Shown here: positions 1-64,000 of the stretch, in pieces
Layout: the number at the start of each line of letters is the position of its first letter
Numbering within the stretch: the first letter of the stretch is position 1
DNA from: SAR202 cluster bacterium
Lineage (GTDB): Bacteria > Chloroflexota > Dehalococcoidia > Lucifugimonadales > VXLM01
Reading direction: 5' to 3'
DNA length: 64,000 nucleotides
Assembly (NCBI GenBank): GCA_022448725.1
Contig: JAKUTR010000008.1
Span: 4,806 to 68,805 of the forward strand
Position numbers and translations under genes: made by a program
Notes under the pieces: model-generated
Databases searched by the model: none
Seen by the model: the letters and a program-made list of their open reading frames with translations, nothing else
What the model was told of the DNA's origin: nothing

Positions 1-397
1 TGGAAAACATCCTCGAATGATCCATCAACTGGAGAGACATTTGGGAAGCCTGTGCTAAGGGATATGCCTCAGTCAACGAAATCACAGCATGTCTTTCCCA
101 TAACGAATAACTAGCACCACCAGCCAAGTTGGTAGCTCCAGGACCCATGATTGAAACGCACACACCACATGTACCAGTCAGCTCGCCTGTAACCGCAGCT
201 GCCATAGCTGCGGTTGTTTCGTGTTGGACTAGCACAAAAGGGATATCAACTGACTTACAAGATTCAATGAGATCAATCGCACTACCACCGCCAGGTATTC
301 CAAACAAATAGGGCACGTCGTTACGCTTAAGCGTATCCGCGAAAACATCGCTGACTTTGGGATAATACTGGCGTTTAGCAGGAACGTTGGTAGACAC
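1..397 (-). CDS. ThDP-dependent acetolactate synthase-like enzyme, N-terminal part (cut by window edge)
   Basis: Translating the minus strand from a GTG at 397 gives an open frame to the window edge (132 codons, no stop). It shows the start of the Pyr domain of thiamine-diphosphate enzymes: a GIPGGG turn near residue 36, then VQHETTAAMAAA near residue 58, where the Glu after His is the residue that activates the ThDP aminopyrimidine, then IMGPGATNL. This pattern fits the acetolactate synthase / benzoylformate decarboxylase superfamily; the substrate cannot be told from this fragment. GAGGT lies 4 bases before the GTG, which supports this start. The FAD/ThDP domains lie outside the window. Confidence 0.85.
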   Translation of the reverse strand, partial: MSTNVPAKRQYYPKVSDVFADTLKRNDVPYLFGIPGGGSAIDLIESCKSVDIPFVLVQHETTAAMAAAVTGELTGTCGVCVSIMGPGATNLAGGASYSLWERHAVISLTEAYPLAQASQMSLQLMDHSRMFS

Positions 398-477
398 GTT
401 AACCTCAATCAGAGCAAAGTGAGGCTAATTTCTTTCCAAACAATCTGTCAAGCTAAATGGTTATAACAGTCAGGGGA

Positions 478-1440
478 TTACGGTAGTGCTGGAACAAAAG
501 TCTCTGGGTAGACCGGCACGAAACCGCGTGGCTCCCAATCAGGCACAGTATCCGTCGCTTCAGAACTAGTAAGGCGAACAGTTTCTTGCGTATCAAATTT
601 GACAACCTGGATGTCCCAACCACCGCCATCGGAAGTCTGAATACCATAAGCAATCCATTCACCATCTGGTGACCATGAGGGTCTGTCATAAGGTGAACCA
701 GACGCTACGGGATATAACCTCCGGAATCGAAATCCATCTATCTGAGATGTATATAGATTACGGGTGAAAGCAGTACGCTCTTGGTGATTGGAGATCATTG
801 CCAATCGCTTCCCTTTCGGGGCCCAGTCCAGGTGTCCAACAAAAAAGTCGTCGAAAAAAACATCGTTACTTATGATACGGTCCCCTTCGGTCCCATCATG
901 TTTCATCACCCAAACACCCCTATCGTCCTGGTAAGCAAGTTTATCGCCCTTTGAATTCCACGTTGGGTATCTTGAGTTTAAAATACTGCCACTAAAATCT
1001 TTGGCATCTGTCCCGTCTGGATTCATCATCCAGATACTAAGCTTCCCACGGCGGTCGGAGGAAAACGCTATCTTCTTGCCATCTGGTGACCAAGACGGCC
1101 AAAGGTCCTTACCTGGATCATTGGTAAGACGGGTCTGGTTACTACCATCCGCATTCATTACATATATCTCGAGGTTCCCATCGCGGTCAGACTGAAACAG
1201 AATCTGAGATCCGTCGGGTGACCACGCGGGGTAGGTGTCCAAACCTACGGTAGCTGTCAAGTTTGTAATGTTCTGACCATCAGCATCCATCACATAGACA
1301 TCCCAATCCCCATTCCTATCAGATGCGAACGCAATTCGTGAGATAGTCGAATTATCAGGCGTAGGGGTTGCTTGAGGATCGCTTTCAGAGCAAGCAATGG
1401 CAACAAATAAAGTGCTGACGATGAGAGTGCGGAGCACCAT
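478..1440 (-). CDS. TolB-like WD40/PD40 beta-propeller lipoprotein
   Basis: A 320-residue exported protein. Residues 1-17 form a short signal peptide ending in a lipobox (FVAIAC), so it is probably lipid-anchored on the outer face of the membrane. The rest is at least six PD40-type blades, each with the form IAFxSDRxGxWDVYVMxADG or SPDGxxIxFxSDR, typical of the TolB C-terminal propeller. There is no TolB N-terminal domain. It is the last gene of the ABC operon, 8 bases after the DUF4340 gene, so it may bind the exported substrate or the complex on the outside. That role is inference. Function otherwise unknown. Confidence 0.8.
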   Translation of the reverse strand: MVLRTLIVSTLFVAIACSESDPQATPTPDNSTISRIAFASDRNGDWDVYVMDADGQNITNLTATVGLDTYPAWSPDGSQILFQSDRDGNLEIYVMNADGSNQTRLTNDPGKDLWPSWSPDGKKIAFSSDRRGKLSIWMMNPDGTDAKDFSGSILNSRYPTWNSKGDKLAYQDDRGVWVMKHDGTEGDRIISNDVFFDDFFVGHLDWAPKGKRLAMISNHQERTAFTRNLYTSQIDGFRFRRLYPVASGSPYDRPSWSPDGEWIAYGIQTSDGGGWDIQVVKFDTQETVRLTSSEATDTVPDWEPRGFVPVYPETFVPALP

Positions 1441-1448
1441 AATTAAAC

Positions 1449-2435
1449 CTACTGCGTGGGACTCGGAACGTCTACCTCGACTACAAAGTCCGCGATCTTT
1501 TTGAGCACATGAATTGCCAAGTCATCTTCTAGGATATACGCATAGGCCTGATCAGAACGCTTTACGAAAAAACCACCCTCATCACGTCTCATAAATAGAA
1601 CGCGTGCTGATCGCGAAGTCGATCCCGGACGGACATCAAGCTCCAGAGTGATGTCAGCAATACTGAAATCAAGCCTACTTACTTCATCTTCAGTTGGAAA
1701 ATCACTAGCGACGAGCATTTCTAGATATTGGAGTAGTTCGACCATTACCTGTGAGTCAGCAGGTTCCTTATTAAACTGACCTCCTGTTAGCGTCCAGACG
1801 GAATTGTTAAGTTCTAACTCAAATTCCTCATCGGAGTAACGGAATCGAACAACCTGAATCTCGTCCCTCGGAATTTCTGCGATAATCGGGTTACGCCAAA
1901 ATTTCGGGTCTGTTGGAAACCTGTCAGGGAAATCGCAGAATATACCAAATACATCGTCCGAGTCCGGTCGGCGGAGAAAGCAAGTCCTGACGAACACCGT
2001 CCAGGGCGTTATCATCCTCTCCCCAATAGGCGCAAACTGCTGATCCCCGATAAAAAACTCATCCACAAGTTCGTCATCTTTCCAAAACTCGACGAAGGTA
2101 CCATTCTCAGCCGCAACACCCATAATTGAATGATTCTCTGGGTTTCTAGCGATCAGTTCTGCTTTCTGGAACATTGCCGTTGTTGCCCACATGTCTTCAA
2201 ATCGGTTTCGGACTACTGGATACTGGCCTACTCGCCATTCCCCTCCAACCTTGTCCACTACAGTTTCAAATTCGTTATTTCTAATGACTACCCTATCCAA
2301 AGAAGTCTCTGTTAACTCGGGCACGTCGGAAATAATCACGCTTTCAGACTGAAACGTGATCGCCCTACCTGCCAGCGCCACAACGGCGATGGCGACTAAA
2401 ACGCCAACGACGACTGCTAGCTGTCTATTTCCCAC
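1449..2435 (-). CDS. DUF4340-domain membrane-anchored protein
   Basis: A 328-residue protein with one N-terminal membrane segment (about residues 5-25) and a large outside portion with the repeated pattern of DUF4340 (VVIRNNEFETVV..GGEWRV, then VVRFRY..EEFELELNNSVWTL). Families of this type sit directly beside GldG-like ABC auxiliary proteins in many phyla; their molecular role is not known. It starts with GTG and overlaps the end of the upstream permease gene by 11 bases, so translation is probably coupled. It likely forms part of a membrane complex with the two ABC genes upstream. Confidence 0.75.
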   Translation of the reverse strand: MGNRQLAVVVGVLVAIAVVALAGRAITFQSESVIISDVPELTETSLDRVVIRNNEFETVVDKVGGEWRVGQYPVVRNRFEDMWATTAMFQKAELIARNPENHSIMGVAAENGTFVEFWKDDELVDEFFIGDQQFAPIGERMITPWTVFVRTCFLRRPDSDDVFGIFCDFPDRFPTDPKFWRNPIIAEIPRDEIQVVRFRYSDEEFELELNNSVWTLTGGQFNKEPADSQVMVELLQYLEMLVASDFPTEDEVSRLDFSIADITLELDVRPGSTSRSARVLFMRRDEGGFFVKRSDQAYAYILEDDLAIHVLKKIADFVVEVDVPSPTQ

Positions 2436-4701
2436 TTACGTACACCTTTCTCGTCCCATTCCTCCGAACCAAGAATCGAGCTAATCCCAGTAAAACAATC
2501 AGTGCGGGCACACCTATGATGTTGGCGTACTGAACAATGTTTTTGTGAGTATCCGAAGTGAACACTAGAGGACGAAAAACCTCACCTTTACCACGGATAG
2601 TTGCGAGAGCATCCTCTTGCATTAACCAGTCCATCCAGTTCAGAGCAAGCAACTGATGCTGAGAGTAACGCTGAGCCATCTGCTCGGTAATCCAGTCAGA
2701 GTCAGTCGCAACTATCATACGGAATACATTTTCTGGATCAATCTCACATGTCGCATGGAGTGGCGGACAGCGAGTGCCTGTCACTGCGACAGCCAAATGG
2801 CGCTCTCTAAGAGGGCTATCGGCAAGCTCAACAAGACGTGGCGACCGCGGTGACAAATCTTCGAACTCTAAATCCACGCCGGCTGTCTCAAAGGTCGTCA
2901 GTAACGGAGTCACTTCAATCTCCCCAACCTCGTCCGATATTCTGTTAGTGATATCGATCGAACTCGCCCAAGGCATAATTACTCCAGCAACACCTCCAGA
3001 GATGTTGGATTCTGCCGTAGGCACTTGCACCCAATACGGGTAGGGCAAATTTACAGCACCATAAGAGGACGCGAAAGCAAGGGTCTCGTGCGCTTGTGTA
3101 TCGAAAACTACATCTGTGCCAATATCAATCCCATAACTCTTTAGCCAATCAATCATCACCTGATTGTTGGGTGTTCCCCGCAACCTCTGTTGATCGATGA
3201 GTACGGGGTCCAGTAGAAGCAGAACCTTGCCACCATCAGCAAGGAATTCGTCAATCTCGTTCACAATATCTGGAAACATTTCCTTATTGGGCCCAGGGAT
3301 AACAAGAACATCCAAGCCCCGGCCCGTTGCGTCTAGGACACCTTGAGACACATAATCAAACTCATCAACATAATATTGACGCTCAAGCTGATCACGCCAA
3401 CTCTGTAATTCCGCATCACGGCGTTTCTCGCCATGTCCGTACATCATTCCAATCGTCCGTTCTTCCTTCTGAGTCATACGGAAAATATCTCCGGCAACTC
3501 GTTGTTCTAGACCATTAACTGTATCGACAAAAGGGATCACTTCCTGCTTATTCGCATAAGTTATACCCATTCCCAAATAACCCAATTTGACCTGAAACTC
3601 GCCCTGGCTCGCGATGTTAAATTCAATTGGTCTGACAAAACTCTCATCGGCTTTCGCTGCTGCGTCGTCACTGGAGTCAGCCTTGATTTTTTCAACCCAA
3701 ACTTTGTCACCACCAGCGGAGGATAGATCGTCAACAAAATCTGTGACATCGCGCGTCGCTAGAGCTATCTGAACCGGAGGGTCTTCGGAGGTAAACAGTT
3801 TAATCCTCACTAGGTCATCTATCCCTCCAAGGAGGTCTTTAGTAGCAGAGTCTAACGTGTAAAGCCGACGCTCAGTGAGATCTATGCGACCTTGAATTGA
3901 ACTTCCAAACCACCCGACTAACAGGCTTATGAGAACCAGTGCCCCAACACCCACTTGAAGGTTACGGTATAGAGGAGACCTATGGCTAACACTCTTGCCA
4001 CGAATCATTAGATAGGTCGCACTAAGAAAAGTTGAAATCAGTGCTACAAAATAGAGTATATCTCTGAGATCCAGCACGCCGCGTGCAATCGAACTGAAAT
4101 GAGTTAGAGGGCTGAGATCCTGGATTAATACAGCTGCTCTAGACGGAACAGCCAGCGTGATAATTGGTAGACCAGCGATTATCAGGGCTCCCACGATAAA
4201 AAGCCCTACTATCAGAGATACCATTTGATTCCGAGTCAGACTGGAGGTAAATAAGCCAATCGAAACAAAGGATGCCACCATCAAGAACGTACCCAGGTAC
4301 TGGGCAACTACCGCACCAATATCTAAATTCCCAGCGGTCTGTAACCCTATGGGGATTCCAATAGTCGCGACTACTGCAACGCCTACAAACGAGAAGCCTG
4401 CAATGAATTTTGCAGCTATAACTTGCCATACCTTTAGAGGGTGCGTGAGCAAGGATTCTAGTGTCCCATCACGCTGCTCCTCAGATACAAGCCGCATCGT
4501 GGCAGCCGGGACAAATAAGGCAAGAAGAACCGGCAGTAGGAACGCGAAAATTGCTCGTAGGGAGGCTTCTGGATTAACTAACAGTTCACGGAAACCTAAA
4601 CCTGAAATAAGCGCCACGAAGATCACTAACAATATGTACCCCGTGGGCTGATCGAAATAGCCTCGGAGATCTTTCTTTACAACAGCAACGATTGAACTCA
4701 C
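2425..4701 (-). CDS. ABC transporter permease fused to GldG-like auxiliary domain
   Basis: A 758-residue fusion. Residues 1-240 are an ABC-2 permease with about six membrane segments, including the conserved region around LVSEEQRDGTLESLL. A further membrane segment near residue 250 leads into the ABC_transp_aux (GldG) domain, with the LYTLDSATKDLL and RIKLFTSEDPP motifs and a Rossmann-like LDVLVIPGPNKEM / KVLLLLDPV section; the final membrane segment is near residue 730. In Flavobacterium the permease (GldF) and auxiliary protein (GldG) are separate polypeptides; here they are one. The gap to the ATPase gene is 7 bases. The substrate is unknown; I do not infer gliding. Confidence 0.82.
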   Translation of the reverse strand: MSSIVAVVKKDLRGYFDQPTGYILLVIFVALISGLGFRELLVNPEASLRAIFAFLLPVLLALFVPAATMRLVSEEQRDGTLESLLTHPLKVWQVIAAKFIAGFSFVGVAVVATIGIPIGLQTAGNLDIGAVVAQYLGTFLMVASFVSIGLFTSSLTRNQMVSLIVGLFIVGALIIAGLPIITLAVPSRAAVLIQDLSPLTHFSSIARGVLDLRDILYFVALISTFLSATYLMIRGKSVSHRSPLYRNLQVGVGALVLISLLVGWFGSSIQGRIDLTERRLYTLDSATKDLLGGIDDLVRIKLFTSEDPPVQIALATRDVTDFVDDLSSAGGDKVWVEKIKADSSDDAAAKADESFVRPIEFNIASQGEFQVKLGYLGMGITYANKQEVIPFVDTVNGLEQRVAGDIFRMTQKEERTIGMMYGHGEKRRDAELQSWRDQLERQYYVDEFDYVSQGVLDATGRGLDVLVIPGPNKEMFPDIVNEIDEFLADGGKVLLLLDPVLIDQQRLRGTPNNQVMIDWLKSYGIDIGTDVVFDTQAHETLAFASSYGAVNLPYPYWVQVPTAESNISGGVAGVIMPWASSIDITNRISDEVGEIEVTPLLTTFETAGVDLEFEDLSPRSPRLVELADSPLRERHLAVAVTGTRCPPLHATCEIDPENVFRMIVATDSDWITEQMAQRYSQHQLLALNWMDWLMQEDALATIRGKGEVFRPLVFTSDTHKNIVQYANIIGVPALIVLLGLARFLVRRNGTRKVYVSGK

Positions 4702-4708
4702 GCCGCGA

Positions 4709-5755
4709 TTACTCCTGCTCTTGGTTTAGGTCAGATGGTGTGTCAGAGGATGTACTATTATCGGCTTCGTCCGAGATTTCGTCCCGAGTTAGAGTAGCAA
4801 AGAGTTCCGATAAACTAACGTCCTCTTCATGTAGTTCCCACAACATCCAATCATGTTGCTTGACCAGTTTGTACAACTCCGGCCTGATGTCCATATCAGG
4901 ATCGGTGGCGGTTATGTGATAGCGGCCTCGACCATTGGACTGTCCAACAGGTGCAACATCCCTGACTATGTCCATAGCTTCAACTGCGGATCGAACTCCA
5001 TTACCCTCGACTTCAAGCACGAAGTATGATTGGCTTCTAGCGCGTCCGCGTAATTCCGCAGGTGTGCCCTCCTCTACAATAACGCCTTTACGAATTATTA
5101 AAAGGCGATCACATACCTCTTCTACCTCCTGAAGCACATGGGTGCTCAGCATAACCGTTCGTTCCGTACCCATCTTTCGGATAAGCTCACGGATAGGAAC
5201 CCGCTGGTTAGGATCCAAGCCTTCTGTAGGTTCGTCCATAATCAAAATTTTAGGTTGATGAAGAATAGCTCCCGCCAAACCCGTACGCTGTCGGTAACCT
5301 TTGGAGCAGGTACTTATCGGCTTATAAAAAACCTCCTCAATACCTGTCTCTGTAACAGCCATCTCGAGGTTAGCTTTACGATCAGCCTTGGTTAGCCCCC
5401 GTAGGTCAGCAACATAGTTAAGGTATTGATGCACAAGGAGATCACCGTAGAGAGGATTATTCTCTGGTAAGTATCCAATCATCCCTCTCGTCGCCTTGTC
5501 AGCCTTCTGATTGTCGATACCTTCGATTTGTATGGTCCCAGTGTCCGGGGTGTAATAAGAAGTTATTAGACGCATGGTCGTGCTTTTCCCAGAACCGTTG
5601 GGACCAAGAAAACCGATCACTTCACCTCTGTGAACGTCAAAGCTGACGTTATTCACAGCTATATTTGATCCAAATTGCTTCGTGACCCCGCGTGCGGAAA
5701 TCGATATGCCCTGATCTGATTGCTTACCAGACTTATTTTCCTCGTTCTTTGGCAT
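4709..5755 (-). CDS. ABC transporter ATP-binding protein (GldA/NatA-like)
   Basis: First gene of the operon, 348 residues. It has a full ABC ATPase core: Walker A (GPNGSGKST, about residue 53), Q-loop (GYLPENNPLYGDL), signature (CSKGYRQR, where the usual Leu is Cys), Walker B (ILIMDEPTEGLDP) and the H-loop His in MLSTHVLQE. About 110 residues follow the core, including a DUF4162-like segment and an acidic, Ser/Asp-rich end. It would drive the fused permease encoded next. ABC-2 systems of this class export molecules or act mechanically in the envelope. The ATG at 5755 is preceded by a purine-rich AAGGG. Confidence 0.88.
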   Translation of the reverse strand: MPKNEENKSGKQSDQGISISARGVTKQFGSNIAVNNVSFDVHRGEVIGFLGPNGSGKSTTMRLITSYYTPDTGTIQIEGIDNQKADKATRGMIGYLPENNPLYGDLLVHQYLNYVADLRGLTKADRKANLEMAVTETGIEEVFYKPISTCSKGYRQRTGLAGAILHQPKILIMDEPTEGLDPNQRVPIRELIRKMGTERTVMLSTHVLQEVEEVCDRLLIIRKGVIVEEGTPAELRGRARSQSYFVLEVEGNGVRSAVEAMDIVRDVAPVGQSNGRGRYHITATDPDMDIRPELYKLVKQHDWMLWELHEEDVSLSELFATLTRDEISDEADNSTSSDTPSDLNQEQE

Positions 5756-5892
5756 AAACCCTTATCCCCTGGCGTTGTCGGCTAGTCAATTCCCCGGAAA
5801 GCAACAGTTGTCTTATCCATTTAACGAAACCATTAACCGTCGAGTTAGTTCATAACCTCACGCCCGTCCGACTAACACTCCACAAGCAAAGA

Positions 5893-5922
5893 ATGCTACA
5901 TACCAGCCCTTGGAGGCGTCAA
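5893..5922 (-). promoter_or_regulatory. Candidate promoter of the ABC operon
   Basis: On the minus strand TTGACG (5922-5917) and TAGCAT (5898-5893) are separated by 18 bases, a fair sigma70-like match, in the 238-base gap upstream of the ATPase gene. It would give a leader of roughly 130 bases. The rest of the gap shows nothing I can name. Weak call from pattern only. Confidence 0.3.
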
Positions 5923-5993
5923 GGTATCCAGAAGCCTTGAAACAAACAACTGTTGCCGCAGTCAATAACAACAATAGGGTTCACTGGAATGTT

Positions 5994-8300
5994 TCACTGG
6001 GATATTGCTGAAGCACCCGCGCTAGAGATGATTCTGTCTGAAACCGCTCCAGGTGACATCGGTAAATCTACCATTCTCCCTCCTATAGCTCTGGATACAG
6101 CATTCGCAACAGCAGCTAATGGGGGAACGATCCCCGCCTCGCCTACGCCTCTAACGCCATATGGATGGCCTGGATTTGGCACCTCCACGATTACTGGCTC
6201 TATCATGGGTAGGTCGTTGGCAACAGGCATACGGTAGTCAAGTAGTGTTGCATTTACCATATGACCCTCAACGGACATATAATATTCTTCGTTCAGCGCC
6301 CATCCAATACCTTGGGCGGCTCCACCTTGTATTTGTCCTTCGACATAGCTCGGGTGTATTGCCTTCCCTGCATCCTGAAAAGCAGTACAACGTGATATCG
6401 TAGTTTTCCCGGTCTCAGGATCTACTGAAACATCCACAATCATAGCAGCGTAAGCCCTAGCTGCACCCGTGGATGTGACGTTAGCACGACCAACAATTGG
6501 TCCCCCCGTCTGGTTGGCATCCTTTGCTACGTCACTAAAGGATAGTGTGAGCTCGGGGTTACTTAGATGATGCACGCTCCCATCCCTGTAAACAATTTCA
6601 TCAGATGAAACATCCCACGTTATTGCAACACGCTCAACTATCTGTTTCTTGACATCCAAAGCGGCCTGATAAGCTGCAAACCCCGACTTGAAGGTAACGC
6701 TGCTACCTCCAGTATTGGACGTGAAACCGATCGAGTCAGTATCGGCCACATGAGGCAAGATGTCAGTTATTGAGATACCCAACTCCTCAGCAAATTGTTG
6801 AGAAATCGATGTACGTGTCCCACCAATATCAACAGATCCTTCTACTAACGCTACTTTACCGTTAGGCAACACATTAGCCACTACGCAAGCAGGCCCAGCA
6901 CCATTTCCCCACGAGCCAAAAGCGACACCTCTGCCTACATACTCGCCCTCCAATGATGAGCGGTAATGTGGATGTCTCTTAACAGCCTCCATAGTTTCAA
7001 TAGCGCCTATTGAGGGATGAACGGTCCCATTGGCCATCCTTGTCCCCTCCTTAGCCGCATTCTTAAGACGTAATTCAACGGGGTCGACGTTAAGTTCATC
7101 TGCGATTTCGTCAATGACACATTCTGCAGCGAAAGCACCGATCGGTGCTCCAGGCGCTCGGTAGGCAGCTGTGCTGGGCTTATTGTCGACGACGTCAAAA
7201 CTATCGATTAAGAGATTGGGAATATCGTAAGGAGAAAACATAGAAGTTGCCGCCCCGTTATGTGATGAGCCGGGGTACGCTCCTGCCTCGAAAGCTATGT
7301 AGCCTTGGCCCGCCACGATATTACCATCGTTCGTGACGCCAACCTTGATCTTCGTGTAACTACCTGAGGTGGGTCCCGTTGCCTCCAAAACATCCGCGCG
7401 TGACATGGTGATCTTTACAGGTTTCAAGGCTTTCTTTGATAAAAGGGCCGCTATAGGTTCCAGATAAGCCCGGAGCTTACCTCCGAACCCACCTCCTATT
7501 TCAAGAGGCACTACCTTAATATCTGAGATGGGAAGATCGAGGATACGTGCAATCTGGTCCCGCATACCAAACTGGCCTTGACTACTGTTCCAAACCGTCA
7601 ACCGACCATCTTCACCCCAAATAGCAGTGCAAGTCTGGGGTTCAATATACCCTTGATGGACCATCGCAGTGCGGAATTCCCGTTCGATCACAACGTCGGC
7701 ACTGGCAAAACCTTCGGTAACACTGCCCAACTCTTGCTGGGAGTGTCCTGCAACATTGGTTCCCGTTATATTCTCAAAACCTAGGCTCTCTGGCGCGACC
7801 ATATCATCATGTAAAACAGGAGCGCCGTCACGCATAGCATCCTCAACGTTGGTTACTGCAGGAAGCTCATCATATTCTACTTCAATGAGACCGAGTGCCT
7901 CTTCTGCTGCGTGAGGATTAGTCGCAGCGAGTGCCGCTACGCAGTGCCCCTTATGGAGAACCTTATCTGAAGCCAATACTGACGTGGCCAAGTACCTAAG
8001 ACTTATAACAAGATCTTCGCCCACCTGGGTTAGTCGATCATCGGTCCATGGGAGATCAGTATGTGTAACAACAGCGAGTACCTCCGGATGCGCCTCAGCC
8101 TTGCTCGTATCTAACCGCTTTATCTGAGCATGCGCGTGGGGACTGCGAAGAATCTTGCCATAGACCAGTCCGGGAGGATGGATATCCGCCCCATAAATGG
8201 CTTTACCCGTAACTTTATCGACTCCATCATGCCGAATTGGACGCTTACCAACGGTTTTATACGGTTGGCTACTTATTGGTGGATCAGTTAGTGTTGCCAT
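5994..8300 (-). CDS. Molybdopterin-binding subunit of a xanthine dehydrogenase / CoxL-type hydroxylase
   Basis: A 768-residue large subunit of the molybdenum hydroxylase family. The N-terminal a/b hammerhead domain runs from about residue 20 (VTGKAIYGADI) to 125; the molybdopterin domain has GGGFGGK near residue 270, AYRAPGAP near residue 380 and the active-site Glu in GVGEAGIVPPL near residue 733. The AYRAPGAP loop is neither the AYRCSFR of form I CO dehydrogenase nor the usual AYRGAGR of form II, so the substrate is open. The FAD and [2Fe-2S] subunits normally encoded next to it are absent here. GAGGTG lies 5 bases before the ATG. Confidence 0.88.
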   Translation of the reverse strand: MATLTDPPISSQPYKTVGKRPIRHDGVDKVTGKAIYGADIHPPGLVYGKILRSPHAHAQIKRLDTSKAEAHPEVLAVVTHTDLPWTDDRLTQVGEDLVISLRYLATSVLASDKVLHKGHCVAALAATNPHAAEEALGLIEVEYDELPAVTNVEDAMRDGAPVLHDDMVAPESLGFENITGTNVAGHSQQELGSVTEGFASADVVIEREFRTAMVHQGYIEPQTCTAIWGEDGRLTVWNSSQGQFGMRDQIARILDLPISDIKVVPLEIGGGFGGKLRAYLEPIAALLSKKALKPVKITMSRADVLEATGPTSGSYTKIKVGVTNDGNIVAGQGYIAFEAGAYPGSSHNGAATSMFSPYDIPNLLIDSFDVVDNKPSTAAYRAPGAPIGAFAAECVIDEIADELNVDPVELRLKNAAKEGTRMANGTVHPSIGAIETMEAVKRHPHYRSSLEGEYVGRGVAFGSWGNGAGPACVVANVLPNGKVALVEGSVDIGGTRTSISQQFAEELGISITDILPHVADTDSIGFTSNTGGSSVTFKSGFAAYQAALDVKKQIVERVAITWDVSSDEIVYRDGSVHHLSNPELTLSFSDVAKDANQTGGPIVGRANVTSTGAARAYAAMIVDVSVDPETGKTTISRCTAFQDAGKAIHPSYVEGQIQGGAAQGIGWALNEEYYMSVEGHMVNATLLDYRMPVANDLPMIEPVIVEVPNPGHPYGVRGVGEAGIVPPLAAVANAVSRAIGGRMVDLPMSPGAVSDRIISSAGASAISQ

Positions 8301-8464
8301 TAGGGCACCTCTTTATTTAACGGGACAAACCCAATCTAAAAAATCAAGTCCACTTAATCCTCTGGGATGTCAATGTGGATAGTCAATTTATTTACTAGTT
8401 TCCCAGTTCAAAGCAAACCTGGTAGATTGCAACCCTACCCAGCAGAGAACCTGCCAACGATTCA

Positions 8465-9895
8465 TCAAACTACCCTAGGGATCAAATGAGGGGGGCGCTG
8501 AAGAACAGTCATACTAGCATCTACTCCTAACTCCGACTGAGCTGCAGCAATAGCTTCCTCCACTGTAGGGAATGCTTCGAACCCCAACCGAGCAGCGACA
8601 TCAAAGTCCTTCACCCCAGCGAAATAAATTCGTTTCAAGTGTCTACGCGGCATCAAGGTACTGTTCCACATAAAGAACGGATGCGCTCCGTGGTAAGCAT
8701 ATCCGTACCTATAGCCGTGGATGTATTCCGGCCGGTGAGCAAAATCGTCTACATAATTCTCCCAAAGCCAGTATGGATCCCTTTCCTGGGTAAGTAGGCG
8801 TTCGTAGAATTCAATGTACGGGGAGAATCTCCGTTGGTCGAAGGTCGTATTCAGCGGGTGGGCAATAATAGCTATACCCCCCTCTCGAACCAAGGGCTGG
8901 TTTTGAAACTGCATTACGGTGTTAGCCAGCGCTTGATTAGTCACAAGAATCGGATTCATTACCGAAAATTTCGAGTAGCACTCATTGTTATCGACACCAG
9001 CAAGTAGAATATCCGTTTGCCCTTCGACGTCGACTTTTAGTTGGTCATCCATTGCTTGTAACGTGTGTTCGTGGACTTCAGCCACGCCTCCACCAAACAA
9101 AGCTATCATTCGCTTCTCGTGCTGGTTGTCATAAACACTCTCAATGGTGAATATCCGTCGTCCTTTTTTCTCTAGGTACTTTTCTATTACCGCTCCTTGT
9201 TCCCACACAAGCTTCTTGAAAGAAGAGTTCTTCGGATCATCCACTGACTGTCCAGTAGCAGCAGGAAACGGGCGATGGTGATGTCTAATACTCCGGAAAG
9301 TGCCGAGCCCAACAGCTGTAGATTTCCAGCCCCCATTGAAGGGAGCCCACATCGTGTTGAGGTATATAAACTGATCAGATTCGACAATGGCACGATTCAC
9401 TTCAACATCCCAATTTCGGTGTGTGTAGCCAAGGTGAATTAACTGATCAGGATCTTCAGCATCATGGGCATAAAGCTGGTTATACCCGAACTGCATAATG
9501 ATCTTACGACCGAGGAAAGTTTCCATCTCAACACGGGTGAGTTTACGATGCAACCCTTGGGCAAGAAGCAAGGTAATATTACTCAGTTGCACTCCAGCTT
9601 TAAGCAATTCTTCCAAAATGATCTCGATAGCAATCTGCCGGAAGTCAGTGTGCTTTGTGCGGAAGTAAGCACCCGCTGCATCATCAAATGCAATCGTCAC
9701 TTTGGAGCTAGAACTTACCAAGGATGGCAACGGTTCGTGCGCAATCGGATTATGAAGTACTTCCCTAACAGCGCTAGCTATATCTGTAATTGGAGGCTTC
9801 GCCGGATTCCCAGCCACCGTACGCGCGTGCTCAGGAATCTGGACAGAAAGTTGCCCGTTTGCATACGCAATCCGCTCTGTTCTATTACTATCCAT
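8465..9895 (-). CDS. LarA-like nickel-pincer family protein (DUF2088)
   Basis: A 476-residue homologue of lactate racemase LarA. Visible family landmarks are LLLAQGLHRKLT (His116, in the position of the LarA catalytic His108), GGWKS (Lys191, position of the Lys that carries the pincer cofactor) and IRHHH (about 204-207, metal-ligand region). The segment around residues 180-190 reads TMWAPFNGGWK and lacks the PH..AG motif that supplies a second catalytic His in LarA, so the reaction may differ from lactate racemization. No larB, larC or larE cofactor genes are in the window. It sits upstream of the molybdenum hydroxylase gene (164-base gap) and may be co-transcribed. Confidence 0.75.
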   Translation of the reverse strand: MDSNRTERIAYANGQLSVQIPEHARTVAGNPAKPPITDIASAVREVLHNPIAHEPLPSLVSSSSKVTIAFDDAAGAYFRTKHTDFRQIAIEIILEELLKAGVQLSNITLLLAQGLHRKLTRVEMETFLGRKIIMQFGYNQLYAHDAEDPDQLIHLGYTHRNWDVEVNRAIVESDQFIYLNTMWAPFNGGWKSTAVGLGTFRSIRHHHRPFPAATGQSVDDPKNSSFKKLVWEQGAVIEKYLEKKGRRIFTIESVYDNQHEKRMIALFGGGVAEVHEHTLQAMDDQLKVDVEGQTDILLAGVDNNECYSKFSVMNPILVTNQALANTVMQFQNQPLVREGGIAIIAHPLNTTFDQRRFSPYIEFYERLLTQERDPYWLWENYVDDFAHRPEYIHGYRYGYAYHGAHPFFMWNSTLMPRRHLKRIYFAGVKDFDVAARLGFEAFPTVEEAIAAAQSELGVDASMTVLQRPPHLIPRVV

Positions 9896-9970
9896 AATCT
9901 TTACCCAATGCCACCAATCAATGCAATATGATAAGAGATATTAGCCGGGGCAGCGACTTCTTAATCTCGG

Positions 9971-10903
9971 CTACTTGGTCCCGAACAAAAGATCGTCGAC
10001 TTCGGCACGGTAAGGCATAGAATCCTGCGCGCCGATTTTTGTGACTGCAATAGCACCTGCTGCAGCCCCAAATCTTACTGCGTCTCCCACTACCTTACCT
10101 TCGGCCAATGCCACAGCGACCCCTCCTGCAAAAGCATCTCCTGCCCCCACGCTATCGATGGAGTCAACTTTGTAGGCTGCCACATGTTCGACTGTATCAT
10201 CAGTAGCATAGACCACACCTAGCTCACCGATTTTTACAATAGCTACCTGCGCCCCGAGTTCTATCAAAGCAAGGGCCGCTGTTTTGGCTGATTTAGGCTC
10301 TGTGACAACTACACCAGTAAGAACCTCCGCCTCGGATTGATTAGGCGTTACTATCCCTACAATCTGATAGGAAGACTGGGATAGTCGCGTAGGAGGAGCA
10401 GGGTCCATAACGACTCGTACTCCAAAATCTTTAGCAATCGCAGCAGCCTTGATCGATAACTCTACCGGGGTTTCCATCTGGATCATTAAAACATCCGCAT
10501 CTGAAAGTTCAATCCTTACCACGTCTAACTCCCGCTCATCCAACTGCATGTTGGCCCCGGAGACGCCGATAATGAAATTCTGATGATGCTCATCAAGGAG
10601 AATTATGGCTACTCCGGAGGGAGTTGAAGGATCAGTATGTACATGTTCAATATGGACACCCGTTTCAGCTAAACTATGCACAAGGTCAGAGCCAAATGAA
10701 TCGCTGCCGACACGTCCAATCATTGTGACGTTCGCACCTAACCGGGAAGCTGCAACTGCCTGATTTGCCCCTTTCCCTCCAGGGGTTGTACGAAATTCAG
10801 TTCCTATTACTGTCTCACCTGGTTGTGGGATCCGGTGAGTAGCCGCGACCAGGTCCATATTGATACTGCCCAACACAACGATCTTCGCCAAGTGTTCTAC
10901 CAT
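9971..10903 (-). CDS. rbsK: Ribokinase (PfkB family sugar kinase)
   Basis: A 310-residue PfkB-family kinase that fits ribokinase well: the N-terminal GSINMDLV, the GGKGANQA signature near residue 44, and the C-terminal DSVGAGDAFAGG signature near residue 250 with the catalytic Asp. Ribokinase phosphorylates D-ribose at O5 with ATP. The gene follows the HAD phosphatase gene with no spacing (TAA directly before ATG), so the two are co-translated. No ribose transporter is nearby, so the true substrate could be another sugar or a nucleoside-derived pentose. Confidence 0.85.
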   Translation of the reverse strand: MVEHLAKIVVLGSINMDLVAATHRIPQPGETVIGTEFRTTPGGKGANQAVAASRLGANVTMIGRVGSDSFGSDLVHSLAETGVHIEHVHTDPSTPSGVAIILLDEHHQNFIIGVSGANMQLDERELDVVRIELSDADVLMIQMETPVELSIKAAAIAKDFGVRVVMDPAPPTRLSQSSYQIVGIVTPNQSEAEVLTGVVVTEPKSAKTAALALIELGAQVAIVKIGELGVVYATDDTVEHVAAYKVDSIDSVGAGDAFAGGVAVALAEGKVVGDAVRFGAAAGAIAVTKIGAQDSMPYRAEVDDLLFGTK

Positions 10904-11713
10904 TTAACCTATCTGTTTTTTTTCCAGTAAATCTTCGATAACTTGGGCGACTCCATCCTCACCGAGAGGTCCCGCCAACCGCTGGACTCGTTCAAGTAGC
11001 TCAGGGTGTCCATCTGAAACCGCAAATCCCAACCCTGCCCATTCAAGTACGGGCAGATCCTCAAGTCCGTTGCCAAATGCCACGACCTCGGAAGCCAAGA
11101 TCCCTAGGCAATCACACAGTTTGGTTAACGCCTTTGCTTTACTGGCGTTGGGATGGAGAATCTCACAGAAGAACGGCAATGTACGTGCGATTTGGAGGCT
11201 TGATCCAAATTGTGTATTCATTACATCCGCCAACTCAGCAACCGCATCTTCAGGTCCAACAGCAACTAAACGAGTAACCCCCATTCCTGCTATGAGCCGT
11301 AGGTCTCCAACTACTTTCACCGCGACACCATTACGGACGCCATATTCATCACCCCACTCACTGGTACGGTTAAGGAACACGTCGTCCCCACAATGAGCCA
11401 CGATTTCAAAATCCCACTCACCAAGTGCTGTAAGGACAGCCTCCACCATCTTCTCTGTAAGTGGTTGGTGCCATATGATTTCGTGGCTGAGGGGATCAGC
11501 TATAACAGCCCCTTGAAACGTAACAATTGGCGTTGAAAGCTCCAAATCTCCGACCGCCTTCAGAGCAGATTGGAACATTCGACCAGTTACCACTGTTACG
11601 ACAGCACCCATCGTCCGTGCACGTTGAACTGCTTCAATAGTCCGTTGAGATACCGGCTGCTCACGGTCACGAATCGTTCCATCTATGTCTAGTGCGATTA
11701 ATTTATAGGGCAT
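10904..11713 (-). CDS. Cof-type HAD-IIB phosphatase
   Basis: A 269-residue HAD hydrolase with motif I at the N-terminus (LDIDGTIRD, nucleophile and acid Asp separated by Ile), motif II Thr in VTVVTGR, motif III Lys in NASKAKAL, and motif IV in VVAFGNGLEDLPVLEW, where the first position usually Asp is Asn. The large C2B cap between motifs II and III is typical of Cof/YbiV sugar-phosphate phosphatases. First gene of a pair with the ribokinase; together they may set the level of a sugar phosphate. Substrate unknown. Confidence 0.85.
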   Translation of the reverse strand: MPYKLIALDIDGTIRDREQPVSQRTIEAVQRARTMGAVVTVVTGRMFQSALKAVGDLELSTPIVTFQGAVIADPLSHEIIWHQPLTEKMVEAVLTALGEWDFEIVAHCGDDVFLNRTSEWGDEYGVRNGVAVKVVGDLRLIAGMGVTRLVAVGPEDAVAELADVMNTQFGSSLQIARTLPFFCEILHPNASKAKALTKLCDCLGILASEVVAFGNGLEDLPVLEWAGLGFAVSDGHPELLERVQRLAGPLGEDGVAQVIEDLLEKKQIG

Positions 11714-11881
11714 TGTTACCGCTACAACAGGACTGATAGAATCGCACCATCTCCATGAACTCCATAACTCCCAGACGCCTAATGTGGGCTGTGATTCTAC
11801 TTCTAGTAGCGTACATCATGTTGCAAGCAGTCCCGAATTGAGTTTCATTATCGTACGCCCATTCACAAGGTTCCCAAAGCC

Positions 11882-12961
11882 GTGAAGATTAACCGATTCC
11901 AGACACGAATAGTTGCGCTACCCAGTGAAAGTGGTCCACTGACCGGTACGGCTGCTTCAACTTTCATCGTCCTACAATTGTGGTCGGATGATGGCATTGA
12001 GGGCGTTGGGTACGGAACTTTGGTTCCGCAGATAATGGTCAAGCCTCTCAAAGTAACCATTGACTCCCTGAGTGAAAACGTCATTGGCACGAACCCCATG
12101 AATATCGAACAAACTATAGGAGGACTGCTGACGACGGCATCAAACGGCAACATATCGGGCTTGCTATGCCACGCTATAGCAGCCATCGACATTGCGCTGT
12201 GGGATATACGTGCTAAGGCGATGGGCAAACCGGTTCACAAACTGTTGGGAGGGTTTACCGACCGTATCCCCATCTATGCCAGTGGCTACCTATGGCGAGA
12301 CTATTCCCTCGACCAAATTGCTGAGACAGGAGTCCGACTCCTGTCTGAAGGCTTCACTGCAATGAAACTAAGACTGGGTGGCGAAGAATCCGCTGCAAAA
12401 GAAGTTGAACGGGTCAAAATATTACGAGAAGCTGTGGGCGATAACATAGACATCATGATTGACATCAACCAAGGTTGGACTGTCACACAAGCAATTTCAA
12501 TGGGCCGTGAGATAGAGGAATTTGGGATCTATTGGCTTGAAGACCCTGTAGCGCACCACGATTTCGCTGGTCAGGCAAAGATCACTTCAACACTGGACAT
12601 CCCAATTGCATCTGGTGAATACCATTACGGCTTGCCTCCCTTCCACTACGCAATTTCGAACCGGTCATTTGACATTCCGATGATAGACCTTATGCGTGTG
12701 CCTGGCTTTACATACTGGATGAAAGTCGCGCACATGGCAGAAGCAGCTAATCTTAAAGTGGCAAGCCACTTGGCACCTGAACTGATGTGCCATGCAATGG
12801 CAGCGATACCCAATGCACTTATTACCGAGCACATGCCATGGGGTCTCCCTTTGTTCCAAGAGTCCCTTACAATCAAGGATGGAGACCTAGTATTGCCTTC
12901 GAACCCAGGGCTTGGGCTTACATTAAATGAGATAGATGTAGAGCGTTATTCCGTGGGTTAA
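11882..12961 (+). CDS. Mandelate racemase/muconate lactonizing family enzyme (enolase superfamily)
   Basis: A 359-residue enolase-superfamily protein starting at GTG. The capping domain covers about residues 1-120 and the barrel the rest. Visible active-site parts: AMKLRLGG (a K-x-R version of the usual K-x-K), IDINQGW (metal Asp), YWLEDPV (metal Glu), ASGEYHYG (metal Glu), an Asp in MIDLMRVPG and the dyad His in ASHLAPE. An Asp-His dyad plus K-x-R suggests an acid-sugar dehydratase or epimerase of the MR subgroup, but the substrate cannot be assigned. It is transcribed away from the HAD-ribokinase pair. Confidence 0.85.
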   Translation: MKINRFQTRIVALPSESGPLTGTAASTFIVLQLWSDDGIEGVGYGTLVPQIMVKPLKVTIDSLSENVIGTNPMNIEQTIGGLLTTASNGNISGLLCHAIAAIDIALWDIRAKAMGKPVHKLLGGFTDRIPIYASGYLWRDYSLDQIAETGVRLLSEGFTAMKLRLGGEESAAKEVERVKILREAVGDNIDIMIDINQGWTVTQAISMGREIEEFGIYWLEDPVAHHDFAGQAKITSTLDIPIASGEYHYGLPPFHYAISNRSFDIPMIDLMRVPGFTYWMKVAHMAEAANLKVASHLAPELMCHAMAAIPNALITEHMPWGLPLFQESLTIKDGDLVLPSNPGLGLTLNEIDVERYSVG

Positions 12962-12990
12962 CCTACACCCCACTAGAGAGATGGCAGCTA

Positions 12991-13755
12991 CTAATTTTCC
13001 AACTCAAGGGTTTTGATTCGCTTTTCAATCTCTGCGAGTTTTGAATAATCTTCCCTCACAAGATGGTAGCTCCGCTGCAGATACGATTCAGCTAGGGAAG
13101 GCGCGTTCGTAGCATTCGATTTCAGTGTGTCTACCAGTTTAGGAATCTCATGAGCATCAGGGAGATGACGAGCCAACAAGACTATCTCGGACTCAGTTTC
13201 GCTTAGTAAGGCTGAATCAGCTCCATCCACTGCAAATCGAAGTTGTCCAACGAGCTTTGTTAGTTGGCCCAGTTTCTCATCATCACTCATAAAATCGTAG
13301 AGTACGTCACTTACGACCAAACTCTCACTTTGTTCCTCTGGTTGACCATAATCACTCGGGGAATCTGCGTGGATTCCTCCTCCGGTGATCTCTACATACG
13401 ACTGGGCGTATTGCTCCACAACATCACTGATACGATTCATCGCTTCCGTAACTTCGGTACCATCGTAAGTACCCGCATAGAGGATGTCATCATCACGGGA
13501 AGACGCCATCCGATCAAGCACCTCTAAGTCACCTATCTGCTCGGGTGCCGGAGGAAAGGCAAAAGCTGAGAGATCTTGTGGACCAATTTCACCCAACTGA
13601 TTCATCAAAAATGGTGGGACATATTTTGATACATCTACGTTAATCGGCATGATGACAACGTAAGTTGCCCAAACTTCCCCGTTCTTGCCATCAAAGTAGA
13701 CTAGTGCATGCCCTACAGGCCGACCGGCATCGCCCTTCCGAAACTCAACTACCAT
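12991..13755 (-). CDS. Conserved hypothetical protein, unrecognised
   Basis: I do not recognise this protein. I place the start at ATG 13755 because AGGGGG lies 5 bases upstream and a TATAAT hexamer (minus strand, 13779-13774) lies just before that; an in-frame GTG at 13806 has neither. The 254 residues begin with a beta-rich section (EFRKGDAGRPVGHALVYFDGKNGEVWATYVV) followed by a largely helical, acidic part ending in a coiled-coil-like stretch (SKLAEIEKRIKTLELEN). No signal peptide or membrane segment. It is transcribed divergently from rplI. Confidence 0.7.
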   Translation of the reverse strand: MVVEFRKGDAGRPVGHALVYFDGKNGEVWATYVVIMPINVDVSKYVPPFLMNQLGEIGPQDLSAFAFPPAPEQIGDLEVLDRMASSRDDDILYAGTYDGTEVTEAMNRISDVVEQYAQSYVEITGGGIHADSPSDYGQPEEQSESLVVSDVLYDFMSDDEKLGQLTKLVGQLRFAVDGADSALLSETESEIVLLARHLPDAHEIPKLVDTLKSNATNAPSLAESYLQRSYHLVREDYSKLAEIEKRIKTLELEN

Positions 13756-13832
13756 TCTTACCCCCTGCCACTCATTATATCCGAGGGATAATAATTCCGT
13801 CGGCACAAATAGTCAGTGTGAAAATCTAATCG

Positions 13833-13841
13833 TGCTATAAT
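13833..13841 (+). promoter_or_regulatory. Extended -10 promoter of rplI-dnaB operon
   Basis: TGCTATAAT is a perfect extended -10 element; the -35 region is poor (TCAGTG at 17 bases), as is usual for extended -10 promoters. The expected transcription start, about 13848, gives a leader of about 50 bases before the rplI ATG at 13899. The same nine bases precede gyrA. Confidence 0.65.
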
Positions 13842-13898
13842 TCTGGCTAAGCGCGTCGATCTCCAAGCGCCCCCAACCCAACAGTAGGTGAGACCCTA

Positions 13899-14609
13899 AT
13901 GAAGGTCGTGTTTTTACAAGACGTAGAAGGTGTAGCTAACGGTGGAGATGTTAAAGAGGTTAAACGAGGATTTGCTCGTAATTATCTCGTACCTAAAGCC
14001 CTGGCGGTCCCTGCAACAAAAGATGCGTTGCAGCGAATCGAACGACTCACACGCCAATCTGACGAAAATCGGGTAAAGCGCATAGAAAACTTGCAGGCGC
14101 TCGCCGATGAACTCGGTGGACAACGCGTTGACGTAGCAATGCGAGCTGGAGCCAGTGGCCGGCTATACGGATCTGTAACTAACACAAATATTGCAGAACA
14201 ACTATCTACTCTAATTGACAGCGAAATCGGGCGACGCAGTGTCGAGATACCTGAACCGATCAGGGATGTCGGCGTTTACGAAGTGAATATTCGCCTCTAC
14301 AGTGACATCAGCGCGTCCGTGAATGTTCTTGTACACCCAATGGATACTGATCCAGATGAATATCTTCAGTTCCTCGAGACTAGGAAGCAATCAGAAGAAG
14401 ATACGGACACGGGAACAGGAGATGAACTAGAAGCTGAGCTAGCTACCCCCATGAACACAGACCAACCCGTTGAAGATATTGGGGCTTCTGGTGAAAATGA
14501 GGATGAGGATACAGCGGATTCATCAAACGAAGTAGAGGCCGATGAGGAGACTCTTTCGGAGTCGTCTCATACTTCTCCCGACGAAGAATCAGTTGAGTCA
14601 ACAGAGTAG
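13899..14609 (+). CDS. rplI: 50S ribosomal protein L9 with long acidic C-terminal tail
   Basis: Residues 1-147 are a complete L9: the N-terminal rRNA-binding domain with MKVVFLQDVEGVANGGDVKEV and GFARNYLVPKALA, the connecting helix, and the C-terminal domain with the SGRLYGSVTNTNIAE motif. Bacterial L9 usually stops near residue 148; this one continues for about 89 residues that are rich in Glu, Asp, Ser and Thr with few basic residues and no repeats I can see, probably disordered. TAGGTGAG lies 8 bases before the ATG. First gene of the replication operon; rplI next to dnaB is a common bacterial arrangement. Confidence 0.95.
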   Translation: MKVVFLQDVEGVANGGDVKEVKRGFARNYLVPKALAVPATKDALQRIERLTRQSDENRVKRIENLQALADELGGQRVDVAMRAGASGRLYGSVTNTNIAEQLSTLIDSEIGRRSVEIPEPIRDVGVYEVNIRLYSDISASVNVLVHPMDTDPDEYLQFLETRKQSEEDTDTGTGDELEAELATPMNTDQPVEDIGASGENEDEDTADSSNEVEADEETLSESSHTSPDEESVESTE

Positions 14610-14655
14610 ACGAAAGACTTCAGACCTCTTAGAATGTCCCTGAAACAGTGCTCTT

Positions 14656-14685
14656 TTTTGCCTTGAGTGTCGGGAGTCGGCAAAA
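14656..14685 (+). other. Stem-loop between rplI and dnaB (first)
   Basis: TTTTGCC (14656-14662) pairs with GGCAAAA (14679-14685) across a 16-base loop. It lies 47 bases after the rplI stop. It is not followed by a U-run, so it is not a usual terminator; it may be part of the dnaB leader structure. Confidence 0.4.
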
Positions 14686-14700
14686 GTAACGTAGGGCTAC

Positions 14701-14754
14701 TGCGGAAGACGTGTCCTCCTGAACAGCCCTCCCCTTGGAGCCACGTTTTCCGCA
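14701..14754 (+). other. 13-bp hairpin upstream of dnaB
   Basis: TGCGGAAGACGTG (14701-14713) pairs along its full length with CACGTTTTCCGCA (14742-14754), with one G-U pair. The 28-base loop contains a smaller CTCC/GGAG hairpin. The structure ends 44 bases before the proposed GTG start of dnaB and could act as an attenuator, an RNase site or a protein-binding site. Function is inference. Confidence 0.6.
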
Positions 14755-14798
14755 CTGTTGTTTCCCGGCCAAACGCTACGCTAATTGGAGATCCCCGC

Positions 14799-16178
14799 GT
14801 GTACGTAGACCGGTTGCTACCACACAACCCCGAAGCCGAGGAAGCTGTAGTTGGATCGATCCTCATCGATGAGGAATCGCTGTCTAAAGCAACATCTCTC
14901 ATAGTCCCTGCAGATTTCTACGTTGGAAAGAACCGCCGCTGCTACGAGGCACAACTAGCCTTATTCGAACGAGGGGAATCGATAAATCAAGTTACGGTCG
15001 CTGAGGAACTTGCCTTGCAAGAACACCTCGACGAGGTAGGTGGAGTCGCATACCTTGCACATCTAGTCAGAATGGTGCCGACATCCGTGCATGTTGAGCA
15101 TTATGCCGGCATTGTCCAACGGACCTCAGTGATGCGACAACTCATAAGCACTGCAGACAATATCGCCGCGATCGGGTATGAAGGCGATGCAAGTGTAGAC
15201 AACGCACTGTCAAAAGCTGAGGACCTTCTGTACCGGATCAGAACCGGGCAGAAAAGTGGGGATTTTGTCCACATACGAGAAGTATTGGACCGGTATATGG
15301 AAGAGACCGCTTCCCTGGAAGTCGACAGTGAACTTAACTTCGCTCCTGTTCCTACAGGATTCTCTGATTTTGACCAACTGCTGGGAGGAGGACTACAACG
15401 ATCTGATCTTGTAATCATCGCAGCTCGGCCCAGTCTTGGAAAAAGTACCCTCGCATTCAACATAGCTCGACATGCCTCCGAACAAGGATTCTCGGCTGGC
15501 GTTTTTAGCCTGGAAATGGGTGCTGAACAAATTGGTATCAGGCTGGTTTCCAGTGAAGCAAATATTGACAGCCACCGGATGCGGATGAGCCTGATAAGCG
15601 AAGTTGAGCGCCAACGCGAACTCGACGCCATTGGGCACCTCTCTGAGTTACCCATTTATATTGATGATTCGCCTATGCAAAGCATCGCCGAAATCAGGGG
15701 GAAATCTAGACGATTACAAATCGAGCGCAGCGTTGATCTCTTAATCGTGGATTATATTCAACTTATCAGTGGTACAAGTGGCCGGTCTGAAAATCGAGTA
15801 CAGGACATGAGTGAAATTTCAAGATCCCTGAAAGCTATCGCTCGCGATCTTGGCGTTCCGGTAATAGCATTATCCCAGTTGAGTCGAGCTCCTGAACAAC
15901 GGCCTAATCACCGACCTCTTTTATCTGATCTCCGTGAAAGTGGCAGTATTGAACAGGACGCTGACGTAGTAGCATTCATATATCGTGAAGACAAGTATGT
16001 GACTCGTGACGAGTGGGAGAAACGAAACCCAGGTGCCCCTTACCCACAGAATATTGCAGAATTGATCATTGCAAAGCACCGCAATGGCCCCACTGGTGAC
16101 GTAAACCTTTATTTCCGTGAAGACGTAGTTACTTTTGAATCCTTGGCTCGCCCACAAATCGCGCCGGAGTTAGCATAA
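14799..16178 (+). CDS. dnaB: Replicative DNA helicase DnaB
   Basis: The ring helicase of the replication fork. I choose GTG 14799 (459 residues) because GGAG lies 8 bases upstream and the protein then begins VDRLLPHNPEAEEAVVGSIL, the normal DnaB N-terminus; the frame stays open back to a GTG at 14667 but that would add 44 unrelated residues and run through the hairpin. The N-terminal helical domain covers about residues 5-110, the RecA-like domain starts near residue 185 with Walker A (ARPSLGKST), Walker B (LLIVDYIQLI) and the DnaB box with ALSQLSRAPEQR and LRESGSIEQDADVV. No intein. One base separates it from the next gene. Confidence 0.95.
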   Translation: MYVDRLLPHNPEAEEAVVGSILIDEESLSKATSLIVPADFYVGKNRRCYEAQLALFERGESINQVTVAEELALQEHLDEVGGVAYLAHLVRMVPTSVHVEHYAGIVQRTSVMRQLISTADNIAAIGYEGDASVDNALSKAEDLLYRIRTGQKSGDFVHIREVLDRYMEETASLEVDSELNFAPVPTGFSDFDQLLGGGLQRSDLVIIAARPSLGKSTLAFNIARHASEQGFSAGVFSLEMGAEQIGIRLVSSEANIDSHRMRMSLISEVERQRELDAIGHLSELPIYIDDSPMQSIAEIRGKSRRLQIERSVDLLIVDYIQLISGTSGRSENRVQDMSEISRSLKAIARDLGVPVIALSQLSRAPEQRPNHRPLLSDLRESGSIEQDADVVAFIYREDKYVTRDEWEKRNPGAPYPQNIAELIIAKHRNGPTGDVNLYFREDVVTFESLARPQIAPELA

Positions 16179-16179
16179 T

Positions 16180-16836
16180 ATGGCCTTCCAAGGATTCCCC
16201 GAGAAACTGCGCTATACACCTGTCCCTGGCCCCCTGCTCGGCTCTCTTCTAGAACAGATAGACGACCTTGGGGAGATGAAAGTGATACTACGCGCCGTGT
16301 GGCTCCTCCATCAGAAACGAAATTACCCTCGGTACTGTTTGCTATCCGATTTTCTTAATGACCCCACACTCGTAACCGCACTTGGTGGTCCTTCATCAGC
16401 AGAGGTCAACATTCGCGGCTCTCTCGATCGTGCAGTCAAACGTGGCACCCTAGCTTCCGCAACCATCGACGGTACTATCGCCTTTACACTAAATGTCGAT
16501 CGCGAAGCACGAGCACTCTACCAACTGTCAGAGGATAAGCAAGCTGATTCAACACCGCAGAATGATCCCCCTACGTGGGGAAGTGCAACTGGCCAACCAA
16601 ACATCTTCGCAATGTACGAAGACAACATTGGAATGCTGAACCCGATGATTGCTGAGGAGTTGAAAATCGCCGAGAATAGCTACCCGCCGAAGTGGATTGA
16701 AGAGTCGTTTCGAATAGCCGTTGTCCAAAACAAGCGGAGTTGGCGTTACATAGCTAACATACTAGATCGCTGGGAGCGAGAAGGAAAGACTGATGCAGGA
16801 CCTCTCCAAAGTCCTACACAAACTAGCTACTACTAA
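16180..16836 (+). CDS. DnaD-domain primosome protein
   Basis: A 218-residue protein. The N-terminal half resembles a winged-helix unit (KVILRAVWLLHQKRN...YCLLSDFLNDPTLV). The C-terminal part (about 150-212) has the DnaD/DnaB_2 pattern: a YEDNIGMLNPMIAEEL helix, then PPKWIEESFRIAVVQNKRSW and RYIANILDRWEREG. In Bacillus such proteins (DnaD, DnaB) remodel the origin and help load the replicative helicase. It lies between the helicase and the loader genes, overlapping the loader by 44 bases, which strongly supports a helicase-loading role. Confidence 0.85.
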   Translation: MAFQGFPEKLRYTPVPGPLLGSLLEQIDDLGEMKVILRAVWLLHQKRNYPRYCLLSDFLNDPTLVTALGGPSSAEVNIRGSLDRAVKRGTLASATIDGTIAFTLNVDREARALYQLSEDKQADSTPQNDPPTWGSATGQPNIFAMYEDNIGMLNPMIAEELKIAENSYPPKWIEESFRIAVVQNKRSWRYIANILDRWEREGKTDAGPLQSPTQTSYY

Positions 16837-18148
16837 ACCAGTCGATGATGGGCAATATATCCCGCCTGTTAGCCATGGCGAAGGTGACAAGGAATGTAAC
16901 GTCTGTGGAGGACTAGGTTGGATCACAGCTAACGTACCTGTCACTCATCCTGAGTTTGGAAAACTGACCCCTTGCCAGTGTAGGCGTGGGAGACTTGATG
17001 CTGAACAACACGAACGACTGTTGCGATTCAGTAACTTAGGCCAACTTGAGACCCGCACCTTTGAAGCACTCGATCGCAATGGCCCCCAAAAAGAAACACA
17101 CGGCCAACTTTTTCAAAAAGCCTATGATGTTGCCCTTGAGTATTCATCAGCGCCTTCCGGTTGGCTCATAATAACTGGGCCAAACGGGTCTGGAAAAACA
17201 CACCTTGCATCGGCCATAGCGAATCGATCCATAGAGAATGGGATGGTCGTTTTCTTCACACATGCACCCGACTTGCTCGACCATCTACGATCTAGCTTTG
17301 GTCCTACTAGCGAAGTCACATACACAGACCTGTTTGAGCAAGTTCGTCAAGTACCAATGCTAATCTTGGATGGTGTCGGCAGTCAGAGCACGACTTCTTG
17401 GGCCGAAGAGAAGCTACGACAGATCATCAACAGCCGTTATAACGAAGAACTCCCCACCATCATCACAACCTCGACAAGCTTTGATGACCTTGACCCTTAC
17501 ATAGCTGCCCGCACCAGTGACGAGCGAGTAAGCACTACCATCTCTCTGGGTAATAGCAGTCCCACTTTGGAACATGGAATTGATTTGGTTCCAGAGGATA
17601 TGTTGGAACGCATGACCTTTGAAACTTTTCAAATCAGACAATCGACTCATAGTTCCCAAATGCAAAGTCTTCAAGCAGCGTTCGAAGCGGCGGAACATTT
17701 CGCATCCCATCCTGAAGGTTGGTTGACTCTGTTTAGCCACAACACCGGCGTGGGTAAAACTCACTTGGCTGTTGCAGTAGCAGGAGAACAAATCAAAGCA
17801 GGCCGTACTGTTTTCTTCGCCTTCGTCCCAGAACTACTTGACTACTTACGCTACACATTCACTCCAGAAAGTACTATCCGATACGATCGGGTTTTTGAAG
17901 ACGTGAAGAACACTCCTTTACTCATCCTCGATGATCTCGGACATGAGCATAGTAGCCCCTGGGCGCAGGAAAAACTGTACCAAATCGTTGTCCACCGTCA
18001 TAACAACCGATTGCCTACGCTAATAACCAGTTCAAGGGACTTCACCGAAGATTCTGGCCCAATTAGTTCCCGTATACAAGACGCATCGACCGGAATCTTC
18101 ATACGTATCGAAGCAGACGATTATAGGAAAAAAGGCAGACGCGGCTGA
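16793..18148 (+). CDS. Tandem two-module DnaC/DnaI-like AAA+ helicase loader
   Basis: A 451-residue protein; typical DnaC/DnaI loaders are 245-310 residues. Residues 35-63 hold a zinc-binding set (Cys35, Cys38, Cys61, Cys63). Module 1 (about 84-255) has Walker A GPNGSGKT (129-136) but Walker B reads LILDG, losing the second acidic residue (194 Gly). Module 2 (about 270-440) has Walker A HNTGVGKT (316-323), lacking the first Gly, but an intact Walker B LILDD (377-381) and the SSRIQD arginine-finger region near 425. The modules align along their whole length, so the protein arose by duplication. AAGGAAAG lies 6 bases before the ATG. It probably loads DnaB. Confidence 0.88.
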   Translation: MQDLSKVLHKLATTKPVDDGQYIPPVSHGEGDKECNVCGGLGWITANVPVTHPEFGKLTPCQCRRGRLDAEQHERLLRFSNLGQLETRTFEALDRNGPQKETHGQLFQKAYDVALEYSSAPSGWLIITGPNGSGKTHLASAIANRSIENGMVVFFTHAPDLLDHLRSSFGPTSEVTYTDLFEQVRQVPMLILDGVGSQSTTSWAEEKLRQIINSRYNEELPTIITTSTSFDDLDPYIAARTSDERVSTTISLGNSSPTLEHGIDLVPEDMLERMTFETFQIRQSTHSSQMQSLQAAFEAAEHFASHPEGWLTLFSHNTGVGKTHLAVAVAGEQIKAGRTVFFAFVPELLDYLRYTFTPESTIRYDRVFEDVKNTPLLILDDLGHEHSSPWAQEKLYQIVVHRHNNRLPTLITSSRDFTEDSGPISSRIQDASTGIFIRIEADDYRKKGRRG

Positions 18149-18257
18149 TACAGTAATCCGATCTATGCCTGCATACACACCCCATTAAGGACCAGTGCTT
18201 GCCGACCTCCTCCACGACAGCTAAACTGGCCGCCACACTGAACTTCCTGAGGCTGCC

Positions 18258-19271
18258 ATGAAAATTGCAAATCTGCGAGGCCCACGGGACCTTGTTATAG
18301 AAGACCTCACTCTTGACACTCAAAACTTGGGACCCGACGACGTGTGGGGTGAGACTGAAATCACCGGATTCAAGATCGGAACTGATCGAGGAAACTATGA
18401 GGGAGCTGAGAATGTCCCAGGCGCACCGGACTACCCCCGTTGGGTTGGTGACAGTAATCTTGCAGCAATAAAAGCGGTCGGCAGCAACGTTACCAAATTC
18501 AAGCCAGGAGATAGGGTGATCTCACGTGCGCCACACACCTCTGATTGGATCCAGAACCAAAACGGCCCTTTAGTGAAGGTACCAGACGGAGTCGATTCTG
18601 AAGATGCTGTGTGGGCACACCTTTATACTCTTAGCGGGCTCTGCTATCGCAAGGCTAATTTCGTTCCTGGAGAATACGTCGCAGTCGTTGGGTTAGGCGT
18701 ATTAGGACTAGGTGCAATTGGCCTAGGACCTGCTATGGGAGCTCGTACAATCGGCATTGGCAACAGCCCAATCAGAAACGACATGGCAATGAGGATGGGA
18801 GCACATGCCACGTTCCTGTATAACGACCGTGATCTAACCAGTAAGCTCCATGAATACACAAACGGTAGTGGAGTTGACCTCGTAATCCTCACAGCAAACC
18901 CGTGGCCAGCGTACCGCACATCCGTTGAAATTGTCCGGGACAATGGACGCGTGTCCATTGTAAGTCTACTAGGGCGAGGTGAAGATGACCTTGATTTTAA
19001 TCCCCTAGCAATGCAGTATTTTTACCACAAAAGCCTGTCTCTCATCGCAGTGAATGGTACATCAGGGTATCTATACCCGTCATCGGACAGCGACAGATTT
19101 GAGTGGAATAAGCAGTGTGAGTTCGTACTTCAACTTATGGCCGATGGCAACCTCAATCCTAGCCAACTTATAACTCACCGACTTCATTACACACAGATGA
19201 TAGAGGCTTACGAAATGGCTTACGAACGTGAAAAAACGATGCTTGGTGTCGTGTTTACATGGAAAGATTGA
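18258..19271 (+). CDS. MDR-family reductase lacking catalytic zinc ligands
   Basis: A 337-residue medium-chain dehydrogenase/reductase. The N-terminal GroES-like domain is followed by a Rossmann NAD(P)-binding fold with VAVVGLGVLGLGAIG near residue 140. The usual zinc motif C-G-T-D reads I-G-T-D here (near residue 39) and the G-H-E motif is replaced by G-D-S, so it probably lacks the catalytic zinc, as quinone-reductase-like MDRs do. GAGG precedes the ATG by 6 bases. It is 15 bases upstream of the aminotransferase gene and is likely to act in the same pathway. Substrate unknown. Confidence 0.8.
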   Translation: MKIANLRGPRDLVIEDLTLDTQNLGPDDVWGETEITGFKIGTDRGNYEGAENVPGAPDYPRWVGDSNLAAIKAVGSNVTKFKPGDRVISRAPHTSDWIQNQNGPLVKVPDGVDSEDAVWAHLYTLSGLCYRKANFVPGEYVAVVGLGVLGLGAIGLGPAMGARTIGIGNSPIRNDMAMRMGAHATFLYNDRDLTSKLHEYTNGSGVDLVILTANPWPAYRTSVEIVRDNGRVSIVSLLGRGEDDLDFNPLAMQYFYHKSLSLIAVNGTSGYLYPSSDSDRFEWNKQCEFVLQLMADGNLNPSQLITHRLHYTQMIEAYEMAYEREKTMLGVVFTWKD

Positions 19272-19286
19272 CCTTAGGAGACCTTT

Positions 19287-20624
19287 ATGACAACTAAAGC
19301 GAGCAGAGTCCAAACATCCCTTGATTTGTACGAAAAAGCAGGGCAACTAATTCCGGGCAAAACGCAACTTATCAGTCGCCGCGCTAGTAGTTTTGCTCAT
19401 CCTGTAAGCCCAATATACGCATCTTCCGCCAAGGGATCACGTTTCACGGATGTGGATGGCAATGAATTCATTGATTGGGTCAATTGCGTTACGGCAGTCA
19501 TTCTAGGTCACGCAGATGAAGTGGTCGACAACGCTGTTAAAGAACAGATTGATAAGGGCAGTCTTTACACAGTGAATAGTGCCCAAGAAATTGAACTCGC
19601 AGAGCTTCTTTGTGAAATCATCCCAAGTGCTGAAATGGTTCGCTACACAAAAGGAGGTGGCGAGGCGTGTGCTGTAGCAGTCCGTATAGCCCGTGGTACA
19701 ACAGGCAAGGATAAAATCCTTTTCTCTGGCTACCATGGTTGGCATGATTGGTACCAAGCAGCTAACTGGCTTGTTGACCCCGTAACCGACGAATTCCCAT
19801 TCTCAGGTATAGAGCCCATCGGCGTGCCGCAAGCACTAGCAGGTACAGCCCTACCCTTTGTCTATGGGGATCTTGACGGGCTCAAAAAGCTTTTTGAGGA
19901 AAATAAGGGTGAAGTTGCTGCAGTGATGATGGAACCAATGCGGTCTGAACGTCCACCAGTGGGCTACTTAGAGAGTGTGAAGCAACTATGCCATGACAAT
20001 GGGTCGATTCTGATATTCGATGAAGTTTCTTGTGGCTGGCGCATCTCACTAGGCGGTGCTCAAGAATGGCTAGGTATAACACCTGACATGTCAGTCTTCG
20101 CCAAAGCAATGTCTAATGGATACGCTATGGGCTGCGTCGTCGGAGCGCGCGATCTGATGGAGCCTGCCGATAGAATGTTCATATCAAGTTCCTACTGGAG
20201 CGACAACGTTGGTCTTGCGGCATCGGTTGCGTGCATCAACGAACTAAAACGCCGTGACTCAACAACCCAATTCCGAATCATCGGGGAGAAAGTACGGGCT
20301 GCATTAGAGGGTGCAATCGATTCTGTCGGAATCTCCGCAACTGTGACAGGCATTCACACAGCTCCAACAATCTCTTTTGACCTTCCGGATCCTTCGATCG
20401 GACCGCAAATCAATACTCTTTTCATCCAAGAAATGAGCAAGCGTGGTATCCATTCTCCAACATCGTTCAAAGCGACATTAGCTCATAGTGATGAGGATAT
20501 CGCAATCACCGCAGAGGCAGCCGCGGAATCGATGAAGATAATCATGCGGGCACTAGAGGGCGAACTGGAAAATCTGCTAGAAGCAGAGGTGAAGCGAGAA
20601 CCATTCCGCCGACTTGTCACCTAA
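19287..20624 (+). CDS. Class III PLP aminotransferase (HemL-like)
   Basis: A 445-residue class III aminotransferase resembling glutamate-1-semialdehyde aminomutase. It shows YTKGGGEACAVAVRIAR (phosphate-binding loop; HemL has G-T-E-A-T here), GYHGWHDWY, the cofactor Asp in LIFDEVSCGWR and the PLP Lys in VFAKAMSNGYAMG near residue 273. The altered loop and pairing with an MDR reductase argue against tetrapyrrole synthesis; an amino-sugar or amino-acid transamination is more likely. AGGAG lies 7 bases before the ATG. The last four bases overlap the convergent neighbour. Confidence 0.85.
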   Translation: MTTKASRVQTSLDLYEKAGQLIPGKTQLISRRASSFAHPVSPIYASSAKGSRFTDVDGNEFIDWVNCVTAVILGHADEVVDNAVKEQIDKGSLYTVNSAQEIELAELLCEIIPSAEMVRYTKGGGEACAVAVRIARGTTGKDKILFSGYHGWHDWYQAANWLVDPVTDEFPFSGIEPIGVPQALAGTALPFVYGDLDGLKKLFEENKGEVAAVMMEPMRSERPPVGYLESVKQLCHDNGSILIFDEVSCGWRISLGGAQEWLGITPDMSVFAKAMSNGYAMGCVVGARDLMEPADRMFISSSYWSDNVGLAASVACINELKRRDSTTQFRIIGEKVRAALEGAIDSVGISATVTGIHTAPTISFDLPDPSIGPQINTLFIQEMSKRGIHSPTSFKATLAHSDEDIAITAEAAAESMKIIMRALEGELENLLEAEVKREPFRRLVT

Positions 20625-21787
20625 TCGCATTCCATTTTTAGCGCGACAAGACGAGACACTAACTGACGACGGACCCGACCGTAAGTCTCCTCGGAGATTT
20701 GTGAGCGATTCCGCTCGTCTTCTAGATCATCTAATCTTCGGATCAATTCCATACGCTGAGGTTGCACAGCCATAGTAGAACCACCAAGAATCTGCCTTTT
20801 ACGATATAACAGTACAAAGCTCAGAATAGCTAGCATAAGAACCCCCAGGGCAACAGGTGCAACTAGCTCATATGGCATAGTTTTAACGCGGTGAATTACA
20901 TGATCCCAAAAAACAGCGCGTGGAAGACCTGTCAAGTGGATAGTAACTCTGGTATCACGCTCAACGCCCACTGTCTCGATCACCTGATACTGACTCCCGC
21001 CAATGTCTTTGGATGTAGGAGAAGGGAGGTGTGGACTTGAAAGCGCGCCTAGGTCATTAGGAGAAACAACTCTTAGGCTTTCAGTACCATAGGGATACGA
21101 TTTGTCGAACGTGACCGAACCATTATCGTAAGGGAAATTATAGGAAAAAAGTACCTCATGCTCTCCTGGCGGAACATTTGCAGTCAGAGCGAAACCACGA
21201 TCCACTTGGAGCGCATCTGCTGCAATCAACTGCGTGTCGACCTGAAGATCACTTGACCCTACTGGCAGAGCAAAACGTAACAAATTCATCGGCTCTGGCC
21301 CCGGAACGTAAGTACGATCACCAGTATTAACTACATTTACAATCTCAAGTGCATGCACACGTTCATCTAACTTATCGGCCCGTGCCAAAAGTAACGACGC
21401 GGTCCTCACCTCCAATAACGACTGGTCATCAGAGGTTTCATAAATCTTGATCATGATCGGTTGTACTAAATCGCGCAGTGGGTTTATATCTGCCCCATAC
21501 ACAACACCCCCGTAGCGCACGGTGACTCCATACAGTGACTGCTCATCCATGAGCATATCTCTGAACTCGAACTTACCGGAATCCTCGGTCTTGGTATCCC
21601 ATTCTTCGTAAGTCTCTTGATCCTGTCTATGGAGTGTAACGGTAAGCCCGGATACAGGATCAGCATTCTCGGTAGCATTACTGATCTGACCAACTATTAC
21701 CCGTTGAGATGGTGCCTGTGCTTGAACAAGGTGAATCGATAGGATAAACAGTATGAAAACGGTGCTCGCGCTAACTAACATCTTCAT
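20621..21787 (-). CDS. Exported membrane-anchored protein with C-terminal membrane segment
   Basis: I do not recognise a named family. Starting at ATG 21787 the protein (388 residues) opens with a clear signal peptide (MKMLVSASTVFILFILSIHLVQA). A carboxypeptidase-regulatory or Big-like beta domain follows (VIVGQISNATENADPVSG... TVTLHRQD), then a second beta domain, one membrane segment near residue 320 (VAPVALGVLMLAILSFVLLY), and a cytoplasmic charged helix with an SHOCT-like pattern (RRLDDLEDERNRSQISEETY). An in-frame start at 21835 adds 16 residues before the signal peptide and is less likely. It lies upstream of no partner; the cytochrome c maturation genes lie behind it on the same strand. 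Confidence 0.65.
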   Translation of the reverse strand: MKMLVSASTVFILFILSIHLVQAQAPSQRVIVGQISNATENADPVSGLTVTLHRQDQETYEEWDTKTEDSGKFEFRDMLMDEQSLYGVTVRYGGVVYGADINPLRDLVQPIMIKIYETSDDQSLLEVRTASLLLARADKLDERVHALEIVNVVNTGDRTYVPGPEPMNLLRFALPVGSSDLQVDTQLIAADALQVDRGFALTANVPPGEHEVLFSYNFPYDNGSVTFDKSYPYGTESLRVVSPNDLGALSSPHLPSPTSKDIGGSQYQVIETVGVERDTRVTIHLTGLPRAVFWDHVIHRVKTMPYELVAPVALGVLMLAILSFVLLYRKRQILGGSTMAVQPQRMELIRRLDDLEDERNRSQISEETYGRVRRQLVSRLVALKMECD

Positions 21788-21957
21788 GCCAATTTTAAGT
21801 TTCCCACAACCGAATCTCACTTGCTCAGTGTGCAATGATCAAACCGGAAGGAGGACCAGTCATCCCAGCGTTCTGGCACCCATTTGAATCGGATGGTACT
21901 AGAAACCCAGCCCAATAACTGGTAATCACTGTGCTCGTTTAATGTTTTGAATTACCG

Positions 21958-22317
21958 TCAATTGTCTACAGATTCTCCTGTTACTGTCTCCCGTATAGAT
22001 ACCATTTCTAAGCGGATACTATCCAGTAAATCCTCCTCTTGCTTCTCTCCCAATTCCATCTCCTTCATCACAACGGAGGCTTCAATCATGTACTGCTCTT
22101 TTAGAGCTGTATAATCATCACTGTTTAGGTTACCTATCGCATGCTCCAACTCGGCACTTTTTAGACCAGCTACAGCCGTTTCCCAGCGCCTCTCCCATTC
22201 GAAATGTGCCGATGTCTCATCATCAGAAGGCACGTTGTCTTTAGATGTAAATACGAACGGCCACAGGATAGCAACAGCAGGTATAAGTACCAAGAAAATA
22301 GCGATGGTCACTAGCAT
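21958..22317 (-). CDS. CcmI-like small membrane protein
   Basis: A 119-residue protein with one N-terminal membrane segment (residues 2-23) and a helical soluble part (WERRWETAVAGLKSAELEHAIGNLNSDDYTALKEQY) that resembles the N-terminal part of CcmI, including the pattern in which an L-x-x-x-E-x-x-x-G-x-L-x-x-x-D-Y helix follows the membrane anchor. It has no TPR domain, so it is a short form. It follows ccmF by 13 bases and would assist apocytochrome c handling on the outer membrane face. Confidence 0.6.
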   Translation of the reverse strand: MLVTIAIFLVLIPAVAILWPFVFTSKDNVPSDDETSAHFEWERRWETAVAGLKSAELEHAIGNLNSDDYTALKEQYMIEASVVMKEMELGEKQEEDLLDSIRLEMVSIRETVTGESVDN

Positions 22318-22330
22318 ATTGTCCGCCTAC

Positions 22331-24322
22331 TTACTTCTGGATTGACGAGACATGATTTCTTAGCTTTGGAACTTGCTTATCCTGAGTGTGTAGACGTGGC
22401 CAAAGAGCAAAAACCGTCCCTGCAATGAAAAATGCCCCGGCAAGCCACATCCACCAAACCATCGGATTTACGTATACTCGAAAAACTGCTCTCCCATCCG
22501 AATTGAACTCAGACGGGACAATATAGAAGTCCTCGATCGGAGTACTCCTAATCGCGGCACGGGTTGCAGCCACACGATGATCAAGGTAGAAAGTTCTCTT
22601 TGCATCCATCGTTCCAATCCGACGCCCATCTTGACTCACTTGGAACCTGGCCGTTTGTTCCTCTCGATCAGGCAAAGATTTCTCCAAAAGTTCAGTGTAG
22701 GTGAAACTGTAACGACCAAGGCTCTCCGTCTGACCAATGCCCATATTAAAATCACGTTGGACATCATAGAAGGAAGATCCTATCGCTCCAAGAGCTAACA
22801 TGGAAATCCCCAGATGAACTACGTAACCGCCGTAGCGGGGACGGTTAGCAGCAAGTAGCCGTCCGAACGCAAGTATATAACTCTCACCTTTATGGTGGCG
22901 TGACAAGACTCCCCTCACCCACTCATGTCCAATCCCTACCACTGAGATCACACAGACACCGATTGCGAGCACAGCTACAGGGTGCCTCACACCGAGAACC
23001 CATAGTATTACTACCGTTATAGCAGCTCCCACCATCGGGTAAGCAAGGATTTTCGCGACGATACGGGGATTCGCGCGACGCCATGGCATTAATGGACCAA
23101 CACCCATTAGAAACACAATGAAGAGTAGGATGGGACCGTTAACCCGATCGAAAAATGGCTGGCCTACAGTCACAACTACGTCACTAGCCGCCTTGGAAAA
23201 AACAGGGTATATCGTTCCCCACAAGGTTATAAATGCCACGGCGAGGAACAACACATTCTGTGTTAGGAAGGCACTCTCTCTTGATAATATAGAATCAAGT
23301 CTGCCTTCGCTTTTTAGAGTGTCAAGCCTCCAGGCGAATGCAACCAGAGAAGCGACCAAAGTCAATCCCATAAATCCAAGAAAGAGCCATCCCATGGTTG
23401 ATTGTGCAAATGAGTGAACAGAAGGAACTGGCCCGCCACGGTTTATGAACATCCCCATCTCTGCAAGTGTGAAAGCTACCGCAACAAGGATAATATTCCA
23501 CGACCGAAACATCCGTCGGCGCTTCTGAACCATGATCGAGTGAACGAACGCCGTCATAGCCAGCCATGGCATCAAGGCTGAGTTTTCAACCGGATCCCAT
23601 GCCCAGTAACCACCCCACCCTAAGATTGTGTAGGCCCACCAAGACCCTAGTAACAAACCAGTTGTCAGAATTAACCATGAAACCATCCCCCAAAATCGCC
23701 CTTGATCAACCCATTCATCTCGTCCACCACGACCCGCCAAAAGGGCTCCCATCGCTATGCTAAATGGGATAGCCACAGATATCAGACCCATCATCTGTAC
23801 AGGAGGGTGGATAAACATCCCAAAATGAATCAGAAGGGGGTTAATACCCTGGCCATCCAAAGCTGGGACCGGGAGGCGTTCCAGTGGGTTAGCCAGAAAC
23901 ACTATTATTCCTACAAAAAAGGTTAGGACTATAGCCATGACGCCGGTCGCATAAGGGGCTGTATACGGAAGTTTACGTGCTAATCCAACCACGGCCACTA
24001 CAGAGATAAGTCCAAAGATAGTAGCAATGAACAAGAGTGAGCCCGCATTTCCTGCATACAGAGCAACCCACGTGTAGATGCTTGGGAGTGCAAGACTACT
24101 ATTTTCAACCACATAGCGAACTGAGAAGTCATGGGATACAAAAGCAGATACTAGAGCTAGTGTTGAAATCAGAAGCAAAATTGGGACCGTCATTAAACCA
24201 TACCGGGCACTTAAAACCAGGGATGGCAGACGCTGCCAGGCCCCAATTAACGACGCAACAGAAACATATACACAAACCAACAATGCAATCGGTAAAGCGA
24301 CAAACCCCGCATCGACAATCAT
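22331..24322 (-). CDS. ccmF: Cytochrome c maturation heme lyase CcmF
   Basis: A 663-residue multi-pass membrane protein with the tryptophan-rich heme-handling motif WGGYWAWDPVENSALMPW (WWD domain, near residue 235), the typical ISVAIPFSIAMGALL and GxPVPSVHSFAQS regions, and a C-terminal outside domain ending in a membrane segment (MVWWMWLAGAFFIAGTVFALW). CcmF with CcmH attaches heme to apocytochrome c outside the cytoplasmic membrane. Its ATG overlaps the ccmH stop (ATGA). The other system I genes (ccmA-E) are not in this window. Confidence 0.92.
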   Translation of the reverse strand: MIVDAGFVALPIALLVCVYVSVASLIGAWQRLPSLVLSARYGLMTVPILLLISTLALVSAFVSHDFSVRYVVENSSLALPSIYTWVALYAGNAGSLLFIATIFGLISVVAVVGLARKLPYTAPYATGVMAIVLTFFVGIIVFLANPLERLPVPALDGQGINPLLIHFGMFIHPPVQMMGLISVAIPFSIAMGALLAGRGGRDEWVDQGRFWGMVSWLILTTGLLLGSWWAYTILGWGGYWAWDPVENSALMPWLAMTAFVHSIMVQKRRRMFRSWNIILVAVAFTLAEMGMFINRGGPVPSVHSFAQSTMGWLFLGFMGLTLVASLVAFAWRLDTLKSEGRLDSILSRESAFLTQNVLFLAVAFITLWGTIYPVFSKAASDVVVTVGQPFFDRVNGPILLFIVFLMGVGPLMPWRRANPRIVAKILAYPMVGAAITVVILWVLGVRHPVAVLAIGVCVISVVGIGHEWVRGVLSRHHKGESYILAFGRLLAANRPRYGGYVVHLGISMLALGAIGSSFYDVQRDFNMGIGQTESLGRYSFTYTELLEKSLPDREEQTARFQVSQDGRRIGTMDAKRTFYLDHRVAATRAAIRSTPIEDFYIVPSEFNSDGRAVFRVYVNPMVWWMWLAGAFFIAGTVFALWPRLHTQDKQVPKLRNHVSSIQK

Positions 24323-24855
24323 TCTTCAGGCTCGGTGGAAGAGTTTTCACTACTCTGATCAGGGGGAGGGACGTCCTCCAACAAGGCCTGTTCCACAAGG
24401 GAGAAATAAGTTTCCCGCTCTGGGCCAGTGAGGTCAACACGACTCGCTCTAAGCTCACCCTCAGGCTGAGGCCGTGTCATCATCCTTAAAACCATATATA
24501 GCACGAGCATGCCCATCACAATTCCGATAGGCGGAACTATCCATACCAACAGGTTTCCCCCTCTGCGAGGAGGCTCCAACAGAACACGGACACCGTATCG
24601 TTCTACGAAGAAATTACGCACCTGCTCCCCATTCCATCCCTCCTCTAATTTCTCATCCACAACACCGCGCATTTGTGATGCAAGTGGATGCTGTGATTGG
24701 TCTATGGACTCTCCTGGACAAACGGGGCACATGAGCGTTTTATTAATTTCTTGAGCCTGAATTTCGTGAGACGGGATCTTCTGTACAGTACACGCAACAG
24801 CGGAAAGTACGCTGAGAAGCCCACAAACCAACAAAATGTACAGCGGAGTTTTCAT
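24319..24855 (-). CDS. ccmH: Cytochrome c maturation protein CcmH
   Basis: From ATG 24855 the protein has 178 residues: a signal or anchor segment with a lipobox-like AVAC, then the CcmH thiol motif LMCPVCPGESIDQSQ, then VDEKLEEGWNGEQVRNFFVERYG and a C-terminal membrane segment (LVWIVPPIGIVMGMLVLYMV). The Cys pair reduces the apocytochrome c heme-binding cysteines. The frame stays open upstream to 25038 but that would run through the divergent promoter and into the next gene, so the internal start is preferred. Confidence 0.88.
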   Translation of the reverse strand: MKTPLYILLVCGLLSVLSAVACTVQKIPSHEIQAQEINKTLMCPVCPGESIDQSQHPLASQMRGVVDEKLEEGWNGEQVRNFFVERYGVRVLLEPPRRGGNLLVWIVPPIGIVMGMLVLYMVLRMMTRPQPEGELRASRVDLTGPERETYFSLVEQALLEDVPPPDQSSENSSTEPEE

Positions 24856-24940
24856 CAACTTAAAGACTAGCATAGCCTGTGTCGTCTTCAGTTTAAACAA
24901 ACTACCAAATAGAGATTGCCCACCACTGAGCCGTGTTCTG

Positions 24941-24946
24941 TATAAT
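24941..24946 (+). promoter_or_regulatory. -10 box upstream of the DRTGG P-loop gene
   Basis: TATAAT with a weak TTGCCC 19 bases upstream (24916-24921). It lies 31 bases before the ATG at 24977 and opposite the ccmH start, so the 121-base gap holds promoters in both directions. Confidence 0.45.
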
Positions 24947-24976
24947 CCCTTCGTTGTTAGAAAATAGGGAGATGCA

Positions 24977-25990
24977 ATGACGGTACTATACGTTGCTTCA
25001 GACGAGCCCGGCGCCGGCAAAACAGCCTTCGCTACCACCCTAGCCTACGATTTGATAAGCCACGGTAACAAAGTAAATGTGATCAAGCCCATCAAGGATA
25101 CTCACAACGACCATGAGATCTATACGAAACTGCTTGATCAAGCTACTCCGACAAAAAGTGTAACTGCGGGACAAGAAACCCTTAGCTCCGATCTACTTTC
25201 ACAAGTTTCTGATATCAGTCAGCAAGTTGCCGAAAATAGCGACGTTGTAATTGTTGAAGGCCCCGGGACGATCTCTCCAAAAGAAAATGGACAGATCGCA
25301 GACGCGTTAAATGCAACCGCCGTCCTAGTAACAAGACACACCTTTGGCAAAGACCCAAAGACTGTCGCCTCTTACGCCACAGAATTCAATGAGCGATTAG
25401 CAGGCATTATTGTCAATGGGCGAACTGAGTACCAAGACATAGAAGTTAGCTGTTCGTTCATACCGGAACTTTCAAAGACTAACATCCCTACTCTTGGAAT
25501 TATTCCCGAAGACCGTCGTCTACTCTCTTCCACGATTGAGGTGATTGCGCAGCACCTATCTGCGAGATTATTGAATGCTGATTCGAACGAAGAACAGTAC
25601 GCCGACCGGCTTGTTGAAGACTTCATGGTTGGAGGCTTAGGGCTTGACTGGGGTGTTCTATACTTTGGCATTCGAGAAAATAAAGCTGTTGTCGTACGAG
25701 GGGACCGCCCTGATGTGCAGATGTCAGCGCTCGATACCCCTTGCGCCTTTATGATACTTACCGACGGGATAACGCCTATCGAATACGTTCTCCATGAAGC
25801 CACACTCAACGAGGTTCCTTTAGCTGTTGTAGAAACGAGTACACTCGAGACGATGGATGCTCTTAACAACCTTCAAGATACTGCTAGCTTTGACCACATT
25901 GAAAAAGTCTCGAGGTTTCATGACCTTCTAACGGTACACGCAGATCTAACGCCTATACTTGATAGGTTAGGACTACCTGTCGCAGTATAG
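24977..25990 (+). CDS. P-loop NTPase with DRTGG domain (Pta N-terminal-like)
   Basis: A 337-residue protein. The first 210 residues are a BioD/MinD-like P-loop NTPase (ASDEPGAGKTAFATTLAYDL; a VVIVEGPGTIS segment at the Walker B position). Residues 210-330 match the DRTGG domain found in the N-terminal half of long phosphate acetyltransferases and in CBS-domain pyrophosphatases (DFMVGGLGLDWGVLYF..NKAVVVRGDRPDVQMSAL). There is no transacetylase domain. Such stand-alone proteins are widespread and of uncertain role, possibly a metabolic sensor. GGGAG lies 6 bases before the ATG. Confidence 0.78.
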   Translation: MTVLYVASDEPGAGKTAFATTLAYDLISHGNKVNVIKPIKDTHNDHEIYTKLLDQATPTKSVTAGQETLSSDLLSQVSDISQQVAENSDVVIVEGPGTISPKENGQIADALNATAVLVTRHTFGKDPKTVASYATEFNERLAGIIVNGRTEYQDIEVSCSFIPELSKTNIPTLGIIPEDRRLLSSTIEVIAQHLSARLLNADSNEEQYADRLVEDFMVGGLGLDWGVLYFGIRENKAVVVRGDRPDVQMSALDTPCAFMILTDGITPIEYVLHEATLNEVPLAVVETSTLETMDALNNLQDTASFDHIEKVSRFHDLLTVHADLTPILDRLGLPVAV

Positions 25991-26030
25991 CAACGCTTTG
26001 GGCAAACCGTTGCCCTCCGAACGAGAGCCG

Positions 26031-26059
26031 TTGAGGGCCCGAGACCGCTATGCTATATT
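26031..26059 (+). promoter_or_regulatory. Promoter of fbp
   Basis: TTGAGG (26031-26036), 17-base spacer, TATATT (26054-26059), with TGC directly before the -10 (extended -10). It lies inside the frame that stays open upstream of fbp and so supports the ATG at 26091. Confidence 0.65.
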
Positions 26060-26090
26060 TACGGCCAATCCCCTTACAAGGCTCCAGACA

Positions 26091-27065
26091 ATGGCTCAGT
26101 CCCAGTCTCAACAAGGTCTCAGCCAGTTCATGAGTTCGTTACTGGCTGATGATTCCAGGTACGAAGGCCTGGATTTAGTAGTTGCAGCAATCGCTGATGG
26201 AGTTCGCAACGTCAATAATAAAGTCCAAGCGGCAGCGATCGCTGACGTTCTCGGGACCACGGGTGAAGTAAATGTACAGGGTGAGATCGTGCAGATTCTT
26301 GACCAGGCGAGTTCTGACACTTTTGTAGATGCCCTCCGGGACTGTGGGCGCGTAGCCGCTGTCGGGTCAGAAGAGATCACCGAAGGTACGGTTATTGGTG
26401 ACAGTCCACTGCACAACTACTTTGTGTTAATGGATCCATTGGACGGATCATCAAACATTGATGTCGCCGTCAGCATTGGTAGTATATTTGGTATCTGGTC
26501 ACGTCCACCAGATATCTCAGTGACAGAGGAATCCCTTTTACAACCAGGGAACAAGCAGGTCGCAGCAGTCTACGCAGTATACGGATCAAGCACCGTACTG
26601 GTCGTAGCAGTAGAAGGGAAGGTCAATGGTTTCACTCTCAATATTGCCACTGGTGAATTTGAACTAACGCACAAAGACTTACGTATACCCGAGAAATGTG
26701 AATACTATAGTGCTCCAGAGCATAACTACAAAAACTGGTCTACAGCGATGCAAGAGGTAGTTGACGGGTTGCGAGACACCCACTCTCTCAGATATGTGGG
26801 GTCTCTTGTAGCTGACTTCCATCGGAATCTCCTAAAAGGGGGAATCTTCCTGTACCCGGGAGATAGTAAGAGTCCACAGGGCAAGCTGCGGCTTATGTAT
26901 GAAGCGAATCCGCTGGGATATGTTGCCGAACAGGCGGGCGGCAACGTATCAGATGGTTCTCAGAGAATCCTAGACATCCTGCCTACGAAACTTCACCAAC
27001 GTGTACCACTCATTGTTGGTAACGCAAGCACCGTGGTAGATACAATAGAAAAACTTCAGAAATAA
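26091..27065 (+). CDS. fbp: Class 1 fructose-1,6-bisphosphatase
   Basis: Hydrolyses fructose 1,6-bisphosphate in gluconeogenesis. From ATG 26091 the protein has 324 residues. It has the metal-binding VLMDPLDGSSNID motif near residue 116, SIFGIW, the YVGSLVADFHRNLLKGG substrate-binding segment and the C-terminal KLRLMYEANPLGYVAEQAGG motif near residue 270. An upstream in-frame start at 25998 would cross the promoter and add 31 unrelated residues. The aldolase gene follows, making a gluconeogenic pair. Confidence 0.92.
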   Translation: MAQSQSQQGLSQFMSSLLADDSRYEGLDLVVAAIADGVRNVNNKVQAAAIADVLGTTGEVNVQGEIVQILDQASSDTFVDALRDCGRVAAVGSEEITEGTVIGDSPLHNYFVLMDPLDGSSNIDVAVSIGSIFGIWSRPPDISVTEESLLQPGNKQVAAVYAVYGSSTVLVVAVEGKVNGFTLNIATGEFELTHKDLRIPEKCEYYSAPEHNYKNWSTAMQEVVDGLRDTHSLRYVGSLVADFHRNLLKGGIFLYPGDSKSPQGKLRLMYEANPLGYVAEQAGGNVSDGSQRILDILPTKLHQRVPLIVGNASTVVDTIEKLQK

Positions 27066-27131
27066 TCCGGTTGGCTCTTGTTTAAACTGAATTCAAACGT
27101 CTGTCAAACGGACTAGAGGGTGAGAACGAAT

Positions 27132-28163
27132 ATGAATCTAACTGAATTGAACAGAACGGCACAAGCAATGGTACAGCCAGGTAAAGGCATCCTTGCGGCA
27201 GACGAAAGTACTGGCACGATTCAAAAGAGGTTCGATTCTATTGGAGTCGATTCGACAGAGGAGAACCGGCGAGACTACCGTGAACTATTGTTCCGAACTG
27301 ACGGAGCAGCAGAATTCATATCTGGTGTGATCCTCTATGATGAAACGATTCGCCAGAAAAGTGCTGACGGAGTCCCGTTAGTAAAGGTCCTCACAGATCA
27401 AGGCGTCATTCCTGGTATCAAGGTCGATAAGAGTACTAAACCACTTGCGGGGGCGGAAGGCGAAGTAATCACTGAAGGCCTTGATGGACTATCTGACCGA
27501 CTAGAAGAGTACGTATCGCTAGGGGCAAAGTTTACCAAATGGCGAGGGGTAATCACGGTTGGTGATGACATCCCGAGTCGGTATTGTATCGAGGCTAACG
27601 CACATGCACTGGCCCGCTATGCAGCCCTCAGCCAGGAAGCTGGCTTGGTGCCAATTGTAGAACCCGAAGTGCTGATGGATGGTAATCACTCTATCCAGGA
27701 TTGCCTAGAAGCGACCCGCAGCACACTGCGTGAGGTTTACTACCAACTGAGTATAAACCGTGTTGTTCTAGAAGGCACCGTGCTTAAACCTAATATGGTT
27801 CTCTCGGGTAAGGATGCTTCTAGACGAGCCAGCGCGGACGAGGTCGCAAAAGCTACTATTTCCTGCTTCCTTGATACGGTTCCAGCGGCAGTACCAGGCA
27901 TTGCGTTCCTATCCGGGGGACAGTCTGACGACGAAGCTACCCAGAATTTGAATGCTATAAATACTCACGCGCACGAGGTCGGCGTACCATGGGAATTGAC
28001 TTTCAGCTATGGTCGTGGACTCCAAGGAGCACCGTTGAATGCGTGGAGTGGAGACAAGAACAACTCTGACGCAACCAAGGCTGCTTTCTATCACCGGGCC
28101 AAGCTTACAGCTGCAGCTCGTTGTGGAGAGTACTCAACTGATATGGAGCTTTCTGCTAACTAG
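27132..28163 (+). CDS. Class I fructose-bisphosphate aldolase
   Basis: A 343-residue Schiff-base aldolase of the eukaryote-like type: GKGILAADESTGTIQKRF at the N-terminus, KFTKWRGV (substrate Lys), VEPEVLMDG, the Schiff-base Lys in LEGTVLKPNMVLSG near residue 225 and FLSGGQSDDEAT. It cleaves or forms fructose 1,6-bisphosphate; next to fbp it points to gluconeogenesis. GAGGGTGAG lies 8 bases before ATG 27132, which I prefer to the in-frame GTG at 27120 that overlaps that site. Confidence 0.92.
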   Translation: MNLTELNRTAQAMVQPGKGILAADESTGTIQKRFDSIGVDSTEENRRDYRELLFRTDGAAEFISGVILYDETIRQKSADGVPLVKVLTDQGVIPGIKVDKSTKPLAGAEGEVITEGLDGLSDRLEEYVSLGAKFTKWRGVITVGDDIPSRYCIEANAHALARYAALSQEAGLVPIVEPEVLMDGNHSIQDCLEATRSTLREVYYQLSINRVVLEGTVLKPNMVLSGKDASRRASADEVAKATISCFLDTVPAAVPGIAFLSGGQSDDEATQNLNAINTHAHEVGVPWELTFSYGRGLQGAPLNAWSGDKNNSDATKAAFYHRAKLTAAARCGEYSTDMELSAN

Positions 28164-28170
28164 GCTCAAC

Positions 28171-28761
28171 TTGTCGGAACTTCTCATTGCAACTCATAAT
28201 GAAGGCAAGCTGCGCGAGTTTAGCGCATTTTTCGCTAAAACTGGTTACTGCCTGCGGTCACTAAACGATGTGGGAATACACACAGAGGTTGAAGAAACTG
28301 GATCAACCTTCGAAGACAACGCTGCTCTAAAAGCCACTACTTACGCCCAACTTAGTGGTATGGCTACCATAGCAGATGACTCAGGCCTAGAGGTAGATGC
28401 GCTAGGGGGCAAGCCTGGAGTTCGTTCGGCACGGTTTGCAGGTAGAGATGCAACCGATTCAGAACGCATTGCATTACTCCTTCGCAAAGTCGACAATGTT
28501 CCTAGCTTCCAGCGTACTGCTCGCTTCCGTTGTGTCATTGCACTAAAAAAACCTGGGGAACCAGTACGATTGTACAGCGGCCACTGCAACGGCCTAATTG
28601 CGAATGAGGCTAGAGGAGATCAAGGGTTCGGTTACGATCCGGTATTCTTCCTGCCCCAGTTGAACAAAACAATGGCAGAGTTAAATTTCGAAGAAAAAAA
28701 TGCAATCAGTCATCGTGGACACGCAGTTGCGAAAGTTGCTAACGAACTAAGCTTGGAATGA
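28171..28761 (+). CDS. rdgB: XTP/dITP diphosphatase (HAM1/RdgB)
   Basis: House-cleaning pyrophosphatase that removes non-canonical purine nucleotides. The 196-residue protein starts at TTG 28171, seven bases after the aldolase stop: LIATHNEGKLREF near residue 6 (nucleotide-binding SxNxxK-like motif), FEDNAALKA, ADDSGLEVDALGGKPGVRSARFAG near residue 70, and GDQGFGYDPVFF near residue 150. The frame is open further upstream inside the aldolase gene, but homology begins at the TTG. It is in the fbp-aldolase-rdgB-moaA run. Confidence 0.88.
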   Translation: MSELLIATHNEGKLREFSAFFAKTGYCLRSLNDVGIHTEVEETGSTFEDNAALKATTYAQLSGMATIADDSGLEVDALGGKPGVRSARFAGRDATDSERIALLLRKVDNVPSFQRTARFRCVIALKKPGEPVRLYSGHCNGLIANEARGDQGFGYDPVFFLPQLNKTMAELNFEEKNAISHRGHAVAKVANELSLE

Positions 28762-28772
28762 GATAATACCCA

Positions 28773-29789
28773 ATGCTCTTAAGCGATACTCTTAATCGCC
28801 CTGTTCGGGACGTTCGGATATCGGTCACTGACCGGTGCAATTTTCGTTGCCCTTACTGCATGCCGGCAGAAATCTATGGTGATCGGTATGAATTCCTCCC
28901 AAAAGAACAACTATTAACCTTTGAGGAGATCTCACGCTTAACAAGTCTCTTTATGCAACTTGGAGCCCAAAAGGTTCGCCTTACGGGAGGTGAACCGCTC
29001 GTTAGAAACGGCATCGAAGATTTAGTTGCTATGCTGACAGGTGTGGAAGGTGTTCGTGACCTCACTATGACGACAAATGCTTATCTGTTGCCTCAGAAAG
29101 CACACTTGTTGAAAAAAGCGGGACTACATCGATTAACCATTAGTCTTGACAGTCTAGACGATGAGATTTTCCGAAAAATGAACGGCAGGAATTTTGGCAC
29201 GGAGAGCGTGCTAAAAGGAATCGCTTCAGCGGAACAAGCCGGTTTCTCTAATATCAAAATCAATGCAGTTGTCCAGCGAGGTGTTAACGACCATACAGTG
29301 GTCGACATGGCTCGTTACTTTAAGGAGCGTGGACACACCATACGATTTATCGAATATATGGACGTCGGCACATTGAACGGCTGGAGAATGGATGACGTTG
29401 TGCCAGCAGAGGAAATTATTTCCAGAATTAATGAAGTACTTCCGCTAGAACCCGTTGACTCAAGCTATCGGGGAGAGGTTGCCCTAAAGTACCAATACTG
29501 CGACGGAGGAGGAGAAGTAGGTGTTATTGCATCAGTCACAAAACCATTTTGTGGAGACTGCACCCGTCTAAGGTTATCTCCCGAAGGCCAAATTGTAACT
29601 TGCCTATTTGCTACCTCTGGTACCGACCTACGAGGCCCCTTACGTGACGGAGCTTCTGACGACGAACTAGCTAATATAATCTCTTCCCGTTGGAGAACTC
29701 GTGCAGATCGTTATTCTGAGGAGCGAGCTTCAATGACTGAAGAACTTCGGCAACGAGAGAAAGTTGAGATGTATCATATCGGGGGCTGA
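28773..29789 (+). CDS. moaA: GTP 3',8-cyclase MoaA (molybdenum cofactor)
   Basis: Radical SAM enzyme for the first step of molybdopterin synthesis, GTP to 3',8-cyclo-H2GTP. 338 residues: the radical SAM cluster C-N-F-R-C-P-Y-C near residue 22, RLTGGEPLVR (SAM-binding GGE), and the C-terminal second [4Fe-4S] cluster motif FCGDCTRLRLSPEGQIVTC near residue 253. The extreme C-terminus ends in Gly-Gly, as in active MoaA. It starts 11 bases after rdgB; the RNase H-MoaC gene follows after 153 bases. Confidence 0.93.
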   Translation: MLLSDTLNRPVRDVRISVTDRCNFRCPYCMPAEIYGDRYEFLPKEQLLTFEEISRLTSLFMQLGAQKVRLTGGEPLVRNGIEDLVAMLTGVEGVRDLTMTTNAYLLPQKAHLLKKAGLHRLTISLDSLDDEIFRKMNGRNFGTESVLKGIASAEQAGFSNIKINAVVQRGVNDHTVVDMARYFKERGHTIRFIEYMDVGTLNGWRMDDVVPAEEIISRINEVLPLEPVDSSYRGEVALKYQYCDGGGEVGVIASVTKPFCGDCTRLRLSPEGQIVTCLFATSGTDLRGPLRDGASDDELANIISSRWRTRADRYSEERASMTEELRQREKVEMYHIGG

Positions 29790-29790
29790 C

Positions 29791-29830
29791 ATCACCAAAA
29801 ACAAGGGCCTGTGGATCCATTTTGGGTGAT
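29791..29830 (+). terminator. Inverted repeat after moaA
   Basis: ATCACCAAAA (29791-29800) pairs with TTTTGGGTGAT (29820-29830) with one bulged G and a 19-base loop. It sits two bases after the moaA stop and could end or stabilise the fbp-moaA transcript. No U-run beyond the stem. Confidence 0.35.
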
Positions 29831-29942
29831 ACTCCTACAGTTTGACTGATCTTGTAGGCATTGACAGTCGGGGAAAATAGCGCCTCCCTACGTGAACCTC
29901 GGATTCAGTACGAGAACGTGTGGTACTATCGAGCGTCTAATT

Positions 29943-30839
29943 ATGATTGATATCTATACGGACGGCGCGTGCCTCGGCAACCCCGGCCCTGGTGGTTGGG
30001 CAGCTATCATCATTGAAAACGGTACGCAGCGCCAGTTGCATGGTCGTGACGCAGCCACAACTAACAACCGTATGGAAATTCTTGCAACGATCAAGGGCAT
30101 TGCGGATACCCCCCTAGGAGAAGAAGTCACCGTTTACAGTGACAGTACCTACGTCATCAACACGATGACCCGTAACTGGAAACGCAACGCAAACAAGGAT
30201 CTATGGGTAGAGTTAGATGCAGTTGTTGCTCGGAGACAAATCTCATGGCAATGGGTCAAAGGCCATTCTGGACATCCATTAAACGAAGCTGCCGACAAAC
30301 TTGCGAACACTGAAGCACATGCAATATCTATTGACGAGGAACCGATACCTGTGGCCGGTGGGGACCTTACTCACGTTGATTCTTCAGGCAAGGCTAACAT
30401 GGTAGATGTCGGTTCTAAAGCCGCAACCGAACGGATTGCGGTTGCCAAGGGCAGAGTAGTAATGCGACCTCAAACACTAAACCTAATACAGGATAACGCC
30501 TTCGACAAAGGTGATGTCCTTGGAGTGGCGAGGGTTGCGGGTATAACAGGCGCCAAGCATACTTCAGATCTCATTCCATTATGCCACCCATTGCCCTTAG
30601 ATGCGGTGCAGGTTGAGTTTCAGCTTAACGAGTCCACAAATGCTGTCGAAATTACAGCAACTGTTAAGACCACTGCAAAAACAGGCGTTGAGATGGAGGC
30701 ACTGACATCTGTGGCCACAGCCGCGCTTACTATCTACGACATGTGCAAATCAGTCGACAGTGAGATGCAACTGCAAGACATCCGGTTGGTACTTAAAACC
30801 GGTGGAAGCAGCGGCGACCTATTCTTGGAGAAAGAGTAG
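29943..30839 (+). CDS. rnhA-moaC: Fusion of ribonuclease HI and cyclic pyranopterin monophosphate synthase MoaC
   Basis: A 298-residue two-domain protein; I choose ATG 29943 because RNase HI homology starts there (YTDGACLGNPGPGG). Residues 1-125 are a complete RNase HI: Asp7, Glu45, Asp67 and Asp118 match the four carboxylates and His108 the catalytic His of the E. coli enzyme. After an acidic linker (126-140), residues 141-298 are a complete MoaC: MVDVG, Lys189 in KGDV, His215 in LIPLCHPL, Glu250 and Glu252 in KTGVEMEAL, Asp266 and Lys269 in YDMCK. Both halves look active. MoaC makes cPMP after MoaA, encoded just upstream. The link with RNA-DNA hybrid removal has no obvious reason. Confidence 0.93.
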   Translation: MIDIYTDGACLGNPGPGGWAAIIIENGTQRQLHGRDAATTNNRMEILATIKGIADTPLGEEVTVYSDSTYVINTMTRNWKRNANKDLWVELDAVVARRQISWQWVKGHSGHPLNEAADKLANTEAHAISIDEEPIPVAGGDLTHVDSSGKANMVDVGSKAATERIAVAKGRVVMRPQTLNLIQDNAFDKGDVLGVARVAGITGAKHTSDLIPLCHPLPLDAVQVEFQLNESTNAVEITATVKTTAKTGVEMEALTSVATAALTIYDMCKSVDSEMQLQDIRLVLKTGGSSGDLFLEKE

Positions 30840-30848
30840 GGTGATCGC

Positions 30849-30883
30849 CACCCACAGCGTGAATTTCAATCACGCTTTGGGTG
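30849..30883 (+). terminator. Stem-loop after the RNase H-MoaC gene
   Basis: CACCCA-C-AGCGTGA pairs with TCACGCT-T-TGGGTG around a 7-base loop: 13 pairs with one C-T mismatch. It begins ten bases after the stop codon and lies upstream of the MFS gene. No U-run follows, so it may be a processing or Rho-type structure instead of an intrinsic terminator. Confidence 0.5.
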
Positions 30884-30923
30884 ATGTTGTGGGCCAGAGC
30901 CATTCAACTCCCACAAGTCCAGT

Positions 30924-32408
30924 ATGATTACGAAGTTCTTCGGTGAGATCCAGTCACTGTTTAACACCCGCCAGCGCCGGGAAGTTTTAGTAGCTCTTAC
31001 CGCTGCATACATGGTTGTGCAGCTACAAAGTTTGCCAATTGCTCTAGCGTTACCAACACTTGCCGAGTATTTTTCCACTGGCATCGACGATGTCGCATTA
31101 CTGGTAGTGATCTACCTTCTTATGCTTGGGAGCCTAGTACTACTAATGGCTCGACTAGGCGATCGGTTGGGACACGCCAAGGTCTTTTTTACGGGACTTG
31201 TAATCACAACAGTCGGCGCTTTGGGATTGTCAGTCACGCAAGACCTATGGCAAATGGTCGCTCTCCGAGGAATCACCGGGGTCGGCGCTGCAATGGTTAC
31301 CGGGAATGCTAACGCGCTGCTCGCTGTGGAATTCACTCCTGACGAGCGGGGGCGTGCTTTTGCAATCCCTATAGTCGGCGCACGCTTTGGCACACTCACA
31401 GGCTTAGCAATTTTTGGCTTGCTCCTCCACTTTGGGTTATGGCGATTGATTTTTGCAACTTTTGTCCCCTTAGGGATCGTTGCAATATTGGTGTCAATAC
31501 CGATACTACGACACACTGGTCAACCCAAAACCGCCGAAGCACAGGGCCCCATAGACTGGAGCGGGGCAACACTGCTATTTCTAGGCGCGGTAGCCTTCAT
31601 CCTGGCTGGCAACCATCTTCATGTTGGAGAAGAATCCTACACATCTCCGGAGGCGCTCGCCTACCACATACCCATGCACGCACTATCCCTCCTACTACTG
31701 GGTGCTTTCATAGTCGTTGAGAGGCGGGTCGCTAACCCCGTAGTTAATATTGGCCACTTCAAGGATTGGAATTTCTCCCTCTCACTATTATCCAACGTAA
31801 TATTTCATGGATCAATGCTGGGGACGCTTACTCTCGTACCTATACTCGTGGAAGAGGGCTTTGACAAATCTCCTATCTTTGTCACATACGTCCTCGTACC
31901 AATGCAGTCACTTGGTTTGTTTTTACCAGCAATTGCTGGATGGGTATATGATCGATATAGACCACGTTATTTACGTATGTGGAGCCTCATACTTATCGCG
32001 GGAGGGTTCATGCTATTGAGTATGGCTGCACCTAGCGTATCTTTTTGGTGGTTACCGCTTTTCATGTTACCGATTGCGATAGGGACCAACACGTTTAACC
32101 CAATTAACAACGCCCATGTCATCAACTCTCTATCTCTAGAGCACCGTGGTATGGCATCAGGTATGCTTGAAACTTCAAGAGAGATGGGACATGCACTTGG
32201 AGGAACTGCCGCAGCAGCTGTTTTGGGACTTGTGATACCGGCTGGAGTAGAAGCTCTACCGTTCATCGATTCTCGGGGATTTTTCTTAGAAGGATTCCAA
32301 CTTTCAGCTATGACTGTGGTAGCTGCGCTACTAGTCGGAGCGTTACTTGTTTACTTTCAACAGGCTACTAGGATAAAAATAGAAACAATCACAGGAAGTG
32401 ATGGCTAA
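30924..32408 (+). CDS. MFS transporter, DHA2-like (14 membrane segments)
   Basis: A 494-residue major facilitator protein. It has the motif A region (LMARLGDRLGHAKVFFTG, near residue 73), the motif C-like region (ALRGITGVGAAMVTGNA) and a late motif SLEHRGMASGMLETSREMGHALGG typical of drug:H+ antiporters of the EmrB/QacA type, with about 14 hydrophobic segments. Likely exports small molecules at the cytoplasmic membrane; substrate unknown. No clear ribosome site precedes ATG 30924. The next gene starts 6 bases after its stop. Confidence 0.85.
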   Translation: MITKFFGEIQSLFNTRQRREVLVALTAAYMVVQLQSLPIALALPTLAEYFSTGIDDVALLVVIYLLMLGSLVLLMARLGDRLGHAKVFFTGLVITTVGALGLSVTQDLWQMVALRGITGVGAAMVTGNANALLAVEFTPDERGRAFAIPIVGARFGTLTGLAIFGLLLHFGLWRLIFATFVPLGIVAILVSIPILRHTGQPKTAEAQGPIDWSGATLLFLGAVAFILAGNHLHVGEESYTSPEALAYHIPMHALSLLLLGAFIVVERRVANPVVNIGHFKDWNFSLSLLSNVIFHGSMLGTLTLVPILVEEGFDKSPIFVTYVLVPMQSLGLFLPAIAGWVYDRYRPRYLRMWSLILIAGGFMLLSMAAPSVSFWWLPLFMLPIAIGTNTFNPINNAHVINSLSLEHRGMASGMLETSREMGHALGGTAAAAVLGLVIPAGVEALPFIDSRGFFLEGFQLSAMTVVAALLVGALLVYFQQATRIKIETITGSDG

Positions 32409-32414
32409 TCGAAC

Positions 32415-33221
32415 TTGGCAAATCTTGTGCAATTAAGAACTTCCCTCCTCCTCAGCGTAATAGTAGGCATGGTCGGGGTTTCCTGCGCACAGAATGACGA
32501 CCCCTTTGAAGTAGGTCGGCTGAAAGAATACCGGGAAGGAGTATCCCCCACATCTGAAGCTGTTCAAAATGTCGTTACGGCTACACCGACGGCTTTGCTA
32601 GTAGAAGCACCTTCCAGCCAAAAGGTGGAAACGGACACGCCATCAGAGGCAATCCGAATTGTAACCTGGGAAGATAACCGGGTAAAACTAGTGAACTTTA
32701 TCCTTGGGTATCTACTCGTTCACGGCCACATGCAGAAGGTCGAGATGATGGAAATCGAATCGGGAAACTATAAGAGTACGTTACTGGATAAAAAAGCGGA
32801 CGTGGTGATGGAAATGTCTACTAGCTGGCATGCTAGTTTAAAAGACACCGATACAGTAACAGCTGTCGCTTCCCCCTACATTTCCGAGCCTGATCTAATG
32901 ATTGGTATTAATTCAACCTTGATCGAACGAGCGCCGAAAGTTGTAAACCTACTTGAGGCCTTTAAACCCGGAGAAAAAACTATCAGCGACCTGACAACTC
33001 GTATGACGGGTGGTCGGATGGGGCTACGTGACAACGTTGCGGCAGTCATCTTTTTCAAACAAAACGAAGACGTTTGGAAACCCTGGGTATCCGCCGACGT
33101 GGCCGATCGAGTAGCGATCGCTGTCGCTGAGGGAAATAATAGCTTGTGCAAGGAGTGGATTAATACTATTCGTGGACCTTTCACGATCAGAGTATGTCAA
33201 GATGAATACGTCGAACCTTAG
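32415..33221 (+). CDS. Lipoprotein resembling glycine-betaine-type (OpuAC) binding proteins
   Basis: A 268-residue lipoprotein: signal peptide with lipobox (MVGVSC, about residue 24), a Thr/Pro/Ser-rich linker, then from residue 75 a domain like OpuAC solute-binding proteins (IRIVTWEDNRVKLVNFILGYLL, then VEMMEIESGNYKSTLLDKKADVVMEM). It is shorter than usual OpuAC domains and contains two Cys near the C-terminus that could form a disulfide. No cognate ATPase or permease is next to it; it shares a transcript with the MFS gene. TTG 32415 or GTG 32427 could be the start. Confidence 0.6.
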   Translation: MANLVQLRTSLLLSVIVGMVGVSCAQNDDPFEVGRLKEYREGVSPTSEAVQNVVTATPTALLVEAPSSQKVETDTPSEAIRIVTWEDNRVKLVNFILGYLLVHGHMQKVEMMEIESGNYKSTLLDKKADVVMEMSTSWHASLKDTDTVTAVASPYISEPDLMIGINSTLIERAPKVVNLLEAFKPGEKTISDLTTRMTGGRMGLRDNVAAVIFFKQNEDVWKPWVSADVADRVAIAVAEGNNSLCKEWINTIRGPFTIRVCQDEYVEP

Positions 33222-33345
33222 ACGTAAAGATGTAACGTGTCTCTCGTCTTACAATAATCCGGTTCAGCCTGCTTGACTGATCAAGGGGCCCGAGGGGGTT
33301 CTGATGAGAAAACCTTGCCATTTAGCGCCCTTCAAGACCCTTTAC

Positions 33346-33714
33346 TTATTCAGGGAATTCAGCGACAAAACCAGCCTCCACGCGCATACCTGCCTGTAAT
33401 TGCACTCCGTAACACCGACGATTCGCAGGATGAGTACCAAAGTATTCTTTCCAAGCCAAGTTGATCTCAGCAACATCATTCAGTACATCTTGGGCGTAAA
33501 TTCTCGCAGAGCAAACGTTGTTTCGGCCAAGTCCCGCCTCTGCGAGAATCTCGTCTAATTGCCGAAAGATCTCACGCATTTCTGCGCCGGCACCTCCAAC
33601 AACAGGCCTAGATTCACCAGGCGGCATACCAGTGAGAACAGTCTCAAGAACCTTCCCATTATGTATGACGGCTGAACTGAAAGGACGTTCTTTATTTGAG
33701 CGAAGGAATTCCAT
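33346..33714 (-). CDS. RidA/YjgF family protein
   Basis: A 122-residue member of the RidA family, whose founding members hydrolyse reactive enamines/imines formed by PLP enzymes. It shows the fold-typical AEMREIFRQLDEILAEAGLGRNNVCSARIYAQD and a C-terminal VEAGFVAEFPE. The Arg that binds the substrate carboxylate in RidA (normally in the CPARSTV-like segment) falls in NRRCYGVQLQ here, so function may differ. A strong AAAGGGAGC precedes the ATG. Confidence 0.8.
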   Translation of the reverse strand: MEFLRSNKERPFSSAVIHNGKVLETVLTGMPPGESRPVVGGAGAEMREIFRQLDEILAEAGLGRNNVCSARIYAQDVLNDVAEINLAWKEYFGTHPANRRCYGVQLQAGMRVEAGFVAEFPE

Positions 33715-33889
33715 AAATTGCTCCCTTTTTAGTTTCGGTATTTATATTTCATGGTATTAAAACTATATGGTCGAGTAAACCAAAGTGGTTCGAATTGTGA
33801 TCCACCCAATAATGAATCTGCAGATACTCAGTGTCGATGCTAAGAATAACAGGTGGCCCCTACGAATTTATAGATGTGGTTCACTATAT

Positions 33890-33919
33890 TTGACGGCCAA
33901 TTAGTCGCAAGCATAACAT
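33890..33919 (+). promoter_or_regulatory. Promoter of the squalene synthase gene, near-leaderless
   Basis: TTGACG (33890-33895), 18-base spacer, TAACAT (33914-33919). Transcription would start about 33926, only a few bases before the ATG at 33931, and no Shine-Dalgarno sequence is present. Confidence 0.5.
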
Positions 33920-33930
33920 AGCGCGCCACG

Positions 33931-35013
33931 ATGACTAGCGCCCCAGAAAAAGATGTATTAAACAAGTTACTGCTTGAAACACTCAAAGGTGTTTCGAGGT
34001 CATTTTATCTGTCGCTGCGTGTACTACCTACCCCTGTAAGAAAATCAGTGAGTTTGGCATATTTAATTGCACGTGCGATGGACACTATTTGTGATACAGA
34101 AGTCCTATCAACAGATCTGAGGCTAGGACTAATCCGATCAGTGCGGGGACAAGTTCAAGGACTCACAACTGATGGTTCAATAGATCGTATCGCCACTCTT
34201 TATGAGAACACCAATATTACCGCAAATGAAATGACCCTCCTGCGGTCTTTACCAATCGCACTTTCATTACTGGAAACTCTGCCTCACTCAGATAGGGGGC
34301 TCGTCCGAGGTGTCGTTGTTACCCTAAGTCATGGAATGGAGATAGACTTAGTAACATTCCCTCCAAAATCACCTGGTGAATTAACAGCATTCCAGTCTTT
34401 GGCGGAACTCGATCGCTACACATACTACGTGGCTGGCTGTGTAGGCGAATTTTGGACTGATATAGCGATCCTCCATACTAAATCACTATCTAGGTGGAAC
34501 CCAAAGATAATGTCTGAATTTGGTGTTCGCTTTGGAAAAGCACTACAGATGACTAATATTCTCCGCGATATTCCAAAAGACATCAGCATGGGTCGATGCT
34601 ACATACCCATGGCAGAACTGAGTGCTCAGGGAATCGTGCCCATGGATCTAGCAAGCTCGTCCCAAAGGAATAATGTCAGAGGGGTGGTATCTAAACTAAT
34701 TGCCCTAACCTTAGAGCATTATACTTTCGCGGCACAGTACTTATTTTCAACACCACGCACCGCCTTCCGTCTACGAATTGCAACTGTTTGGCCAATGGTT
34801 ATGGGGCTGGCGACTTTAGCAGAGTTAGCTAAGAATGACTGGTGGATAGCCCAAGACACTTCTGTAAAAGTTAGCCGCCGTTGGGTCTATGGCATGATTG
34901 CAATATCCGTACCCTGCACTTGGTCCAACACTCTGCTACGTATTTGGGTTAACCGCCTCTTTTCTAACACCCGGAAGCGCATGTCGCCAATACCTAGTAA
35001 CACCAACGAATAA
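33931..35013 (+). CDS. Squalene/phytoene synthase family protein, eukaryote-like squalene synthase type
   Basis: Head-to-head prenyl synthase of 360 residues. VSRSFYLSLRVLP near residue 22, the first Asp-rich motif AMDTICD near residue 50, YYVAGCVGEFW near residue 167 and the second Asp-rich motif QMTNILRDIPKD near residue 206 are those of farnesyl-diphosphate farnesyltransferases. A C-terminal hydrophobic stretch near residue 325 could anchor it in the membrane, as in eukaryotic enzymes. It likely makes squalene or a related C30 chain for hopanoids, sterols or carotenoids. No cyclase or desaturase gene is in the window. Confidence 0.85.
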   Translation: MTSAPEKDVLNKLLLETLKGVSRSFYLSLRVLPTPVRKSVSLAYLIARAMDTICDTEVLSTDLRLGLIRSVRGQVQGLTTDGSIDRIATLYENTNITANEMTLLRSLPIALSLLETLPHSDRGLVRGVVVTLSHGMEIDLVTFPPKSPGELTAFQSLAELDRYTYYVAGCVGEFWTDIAILHTKSLSRWNPKIMSEFGVRFGKALQMTNILRDIPKDISMGRCYIPMAELSAQGIVPMDLASSSQRNNVRGVVSKLIALTLEHYTFAAQYLFSTPRTAFRLRIATVWPMVMGLATLAELAKNDWWIAQDTSVKVSRRWVYGMIAISVPCTWSNTLLRIWVNRLFSNTRKRMSPIPSNTNE

Positions 35014-35045
35014 CAGCAGACACACATAGGCTTATCTGATTAAGA

Positions 35046-36986
35046 TTATTTGGTTAGCAAGTTATCGATCGGTATCGGATCAATATCGTCAGAGAGATCA
35101 AATCCAAGGATCTGTGAGAAAAAAAACAACTCAGATTCCAACACCATCTTTATATTGTGGCCGTCACGGAAGCCATGTCCTTCTCCTTCCAACGGGACAT
35201 ACGCCACAGGTATACCCTTATTCTTCAACGCACCGGCCATCCGCTCTGCCTGTACAGGGGGTACCACCATGTCATCTAGTCCCTGGAAAAGAATCACAGG
35301 TACGGACAATCTTTCAACGTAGTTGATTGGTGATCTCTTTTCATACAGATTCTTACACTCAGGGTAAGGCCCTATGAGGGAATCTAAGTATCGCGATTCA
35401 AATTTGTGAGTGTCTGTTGCTAACGCTTCCAAATCACCAATCCCATAATGACTAGCCCCCACTTTGAAAGTGTCTCGAAATGTTAAAGCAGACAGGGTCG
35501 TGTATCCCCCAGCGCTGCTACCCCTGATGATCAGTCGGTCTCCGTCTACAAGACCTTCATTAACCAAATACAGAGCACCGTATACACAATCATCAACGTC
35601 TATCACTCCCCATTTACCTTCCAATGCCCGGCGGTATGAGGTTCCGTAGCCAGAGCTACCCCGGTAGTTTACATCGAGGACAGCCAAGCCACGACTGGTC
35701 CAATACTGTATATCCATATCTAGCACAGGGGATGTCGCTGCAGTAGGCCCACCGTGGCTTAGAACAATTAGAGGAGGTTTTTCACCTAAAGGAGCCATAA
35801 AGTCAGGGTTGAGAGGAGCATAGAAGAACCCGTGAGCAAATTGCCCCTCAGTGGTCTTAAATTGGATGGCTTGGGGTTTAGAGAAGAATTCAGATCCGAG
35901 CTTGACCGCACTCGACCGCCTGATAACAGAGTACTGTCCTGTAACCAAATCCAGCTTAACTATTGATCTAGATTCAGTCGCTGACCCAGAACCAAACGCA
36001 ACCACCCTATCACTTACCTTTATACCTGACCGCGACACATCAGTGTATCCGGTTTCTATCAGATCCATAACTGACTTTTCTGGGTCCAGTATCCCAATAT
36101 GCCATACCCCGCTTTGGGAATATGAACATACGATTTTGCCGTCGGAGCAAAATCCATATAGGCTCACTCCAAATTGCCACAGGGGGACACCAAACTCGGC
36201 TTCCATCGGGAGAACTACTTCTGTTTGATTTTGTCGCCAAGAGTAGATGTTCCACCATCCAGACTGATCAGATACAAAGTGCAACACGCCTGAAGGAGAC
36301 CATTCCGGCTGACATATAGCTTCACCGGCCTCGCCGGCAATCAACTTAGGACCAGAAAGTTTATGGTGTTCGGAGAAGCTAGCTACCCAAAGAAAATTAC
36401 CATCCCAAGGCATATTCGGGTGATTCCAAGAGAGCCATGCTAGCGTTGTACCATCGGTACTCACACGTGGAGCTGCATAAAAATCCTTGCCCTGCTCAAG
36501 AATTTCTACATCTCCACCCCTTGTGGGAATCGCAACGATGGTATTAACTGGCTCGCCAGGATCAGTATGGTCCTCGCGAACACAGATTATTCTGTCACGA
36601 GAATAATCCATCTCAAGGTCGGCGTATCTCACCCCAGCATCGGGCGTCAGGGCAACTGGTTCACGACCAGGCATTTGGCAATAGAGTCGTTGGTCAACGT
36701 CGTTAATGAAATACACCGTCCCTTGGACTACTAAGAACGCGCCACCCCCATACTCATGAACCCGACTTCGAACGCTATAAGGTGATGGGGTGATATCTTC
36801 AACACCTCTCTCTGCACTGTTCCGCACCAAGACGGTACGACCGGATTCCGCCGGACGAACTTCAGTCCAATACAGGTCTTCCGCATCCATCCCAATCTGG
36901 CCAATACCGACCGACTCCGCGACTATCAAATCGGCACTGATTTCTGAATACCATGACCCATAAGGCTGGGTCTTGTAATTAGTCAT
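35046..36986 (-). CDS. Prolyl oligopeptidase family (S9) peptidase
   Basis: A 646-residue two-domain serine peptidase. Residues 1-380 form a propeller-like N-terminal domain; the C-terminal alpha/beta hydrolase holds LIVLSHGGPTAA (oxyanion region), the nucleophile Ser491 in GSSAGG, Asp572 in FQGLDDMVVPP and His604 in EGHGF. No signal peptide, so it acts in the cytoplasm, most likely as a dipeptidyl- or acylaminoacyl-peptidase. It stands alone; GGGG lies about 9 bases before the ATG. Confidence 0.9.
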   Translation of the reverse strand: MTNYKTQPYGSWYSEISADLIVAESVGIGQIGMDAEDLYWTEVRPAESGRTVLVRNSAERGVEDITPSPYSVRSRVHEYGGGAFLVVQGTVYFINDVDQRLYCQMPGREPVALTPDAGVRYADLEMDYSRDRIICVREDHTDPGEPVNTIVAIPTRGGDVEILEQGKDFYAAPRVSTDGTTLAWLSWNHPNMPWDGNFLWVASFSEHHKLSGPKLIAGEAGEAICQPEWSPSGVLHFVSDQSGWWNIYSWRQNQTEVVLPMEAEFGVPLWQFGVSLYGFCSDGKIVCSYSQSGVWHIGILDPEKSVMDLIETGYTDVSRSGIKVSDRVVAFGSGSATESRSIVKLDLVTGQYSVIRRSSAVKLGSEFFSKPQAIQFKTTEGQFAHGFFYAPLNPDFMAPLGEKPPLIVLSHGGPTAATSPVLDMDIQYWTSRGLAVLDVNYRGSSGYGTSYRRALEGKWGVIDVDDCVYGALYLVNEGLVDGDRLIIRGSSAGGYTTLSALTFRDTFKVGASHYGIGDLEALATDTHKFESRYLDSLIGPYPECKNLYEKRSPINYVERLSVPVILFQGLDDMVVPPVQAERMAGALKNKGIPVAYVPLEGEGHGFRDGHNIKMVLESELFFFSQILGFDLSDDIDPIPIDNLLTK

Positions 36987-37141
36987 AATTTAAAGCCCCG
37001 GAGAAAGGTTTGTACACGTGTTGAAAATCCTTCCGCCGCGAGTAGGATATCCACCAAATGAGTAACCTGTAGATACCCTCGTATTTCCAAATCCTGACTC
37101 TTACTACTTCTGTAAGATGGAATTAGCACTCTCTGCCGACA

Positions 37142-37873
37142 TCAAGCTAAAACCCCATTGTCATTACTTTCTTTGCGAGTCCGCAAATAATCCAAAAACC
37201 GAGTTTCCATCTGCGGCTTGCTGACGAAAATCCCACGTCGAGCGGTTGTAATCGTGGAGCTAGACTGTTGCTCAACACCTCGTTGAATCATACAAAAATG
37301 GACCGCCTGCACAACAACGATAACTCCCATCGGTTTTAGATGCTTGTCGATTGCACGGGCAATCTGCTGTGTCATCCTTTCCTGCACTTGTAGTCTCCGA
37401 GAGAAGAGAGTAACAACTCTAGATATCTTGGAAAGCCCTGTCACAATTTTGCTGGTGGGGTTTGGAATATAGGCTACGTGGGCAACTCCCCTGAACGGAG
37501 CAATATGGTGCTCACAAGTTGAAGTGAAAGCGATATTATCGACCATTATCATATCTTCAGAACCAACCGGGTAGTCGTCATCTTCCAGTTTAAAGATGAC
37601 GTTGAGGTGTTCTTCGGGATCAATTGCGCTTCCCTCGGTATAAGTTAGCAAAGCTTCTGCCCAGCGCTCCGGGGTCTTTTGCAATCCCGCCCGTGTAGGG
37701 TCTTCACCGAGCGTTTTCAAAACGTCCCTGAGTATGGGCGCAAGTTGTTCAATACGTGCTTGAAGAGCATCATCCTTAGGATGCTTAGTTGACACAGAGA
37801 CGATCTCGGGGGTGGAATCAACACCTGAGTCGTTCATTTCCTGTATGTCGCGTAACTCGTCGGAGTTTCCCAT
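37142..37873 (-). CDS. folE: GTP cyclohydrolase I
   Basis: Converts GTP to 7,8-dihydroneopterin triphosphate. 243 residues: the zinc ligands Cys120, His123 and Cys194 (TCEHHIAPFRG, HFCMIQRGV) and the signatures GLQKTPERWA and LSKISRVVTLFSRRLQVQERMTQQIA are intact. A non-conserved N-terminus of about 35 residues precedes the catalytic domain. GAGGTG lies 5 bases before ATG 37873, so this start is used although it overlaps the preceding gene by 40 bases; an internal ATG at 37837 has an ATGA overlap but poor spacing. Last gene of the pterin operon. Confidence 0.93.
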   Translation of the reverse strand: MGNSDELRDIQEMNDSGVDSTPEIVSVSTKHPKDDALQARIEQLAPILRDVLKTLGEDPTRAGLQKTPERWAEALLTYTEGSAIDPEEHLNVIFKLEDDDYPVGSEDMIMVDNIAFTSTCEHHIAPFRGVAHVAYIPNPTSKIVTGLSKISRVVTLFSRRLQVQERMTQQIARAIDKHLKPMGVIVVVQAVHFCMIQRGVEQQSSSTITTARRGIFVSKPQMETRFLDYLRTRKESNDNGVLA

Positions 37874-38241
37874 AACCGCACCTCACTAACAGCCAGACCT
37901 TGGGATTCAGCCTGTTCATAAATTAGGCGAGCAATATTTTCTGCAGTCGGGTTATCATCAAGTACAAACACTGGCTCTTGAGCACTTTCAAACACTGAAA
38001 CGAACACATCGTCTTTATTAAGGATCATACGATGATCCAGGTTTTGATCAATCCACCCTTTAACAGTCTCTTGAACATCTGCGAAGTCTCTTACCATACC
38101 CAGATCGTCGAGATCGCAAGCTGTAACATCAATTTCAAGATGCCCATTATGTCCGTGTAAATAACGGCACTTACCCTTATGGTTCAGCAATCTGTGTCCA
38201 TAGCAAAATTCGATGGCCTTGGTAATTTTGTACTCAGCCAT
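37834..38241 (-). CDS. queD: 6-pyruvoyl/6-carboxy-tetrahydropterin synthase family protein (QueD-like)
   Basis: A 135-residue PTPS-fold enzyme. Zinc His are His16, His29 and His31 (FCYGHRLLN, LHGHNGH), the catalytic Cys is Cys25, the Asp-His pair Asp69-His70 (NLDHRMILN) and the pterin-anchoring Glu is Glu125 (RLWETPTSYATY). The full catalytic set suggests conversion of dihydroneopterin triphosphate, to 6-carboxytetrahydropterin (queuosine path) or to 6-pyruvoyltetrahydropterin (biopterin path). The C-terminal motif favours the QueD subgroup; the neighbouring SDR favours the biopterin type. TAATG overlap with the SDR gene. Confidence 0.88.
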   Translation of the reverse strand: MAEYKITKAIEFCYGHRLLNHKGKCRYLHGHNGHLEIDVTACDLDDLGMVRDFADVQETVKGWIDQNLDHRMILNKDDVFVSVFESAQEPVFVLDDNPTAENIARLIYEQAESQGLAVSEVRLWETPTSYATYRK

Positions 38242-39002
38242 TACTCTGCCCTAGCCCCGGCGAGATGTCTCCCAGAATCAACACGGACCACCTCACCAGT
38301 GATAGTCTCACTTCTCAGTAACGACACTATGAACTCGGCCATCTCCTCTGTGGATGACTCACGTTTTAATGGTGTGTGATCAACCACGGCTTTCCGCCAC
38401 ACCGCTTCCTCTATGTCAGGAGGCCGCATCGTCGGGCCAGGCGCAATCGTGTTCACCAATACACCATGCTCTGCGAGCTCAACAGCAAATGCTCTGGTCA
38501 TGAATTCAATTGATGCCTTGGCGGTAAGGTATGGCAAATAATTTCTATACGGTGTCTCTGAGGAGGCCCAATCACTGAACTGTATGATGTGCCCACGAGT
38601 TGGACCAGAATTTGACATCATTACTCGAGATGCGTGCAATGCTAAAAGGTAACTCCCCTTCGCGAAGGACATGGCCTCATCCCAAGACTCCGAGTTTAAG
38701 GAGTCATAGGGCGTACGAGGAAAGTCAGACGCCAGGTTAACAACGAATGACAAATCACCGAGATCTACCTGAGTTTTCTGAATAAGTTTCTTAACCTCTG
38801 CCTCATTGGCAAGATCAGCCTGTATGAGGGTAACTCGCTCAACCTTGTCACTCAGCCCTTCGCGTAAGGCTTCAGCCTCTTTTCGAGAAGACCTATAGGT
38901 GATTGCCAAGTTCACACCTTCACTAGCCAATCGACTAGCTACAACCGCTCCCATACGCCTCGCCCCTGCCACAATAACACCTTTTCCTGCTAGCTCAATC
39001 AC
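38241..39002 (-). CDS. SDR family oxidoreductase, possible pteridine reductase
   Basis: A 253-residue short-chain dehydrogenase. The cofactor loop reads VAGARRMGAVVASRL, close to the Arg-containing loop of pteridine reductases (TGxxxRxG) that favours NADPH. Ser in FSDWASS and Tyr-x-x-x-Lys in LPYLTAKAS (near residue 175) complete the triad. It is the first gene of an overlapping run with PTPS and GTP cyclohydrolase I, which strongly suggests a pterin substrate (sepiapterin-, 6-pyruvoyl-tetrahydropterin- or dihydropterin-like). The exact reaction is inference. Confidence 0.82.
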   Translation of the reverse strand: MIELAGKGVIVAGARRMGAVVASRLASEGVNLAITYRSSRKEAEALREGLSDKVERVTLIQADLANEAEVKKLIQKTQVDLGDLSFVVNLASDFPRTPYDSLNSESWDEAMSFAKGSYLLALHASRVMMSNSGPTRGHIIQFSDWASSETPYRNYLPYLTAKASIEFMTRAFAVELAEHGVLVNTIAPGPTMRPPDIEEAVWRKAVVDHTPLKRESSTEEMAEFIVSLLRSETITGEVVRVDSGRHLAGARAE

Positions 39003-39092
39003 AACATTAATACCTCAAGATACATGTTAGCGAATGAAACTATTACACGTATAGTGGTAACAATGTAGATCCTACTAATATATGGTGTCCCC

Positions 39093-39139
39093 CTAACAAC
39101 TCTAACTAAACCTTCAACGAATTTTAACTTCCCGTTAAC
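39093..39139 (+). promoter_or_regulatory. Candidate PhoP-type direct-repeat operator upstream of pstS
   Basis: Five repeats of the form (C/T)(T/C)AAC begin at 39093, 39102, 39114, 39124 and 39135 (steps of 9, 12, 10 and 11 bases). PhoB/PhoP regulators bind tandem repeats about one helical turn apart, so this is a plausible Pho box. A TATTCT at about 39163 may be the -10. The remaining bases of this 233-base gap show nothing else I can name. Confidence 0.45.
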
Positions 39140-39235
39140 ACGATTTGTGCAATATTTCACATATTCTGTATCGGTGTGCGAATTACTAACCCTTGGTTCC
39201 AGCGAACATCACCAATCCTTGGAGGTAAATAGAAG

Positions 39236-40159
39236 TTGAAGAATAGTGAGCCGCTACTAGTTGTAACAATAGCATTGCTGCTCGCTGTACTAGCATGTAG
39301 TAATAATCCACCTTCTGATTCAAACTCCCTTACTGGAACGATCGAGGTCGACGGATCGAGTACCGTTTTCCCAATTAGCGAAGCCGTAGCAGAAGAATTC
39401 AACAAAGCACATCCGAAAGTGCGGGTGAATGTAGGTGTATCTGGAACAGGCGGAGGTTTCAAACGTTTCACAGTTGGCGATAGTGACATATCTGATGCTT
39501 CCCGGCCCATGAAAACCAAAGAGCACGATGATGCCGCTAAGAACCAGATTGACTACTACGAACTACGCGTAGGGACTGATGGACTGTCTGTTGTGGTAAG
39601 CACGCAAAACGATTTCGCCAGATGCTTGACCGTTGAGGAACTTAAGCAAATTTGGGATACAGGTTCCACTGTTAAAAAATGGAACCAGATCCGATCAACT
39701 TTTCCGGACAGGCCAATCCGGCTCTATGGTCCTGACACTGACTCTGGCACATTCGACTTCTTTACCGCTGAGATCAATGGTGAAGCTCAGGTAAGCAGAT
39801 CTGACTACACAGCGAGTGCAGATGACAATGTTCTAGTCCAGGGCATCTCAGGTGACCGAAATGCTCTCGGCTACTTTGGTTACGCCTACTACTTAGAAAA
39901 CGCAGACAAGCTTAATCTAGTAGCAATCGATGCTGGTGATGGATGTGTTGTCCCAGATCCTAGCAACATTCTCTCCGGTGAGTACAAGCCTCTTACAAGG
40001 CCTCTATTCATCTACGTCAACAAGAACAGCCTAGAGCGTCCCGAGGTCAAGACCTTTGTAACCTTCTACCTTGAGAATGCTGAAGCGCTAACTCGCGAGG
40101 TAGGGTATGTTCCCCTTGAGTCTACTGGATACAAAGTAAGCCTCGAACTTATCAAATAG
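39236..40159 (+). CDS. pstS: Phosphate ABC transporter substrate-binding lipoprotein
   Basis: A 307-residue lipoprotein starting at TTG with GGAGGT 10 bases upstream. The signal peptide ends in a lipobox (LAVLAC). The mature part has DGSSTVFPISEAVAEEF, GVSGTGGGFKRFTVGDSDISDASRP, and GPDTDSGTFDFF, all phosphate-contact segments of PstS. It captures phosphate outside the membrane for the PstCAB transporter encoded next. Confidence 0.95.
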   Translation: MKNSEPLLVVTIALLLAVLACSNNPPSDSNSLTGTIEVDGSSTVFPISEAVAEEFNKAHPKVRVNVGVSGTGGGFKRFTVGDSDISDASRPMKTKEHDDAAKNQIDYYELRVGTDGLSVVVSTQNDFARCLTVEELKQIWDTGSTVKKWNQIRSTFPDRPIRLYGPDTDSGTFDFFTAEINGEAQVSRSDYTASADDNVLVQGISGDRNALGYFGYAYYLENADKLNLVAIDAGDGCVVPDPSNILSGEYKPLTRPLFIYVNKNSLERPEVKTFVTFYLENAEALTREVGYVPLESTGYKVSLELIK

Positions 40160-40191
40160 ATAGAACATCGGAGTTACCGTAAAGTGTCGAT

Positions 40192-41133
40192 GTGACTGTA
40201 CCATTAATGTCTGACCCGACCACAGACGACGGCGAACCTCGTTTCAGGAGACGGAGCAAAACCTGGGAAGGAGGTGCCGTCAAGTGGCTTTTCTTGGCAT
40301 GCGCGCTAGTCTCAATTCTGACCACTGTTGGCATTTTAGTGAGCCTGGTAATCAACGCCTGGGGCTTCTTTACTGAAATCCCAATCTGGGATTACCTTTT
40401 TGGCACTCGGTGGTCACCGATTCTAAAACCACGAGATTACGGCGTCTTACCCCTAGTCTCTGGTACGTTATTGGTAACATTAATCGGTGCCCTCGTAGCC
40501 GTCCCTATTGGCCTAGCTAGTGCAATTTTTCTTTCAGAATACGCTCCAGATCGACTACGTCGAATTATAAAACCCGTACTCGAAATCTTAGGCGGCATCC
40601 CCACCGTAGTCTACGGTTATTTCGCTCTCACATGGGTAACTCCTCAAATACAGAAGATTTTGCCAGATTTACTAGTCTTTAATGCCCTCAGTGCAGGGCT
40701 GGTACTTGGCTTAATGATCATTCCCATGGTCTCATCGCTTAGCGAAGACGCTATGCTTGCGGTACCTCGTTCACTTAAACAAGCCGCCTACGCCCTCGGT
40801 GCTACTCGACTAGAGGTCTCTATCTCAATCGTGGTGCCCGCCGCCCTTTCAGGGGTAATCGCAGCCTGCATCATAGGAATCTCGCGTGCCATTGGGGAAA
40901 CAATGCTAGTTACGATAGCTGCTGGGGCAACTCCTAAACTCACCTTGAACCCTCTTGAAAGCATCCAAACCATGACGGCATATATTGTCCAGTTGAGCCT
41001 TGGGGAAACACCACATGGCTCCCTGGAATTCAACACGATCTTTGCCGTTGGACTACTATTGTTCTTTATGACTCTAGTAATGAATGTGGGTGGACACTAC
41101 GTGGTTAGACGATGGGGGTTACGATACGAATGA
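40192..41133 (+). CDS. pstC: Phosphate ABC transporter permease PstC
   Basis: A 313-residue membrane protein with six segments and the permease EAA-type loop ([29 protein letters not shown]). [30 protein letters not shown] and [14 protein letters not shown] are typical of PstC. The start is uncertain: GTG 40192 or ATG 40207. It overlaps pstA (ATGA). Confidence 0.93.
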
Positions 41134-42008
41134 GATCTCCTTCAAGCTTCAATCATCATCTAGGGCGTCGTAAGATACTCGGTTCAATCGCTTTGGTAAT
41201 GTTTATGAGCTCGGTAGTTGTAGGAATCTTAGGACTTGTAGTGTTGCTCGCACAGATTCTATTCCAGGGTTTGGAATGGCTGAGTCCCGAATTGATCTTC
41301 AACTTCCCTTCAAGACACCCGGAGCAGGCTGGCCTTAAAGCAGCTATCTTCGGCACGGTCTGGCTAATGGGTCTAACAGCAGCCTTCACTGTCCCGGTTG
41401 GTGTGGGAGCTGCTATCTATCTTGAGGAATATGCGTCCGAGAACTGGCTTACCCGCCTGATTGAAGTCAATATTGCCAACCTTGCAGGGGTACCATCAAT
41501 TGTCTATGGTCTATTAGGTTTAGCCCTTTTCGTACAGTGGTTAAGCATGGGGCGTAGCGTCTTGGCTGGCGCTCTAACAATGTCTCTACTTGTGCTCCCA
41601 ATTGTTATCCTAGCATCGCGGGAAGCCATCAAAGCTGTTCCAGAAACGTATCGCCAAGCTGCATTCGCTCTTGGTGCAACCAAATGGGAAGTAGTACGGA
41701 GCGTAGTGTTGCCATCTGCCTCTCCCGGCGTCCTGACGGGCATAATCTTAGCAATGTCACGTGCTATAGGGGAAACAGCTCCGGTGATTGCGATCAGTGC
41801 TCTTGTCTATTTAACCTTTATCCCACAGAATCCTCTGGACAGATTCACCGTCTTGCCAATACAAATTTTTAACTGGATAGCAAGGCCACAAGAGGATTTC
41901 CGAGGGCTAGCAGCGGGAGGAATCATCGTTCTTCTAATTATTCTACTGTCTATGAATGCTCTGGCAGTATTCCTACGTAACAGATACCAGAAACAGTCAG
42001 TTGAATAG
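41130..42008 (+). CDS. pstA: Phosphate ABC transporter permease PstA
   Basis: A 292-residue membrane protein. I use ATG 41130, whose last bases overlap the pstC stop (ATGA), instead of the upstream 41112. It has [38 protein letters not shown] and the coupling loop [40 protein letters not shown], the hallmarks of PstA. It pairs with PstC to form the channel. Confidence 0.93.
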
Positions 42009-42020
42009 CAAAGGAGCAGG

Positions 42021-42863
42021 ATGACTGAGACTCGCGAAGGTTTGGATGCACCAACCGTACCCAAGTTGTTTGTCAACGAGCACACTGCATCTGATGAATC
42101 GAATACAGTGATTGATGTTAACAAACTAGACGTCCACTATGGCACATTCTGCGCGGTCCGTGGTGTCAGTATGAAGATCAAAGAGAATCGTGTAACCGCG
42201 TTCATTGGACCGTCTGGATGCGGCAAAAGTACTGTACTTCGTTGTTTTAACCGCATGAACGACCTGATCCCCGGAGCACGCGTCACTGGTGAAATCAATT
42301 TTTTTGGTCAGGATCTGTACGCCGCTGAGGTCGATCCGACAGAAATGCGGTCACGTGTTGGGATGGTATTCCAAAAACCGAACCCCTTCCCGAAATCAAT
42401 ATATGACAACGTTGCCTTTGGACTGAAAGTTAATGGATACACCGGTAACTACCCTGATGCAGTTGAACGATCCCTCAAACGAGCTGCTCTGTGGGGTGAG
42501 GTTAAGGATCGACTTAAAGAAAACGCTCTTCAACTATCCGGCGGTCAACAACAGCGCTTATGCATCGCCAGAGCGCTAGCTCCAGAACCAGAAGTCCTCC
42601 TGATGGATGAGCCTGCATCGGCACTTGACCCAATCTCAACTTTAGCTATTGAACAACTCATCAACGACCTCTGTAAGGACGTGTCTATTATCATAGTTAC
42701 TCACAACATGCAGCAAGCAGCACGAGTATCCCATGAAACCGCATTCTTCATGGTTAACGATGATCGAGCTGGATACCTTGTCGAATTTGACGACACCTCG
42801 AAAATTTTCACCAACCCGAACGACGAACGGACTGAAGCGTACATAACTGGCCGGTTTAGTTAG
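42021..42863 (+). CDS. pstB: Phosphate ABC transporter ATPase PstB
   Basis: A 280-residue ATPase: Walker [10 protein letters not shown], the PstB-specific [18 protein letters not shown] and [18 protein letters not shown], signature LSGGQQQR, Walker [14 protein letters not shown] and the H-loop [14 protein letters not shown]. An extra N-terminal stretch of about 30 residues precedes the usual start. AGGAGC lies 5 bases before the ATG. Confidence 0.95.
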
Positions 42864-42874
42864 GGAGTGTAACG

Positions 42875-43540
42875 ATGCTTCGATCAGAGTTCCACGCGGA
42901 CCTACAGAAACTTCAAGATGACCTAATGAACTTAGGGAGCATGGTAGAAAAGGCAACGATTAAAGCAATTGATGCCTTAAAGACTCGGGATCTTGTCCTG
43001 TCCCAAAAGATCATTGAAGAAGATGACGTAATTGATGACATTCGTTACGAGATCGAAGCCCGCTGCGAAGATCTAATAGCTAAACAGCAACCGCTAGCAA
43101 CTGATTTGAGACTCATAATCGCGATAATGCACATCGTTGGCGAACTTGAACGTATCGGAGACTACGCTGAAGGCGTTGCTAAAATCAGCTTGGCAATGGG
43201 GGACGAAGCGCCTCTGAAGCCACTAATTGACATACCTCGGATGGCTCAGAAGGCTAGCTTAATGACTCGCCAGAGTCTCGATGCTCTAGTCCAGCGCGAC
43301 GTGGACCTAGCAATCACCGTCGCTGAAAGTGACGATGAGGTTGATGCTCTATACGACCAGATTTTCCGAGAATTAGTGACCTTTATGATTGAGGACCCTC
43401 GGACGATCCAGAGAGCAACATACCTTCTATGGGTCGCACACGATCTTGAACGTATAGCCGACCGAGCTACCAACATAGCTGAGAGGGTCGTTTACCTTGT
43501 AACTGGTGAATTATCAAAACTTAAAGAAATCTTCCCGTAG
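42875..43540 (+). CDS. phoU: Phosphate transport regulator PhoU
   Basis: A 221-residue all-helical protein with two PhoU repeats, each with the metal-binding ExxxD pattern (ERIGDYAEGVAKI near residue 92, ERIADRATNIAERVVYL near residue 195). PhoU links PstSCAB activity to the PhoR/PhoP two-component system, whose genes are not in this window. GGGAG lies 7 bases before the ATG. The 245-base gap that follows lies between convergent genes and holds no gene I can see. Confidence 0.95.
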   Translation: MLRSEFHADLQKLQDDLMNLGSMVEKATIKAIDALKTRDLVLSQKIIEEDDVIDDIRYEIEARCEDLIAKQQPLATDLRLIIAIMHIVGELERIGDYAEGVAKISLAMGDEAPLKPLIDIPRMAQKASLMTRQSLDALVQRDVDLAITVAESDDEVDALYDQIFRELVTFMIEDPRTIQRATYLLWVAHDLERIADRATNIAERVVYLVTGELSKLKEIFP

Positions 43541-43785
43541 CCAGAGAGAATACAACCCAATATAATTACACGAACGAGCACTGAATCCCCCGGAACGTTC
43601 GGTCTGGTCTCTATCGCTGACAGGCGTACCTACGGTCCACGAGATGACCAGTGATAAACGCTTAATGGTCGGTAACACATTAGCCTCTGGTCTTATCATC
43701 ACACCTATGATCTATGCTGTACGACACCGCCCGGGGCTGTGCATTAATCTAGAATTAGATACTAGTAGACTACCGAATTATCAGC

Positions 43786-44778
43786 CTACTTTTTGGCTTC
43801 CGTAAATACCCCCAATAAGGTAGCCATCCGAAGGGCCTTCTCAACTGACACAACCCGCGGTCCGTCAAGACTGAGTGTTACTGTGGCACTTTCGTCTTTT
43901 CGCAATGTGAAAGAACGTTCACCATCAAAGGCAATAGTGGAGGGTGTAAGACCCACATCGTATCTAGCATCTGGCTTCATTGGCCACCAATCTTGTATAG
44001 GTACAGAGGTCACAGAGCCAGGCGCCACTGGTGCGTTCACAACAATATCTCCATCACCCAACACGACCTGTACGCCTTCGCCCAATGGCACAGGTAAGCG
44101 GCCACCAATAGATGAAAGTCCTATAGCATCTGAGTCGGTCCTTGCCAGAAAGACCTCATGGATAGTCCCCATATTCCACACAGCCCGTGAACCCACAAAC
44201 TGTTCTCTAGTCACCGCAATGTCTACCAGTGCGATGTCTTTGAACTCACCATCTACATATACATCTAGTTTTGGAGCAGTTGTTACTACTTTATCTAGAT
44301 TGACAACTCTGGATGCGACAACGCCAGCAGCCAGTCCCGCAACGGTACCCTCAATCATTTTGGGGAATACATTATTGGTACCAGTAGATATGGGAACAAT
44401 CGGCACATTGAGAGACTCCTTTGCAACTAGTCGATTAGTCCCATCCCCACCTAACGTAATAAGACATCCGACCCCCATATCCCGCATCCTACTAGCAGCG
44501 CGAGTTGAATCAATCTCATCATTGAACACGGGCATATCCAGAAATTCAACACTCAATGACAAGGAATTATTACTGATTGCACCACTGCCCAACATACCCA
44601 CATCCGGCATGAAAATAACTCTCTTAACGCCCGTCGCCTCCAAGCCAACCAACACTCGACGCAAAATATTAACTTTCTCAGGATTGCTTACAAAGCGACC
44701 ATGCGCAACCAACCGGCGAATGTCCTTACCCGCAGCGGGGTTCGCAATAATCCCTACAGTTGAATCTCCAGTAGTCAT
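43786..44778 (-). CDS. AcoX-like ATP-NAD kinase family protein
   Basis: A 330-residue member of the NAD kinase-like fold related to AcoX. GIIANPAAGKDIRRLVAHG at the N-terminus, the GGDG kinase motif in CLITLGGDGTNRLVA near residue 108, and PISTGTNNVFP. AcoX proteins occur in acetoin clusters but their reaction is unknown. I use ATG 44778, whose first base is the last of the upstream stop (TAATG), instead of 44790. Part of the HEAT / PLP lyase / hydroxyacyl-CoA dehydrogenase operon. Confidence 0.8.
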   Translation of the reverse strand: MTTGDSTVGIIANPAAGKDIRRLVAHGRFVSNPEKVNILRRVLVGLEATGVKRVIFMPDVGMLGSGAISNNSLSLSVEFLDMPVFNDEIDSTRAASRMRDMGVGCLITLGGDGTNRLVAKESLNVPIVPISTGTNNVFPKMIEGTVAGLAAGVVASRVVNLDKVVTTAPKLDVYVDGEFKDIALVDIAVTREQFVGSRAVWNMGTIHEVFLARTDSDAIGLSSIGGRLPVPLGEGVQVVLGDGDIVVNAPVAPGSVTSVPIQDWWPMKPDARYDVGLTPSTIAFDGERSFTLRKDESATVTLSLDGPRVVSVEKALRMATLLGVFTEAKK

Positions 44779-45704
44779 TACTCGGTCCATCTCTGAATTT
44801 CTGTCAAGGCGGACGTTAGTCGGTTACGTAAGTCCTCTGATTCTTGGGAAGACCAAGTATGAACACCCTTGCCTGTCTTAAGCCCAAATTCTCCACGCCT
44901 AGTCAAGTCAGTTAGCAAGGCCGGCAAGTCCGGGGAAGACTCGATTACAGGCATCAACTCTCCAGCTATAGCTTTCCACACATCAAGGCCAGCAGCATCA
45001 AAAATTTCAAAGGGGCCAGCAACCGCTAGACGCCGACCTAGCGAATGTGTCATGACATCGTCAATGTCCTGTGGCTCAGCCACACCGTCTTCAACAAGAG
45101 CGAAACACTCCCTAAGAAGAGCAGCCTGCAATCGATTCGCAATAAAACCTGGCACTTCCCGTTTTAAAACCACAGGATATTTACCAATACTTTTGAGTAA
45201 AGTCGTGACTTCAGTAATCGTCTCATCAGTTGTATCACTACTACGGACAATCTCGACTAGCGGTACCAGATACGGTGGGTTGAAGTAGTGAGCAACAAGC
45301 ACTCGTCCAGGGCGCCCAGTTACAGACGCTAGGTGGCTGGGCATGAAGGACGAGGTATTACTGGCAATGATCGAGTGGGGAGGAATTAATTGATCGATTT
45401 TGGTGAAGACGGTCCTCTTAACCTCTATGTCCTCAGAGACAGCTTCAACTACGAAATCTGCATCAAGCAAGACACTGGGAAGATCGGTGCTGGCCTGGAT
45501 ACGAGCAGCGATTCTATTCACATCTTCTTTAGCAAACCCAAGATTACAAAGGTTCTCACGAACATGCCCCAGAGCCAATCCAAGTCTCTGATTACTGACG
45601 TCGTTCAAAGCGACTTCATAACCAGCAGTAGAAAACTCCTGGGCTATCCCGTGTCCCATCAACCCGGCCCCAATAACGGCGATTTTTTTTATAGTTTCCC
45701 CCAC
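44778..45704 (-). CDS. 3-hydroxyacyl-CoA dehydrogenase family protein
   Basis: A 308-residue protein of the 3-hydroxyacyl-CoA / 3-hydroxybutyryl-CoA dehydrogenase type. It has GAGLMGHGIAQEFSTAGYEV (NAD-binding), the catalytic His in VAHYFNPPYLVPLVEIV, Glu in that segment, and GFIANRLQAALLRECFALVEDGVA. The HFFNP motif of canonical enzymes reads HYFNP, as in lambda-crystallin-like gulonate dehydrogenases, so L-gulonate or another hydroxyacid is possible. Starts with GTG in a TAGTG overlap with the lyase gene. Confidence 0.85.
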   Translation of the reverse strand: MGETIKKIAVIGAGLMGHGIAQEFSTAGYEVALNDVSNQRLGLALGHVRENLCNLGFAKEDVNRIAARIQASTDLPSVLLDADFVVEAVSEDIEVKRTVFTKIDQLIPPHSIIASNTSSFMPSHLASVTGRPGRVLVAHYFNPPYLVPLVEIVRSSDTTDETITEVTTLLKSIGKYPVVLKREVPGFIANRLQAALLRECFALVEDGVAEPQDIDDVMTHSLGRRLAVAGPFEIFDAAGLDVWKAIAGELMPVIESSPDLPALLTDLTRRGEFGLKTGKGVHTWSSQESEDLRNRLTSALTEIQRWTE

Positions 45705-46666
45705 TACAGTAGCCCATCAAGGGCCAGTAAGTTTTGCATTATGGAGGGCTTTAAATGAGCGCCTGTGATAATTCCAGCAACCCGCTTACTCGCAAGCTCA
45801 CGTTGATGAGTAACTAGCCCGGGTAGCCAAGCAGCTCCGGAAGGCTCCGATAGTACCTGCTCAAGTTCAAACAAGGAACGAGTAGCTTGCAAGATCTCTG
45901 TTTCATCAACAATCCAAACATCATTAATACTCTCCCTAATCTCTTCGACGATGCTCAGGATTGGCACTCGGACGGCTAAGCCATCTGCCACTGACTCAGT
46001 TAATACTGACGGATCCCACACCTCCCCTCTAATCGCGTAGGCCATTGCAGGTGCACCCGAAGGCACTACACCAATAATCCTCGTCGAAGGACTCACAGTT
46101 TTAATAGCCTGTGCAACCCCTTTGATTAGCGAGCCGTTTCCTACAGGTACGATGACGTAGTCCCAAGCCATTCCAGATCCCGTAAGCTCCATCCCGATAC
46201 TGGCTGCACCATTCGCCATTTCTTCAACAACACCATCTTCCCAAAACTCAGCGCTTGCACCACAAGCCAAAGATTTGGCAAATTCCTTGGCCGCATCGAA
46301 ATCGTCACCATACTGAATAATCTCCGCTCCACATAGTTGAATACGGTTTACCTTAGACTCAGTCGCCCCCTTAGGAACAACTACTGTGACAGGAACACCT
46401 TGCTGGTAGCACGCATAGGCGATGGCAATCCCATAGTTACCAGCCGAAGCCACATAAACACCTCGATCTGTCAATTCACGGATCCGTGATTCGACTGTTA
46501 CCAAAGCTCCGCGAAGCTTGAATGATCCAATCGGAGTACAATCTTCCCGCTTGAGCCAAAGATCAACACCTAAGCGGTCTGAAATAGTCTCAGCCTTCAA
46601 TAAAGGAGTTGGCGTCCAAAACTCCTTCGCCAGGACCGATTGTGCGAACTGCATAGCTTTTGACAT
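45704..46666 (-). CDS. PLP-dependent threonine/serine dehydratase-like lyase
   Basis: A 320-residue fold-type II PLP enzyme: the Schiff-base Lys in IGSFKLRGA near residue 49, SAGNYGIAIAYAC (Ser-x-Gly-Asn loop that holds the substrate carboxylate) and the phosphate loop VGNGSLIKG near residue 175. It has no C-terminal ACT regulatory domain, like catabolic dehydratases. It likely deaminates a hydroxy amino acid, but ectoine-type or diaminopropionate-type substrates are possible. Starts 8 bases after the HEAT gene. Confidence 0.83.
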   Translation of the reverse strand: MSKAMQFAQSVLAKEFWTPTPLLKAETISDRLGVDLWLKREDCTPIGSFKLRGALVTVESRIRELTDRGVYVASAGNYGIAIAYACYQQGVPVTVVVPKGATESKVNRIQLCGAEIIQYGDDFDAAKEFAKSLACGASAEFWEDGVVEEMANGAASIGMELTGSGMAWDYVIVPVGNGSLIKGVAQAIKTVSPSTRIIGVVPSGAPAMAYAIRGEVWDPSVLTESVADGLAVRVPILSIVEEIRESINDVWIVDETEILQATRSLFELEQVLSEPSGAAWLPGLVTHQRELASKRVAGIITGAHLKPSIMQNLLALDGLL

Positions 46667-46674
46667 ATCGTCAC

Positions 46675-47667
46675 TTACGTAGCGAACTTGAACCCAAGAG
46701 GATCTTCATCAAACTCAAGCAACTCCAAAGCTTCTATCGCGGCATCCCGAATAACTTCATCACCAGATTGTCTACACTGAAGAAGTGCCTGCTTTGCTAG
46801 ATTACCTCCAATGATACCTAGTGAACGAACTGCAGCAGTTTGCACCTCATAATCTTCATCACCAAGCAACCTGATTATATCTGGTACGTCAGACTGCTCA
46901 CCTAAAAGCCCTGTTGCTATTGCAGCCTCATAGCGAACAGCTGGGTTATCTCCTTCGATTTCTGCAAGCACAGTTGGCATCCATTTGGCTTTCGATGACT
47001 GCCCCATTGCAAAGATAGCACTCTGTACGAGGATAGGATCTCCACTACGATATGCATCGATAATAATGTCATCCAACTCAGGGAAATCAAAACTGGAGAT
47101 GGCCTCGATCGCTCGTCTGCGAACTTCGATATCCTCTTCAGGGCGCTGGATTACAAAAATCAATCCGTCCCGTACACAGTCTACGTCTCTCGCTATAAGT
47201 TTGCCGCTCTGCGCAAGATTCGCAAACCTACGAAGGGTCAAACCGGCAGCTGCACGAACCTTAATTGAGGTATCTTCCCTTAGTAAGTCGACAAGGGGCC
47301 GAATCGATCTCCGATCACTACTTTCCCAAAGACCTTGAACCGCTAGTTCACGCACCGCGGCATTTTGATCTCTAAGAAGCATATGTAAAATCTCAGTGAA
47401 ATCAAGCTCAAGGTTTTCTTCGGAGAGTTCGGTTAGCTTGGTCACTATCTCAAGGCGACGCTCATCACAGATAGTGGGCCACATCATACTGAAGTCATTG
47501 ACCATCTCAGGGGTCATATCAGTAAGACCAACTAACCCCGAATATTTGACGGGCTGATCCTCGTCAGCCAGTCTATCCATATGTTCTTTAAGAGTTTTTT
47601 CAACCAACGAAGAGGCCTGTGAGAAACGTGATAACAAAGTCGTAAGTCGGTCTGCAAAATAATCCAA
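46675..47667 (-). CDS. HEAT-repeat protein
   Basis: A 330-residue protein made of HEAT (PBS-lyase-like) repeats from about residue 95: repeated AVRELAVQGLWESSDRRSIRPLVDLL-type units, six or so. The N-terminal 90 residues are helical and unrelated to the repeats. It starts at TTG. HEAT proteins bind other proteins and no catalysis is expected. First gene of the operon with PLP lyase, hydroxyacyl-CoA dehydrogenase and AcoX-like genes; its role with them is unknown. Confidence 0.78.
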   Translation of the reverse strand: MDYFADRLTTLLSRFSQASSLVEKTLKEHMDRLADEDQPVKYSGLVGLTDMTPEMVNDFSMMWPTICDERRLEIVTKLTELSEENLELDFTEILHMLLRDQNAAVRELAVQGLWESSDRRSIRPLVDLLREDTSIKVRAAAGLTLRRFANLAQSGKLIARDVDCVRDGLIFVIQRPEEDIEVRRRAIEAISSFDFPELDDIIIDAYRSGDPILVQSAIFAMGQSSKAKWMPTVLAEIEGDNPAVRYEAAIATGLLGEQSDVPDIIRLLGDEDYEVQTAAVRSLGIIGGNLAKQALLQCRQSGDEVIRDAAIEALELLEFDEDPLGFKFAT

Positions 47668-47724
47668 GGCCCAAGGGTTGTCAAGATAATAAAACCCTGT
47701 ATCGTAGGATCATTGCCCACAGTA

Positions 47725-48411
47725 ATGCCTGCAAAACACAACAAGAAAAGTCGGGTTGCTGCATCGATAACTGAGTTACTTGAACGTCTATCAACTGAGT
47801 ACGGACCATTCGTCTGGGAGGCAAGGTACAGCCCTGCGGAGGAGCTTGTTTTCACAATTCTGTCTCAACACACCTCGGATATTAACTCCGAACGAGCCTT
47901 CAAAAACCTCATGTCCACCTTTGGCTCAATTGAAGCGATTGCAGCAGCAGATGTAGCTAGGATCGAAGACACTATTCGATCAGCGGGTCTTTTCCGCATG
48001 AAAGCGCCTCGAATTAAAAAAGTGCTAACCGATATCTATGCTGAACTGGGTTCATTCGACCTTTCCTTCCTCGCAGAAATGCCACTGGCAGATGCGAAAA
48101 CGTGGCTTAAGCAATGGGATGGAATCGGACCGAAAACCGCAGCCATAATTCTCTGTTTTTCACTGGGCCTGCCAGCAATGCCTGTTGACACACATATCCA
48201 CCGGGTTTCAAAGCGTCTAGGATTAATAGATCCAACTACCACCGCTGATCAGGCCCACGATATACTTGAATCAATGGTGCCGTCGGAAAACGTGTTCGAG
48301 TTTCACCTATTCCTAATCACGCATGGCCGCCAAATATGCAAAGCGCTACGCCCGAAATGCGATGATTGTCTTTTTGAAAGCACGTGTCCATCACGTAAAC
48401 AGTTTGAGTGA
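47725..48411 (+). CDS. nth: Endonuclease III
   Basis: DNA glycosylase/AP lyase for oxidised pyrimidines. 228 residues from ATG 47725 (an upstream TTG at 47713 adds four residues). ILSQHTSDINSERAF, the helix-hairpin-helix WDGIGPKTAAIIL with the catalytic Lys, the catalytic Asp in MPVDTHIHRVSKRLG and an intact [4Fe-4S] set, C-x6-C-x2-C-x5-C (CKALRPKCDDCLFESTC). Transcribed divergently from the HEAT gene. Confidence 0.92.
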   Translation: MPAKHNKKSRVAASITELLERLSTEYGPFVWEARYSPAEELVFTILSQHTSDINSERAFKNLMSTFGSIEAIAAADVARIEDTIRSAGLFRMKAPRIKKVLTDIYAELGSFDLSFLAEMPLADAKTWLKQWDGIGPKTAAIILCFSLGLPAMPVDTHIHRVSKRLGLIDPTTTADQAHDILESMVPSENVFEFHLFLITHGRQICKALRPKCDDCLFESTCPSRKQFE

Positions 48412-48454
48412 AACGAACATTGGGCCACAGGTCCGGGCCAGTGCTCGACTGATA

Positions 48455-48473
48455 TGTCCTTGGCGGCAGGACA
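48455..48473. promoter_or_regulatory. Palindrome overlapping the argC -35 box, candidate operator
   Basis: TGTCCT (48455-48460) and AGGACA (48468-48473) form a perfect 6-bp inverted repeat around TGGCGGC; the -35 hexamer TTGGCG (48460-48465) lies inside it. A dimeric repressor could block this promoter. It does not resemble the ArgR box (TGAAT-rich). Confidence 0.45.
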
Positions 48474-48488
48474 ACCGGACGGTATACT
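48460..48488 (+). promoter_or_regulatory. Promoter of argC
   Basis: TTGGCG (48460-48465), 17-base spacer, TATACT (48483-48488). The predicted start of transcription, about 48495, gives a leader of about 23 bases with GGAG before the ATG at 48518. Confidence 0.6.
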
Positions 48489-48517
48489 TTTTATAGCCTC
48501 GACGAAGGAGTCCTACG

Positions 48518-49534
48518 ATGAAGGTTGGGATAGTCAACGTTACAGGCTATGCTGGCGCAGAGCTTGCCCGTATCCTACACCAACACCCTAAAATTCAGGT
48601 CGTGTCTGTCACGGGTCGAAGCACCGCCGGACGTCGTCTCGGAGAGGTATACCCCCATCTTGAGGCAGTTAATCTAACAATCACGGAAGAAGTCACCGAA
48701 AGCGTTGACATAATCTTCTCAGCATTGCCTCATGCAGCAAGCGCAGAAAAATTAGGCCCGTATCTTAAAGCTGGAGTCAAAGCCATAGATATTAGCGCTG
48801 ATTATCGACTAGATGATGTCAGTGAATACGAGGAATGGTATGGCATTGAACACCCTTACCCCGAATACATCAAGAACGCAGTATACGGCTTGCCGGAGCT
48901 ACACCGGTCCGAGATCCATGACGCTACCCTCGTCGCAAACCCGGGATGCTATCCAACTGCCTCAATATTAGCGCTCGCCCCCGCAGTACAAGAAAATCTC
49001 ATCGAGACTAACGTCATTGTTGATGCAAAATCCGGCGTATCCGGCGCTGGGCGTAAGGCTGAAATTCAATACCTATACAATGAGGTCAACGAGAGCCTGA
49101 GAGCATACTCATTGTCCGGCCACCGTCACTTACCGGAGATCACACAGGAACTCTGTAAACTGCGTACATCCAAGTCAACTACGGTCACCTTTGTACCACA
49201 CCTAGTACCTATGACTCGTGGTATCCTCGCTACTTGCTACGCAACAACCAACGTAGATATCGACGAGAGCGACTTACAAACATTGTATAAGGAATATTAC
49301 ACGGACCATGCGTTTGTGAAAGTAGTGGATAACCCACCATCTACGAAACAGACCCTCGGCAGCAACAATTGCCTGATATATCCTACTTTGGATAGAAGGA
49401 CGAACCGCTTGATCGTTATTAGCTGTATAGATAACTTAATAAAAGGCGCTGCAGGACAAGCTGTTCAGAACATGAATCTCATGCTGGGGTATTCCGAAAA
49501 CACAGGACTTAACCAAATTGCTATTTACCCATAG
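48518..49534 (+). CDS. argC: N-acetyl-gamma-glutamyl-phosphate reductase
   Basis: Third step of arginine synthesis. 338 residues: Rossmann start VGIVNVTGYAGAELARILHQHP, the catalytic Cys in NPGCYPTASILAL near residue 147 and the His in SGHRHLPEI near residue 205. No argJ, argB or argD lies beside it, so the pathway is dispersed. An unrelated exported protein gene follows after 9 bases. Confidence 0.93.
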   Translation: MKVGIVNVTGYAGAELARILHQHPKIQVVSVTGRSTAGRRLGEVYPHLEAVNLTITEEVTESVDIIFSALPHAASAEKLGPYLKAGVKAIDISADYRLDDVSEYEEWYGIEHPYPEYIKNAVYGLPELHRSEIHDATLVANPGCYPTASILALAPAVQENLIETNVIVDAKSGVSGAGRKAEIQYLYNEVNESLRAYSLSGHRHLPEITQELCKLRTSKSTTVTFVPHLVPMTRGILATCYATTNVDIDESDLQTLYKEYYTDHAFVKVVDNPPSTKQTLGSNNCLIYPTLDRRTNRLIVISCIDNLIKGAAGQAVQNMNLMLGYSENTGLNQIAIYP

Positions 49535-49543
49535 GAGCTTTCT

Positions 49544-50554
49544 TTGAGCCGTCGACACAAAAAGAAATTAATACTCCGGACATTGATCATTGCAATCAGC
49601 GTTCTTGCGTCCTGCACAGGAGGCTTTTTTAGTTGGGTTGCATTAGACACCAACGACTCTGCAACCAAAGCTGACCAATTCTTATTTGCCCTCCAAAGTC
49701 GAGAAACAGTCGAGGCTTATCGCACCCACACCACAGCTCACTTCCGCGCTGTACAAGACCCGGTAGAGTTCGAAAAAACGATGGACCTACTGGGGCTCCC
49801 GCTGACCTACAAAATAGACGCTTGGCGTGACAGGCGATTGGAACGGGAAAATATCTCAAAAATTAGAGGGACACTTATTGACCTTGGAGGACAAGACGTA
49901 AAATTTACTGTAGACATGGTCAAAGAGAAAGGTAACTGGAAAGTCAACGCATTTCAGGACGACGATCGGATGGGAGTCGGACCTGGAGCCTGGTTCAAGC
50001 AAATTCCTCTAAGAGAAGATCTCTACGTTCTAACGGGGGAAAGTATCAAACTCTTCCGAGAGGCGATTGAAGAGAAAAGTTTCGTGGATTTCTACGACTA
50101 CATGTCGAAGTCATTTAAAATTGGCATCTCACTAGAGCGCTTGGAACAGGGCTATATCCCATACATGGCACTGGACCTAGATATGGCGGGAGTGGAGCAA
50201 CTAGAACCAGTTTATCTTGAATTGCCAAACCTACAGAGCTTTGCGATTGGCATAGATGAACAGGTAGAGTTTGAAGTCAAGGACGTAATGGTACTACGAG
50301 GCTACTATCCTCTAAGACCAAAGCCCGTACCCTTTATTTTCCGGTATGTATACGAGCATCCTGAATGGAAACTGTTCCAATTCCAGGTTCTAGAACCTAC
50401 AATCTCCGCACTGCCGCCAGAAATATGTTTGGAGTGGCTACTCAGACAGGAGGATAAGAACCCAAACCAGTGCTTTGACGTTGGGGCAAGTAAGAGGCAA
50501 CGAGGGATCATAACCTTCGGTGAAGATTTCGTGATGCCCGGCAGTGCCCAATAA
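49544..50554 (+). CDS. Membrane-anchored hypothetical protein
   Basis: A 336-residue protein with an N-terminal basic stretch and one membrane segment (residues 10-32), starting at TTG with AGGAG 7 bases upstream. The outside part has two units of about 120 residues that look like NTF2-type or DUF4878-type folds (DQFLFALQSRETVEAYRTHTTAHFRA... and ESIKLFREAIEEKSFVDFYDYMSKSFK...). Two Cys near the C-terminus. I cannot name a function. Lies 9 bases after argC and probably shares its transcript. Confidence 0.6.
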   Translation: MSRRHKKKLILRTLIIAISVLASCTGGFFSWVALDTNDSATKADQFLFALQSRETVEAYRTHTTAHFRAVQDPVEFEKTMDLLGLPLTYKIDAWRDRRLERENISKIRGTLIDLGGQDVKFTVDMVKEKGNWKVNAFQDDDRMGVGPGAWFKQIPLREDLYVLTGESIKLFREAIEEKSFVDFYDYMSKSFKIGISLERLEQGYIPYMALDLDMAGVEQLEPVYLELPNLQSFAIGIDEQVEFEVKDVMVLRGYYPLRPKPVPFIFRYVYEHPEWKLFQFQVLEPTISALPPEICLEWLLRQEDKNPNQCFDVGASKRQRGIITFGEDFVMPGSAQ

Positions 50555-50569
50555 CCTCCCCTGAATCCG

Positions 50570-50598
50570 TTGCAGTAGTCCGACCCGTACCCTAAACT
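50570..50598 (+). promoter_or_regulatory. Promoter of tRNA-Glu and the methyltransferase
   Basis: TTGCAG (50570-50575), 17-base spacer, TAAACT (50593-50598), about 30 bases before the tRNA. Confidence 0.5.
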
Positions 50599-50627
50599 AC
50601 TAGGTTGGACGCCAATAACCACCCAAT

Positions 50628-50703
50628 GGCCCCATCGTCTAGAGGACTAGGACGCTGGCCTTTCAAGCCGGAAACACGGATTCGAATTCCGTTGGGGCTA
50701 CCA
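50628..50703 (+). tRNA. tRNA-Glu (anticodon TTC)
   Basis: 76 bases fold as a full cloverleaf. Acceptor GGCCCCA pairs with TGGGGCT (one G-U), D-arm GTCTAGAGGACTAGGAC, anticodon stem CTGGC/GCCGG with loop CTTTCAA (anticodon TTC), T-arm CGGATTCGAATTCCG. The 3' CCA is encoded. The layout matches the E. coli tRNA-Glu base for base in conserved positions. Confidence 0.96.
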
Positions 50704-50708
50704 AGATA

Positions 50709-51506
50709 ATGTCTGATCACCGCATCAGGAAAGCTATCCAGAAAGGGTGGGACACAATGTCCCCAATGTACCAGCGGGACTCTGTTATTTCTACAGAGGA
50801 CGTGCACTACGGTCCGTTATTACCTGGCGAACGCGACTTGTGTCTATTAGGTAACGTAAAAGACAAACGAGTCTTGGAACTAGCCTCCGGTGCGGCGCAG
50901 AATTCAATCGCACTTTCAAAGCTGGGTGCAAAGGCTGTGGCGATTGACGTATCCCCCATACAACAGGAAGCTGCCCGAACACACTTGGAAGACGAGGGGA
51001 TTACGGTCGACCTAGTGCTCAACGATGCACAGAAATTATGTTTTACCGATAACGTCTTTGACCTTATCGTCTCTTCAAATGGAATGGAATTCATTATTGA
51101 CCTTGAGTCATGCCTAAACGAGTGTCATCGAGTTCTATCCACAGATGGTCTCTTTGTTATGAGCACAGTACATCCACTAAGTGCGTTCGCATGGAACAAT
51201 GAGTTACAAGCTCTCCAAATACAGGACTATTTCAATCCTCCAGTGGAGCTCTGGGAGGACGTGCAACCTTACGATGGACAATATGGGCTGACGCTGTTCC
51301 GTTCGATCTCTGAGACTTTCACAACCCTAGTGTCGGTCGGTTTTCGCGTCGACAAGATTTTGGAACTCCCTGCAATGCCGATACACGATATGTCGCCGGA
51401 TGATAAGAAACGGATACCCTACCGAGGTAAAGACTGGGAACATCGGTACGTTGAGATGAGCAAGGTACCTTTCAATGTGATCTACGTCGCGATCAAGGAA
51501 TCCTAG
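50709..51506 (+). CDS. Class I SAM-dependent methyltransferase
   Basis: A 265-residue methyltransferase: motif I VLELASGAAQNSIALSKLG near residue 57, motif II acidic residue in VAIDVSP, motif post-II LNDAQKL and FDLIVSSNGMEFI, then ECHRVLSTDGLFVM. It is of the Methyltransf_11 type; the substrate (lipid, quinone or small molecule) is unknown. Its ATG lies only 5 bases after the tRNA CCA and no Shine-Dalgarno sequence is present except the GGGG of the tRNA acceptor. The last 4 bases overlap the convergent neighbour. Confidence 0.85.
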   Translation: MSDHRIRKAIQKGWDTMSPMYQRDSVISTEDVHYGPLLPGERDLCLLGNVKDKRVLELASGAAQNSIALSKLGAKAVAIDVSPIQQEAARTHLEDEGITVDLVLNDAQKLCFTDNVFDLIVSSNGMEFIIDLESCLNECHRVLSTDGLFVMSTVHPLSAFAWNNELQALQIQDYFNPPVELWEDVQPYDGQYGLTLFRSISETFTTLVSVGFRVDKILELPAMPIHDMSPDDKKRIPYRGKDWEHRYVEMSKVPFNVIYVAIKES

Positions 51507-51946
51507 GATCCCTCTTTGGCATTAGTCTCTGAACTAATCCTATCCTCAAGAACCTGCCGGATACGTTCCCCATCCGGATGATTACCCCAATAGACAATAA
51601 ATCGTCCCTGCACATGGTATGCGCCTTTAGGGTTCGCCTGATCATATCCCCACAAACCAGTACCAGCGGCGATGATTGCTTCAATCGCCTCTACCCCTTC
51701 ACGGACCTTCTCAAGCCTGGAGTACCTATATATGAGGACATGATGGCCGTTAACAAGAATTCCGTCGTCAACGGGTGCACCAATGTATACAAGCTTATCG
51801 TCCGAAGATTTACCTATCGTAAAGCCACTGGAATCAAGAGCAGTAACGACTTCACTGACGCTGTCTCCACATGCAGATGCTGCTGCCAGTGTAAAGACAC
51901 CAAACGTAAATGCGAGTAATAAAAGTCGAGGCATAAGTGGCTTCAC
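51503..51946 (-). CDS. Small exported hypothetical lipoprotein-like protein
   Basis: A 147-residue protein with a signal peptide ending in AAASAC, a probable lipobox. The mature part (about 120 residues) is a compact alpha/beta unit (FTIGKSSDDKLVYIGAPVDDGILVNGHHVLIYRYS... GAYHVQGRFIVYWGNHPDGERIRQVLEDRI). I do not recognise a family. It is divergent from the cupredoxin-like lipoprotein gene. Confidence 0.65.
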   Translation of the reverse strand: MKPLMPRLLLLAFTFGVFTLAAASACGDSVSEVVTALDSSGFTIGKSSDDKLVYIGAPVDDGILVNGHHVLIYRYSRLEKVREGVEAIEAIIAAGTGLWGYDQANPKGAYHVQGRFIVYWGNHPDGERIRQVLEDRISSETNAKEGS

Positions 51947-52022
51947 GGTCAGTACGATGTGCTCCCGAGCTATGATACTCTAGGCGCCAATGCTCAGTTC
52001 GTCAAGTTGTTTTGGGATATGC

Positions 52023-52052
52023 TTGGCTAACCGGCAGATACCTTCTTATAAT
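52023..52052 (+). promoter_or_regulatory. Promoter of the cupredoxin-like lipoprotein gene
   Basis: TTGGCT (52023-52028), 18-base spacer, TATAAT (52047-52052). A short hairpin (GTGTC 52057-52061 with GACAC 52071-52075) starts right after it in the leader. Confidence 0.6.
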
Positions 52053-52123
52053 ACAGGTGTCTGCAAACAGGACACGCCACTGTTCTGGCCTAAGTTAATT
52101 ACACAATAAAAAAGGGGTACTTG

Positions 52124-52528
52124 ATGCGAAGGTATTATAGGGCGCTTGTGAGTTCCGCATCACAACGAAGATTTGTTCCCCTTGCGCTAGTATTAATGAC
52201 CATATTTGCAGGACTTGCGTGCGGCGGTATGGGTGAGGATGCAGAGCCCCTAGCGACGCCCACACCTGCAAAGGGTGACACGACGTTATATATTTACGAT
52301 GGGGAACACAAAAGTATCAACATCATTGCGGGATCACGAATACGGTGGCGGAACCTGGGTGAAATCGCACACACTGTCACTGCTCGGGACGGGTCGTTCG
52401 ATACTCGTGAAATTGAAGAAGGACAAACCAGCGGATATATCCTCTTCCCCAAGCCTGGAGTAGTAAAATACTACGATGCGCTGAACCCAAGTATGGAAGC
52501 GGTTATTACCGTTCTACCGAGGGAGTGA
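52124..52528 (+). CDS. Cupredoxin-like lipoprotein lacking copper ligands
   Basis: A 134-residue lipoprotein (Cys33 after AGLA), then a linker and a plastocyanin-like domain: INIIAGSRIRWRNLGEIAHTVTARDGSFDT (first copper-type His83 kept), and the end GVVKYYDALNPSMEAVITV. In copper-binding relatives this end reads Y-x-C-x-x-H-P-x-M; here Cys is Asp118 and His is Asn121, with only Met124 kept. It therefore probably does not bind copper in the normal way. I use ATG 52124; a TTG one codon earlier is also open. AAGGGG precedes it. Confidence 0.8.
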   Translation: MRRYYRALVSSASQRRFVPLALVLMTIFAGLACGGMGEDAEPLATPTPAKGDTTLYIYDGEHKSINIIAGSRIRWRNLGEIAHTVTARDGSFDTREIEEGQTSGYILFPKPGVVKYYDALNPSMEAVITVLPRE

Positions 52529-52615
52529 TGAAAATCAATCAAGTATCTATGATTCAAATGGTCAACCAACTCTACTGCTCCACATCCAAGAATACTGACA
52601 GCTAGGAGATTCTCA

Positions 52616-54883
52616 ATGAGCCACACCAATCTTCTTCACTACTTTTTTCTGTTTCTGTCAGTCTTCATCGTCCTCACTATGGCTGCATGCGGTGGGGCCG
52701 ACGAAAAGTTCGACGAAGATATCACGAATCAGTTCGCCCCTAATAGAGGTGACCTCCCTCTCCCAGTAATGAATCAGGGAACGTACGTAGCACCAAAAAT
52801 TCCACCTGGGGGTTATCCAACGTTTCGGTGGGAGGGCGAGATACCGACTAGTTACAATGAATCTCCCGTCTCAGCAAAGCTTGTAAAAGAGGGTAAAATT
52901 CTCCCGGTTGAGGAGCGTCTACCCTGGCCCGATGACGTCCTTGTGTTACCACTAGACGACGAGGTGGGCATTTACGGCGGGTTTATTAGACTAACCTCAA
53001 GTATCCCTGGGAAGCTTGACTCATTGTCTGTCTCGGGCTGCTTCCATCGAGATGCTGACGGGATTGGACGTGTCCCCACCATCTGCAAAGACATGAGCTT
53101 AAGTGAGGATGGTAGAGAGTACACTTTCAAGCTGCGTAAAGGAGCTCGTTGGTCGGATGGATACCCCATTACGATTGAGGATTTCAGATTTGCCTGGGAG
53201 GATTTAAATAACAACAAAGACTACCTCCCGCGGCTACCTCTCATGCTGATAAATCCTATAACGGGGAACGGCCCTGAATTTGAGGTGATAGACGACCTAA
53301 CCTGGAAGTTGACCTTCGACAGCCCTATGTTCACTCTAATAGAGTCGAAAAGCGGTGCAATCTTCAGTGGTACTAAGGGGTGCACCGGGGGTAGTCCTTG
53401 TTTCTACACAGCATCGCATATCTACAAGCGGTACCACCCCAAGTATGGAGATCCCAAAGAGATTGAACAACTCATACGCTACTACAGCCGGCGTGAGTGG
53501 CGTGGAGTCATGGAGACTGTACAGCAGAATCGGAACTATACTGGCGTTCCCGCAAAACCAATACCGACCGAGTTTGATCCATATTTTATCTACGATGGCG
53601 AGCACTACGGACCCTGGAGTGGCGGGTTCGTAACGACAGAACTTTCAGATCTTCAAAACTCTTTCGAGAGAAACCACTACTTTATGGGGGTTGATCCTGT
53701 TGGCAATCAACTCCCATACGCCGATGGGATACGCTCCGTTCGGGTAGAGGGCCGACCCGTTGCAGTCTTCCGCTGTATGGCTGGAGAGTGTGACATTGGC
53801 GGCGTTGATATGCTCCTTTCAGAAATGCCACTGTACGCAGCGAACATGGAGAAGGGAGACTACAGCTTACAGATTTATCGGTCAGCTTCAGGTTCCGACG
53901 CCACAGTTATCACTAATCAAGAATATAACCAAGACCCGGAGATTGGTGAGTTAATGCGAACCACAGAGTTCCGAAAAGCGCTCTCTTACGCTTGGGACAG
54001 GGGTGCCGTCAACGAAACTGTTTTGGGTGGATTAGGCACACCCCAGAACTGGACTCCTCATCCATCAACACCTTATTACCCAGGATCCGAGTGGGCCACG
54101 AAGGATATCCGCTTTGACACAGAGGAGGCTCGGCGGATTCTAAAGGAAATGGGGTACAAAGATATCGACGGGGATGGGTACCTTGACCGCAAAGACGGAA
54201 CAGGCAACCTTGAAATGTACTTCGAGGCCATGTACCAACATTACTCGATCGTTGAGTTGTTACAAAAGCAGTGGGCTGACATTGGTATAAAACTCATCAT
54301 CCGAGAAGGCACTCGTGCTTATACCGCAGCTGAAAGAAACAAGCAATACTTTGTAATGAGTGGTTCAAACTATGGGGATAATCCCTGGCAAGTTGCATGG
54401 ACTAGGCTTGTACCACTCGTTCGTGGTAATGCTATGGCCCCGACTATAGGCGAATTTTATGTGACTGGTGGCCGGGAAGGCATGTCGCCAGGTCGCAATC
54501 CGGAATTCCGACCTCTGGCTGGGCCTGAAACTTATCCCGCTGACGCTTCAGGCAATATCAAGTACTTACAAGACATTTGGACGGAGGGTCGTGCTATCCC
54601 TCAATTCAGTAGTCGGCGTATTGAGTTGGGGAAGGAACTATATCGCATAATTGCGACGGAAAAGTACCATATCGGCGGGTTAGCTTTCACTGGTATCGGC
54701 CGTGGTATTCGGATGGTGCGTAACAATGTCAGGAACACCCCCAAGAACCACTTCCCGTCCAACTTCGGCGGTACAAAGGAAGCTCACTATTTCGAGGACG
54801 GCTTAGACAACGTATCTAATCCAGGCAACCGATCAAAGCGCTATCGGAGCATCAGCTTCCTCGACCCTGCATACTGGGACTAG
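52616..54883 (+). CDS. Peptide/nickel-type ABC substrate-binding lipoprotein (SBP_bac_5)
   Basis: A 755-residue lipoprotein (lipobox MAAC near residue 25). It has the family 5 landmarks: LSEDGREYTFKLRKGARWSDGYPITIEDFRFAWED, KLTFDSPMFTLI, FRKALSYAWDRGAVNETVLGG, and the C-terminal ARRILKEMGYKDIDGDGYLDRKDG (a Ca-binding-like loop). It is longer than DppA or OppA (about 535). Oligopeptides or other solutes are possible. No permease or ATPase gene is nearby. AGGAG lies before the ATG. Confidence 0.88.
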   Translation: MSHTNLLHYFFLFLSVFIVLTMAACGGADEKFDEDITNQFAPNRGDLPLPVMNQGTYVAPKIPPGGYPTFRWEGEIPTSYNESPVSAKLVKEGKILPVEERLPWPDDVLVLPLDDEVGIYGGFIRLTSSIPGKLDSLSVSGCFHRDADGIGRVPTICKDMSLSEDGREYTFKLRKGARWSDGYPITIEDFRFAWEDLNNNKDYLPRLPLMLINPITGNGPEFEVIDDLTWKLTFDSPMFTLIESKSGAIFSGTKGCTGGSPCFYTASHIYKRYHPKYGDPKEIEQLIRYYSRREWRGVMETVQQNRNYTGVPAKPIPTEFDPYFIYDGEHYGPWSGGFVTTELSDLQNSFERNHYFMGVDPVGNQLPYADGIRSVRVEGRPVAVFRCMAGECDIGGVDMLLSEMPLYAANMEKGDYSLQIYRSASGSDATVITNQEYNQDPEIGELMRTTEFRKALSYAWDRGAVNETVLGGLGTPQNWTPHPSTPYYPGSEWATKDIRFDTEEARRILKEMGYKDIDGDGYLDRKDGTGNLEMYFEAMYQHYSIVELLQKQWADIGIKLIIREGTRAYTAAERNKQYFVMSGSNYGDNPWQVAWTRLVPLVRGNAMAPTIGEFYVTGGREGMSPGRNPEFRPLAGPETYPADASGNIKYLQDIWTEGRAIPQFSSRRIELGKELYRIIATEKYHIGGLAFTGIGRGIRMVRNNVRNTPKNHFPSNFGGTKEAHYFEDGLDNVSNPGNRSKRYRSISFLDPAYWD

Positions 54884-54976
54884 ATGATTGGACCGGGCTG
54901 GGAACCAATTGAAACTTTACGTGCTAAATGGGCGTAGTTGAGGTTAAGGCTAACGCATTGGGGTAAATTGGCAGAC

Positions 54977-55180
54977 CTAGCCTCCACCAACGGCCTGCAC
55001 AACTTCAATCCTATCTCCATCGTCCAAAGTGACGGAGGACCACTCCTCCCTTCGCAGCACTGTTTGGTTATACGCGATTGCGATCAGTTTAGTGTCAATA
55101 TCAAGTGAAGATATATATATTGCTAGCGGAGTCGGGGAATCAAAGGTAGTGTTCTCCCCATTAATTAGAACTTCAACCAT
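54977..55180 (-). CDS. thiS: Sulfur carrier protein ThiS
   Basis: A 67-residue beta-grasp protein ending in Gly-Gly (VQAVGGG), the thiocarboxylate carrier for thiazole synthesis. Starts with MVEVLINGENT and has the LDGDRIEVV-type end. It overlaps the end of thiE by 8 bases. Confidence 0.9.
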   Translation of the reverse strand: MVEVLINGENTTFDSPTPLAIYISSLDIDTKLIAIAYNQTVLRREEWSSVTLDDGDRIEVVQAVGGG

Positions 55181-55805
55181 TCAATTCTATTTCCATCATA
55201 TTGCGAAGCTTCGTAGCCTCTGATTCAGGATCCTGCGCTTCAGTGATAGCAGTCATAACAGCGACTCCGGTGGCCCCACAATTAACTAAAGACCTTGCAT
55301 TGTGGGGCTTGACTCCCCCAATGCCGATGAAAGGGATTGTGATTTCACTAGACAAATTTGCTATCAACTCAAGACCATTCGGTCTTTGGTCTGGGTGACT
55401 GGCAGTTGGAAATATAGTCCCGGCAACTAACAAATCACAGCCTTCATTCTCAGCCAGTTTGCCTCCCTCCAAGTCATGCACAGAGCGCCCAAGCAGTAAG
55501 GAGTCTCCACCCATATTACGTATCAATTGCACTGACCCGGCGTCTTCACCAAGCTGCATACCATCAGCCTCCGACTCAAGTGCCACCTCGAGGTCTTGAT
55601 TGACAAAAAACAAAGCACGTCCGCTGGTCATTTTTCTAATCTTTATGGCGAGGGGTAATAATTCCTTGGAACCCATATCTTTCTCACGAAGCTGTACCAT
55701 CGTCACTCCACCATCTAATGCCCGCGCTACAACCTCCTCAACAGATCTGCCCAAGCACCTGTGTCTATTAGTCACAAGACACAAAATCGGCGGTTCCAAT
55801 AACAT
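55173..55805 (-). CDS. thiE: Thiamine phosphate synthase
   Basis: A 210-residue TIM-barrel enzyme that joins HMP-PP and thiazole phosphate. GVTMVQLREKDMGSKELL, FFVNQDLEVALESEADGMQLGEDAG, GRSVHDLEG, and IPFIGIGGVKPHNA are the phosphate and substrate contacts. The second Asp/Glu pattern H-L-G-Q reads M-Q-L-G. It lies 5 bases after thiG and is followed by thiS. Confidence 0.9.
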   Translation of the reverse strand: MLLEPPILCLVTNRHRCLGRSVEEVVARALDGGVTMVQLREKDMGSKELLPLAIKIRKMTSGRALFFVNQDLEVALESEADGMQLGEDAGSVQLIRNMGGDSLLLGRSVHDLEGGKLAENEGCDLLVAGTIFPTASHPDQRPNGLELIANLSSEITIPFIGIGGVKPHNARSLVNCGATGVAVMTAITEAQDPESEATKLRNMMEIELNG

Positions 55806-55810
55806 ACCAG

Positions 55811-56599
55811 TTATGTGGCTGACGAGGTCGCGAACCCTACGGTCGGACTACTGGCAATTCCTTCAGGTTTACGCTCAATACGGCCTGCCAAATAAGCCTT
55901 CCGACCTGCATCGACTCCAAGTCGGAAAGCTTCACCCATCCGGACGGGATCTCGAGCCTGAGCGATTGCTGTATTGACGAGAACTGCATCGGCTCCTGCC
56001 TCTAATGATTGAGATGCTTCAGACGGTACTGCCAAGCCTGCATCAACAACAACCGGGACATTTGCCTGTTCAATAATTAATTGAATCTCGTCCATAGTCA
56101 ATATACCTTGGCCAGAACCTATGGCAGACCCGAGCGGCATAACGGTCGCGCATCCAATCGATTCGAGACGTGCTGCTAAAACTGGGTCCGCGTGGATATA
56201 CGGTAAAACAACAAAGCCTTGATCAACTAACTGCTGCGCCGCCTGATAAGTTCCAATTGGGTCAGGTAGCAGCCACTTACCAGGGGGTTGAACCTCAAGT
56301 TTGATCCAATTCGAGCCGGTTAGCTCTCTAGCCAACTGCGCTGTTAGAACTGCTTCTTCTGCGGTCGCGCACCCAGCGGTGTTGGGGAGGATAGTATATT
56401 TATCTTCCCAATCAAAATAGTCCAAGATGCTCTTCTCTCTTGGGTCGTCAAGACTCAGGCGTCGAATCGCAACGGTTATGATTTCTGCTTGAGCCGCCTC
56501 AACGGATGCAACCATCTCATCCATAGAGCGGTGACGACCGGTACCCACCATCAACCGGGACTTAAATTCCTTACCTGCAATGACCAGCGGATCACTCAT
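55811..56599 (-). CDS. thiG: Thiazole synthase ThiG
   Basis: A 262-residue thiazole synthase. The Schiff-base Lys lies in NWIKLEVQ near residue 97, MPLGSAIGSGQG near residue 142 and VVDAGLAVPSEA near residue 176. I use ATG 56599, preceded by GGGAGGC at 6 bases; an upstream frame to 56680 adds 27 unrelated residues. No TPP riboswitch is seen in the 200-base upstream gap. No thiF, thiO or thiH is in the window. Confidence 0.92.
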   Translation of the reverse strand: MSDPLVIAGKEFKSRLMVGTGRHRSMDEMVASVEAAQAEIITVAIRRLSLDDPREKSILDYFDWEDKYTILPNTAGCATAEEAVLTAQLARELTGSNWIKLEVQPPGKWLLPDPIGTYQAAQQLVDQGFVVLPYIHADPVLAARLESIGCATVMPLGSAIGSGQGILTMDEIQLIIEQANVPVVVDAGLAVPSEASQSLEAGADAVLVNTAIAQARDPVRMGEAFRLGVDAGRKAYLAGRIERKPEGIASSPTVGFATSSAT

Positions 56600-56881
56600 C
56601 CGTTTGCCTCCCAGTTGCCCAAATATTAAAAGGCCCCTGATATTATCCAGTCTAGGCACTGTGTCTGGGGCAGTATCCAACCTGTTAGTCGGATCTTCGA
56701 GACCCCCAGAAAGTCAGGTTAGATGAGGCAGATATCAAAGTCAACGAACACCGCAATCAGCTAGGTTATTCTTGCACGGAGTTAGGAACATACAAATCTA
56801 TCTATTGTCTTTGACCGGGGTGCTCAATTATCATGCCGGCCATTGGGCAGGTCTTCATGCTGCCACAACTTAGGAGTAACC

Positions 56882-58618
56882 ATGCCTGATGAACAAGACC
56901 TGATCGAACTACGCAAGAGAATACGTCATTCATCAGCTCACGTTATGGCAGATGTCGTAACTAAAATGTTCCCAGACGCGAAGTTGGGCATCGGTCCTCC
57001 CACCGAGGACGGCTTCTATTATGACTTCATGGTGGGCAAGCCAATCTCCGACCAAGATCTTGCACGTATCGAAAAACAAATGCGTAAGACTATCCAGCGT
57101 AATCTCCCTTTTGAGTTCCATGAATACCAACGTGACGATGCTCTCACAATGAACTCAAATGAGCCTTTAAAGCTTGAGATAATCAATGAGATCCCAACAG
57201 AAGAACCAATAACCACCTACAAACATGGGAACTTTGAGGATCTTTGCGCGGGCCCACACGTCGAATCTACCGGTAAGATTCCTGCCTTTAAGCTGCTTAA
57301 CGTTGCGGGGGCTTATTGGCGTGGTGATGAAAACCAACCCATGCTACAGCGTATATACGGTACAGCTTTTGAATCGCAAGAGGCCCTAGAGACCCACCTC
57401 AACAACCTTGAGGAAGCCAAGAAGCGCGATCACCGTCTCCTAGGACGCGACCTCGATCTATTCTCGATACACGAAGAAACTGGGCCAGGTCTCATCATCT
57501 GGCACCCGAAAGGCTCACGCATTCGGGGCATTGTTGAGGACTTTTGGCGAGACGAACACCGAAAGCGTGGCTATGACCTAATCTACACACCACACATAGG
57601 CCGCTCGACCCTCTGGGAAACGAGCGGCCACCTCGGTTTTTACAAGGAGAACATGTACGCTGCGATGGAAATGGACGGGCAAGAGTACTACCTCAAGCCA
57701 ATGAACTGCCCTTTCCACATCATGTACTATCAAAACGACATCCGTAGCTATCGCGACCTCCCAATGCGAATAGGAGAACTGGGCAGCGTTTATCGGTATG
57801 AACGTGGTGGCGTAGTACAAGGTTTACTACGAGTTCGAGGCATGACCCAAGATGACGCTCATATCTTCTGTCGCCCGGACCAAGTCGAGGACGAAGTTAA
57901 CTCTGTCCTAGACCTAACTTTCTTCCTGCTTCAGAGCTTCGGCTTTAGCCAATATGATGTCATGCTCTCTACTAAGCCAGATAAGGCGGTAGGGGAAGAT
58001 ACACGCTGGGAGTTTGCTACAGAGTCGCTACGTAACACACTGGTTAACAGGGGCATTAAGTATGGGATCGACGAAGGGGGCGGAGCATTCTATGGCCCAA
58101 AAATCGACATCCACATTCAGGATGCTATTGGTCGGCAGTGGCAAATCACTACTGTTCAATTCGATTTCAATCTCCCTGAGCGATTTGGGCTCAAATATAT
58201 TGGTGACGATGGACAAGAACACCAACCCTATATGGTTCACCGAGCGCTCCTAGGCACGATGGAACGGTTCATGGGCGTACTTATTGAACACTATGCCGGG
58301 GCATTCCCAGTTTGGCTAGCCCCTGTTCAAGCTGAGCTTATTCCAATCGCGGAACGCCACGTCTCATACGCTAAGGAGATTGAGACCACGTTGCTCAATG
58401 CGAATATTCGGTCCCACACCAGCGATAACAATGACCGCATGAATGCGAAAATCAGGTATGCTCAACTTCAAAAGATCCCATATATGCTTGTTATCGGGGA
58501 TCGTGAACAGGAGTCAAATACGGTGTCGGCTCGCCTCCGGTCAGGCGAAGACTTAGGCACACTAGCAATCAATGAACTCATCGAGCGAATCTCCAACGAG
58601 ATTACAACAAAATCATAG
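56882..58618 (+). CDS. thrS: Threonyl-tRNA synthetase without TGS domain
   Basis: A 578-residue class II synthetase from ATG 56882 (AGGAG 6 bases upstream; the frame open to 56843 adds nothing homologous). It starts directly with the editing/SAD domain (RHSSAHVMADVVTKMFPDAKLGIGPPTEDGFYYDF), so the usual N-terminal TGS domain of about 60 residues is missing. The core has the zinc ligands (Cys in MNCPFHI, His in MVHRALLG), motif 2 and a C-terminal anticodon domain (PVQAELIPI... IPYMLVIGDREQ). It charges tRNA-Thr. Confidence 0.93.
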   Translation: MPDEQDLIELRKRIRHSSAHVMADVVTKMFPDAKLGIGPPTEDGFYYDFMVGKPISDQDLARIEKQMRKTIQRNLPFEFHEYQRDDALTMNSNEPLKLEIINEIPTEEPITTYKHGNFEDLCAGPHVESTGKIPAFKLLNVAGAYWRGDENQPMLQRIYGTAFESQEALETHLNNLEEAKKRDHRLLGRDLDLFSIHEETGPGLIIWHPKGSRIRGIVEDFWRDEHRKRGYDLIYTPHIGRSTLWETSGHLGFYKENMYAAMEMDGQEYYLKPMNCPFHIMYYQNDIRSYRDLPMRIGELGSVYRYERGGVVQGLLRVRGMTQDDAHIFCRPDQVEDEVNSVLDLTFFLLQSFGFSQYDVMLSTKPDKAVGEDTRWEFATESLRNTLVNRGIKYGIDEGGGAFYGPKIDIHIQDAIGRQWQITTVQFDFNLPERFGLKYIGDDGQEHQPYMVHRALLGTMERFMGVLIEHYAGAFPVWLAPVQAELIPIAERHVSYAKEIETTLLNANIRSHTSDNNDRMNAKIRYAQLQKIPYMLVIGDREQESNTVSARLRSGEDLGTLAINELIERISNEITTKS

Positions 58619-58791
58619 TACTAGAACTGAGAGACGTGTCTACATAACCTTTTCGCTTTATGTGATTCTGAGCTCGTAAAGGGGCCCTCGATTATATGCC
58701 GAGCGCACCTTCAGGAATCCACGAGGCCGCTTGATAAAAACTAGGGGTATGGACAGTACGGACTCTCCCAAACACAGGAAACAAATATTCC

Positions 58792-59448
58792 GTGACCGAA
58801 CTCAGTAAAATAGCTATCACCGCCGACTCTCAGCAGGATGGGGACTTACTCCGAGACCTTGTGCATGGCTATGGAGAAGATCCAGTGATGATTACACCGG
58901 ATACCATTAGACACACTAACGACAGAATGGGCAACATTAGTGGCCTAATCATTGCAAATGGGACTCAAGATGCCAACCAAAACGTGAATTCCAGTGCCCT
59001 AATGAGGGATGTTATATCTCGGCTGCTCCCTACCGTACTTGACTTTGACTTACCTGTTCTTGCTGTTGGGTCGGGGATCCACACACTGAATGTGGTAATG
59101 GGAGGGAGGCCTGCTAGGCCCATACATGGACACGGCCCCCTTGAGAGTGGCAAGTCAGAATTCCATCATATATTCATCACTCCAGGTAGTCGACTCGCTT
59201 CACTCGTAGGGGCAGGAGGCCTGGTACGCGTTAATAGCAGACATCTGATAGGAATAAAACACGCACAAAAAGGCCCAAACCTTTTAGCGTCTGCTTACGG
59301 CTTAGAGGATGGGGTAATTGAGGCGGTAGAGAGCCCGGACCATACTTTCGTGATTGGGATTCAATTTCAGCCTGAACGTCCCCGGGAGGTTCCTCCTCAT
59401 TTTGACCGTCTTTTTGAGGCTCTCGTTGATCATGCAAAAGCTAAATAA
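58792..59448 (+). CDS. Class I glutamine amidotransferase-like protein, catalytic residues lost
   Basis: A 218-residue protein of the PuuD/peptidase C26 type (gamma-glutamyl hydrolase-like). The elbow that should read P-V-L-G-I-C-R-G reads PVLAVGSG (88-95), so the nucleophile Cys is Gly93. The later G-V-Q-W-H-P-E reads GIQFQPE (189-195), so the catalytic His is Gln193; only Glu195 remains. Other fold segments (VNSRHLIGI, DGVIEAVE) are intact, so it is folded but not catalytic by the known mechanism. It starts at GTG. Confidence 0.75.
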   Translation: MTELSKIAITADSQQDGDLLRDLVHGYGEDPVMITPDTIRHTNDRMGNISGLIIANGTQDANQNVNSSALMRDVISRLLPTVLDFDLPVLAVGSGIHTLNVVMGGRPARPIHGHGPLESGKSEFHHIFITPGSRLASLVGAGGLVRVNSRHLIGIKHAQKGPNLLASAYGLEDGVIEAVESPDHTFVIGIQFQPERPREVPPHFDRLFEALVDHAKAK

Positions 59449-60610
59449 TCCCTAAGTCCTCATAGATTGCTGAATTAATAGAATAGTTACGACGCGAGTG
59501 GACAGTCTCACCTGGGGTGCCATTCATAACCCAAGCAACCACGAGGTTATGCTCCGGATCCGCGAAACCAATAGAAGACTGGTAGCCACCATGACCAAAA
59601 ACTTCGTTTGAAGAGTACTTTCCGTACTGATAAGCAAGATTCTTACTTTCAGGAGTTCGCCCTGCCAATAAGAATCCCAATCCCCAGTCGTACACCGCTC
59701 CAAAAGTACGGTCTAACATCCCTACCCTATGTCGGTACACAAGTGAACCAACGGTCTCAGGCCTAAGTACACGTTGACCTGCAAATTCTCCTCCCATTAA
59801 CAACATCTCATAGAACTTTCCCAGTTCACCGATTGGTCCTCTGCCTGCACCACCCGGTAAAGGGACACTGTAGAGGAGCGGATCAGAATGAGGCTCGGTA
59901 ACAAGCGCACCCTTAGAATCGTGAAGGATAGCAAGCCGATCCCCATACTCCTTTACTTTATCTCCTGGGATCGATAACCAAGAGTCCTCCATTCCTAACG
60001 GCTCAAAAATCTCACTTCGCACGTACTCCGTGTAATCGCGGCCATCGACTTGTTTTATGATCTCCCCCAAAACACACCACCCTGACGATGGATCGTATCC
60101 GGCTTGTTTACCGGGTTCCCAATCCTCATACAGCGGAGACTCCATAACGTGTGACATTATCCGATGCCAGCTGTCCGCCTCGCACTTGGGGTTAATAGGC
60201 TGTAGGCCTGATGTATGGGTTAGAAGATGTTTAACCGTGATATCACCTTTGCCGTAACGCGCGAACCCAGGGATATACTTACTAATGTACTCTTCAATAT
60301 CTACGAGACCACGCTCCCAGAGTTGTGCGATTGCCACCGCCACAACAGGTTTACCTGCAGACATCCATGGCATAAGTGTTCGGTGGGTAAGTCTTATTGA
60401 TGGTGGCGCTTGAACCCTACCCTCCGAACAAATACTACTGGCCAAATCATCCTTTCCTAACGTCGCGTGGCCAAGCGCAAAATCGGCGACAATAATGCCT
60501 TGAATCGATATGTACCCCTGGGCGCCTATATGAAGCCGTTCATCCATCCCATCTTCAATGATTTTTTGAGTTTTGGGTAAGTTCGTAATCGAGTATTGCT
60601 CTTTATTCAA
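59441..60610 (-). CDS. Beta-lactamase family serine hydrolase
   Basis: A 389-residue class C-like serine hydrolase of the esterase/DD-peptidase type. Ser84-x-x-Lys87 in PWMSAGKPV is the nucleophile motif, a Tyr lies in AGYDPSSGWCVLGEI, and GHGGYQSSIG carries the H-x-G third motif. No signal peptide, so it acts inside the cell and is more likely an esterase than a beta-lactamase. GGAGGT lies 8 bases before the ATG. The end overlaps the preceding gene by 8 bases, convergent. Confidence 0.85.
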   Translation of the reverse strand: MNKEQYSITNLPKTQKIIEDGMDERLHIGAQGYISIQGIIVADFALGHATLGKDDLASSICSEGRVQAPPSIRLTHRTLMPWMSAGKPVVAVAIAQLWERGLVDIEEYISKYIPGFARYGKGDITVKHLLTHTSGLQPINPKCEADSWHRIMSHVMESPLYEDWEPGKQAGYDPSSGWCVLGEIIKQVDGRDYTEYVRSEIFEPLGMEDSWLSIPGDKVKEYGDRLAILHDSKGALVTEPHSDPLLYSVPLPGGAGRGPIGELGKFYEMLLMGGEFAGQRVLRPETVGSLVYRHRVGMLDRTFGAVYDWGLGFLLAGRTPESKNLAYQYGKYSSNEVFGHGGYQSSIGFADPEHNLVVAWVMNGTPGETVHSRRNYSINSAIYEDLGII

Positions 60611-60648
60611 ATAACCTCCATATCATGTAACACTCCCCCCTTGCTCAT

Positions 60649-60660
60649 ACAACATGTTGT
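60649..60660. promoter_or_regulatory. 12-bp perfect palindrome between the hydrolase and gyrA
   Basis: ACAACATGTTGT is a perfect palindrome in the 204-base divergent gap, 33 bases upstream of the gyrA extended -10 and 38 bases upstream of the hydrolase ATG. It could be an operator for either gene. Identity of the regulator unknown. Confidence 0.4.
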
Positions 60661-60692
60661 GTACCTTATGGGTCGCATGACGATGCGATTGA

Positions 60693-60701
60693 TGCTATAA
60701 T
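60693..60701 (+). promoter_or_regulatory. Extended -10 promoter of gyrA
   Basis: TGCTATAAT, the same nine bases as upstream of rplI; no good -35. The likely transcription start near 60708 gives a leader of about 107 bases. Confidence 0.6.
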
Positions 60702-60735
60702 ATCAGCAACGTTGTCAAGAACACTTGGGCGAAGG

Positions 60736-60770
60736 TCACGCGAACGTGAAAACAGCACCGAAACCGGTGC
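60736..60770 (+). other. Two short hairpins in the gyrA leader
   Basis: TCACG-CGAA-CGTGA (60736-60749) and GCACCG-AAAC-CGGTGC (60755-60770) are adjacent stem-loops 45 bases before the gyrA ATG. No U-run follows. They may stabilise or regulate the transcript. Confidence 0.4.
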
Positions 60771-60814
60771 CTCCGCTACTTAAATGAGCATGACACTGGG
60801 ATAAGTGAGGGACA

Positions 60815-63328
60815 ATGGTTAGTAAGACAGAGTACGGGTACATTCGATCGCATAGTCTTGAAGAGGAAATGCGGAGTTCTTATCTGGACTACGCAATGAG
60901 CGTGATCGTCTCTAGGGCTCTTCCAGATGTTCGGGACGGTCTTAAGCCGGTTCAACGTCGTATCCTATATGCTGCACACGAGATGGGCCTCCGTCCAAAC
61001 TCGTCCTATCGTAAGAGTGCCCGGCTCGTTGGTGATGTCCTCGGCAAGTACCACCCCCATGGTGATGGGGCTGTCTACGACGCAGCGGTGCGTATGGCAC
61101 AAGACTTTTCGATGCGTGTCCCTCTAATTGATGGTCAAGGGAACTTTGGCAGCGTTGATAATGATCCGCCCGCAGCCATGCGATACACCGAATTGAAGCT
61201 AAGTAGTGCCGCCGACGAATTGCTCGATAACCTTGAACAGGAAACCGTGGACTTCGTCGATAATTTCGATGCCTCATTACAGATGCCCAACGTACTACCC
61301 GCCCGCCTCCCGAATCTGTTAGTGAATGGTGCAGCTGGTATAGCAGTTGGGATGGCGACCAACATACCACCTCACAATCCTTCAGAAATATGCGATGGTA
61401 TTACCAAACTTATTGACCGCCCTATGACAACTGCTGAAGAGCTTTTGGAGATCATCCCGGGCCCCGATTTCCCAACAGGCGCTGTTATCATGGGTAGGGA
61501 CGGGATCAAAGATGCCTACACTACTGGCCGCGGGCAAATTATCGTCCGGGGCGTTGCTGAAATTGAGCAGATGCGCCGTTCAAGCCGCATGCAAATCGCC
61601 GTTACTGAGCTTCCCTATCAGGTGAATAAGGCTGCGCTTATTGAGAAAATTGCTCTCCTTGTGAAAAACCGGCGACTTGAGGGGATCACCGAGATCCGCG
61701 ACGAGTCGGACCGCCGTGGTATGCGTATCGTGATGGAACTCCGTGGCGGAGCGCAAGGAATGGTTATTCTCAATAACCTATACAAACTCACTGAGCTACA
61801 AAAGTCGTTCTCCGCGAACATGCTTGCTTTGGTGGATGGTAAACCTGAGGCGGTCACTGTTAGATCGGCGCTTATTCATTACATCAACTTCCGACGAGAG
61901 ATAATTGTCAGGAGAAGCGAATACGAGTTGCGGCGTGCAAGAGAGCGCGCACACATCCTTGAAGGTCTTCGCATAGCCCTAAATAATATTGATGAAATCA
62001 TTCGCTTGATACGAGCCGCAGACGACGTCGAAACGGCACGCACACAACTAATGAATACGTTTGCTCTTGACCAGCCTCAAGCACAGGCGATTCTTGATAT
62101 GCAACTCCGACGCCTCGCTGCTCTTGAGCAAGAGAAAATCGAGACGGAGTTCAAAGAGCTACAGGCCAAGATTGCCGAGTTGCAGGATTTAATCAACGAT
62201 CCACACAAGGTTGATCTTGTGATCAAGAAGGAGACTCGGGGCCTGAAGAAAAAAGTGGGTGACGAGCGTCGAACCCAGATCAGTGATGATGTTCTTGAGA
62301 TCAACCGTGACGATATCGAAGCTCACGAACAAATCGTCGTTACCCTCAGCCAGGGCGGGTACATAAAACGTATAGCTGCCAGCACCTTCCGCAACCAACA
62401 TCGCGGGGGCAAGGGAGTCTCTGGTATGAGGCTTGGGGACGACGACCCCATCAAGAACGTCATTGTCGTTGATACTCACGACAGGTTACTTTTCTTCACC
62501 AACACGGGACGTGTGCTCTCTGTCAAAGCTTACGAACTTCGACCTGACCTTTCACGCAACACCCGGGGAGTCCCAGTACAGAACATAATTCCGATTAGTG
62601 ACACTGAAAGGGTTGAATCGATAATAGGAGTGCCAAAGCTGGATATCCCCGATGTGTACCTCGTAATGGCAACTCGCCAAGGAAGTATCAAACGAACCGC
62701 GTTAAGTCACATTGCAAATATACGTCGCGCCGGGCTCATCATATTTAATCTGAGGGATAAAGACAGCCTGGTCACTGCCCGCCTCGCCGATGAAACTCAG
62801 GATATTATGATGGTTACCCGAGAGGGCAAGTCAATCAGATTCCCTGTCACCGACGTCACTACCCGGCAACGTGCTGCAGGCGGTGTGCGCGGCATCTCTT
62901 TGCAGGACAAAAAGGACCACGTGGTCTCAATGGATATTGTAATTCCTGATAGCAAAATCCTTGTCATCAGTGACCACGGTTACGGCAAATTGACATACTT
63001 GAAGAACTACAGAACTCAAGGCCGAGGTGGCTCCGGTATTAAGACCATGTCTATTACTCGCAAAACGGGCAAAGTCGCTGCCGCAGAGATCATTGGAGAC
63101 AGTGATGAAGTCTATCTCGTTTCTAAGAAAGCCCAAATTATACGCACCAACCTGGCCGAGATTCGCGCCATAGGCCGTGCCACACAGGGCGTGAGGGTAT
63201 TCAAGCCAAAGACTGGTGACACCGTAGTTTCCATCTCCTGTGTCAGTGAGTTTGAGGTACCTGAAGAAAAGATCACTGGAGACGCCAACAATAATGGCAC
63301 CCAGAATGGTATGACAAAGTTAATCTGA
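60815..63328 (+). CDS. gyrA: DNA gyrase subunit A
   Basis: An 837-residue type IIA topoisomerase subunit. The N-terminal half has the cleavage domain with the catalytic Tyr124 in AAMRYTE, and the quinolone region [10 protein letters not shown] (80-89), with Gly where E. coli has Ser83. The C-terminal DNA-wrapping domain has the GyrA box in the form QHRGGKG near residue 530 and six propeller blades. This box supports GyrA over ParC. gyrB is not in the window. A GTGAGG precedes the ATG. Confidence 0.93.
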
Positions 63329-63379
63329 ACTTTGAGCTAATATTTTTTGCGACTTCAGAAACACATCTGAGATCACATG

Positions 63380-64000
63380 TTATGTCATGGTAAGAACTCG
63401 TCGATAGCAAGCTACAAATACCATAACAACAGCTAGCATCGCACATGCTGCGACAACCACTGCCGTTCGAGCACCGAACTCTTGGGCTAAGGAGCCTACA
63501 AGGAGTGTGCCCACTGGGAATGTTATGAATCCAGCACTCAGCAAAGTAGTAACCCGACCACGAACTTGGTCCGGGATTACTTCCTGAATAGCTCCACTAT
63601 GTATGACGTACACCATCATCAGCACAGTGCTGTACCCCATAGCCACAATAAACGCTATCGGCAAAACGGATATTTGCGAAAAAATCAGTACTCCCAACGC
63701 AGTACCGATTAGTGACAACACCATAGCTCTAGCTTTATAGAGAATTTCACCCACTGATGCCAAGACGATCGTTGCAATACTCATACCGATACCGATGGCG
63801 GTTATTAGTAAACCAAGTGCCTCAGGACCTGATTTAAAGACTTCCTGTGTGTAAACCGGCATAAGCCCAATATTAATCGGCGCGATTAACAGTATCGGGA
63901 TAACCGTCAAGATGGTTAGCACGATAACTTTGGGAGTTTTCTTTAGGTATTGGGCTCCTTCCGCAATGTCACGAACTATGGTTGTAAGTGATACCGAATG
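63380..64000 (-). CDS. MFS transporter (EntS/MFS_3-like), C-terminal part, cut by window edge
   Basis: The open frame runs from the stop at 63380 to the window end with no stop; a GTG at 63922 is internal, since the preceding residues (IAEGAQYLKKTPKVIV) belong to the conserved loop before the second half of the transporter. The visible part holds the last six membrane segments, with VIPDQVRGRVTTLLSAGFITFPVGTLLVG, the MFS_3 signature of enterobactin-exporter-like proteins. Substrate unknown. Confidence 0.85.
   Translation of the reverse strand, partial: HSVSLTTIVRDIAEGAQYLKKTPKVIVLTILTVIPILLIAPINIGLMPVYTQEVFKSGPEALGLLITAIGIGMSIATIVLASVGEILYKARAMVLSLIGTALGVLIFSQISVLPIAFIVAMGYSTVLMMVYVIHSGAIQEVIPDQVRGRVTTLLSAGFITFPVGTLLVGSLAQEFGARTAVVVAACAMLAVVMVFVACYRRVLTMT

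Follow-up and report, generated by a model that had tools for sequence, protein, structure and literature searches.

In a stretch of 64,000 nucleotides of SAR202 DNA (hereafter the window), the gene that follows dnaB and a DnaD-domain gene raises the question of how a putative helicase loader with two AAA+ modules in one chain distributes its ATPase work between them. Its open reading frame was confirmed, and the product is a tandem DnaC/DnaI-type AAA+ protein of 451 amino acids (Table 1). A sequence-only reading of the window had proposed that the two modules form a covalent pair with divided labour, in which module 1 binds ATP and module 2 hydrolyses it or signals, their complementary motif losses being fixed. 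We consider it probable that the protein is instead a duplicated loader of DnaB, of the DnaC/I type, in which the ATPase duty has been relaxed asymmetrically and module 2 is the core.

Table 1. Position of the loader gene, its neighbours and its motifs in the window, with residue numbers of the protein in brackets.
Feature	Positions	Strand	Basis or state in relatives
rplI, first gene of the cluster	13899..14609	+	near 65/72 related loci
dnaB, replicative helicase	14667..16178	+	TIGR00665 above cut-off; near 70/72 related loci
DnaD-domain protein	16180..16836	+	PF07261 / TIGR01446; near 69/72 related loci
Tandem DnaC/DnaI-type AAA+ protein, 451 aa	16793..18148	+	open frame; PF01695 twice; NCBIfam PRK08116 subfamily above cut-off; own-genome match
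N-terminal region (1-82), unduplicated; helix 4-12; CxxC (35-38) ... CxC (61-63) zinc-type motif	16793..17038	+	alignments
AAA+ module 1 (83-253)	17039..17551	+	model match to DnaC 3ec2; PF01695
Module 1 Walker A GPNGSGKT (129-136), intact	17177..17200	+	first Gly 184/185 relatives, Lys 185/185
Module 1 ssDNA-grip residues R166, F169, T201, W203 (E. coli DnaC K143, F146, S177, Y179)	17288..17401	+	alignment to E. coli DnaC
Module 1 Walker B LILDG (190-194), second acid replaced by Gly194	17360..17374	+	Gly here in 24/185; module-1 Walker B altered in 27/185
Module 1 arginine-finger position R240	17510..17512	+	R or K in 172/185
AAA+ module 2 (265-447)	17585..18133	+	model matches to DnaA and IstB AAA+ domains; best PDB sequence match is E. 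coli DnaC
Module 2 P-loop S-HNTGVGKT (315-323), one residue over canonical; first Gly absent, GKT retained	17735..17761	+	relatives; structure model
Module 2 ssDNA-grip residues R353, F356, S388, W390	17849..17962	+	alignment to E. coli DnaC
Module 2 Walker B LILDD (377-381), intact	17921..17935	+	second acid D or E in 181/185
Module 2 arginine finger R427 (E. coli R220)	18071..18073	+	R in 172/185; Leu in three same-genus relatives
Module 2 Sensor II R445 in DYR (E. coli R237)	18125..18127	+	R in 160/185 module 2s, 12/12 primary singles

The two halves are clearly duplicates of each other: residues 84–243 and 270–429 are identical at 67 of 160 positions and align with a score of 323, against 31.4 ± 5.1 for shuffled sequences (maximum 52, n = 300), a similarity that far exceeds chance. 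Each half matches Pfam PF01695, which, together with the match to PRK08116 and the structural matches, places both in the DnaC/DnaI/IstB type of AAA+ modules and bears out their earlier identification as DnaC-like. That the halves align over their whole length is true of the AAA+ parts but not of the first 83 residues, which are present in a single copy. The four cysteines of this N-terminal region are invariant across a 49-row alignment, and the CxxC...CxC arrangement recurs in 181 of 185 tandem relatives; the region is probably the part that binds DnaB. The structure model, built from 49 aligned sequences (mean pLDDT 87.8, pTM 0.66), has an AAA+ fold in both halves, the point on which the sequence-only reading had staked its two-module interpretation. 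Its residues 82–253 superpose on the AAA+ domain of DnaC (3ec2; Z 21.7, rmsd 2.1) and residues 264–447 on those of DnaA and IstB (Z 19–20.5), the mutual placing of the two modules being unreliable because of the pTM of 0.66. Proteins of the p97/Cdc48/Rix7 type likewise carry two AAA+ modules per chain, with a different function, and the weak fit of the whole chain to such tandems (Z 12–14, rmsd 7–8) suggests that the modules are probably arranged differently.

The operon with dnaB and the DnaD-domain gene is real: the profiles match within the window, where the order is rplI, dnaB, DnaD-domain gene and loader, and these neighbours recur in most of the 72 related loci whose upstream sequence was long enough to judge. 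The DnaD-domain gene is the only PF07261 match of the genome. Within its 3′ end, the loader gene starts over an overlap of 44 nucleotides (16793–16836), similar to that in relative L164, which suggests translational coupling. In the window genome (G000), no other DnaC/I-type gene was found, its sole other PF01695 match being DnaA, at C5, and there was no match for DciA (PF05258), a profile positive in 7 of 14 control genomes; since the assembly is 95% complete in 75 contigs, the absence of DciA is not proof. The conserved rplI–dnaB–dnaD cluster and the lack of a detected alternative make the loader role likely, as had been proposed, and the tandem protein is most likely the loader of the replicative helicase across Dehalococcoidia. 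That it is no loader, being rather an IstB transposition helper or some other DnaC-like AAA+ protein that lies beside dnaB by chance, is suggested by the name of the top Pfam family, IstB_IS21. We regard this as extremely unlikely: no transposase gene adjoins the loader (the neighbours are rplI, dnaB, dnaD and metabolic genes) and no mobile context was found, the NCBIfam IstB model scores far under its cut-off (131.7 vs 200 bits), the rplI–dnaB–dnaD context recurs in 65–70 of the 72 loci, the protein is present class-wide and the genome has no other loader gene that we could find. An identity as DnaA was also rejected, given that the helix-turn-helix by which DnaA binds DNA at its C-terminus (PF08299) is not among the matches listed, that the chain stops right after module 2 and that the genome has its DnaA elsewhere.

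As for the motifs, the Walker A and B sequences of module 1 and the Walker B sequence of module 2 are as they had first been read. The Walker A motif of module 2 (HNTGVGKT, 316–323) is indeed altered and devoid of its first glycine, but through the insertion of one residue and not through a substitution. SHNTGVGKT counts nine residues against eight in relative L007 (GEAGVGKT), same-genus relatives read GRRTGVGKT, and the loop between strand and helix is modelled with seven residues in module 2 and six in module 1; the relatives' alignment and the modelled loop thus rule out a plain glycine replacement. Lys322 and Thr323 are retained in this P-loop. Other losses had been overlooked, namely the Sensor I asparagine and the arginine coupler, missing from both modules, and the Sensor II arginine, missing from module 1, where it is not conserved in general. 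Neither module of the window protein thus has the complete ATPase set (Walker A, Walker B, Sensor I, arginine finger and Sensor II).

When the motifs were surveyed in 185 non-redundant tandem proteins, both Walker pairs proved intact in both modules of 150, the very outcome that the sequence-only reading had named as contrary to its proposal. The remaining proteins have an altered Walker B in module 1 only (18/185), an altered P-loop (4/185) or Walker B (4/185) in module 2 only, alterations of both Walker B motifs and P-loop 2 (4/185), or the complementary pattern of the window, i.e., Walker A kept and Walker B lost in module 1 with the reverse in module 2 (5/185). This last pattern is confined to two families, the four proteins other than that of the window (L110, L113, L197 and L174) all belonging to family f7, and a non-canonical P-loop 2, seen in 13 of 185 proteins, is limited within the order to families f1 and f7. 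The window protein belongs to a well-supported clade of 23 rows, 19 of which have lost the second acid of the module-1 Walker B; 10 of these 19 have a fully canonical module 2. Mapped on the tree, the replacement of this aspartate by glycine amounts to nine changes overall, some outside the window clade, and the alteration of P-loop 2 to three. In three same-genus relatives (L003–L005), the second Walker B acids are gone from both modules (LVLDG; LIIDN or LILDN) and the arginine finger of module 2 is a leucine, which leaves no canonical hydrolysing site. In another clade (L017, L051, L202 and L203), the erosion is reversed, module 2 reading LLVLRDF or similar and module 1 being intact.

Complementary loss is thus no conserved or defining design of these proteins, occurring in 5 of 185 and being absent from the same-genus relatives. 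The loss of the module-1 acid is conserved in the clade, but in the three same-genus relatives the acids of both modules are lost. The fixed division of labour described above does account for the pattern of the window, which is real and recurs in family f7, and for the clean split in those clade members that combine the aspartate-to-glycine change with a canonical module 2, which it would fit better than the window protein itself. Against it stand the large majority of tandems with both modules intact, the same-genus proteins without either Walker B acid or the module-2 arginine finger, the erosion of the opposite module in another clade, the dispensability of module 1 (see below) and the P-loop insertion, which would harm ATP binding in the very module supposed to hydrolyse. 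We therefore find it improbable.

A second reading is plain decay, in which the loader of the window lineage would work without ATP hydrolysis and both modules would drift into pseudo-ATPases that serve assembly and DNA grip. It agrees with the absence of the Sensor I asparagine and the arginine coupler from both modules of the window protein, with its altered P-loop 2, with the state of both Walker B motifs in the same-genus relatives and with the lack of any DnaD match in the same-genus genomes. It also agrees with E. coli DnaC, in which every ATPase-motif mutant is devoid of hydrolysis, yet the Walker A and Sensor II mutants load the helicase almost like wild type and the others load it partly (PMC8213410). 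Motif decay is therefore compatible with loading. Pure drift is hard to square with the Walker A lysine, which is present in both modules of all 185 proteins, and with the two arginine fingers and the module-2 Walker B motif that the window protein still has. Plain decay is a tentative possibility for the window lineage. In most of the class hydrolysis is still selected, as indicated by the 150 relatives that keep both Walker pairs, a point that weighs against the relaxed loader that we favour. The Sensor I asparagine is absent from both modules of 137 of the 185 tandems, while all 12 primary single-module loaders have it.

The tandem is not peculiar to the window genome: of 393 Dehalococcoidia genomes, 380 gave a match, and almost every locus that was inspected in this class encodes two modules. 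Judged from these sequences, a tandem loader with asymmetric, progressively relaxed ATPase motifs is a class-wide feature of Dehalococcoidia. A sequencing or assembly artefact is unlikely, because independent genomes agree in the layout of the protein and, to a large extent, in the condition of its motifs. Outside the class, some tandems occur besides single-module loaders, the latter either of about 270–330 amino acids or extended by a long stretch at the N-terminus. In the module tree, the module 1s without exception fall into one clade (94), the primary single-module proteins of other classes make up a separate one (92), and all module 2s group with seven single-module proteins from within the class. 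Within the class sample, the tandem would thus have a single origin; the wider tree of the phylum is poorly supported, so that the tandems of other classes may share this origin or be separate. The seven class-internal proteins lie on at least four branches (L164; L186, L187 and L189; L192; L193 and L194), and in all of them the zinc region is joined straight to an AAA+ module of the module-2 type, which implies at least four deletions of module 1. No loader retaining module 1 alone was seen among the relatives in the module tree. If random, about four deletions would all hit module 1 with a chance of 1 in 16, which is suggestive of module 2 as the core; to the contrary, module 2 is the more degraded one in the three same-genus relatives. 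Since module 1 can be deleted, labour was not strictly divided between the modules in the ancestor.

The residues facing DNA show less erosion. The ssDNA-binding tetrad of E. coli DnaC is K143/F146/S177/Y179 (PMC8213410), and its counterparts are found in both modules of the window protein. The tryptophan of this grip is present in 185/185 module 1s and 181/185 module 2s, its basic residue is arginine or lysine in 184/185 module 1s and arginine in 180/185 module 2s, and the grip is kept in all 27 proteins with an altered module-1 Walker B. To judge by the alignments, the DNA-facing residues are better preserved than the hydrolysis residues in both modules, and both modules are predicted to bind ssDNA.

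The duplicated, asymmetrically relaxed loader that we favour would have arisen as follows. The AAA+ module would have been duplicated within one chain before the radiation of Dehalococcoidia, yielding a single N-terminal zinc-type region ahead of two AAA+ modules, both turned towards ssDNA. Module 2 would be the core and carry what remains of the ATP cycle: it has Sensor II, its arginine finger is the best kept, and in most relatives its Walker motifs are intact. Module 1 would serve as an ATP-binding and DNA-gripping partner that can lose hydrolysis and, in certain lineages, be deleted altogether. This redundancy may have relaxed the ATPase cycle, with loss of the Sensor I asparagine from both modules of most members. 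In the clade of the window, the aspartate-to-glycine change would then have left a module 1 that is predicted to bind ATP without hydrolysing it; in the genus of the window, the P-loop of module 2 would have gained a residue too, compromising that module. Given these two changes, little or no ATP turnover is predicted for the genus, where the opening of the ring and the grip on ssDNA would do most of the loading. Three chains might supply six modules, or six chains twelve, per DnaB hexamer. A more specific version, in which three chains give a paired ring of six modules per hexamer, binding-only module 1 alternating with catalytic module 2, with three-fold instead of six-fold opening and closing and with hydrolysis abandoned in some lineages, including the genus of the window, strikes us as doubtful. 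Arginine-finger losses were compared with how intact their own site or the adjacent one is, as a means of telling an alternating ring from two stacked rings; they are few and come from related proteins.

Compared with E. coli DnaC (6qel, 6qem) and B. subtilis DnaI (4m4w), the window protein has the same PF01695 family, ssDNA-grip residues and arginine-finger position, and tandem loaders also share with them an N-terminal region ahead of the AAA+ module. They differ in having two modules per chain with one N-terminal region for both, in lacking, for the most part, the Sensor I asparagine in both modules and in having Sensor II in module 2 only. Of the features that characterize the DnaC/DnaI group, the AAA+ fold, the ssDNA tetrad and the absence of DciA are thus present, the single module and the full motif set are not. 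A conserved helix and the CxxC...CxC motif at the N-terminus would correspond to the DnaB-binding domain of the group. Closer at hand, the single-module proteins of other Chloroflexota classes (L145–L156), sister to both tandem modules in the module tree, have the same N-terminal zinc-type region and, in most of those checked, a DnaD neighbour, but differ in their one AAA+ module and in having all eight scored motif positions intact (12/12). In the same phylum, a dna[CI] gene domesticated from phages and mutually exclusive with dciA was reported for Chloroflexi from a genome set including Dehalococcoides (Brezellec et al. 2016, PMC5109545), so that there, too, DciA is replaced by a DnaC/I-type gene of phage origin. 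The main text of that paper makes no mention of a tandem or duplicated module, and open-licence full texts yielded nothing on point for a described tandem DnaC. The dnaD–dnaC pairs of phages, e.g., Paenibacillus phage Mock2, have the same order as the window, with a DnaC-like AAA+ gene immediately after a DnaD-domain gene, but the phage protein has one AAA+ module and an identity of 24–28%.

How far a helicase loader depends on its own ATP hydrolysis has so far been studied with point mutations in E. coli DnaC. In Dehalococcoidia, the duplicated loader found across the class has lost hydrolysis motifs, the branch and the module differing from case to case, and several times one whole module, while its ssDNA-grip residues are nearly fixed. 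Tandem loaders thus amount to a natural mutagenesis series with which the opening of the ring, the capture of ssDNA and the turnover of ATP could be told apart, and both the Dehalococcoides lineage and marine SAR202 are among the bacteria that carry them.

A few loci deserve separate mention. PF07261 has no match in G001–G003, the genomes with both Walker B acids lost; their loci L003–L005 have no DnaD-domain gene, and at L003 dnaB adjoins the tandem loader directly. DnaD is also undetected in G012, G163, G209, G302, G328 and G394, and in several of these genomes the loader is divergent or lacks module 1. Two of these, G163 and G012, are small genomes (1.3–1.5 Mb) with very divergent tandem loaders (L188 and L191, about 30% identity) that have GKS P-loops in module 2. 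In module 1 of L185 (G081), an insert of about 20–30 residues separates Walker B from the ssDNA-grip helix. The record of L078 (JAJPGT010000047.1) is named “Proteobacteria bacterium” and encodes a typical Chloroflexota tandem loader, being probably a misnamed or misbinned MAG. Among the single-module proteins, L153–L156 have an N-terminal extension of a few hundred residues, probably disordered, ahead of the CxxC motif. Finally, the dnaB gene at L153 (4944–5942, minus strand), in a genome of another class, appears to contain an intein-like insert (CLAGETSVYLADEG ... VVHNS) before SIEQDADVV.
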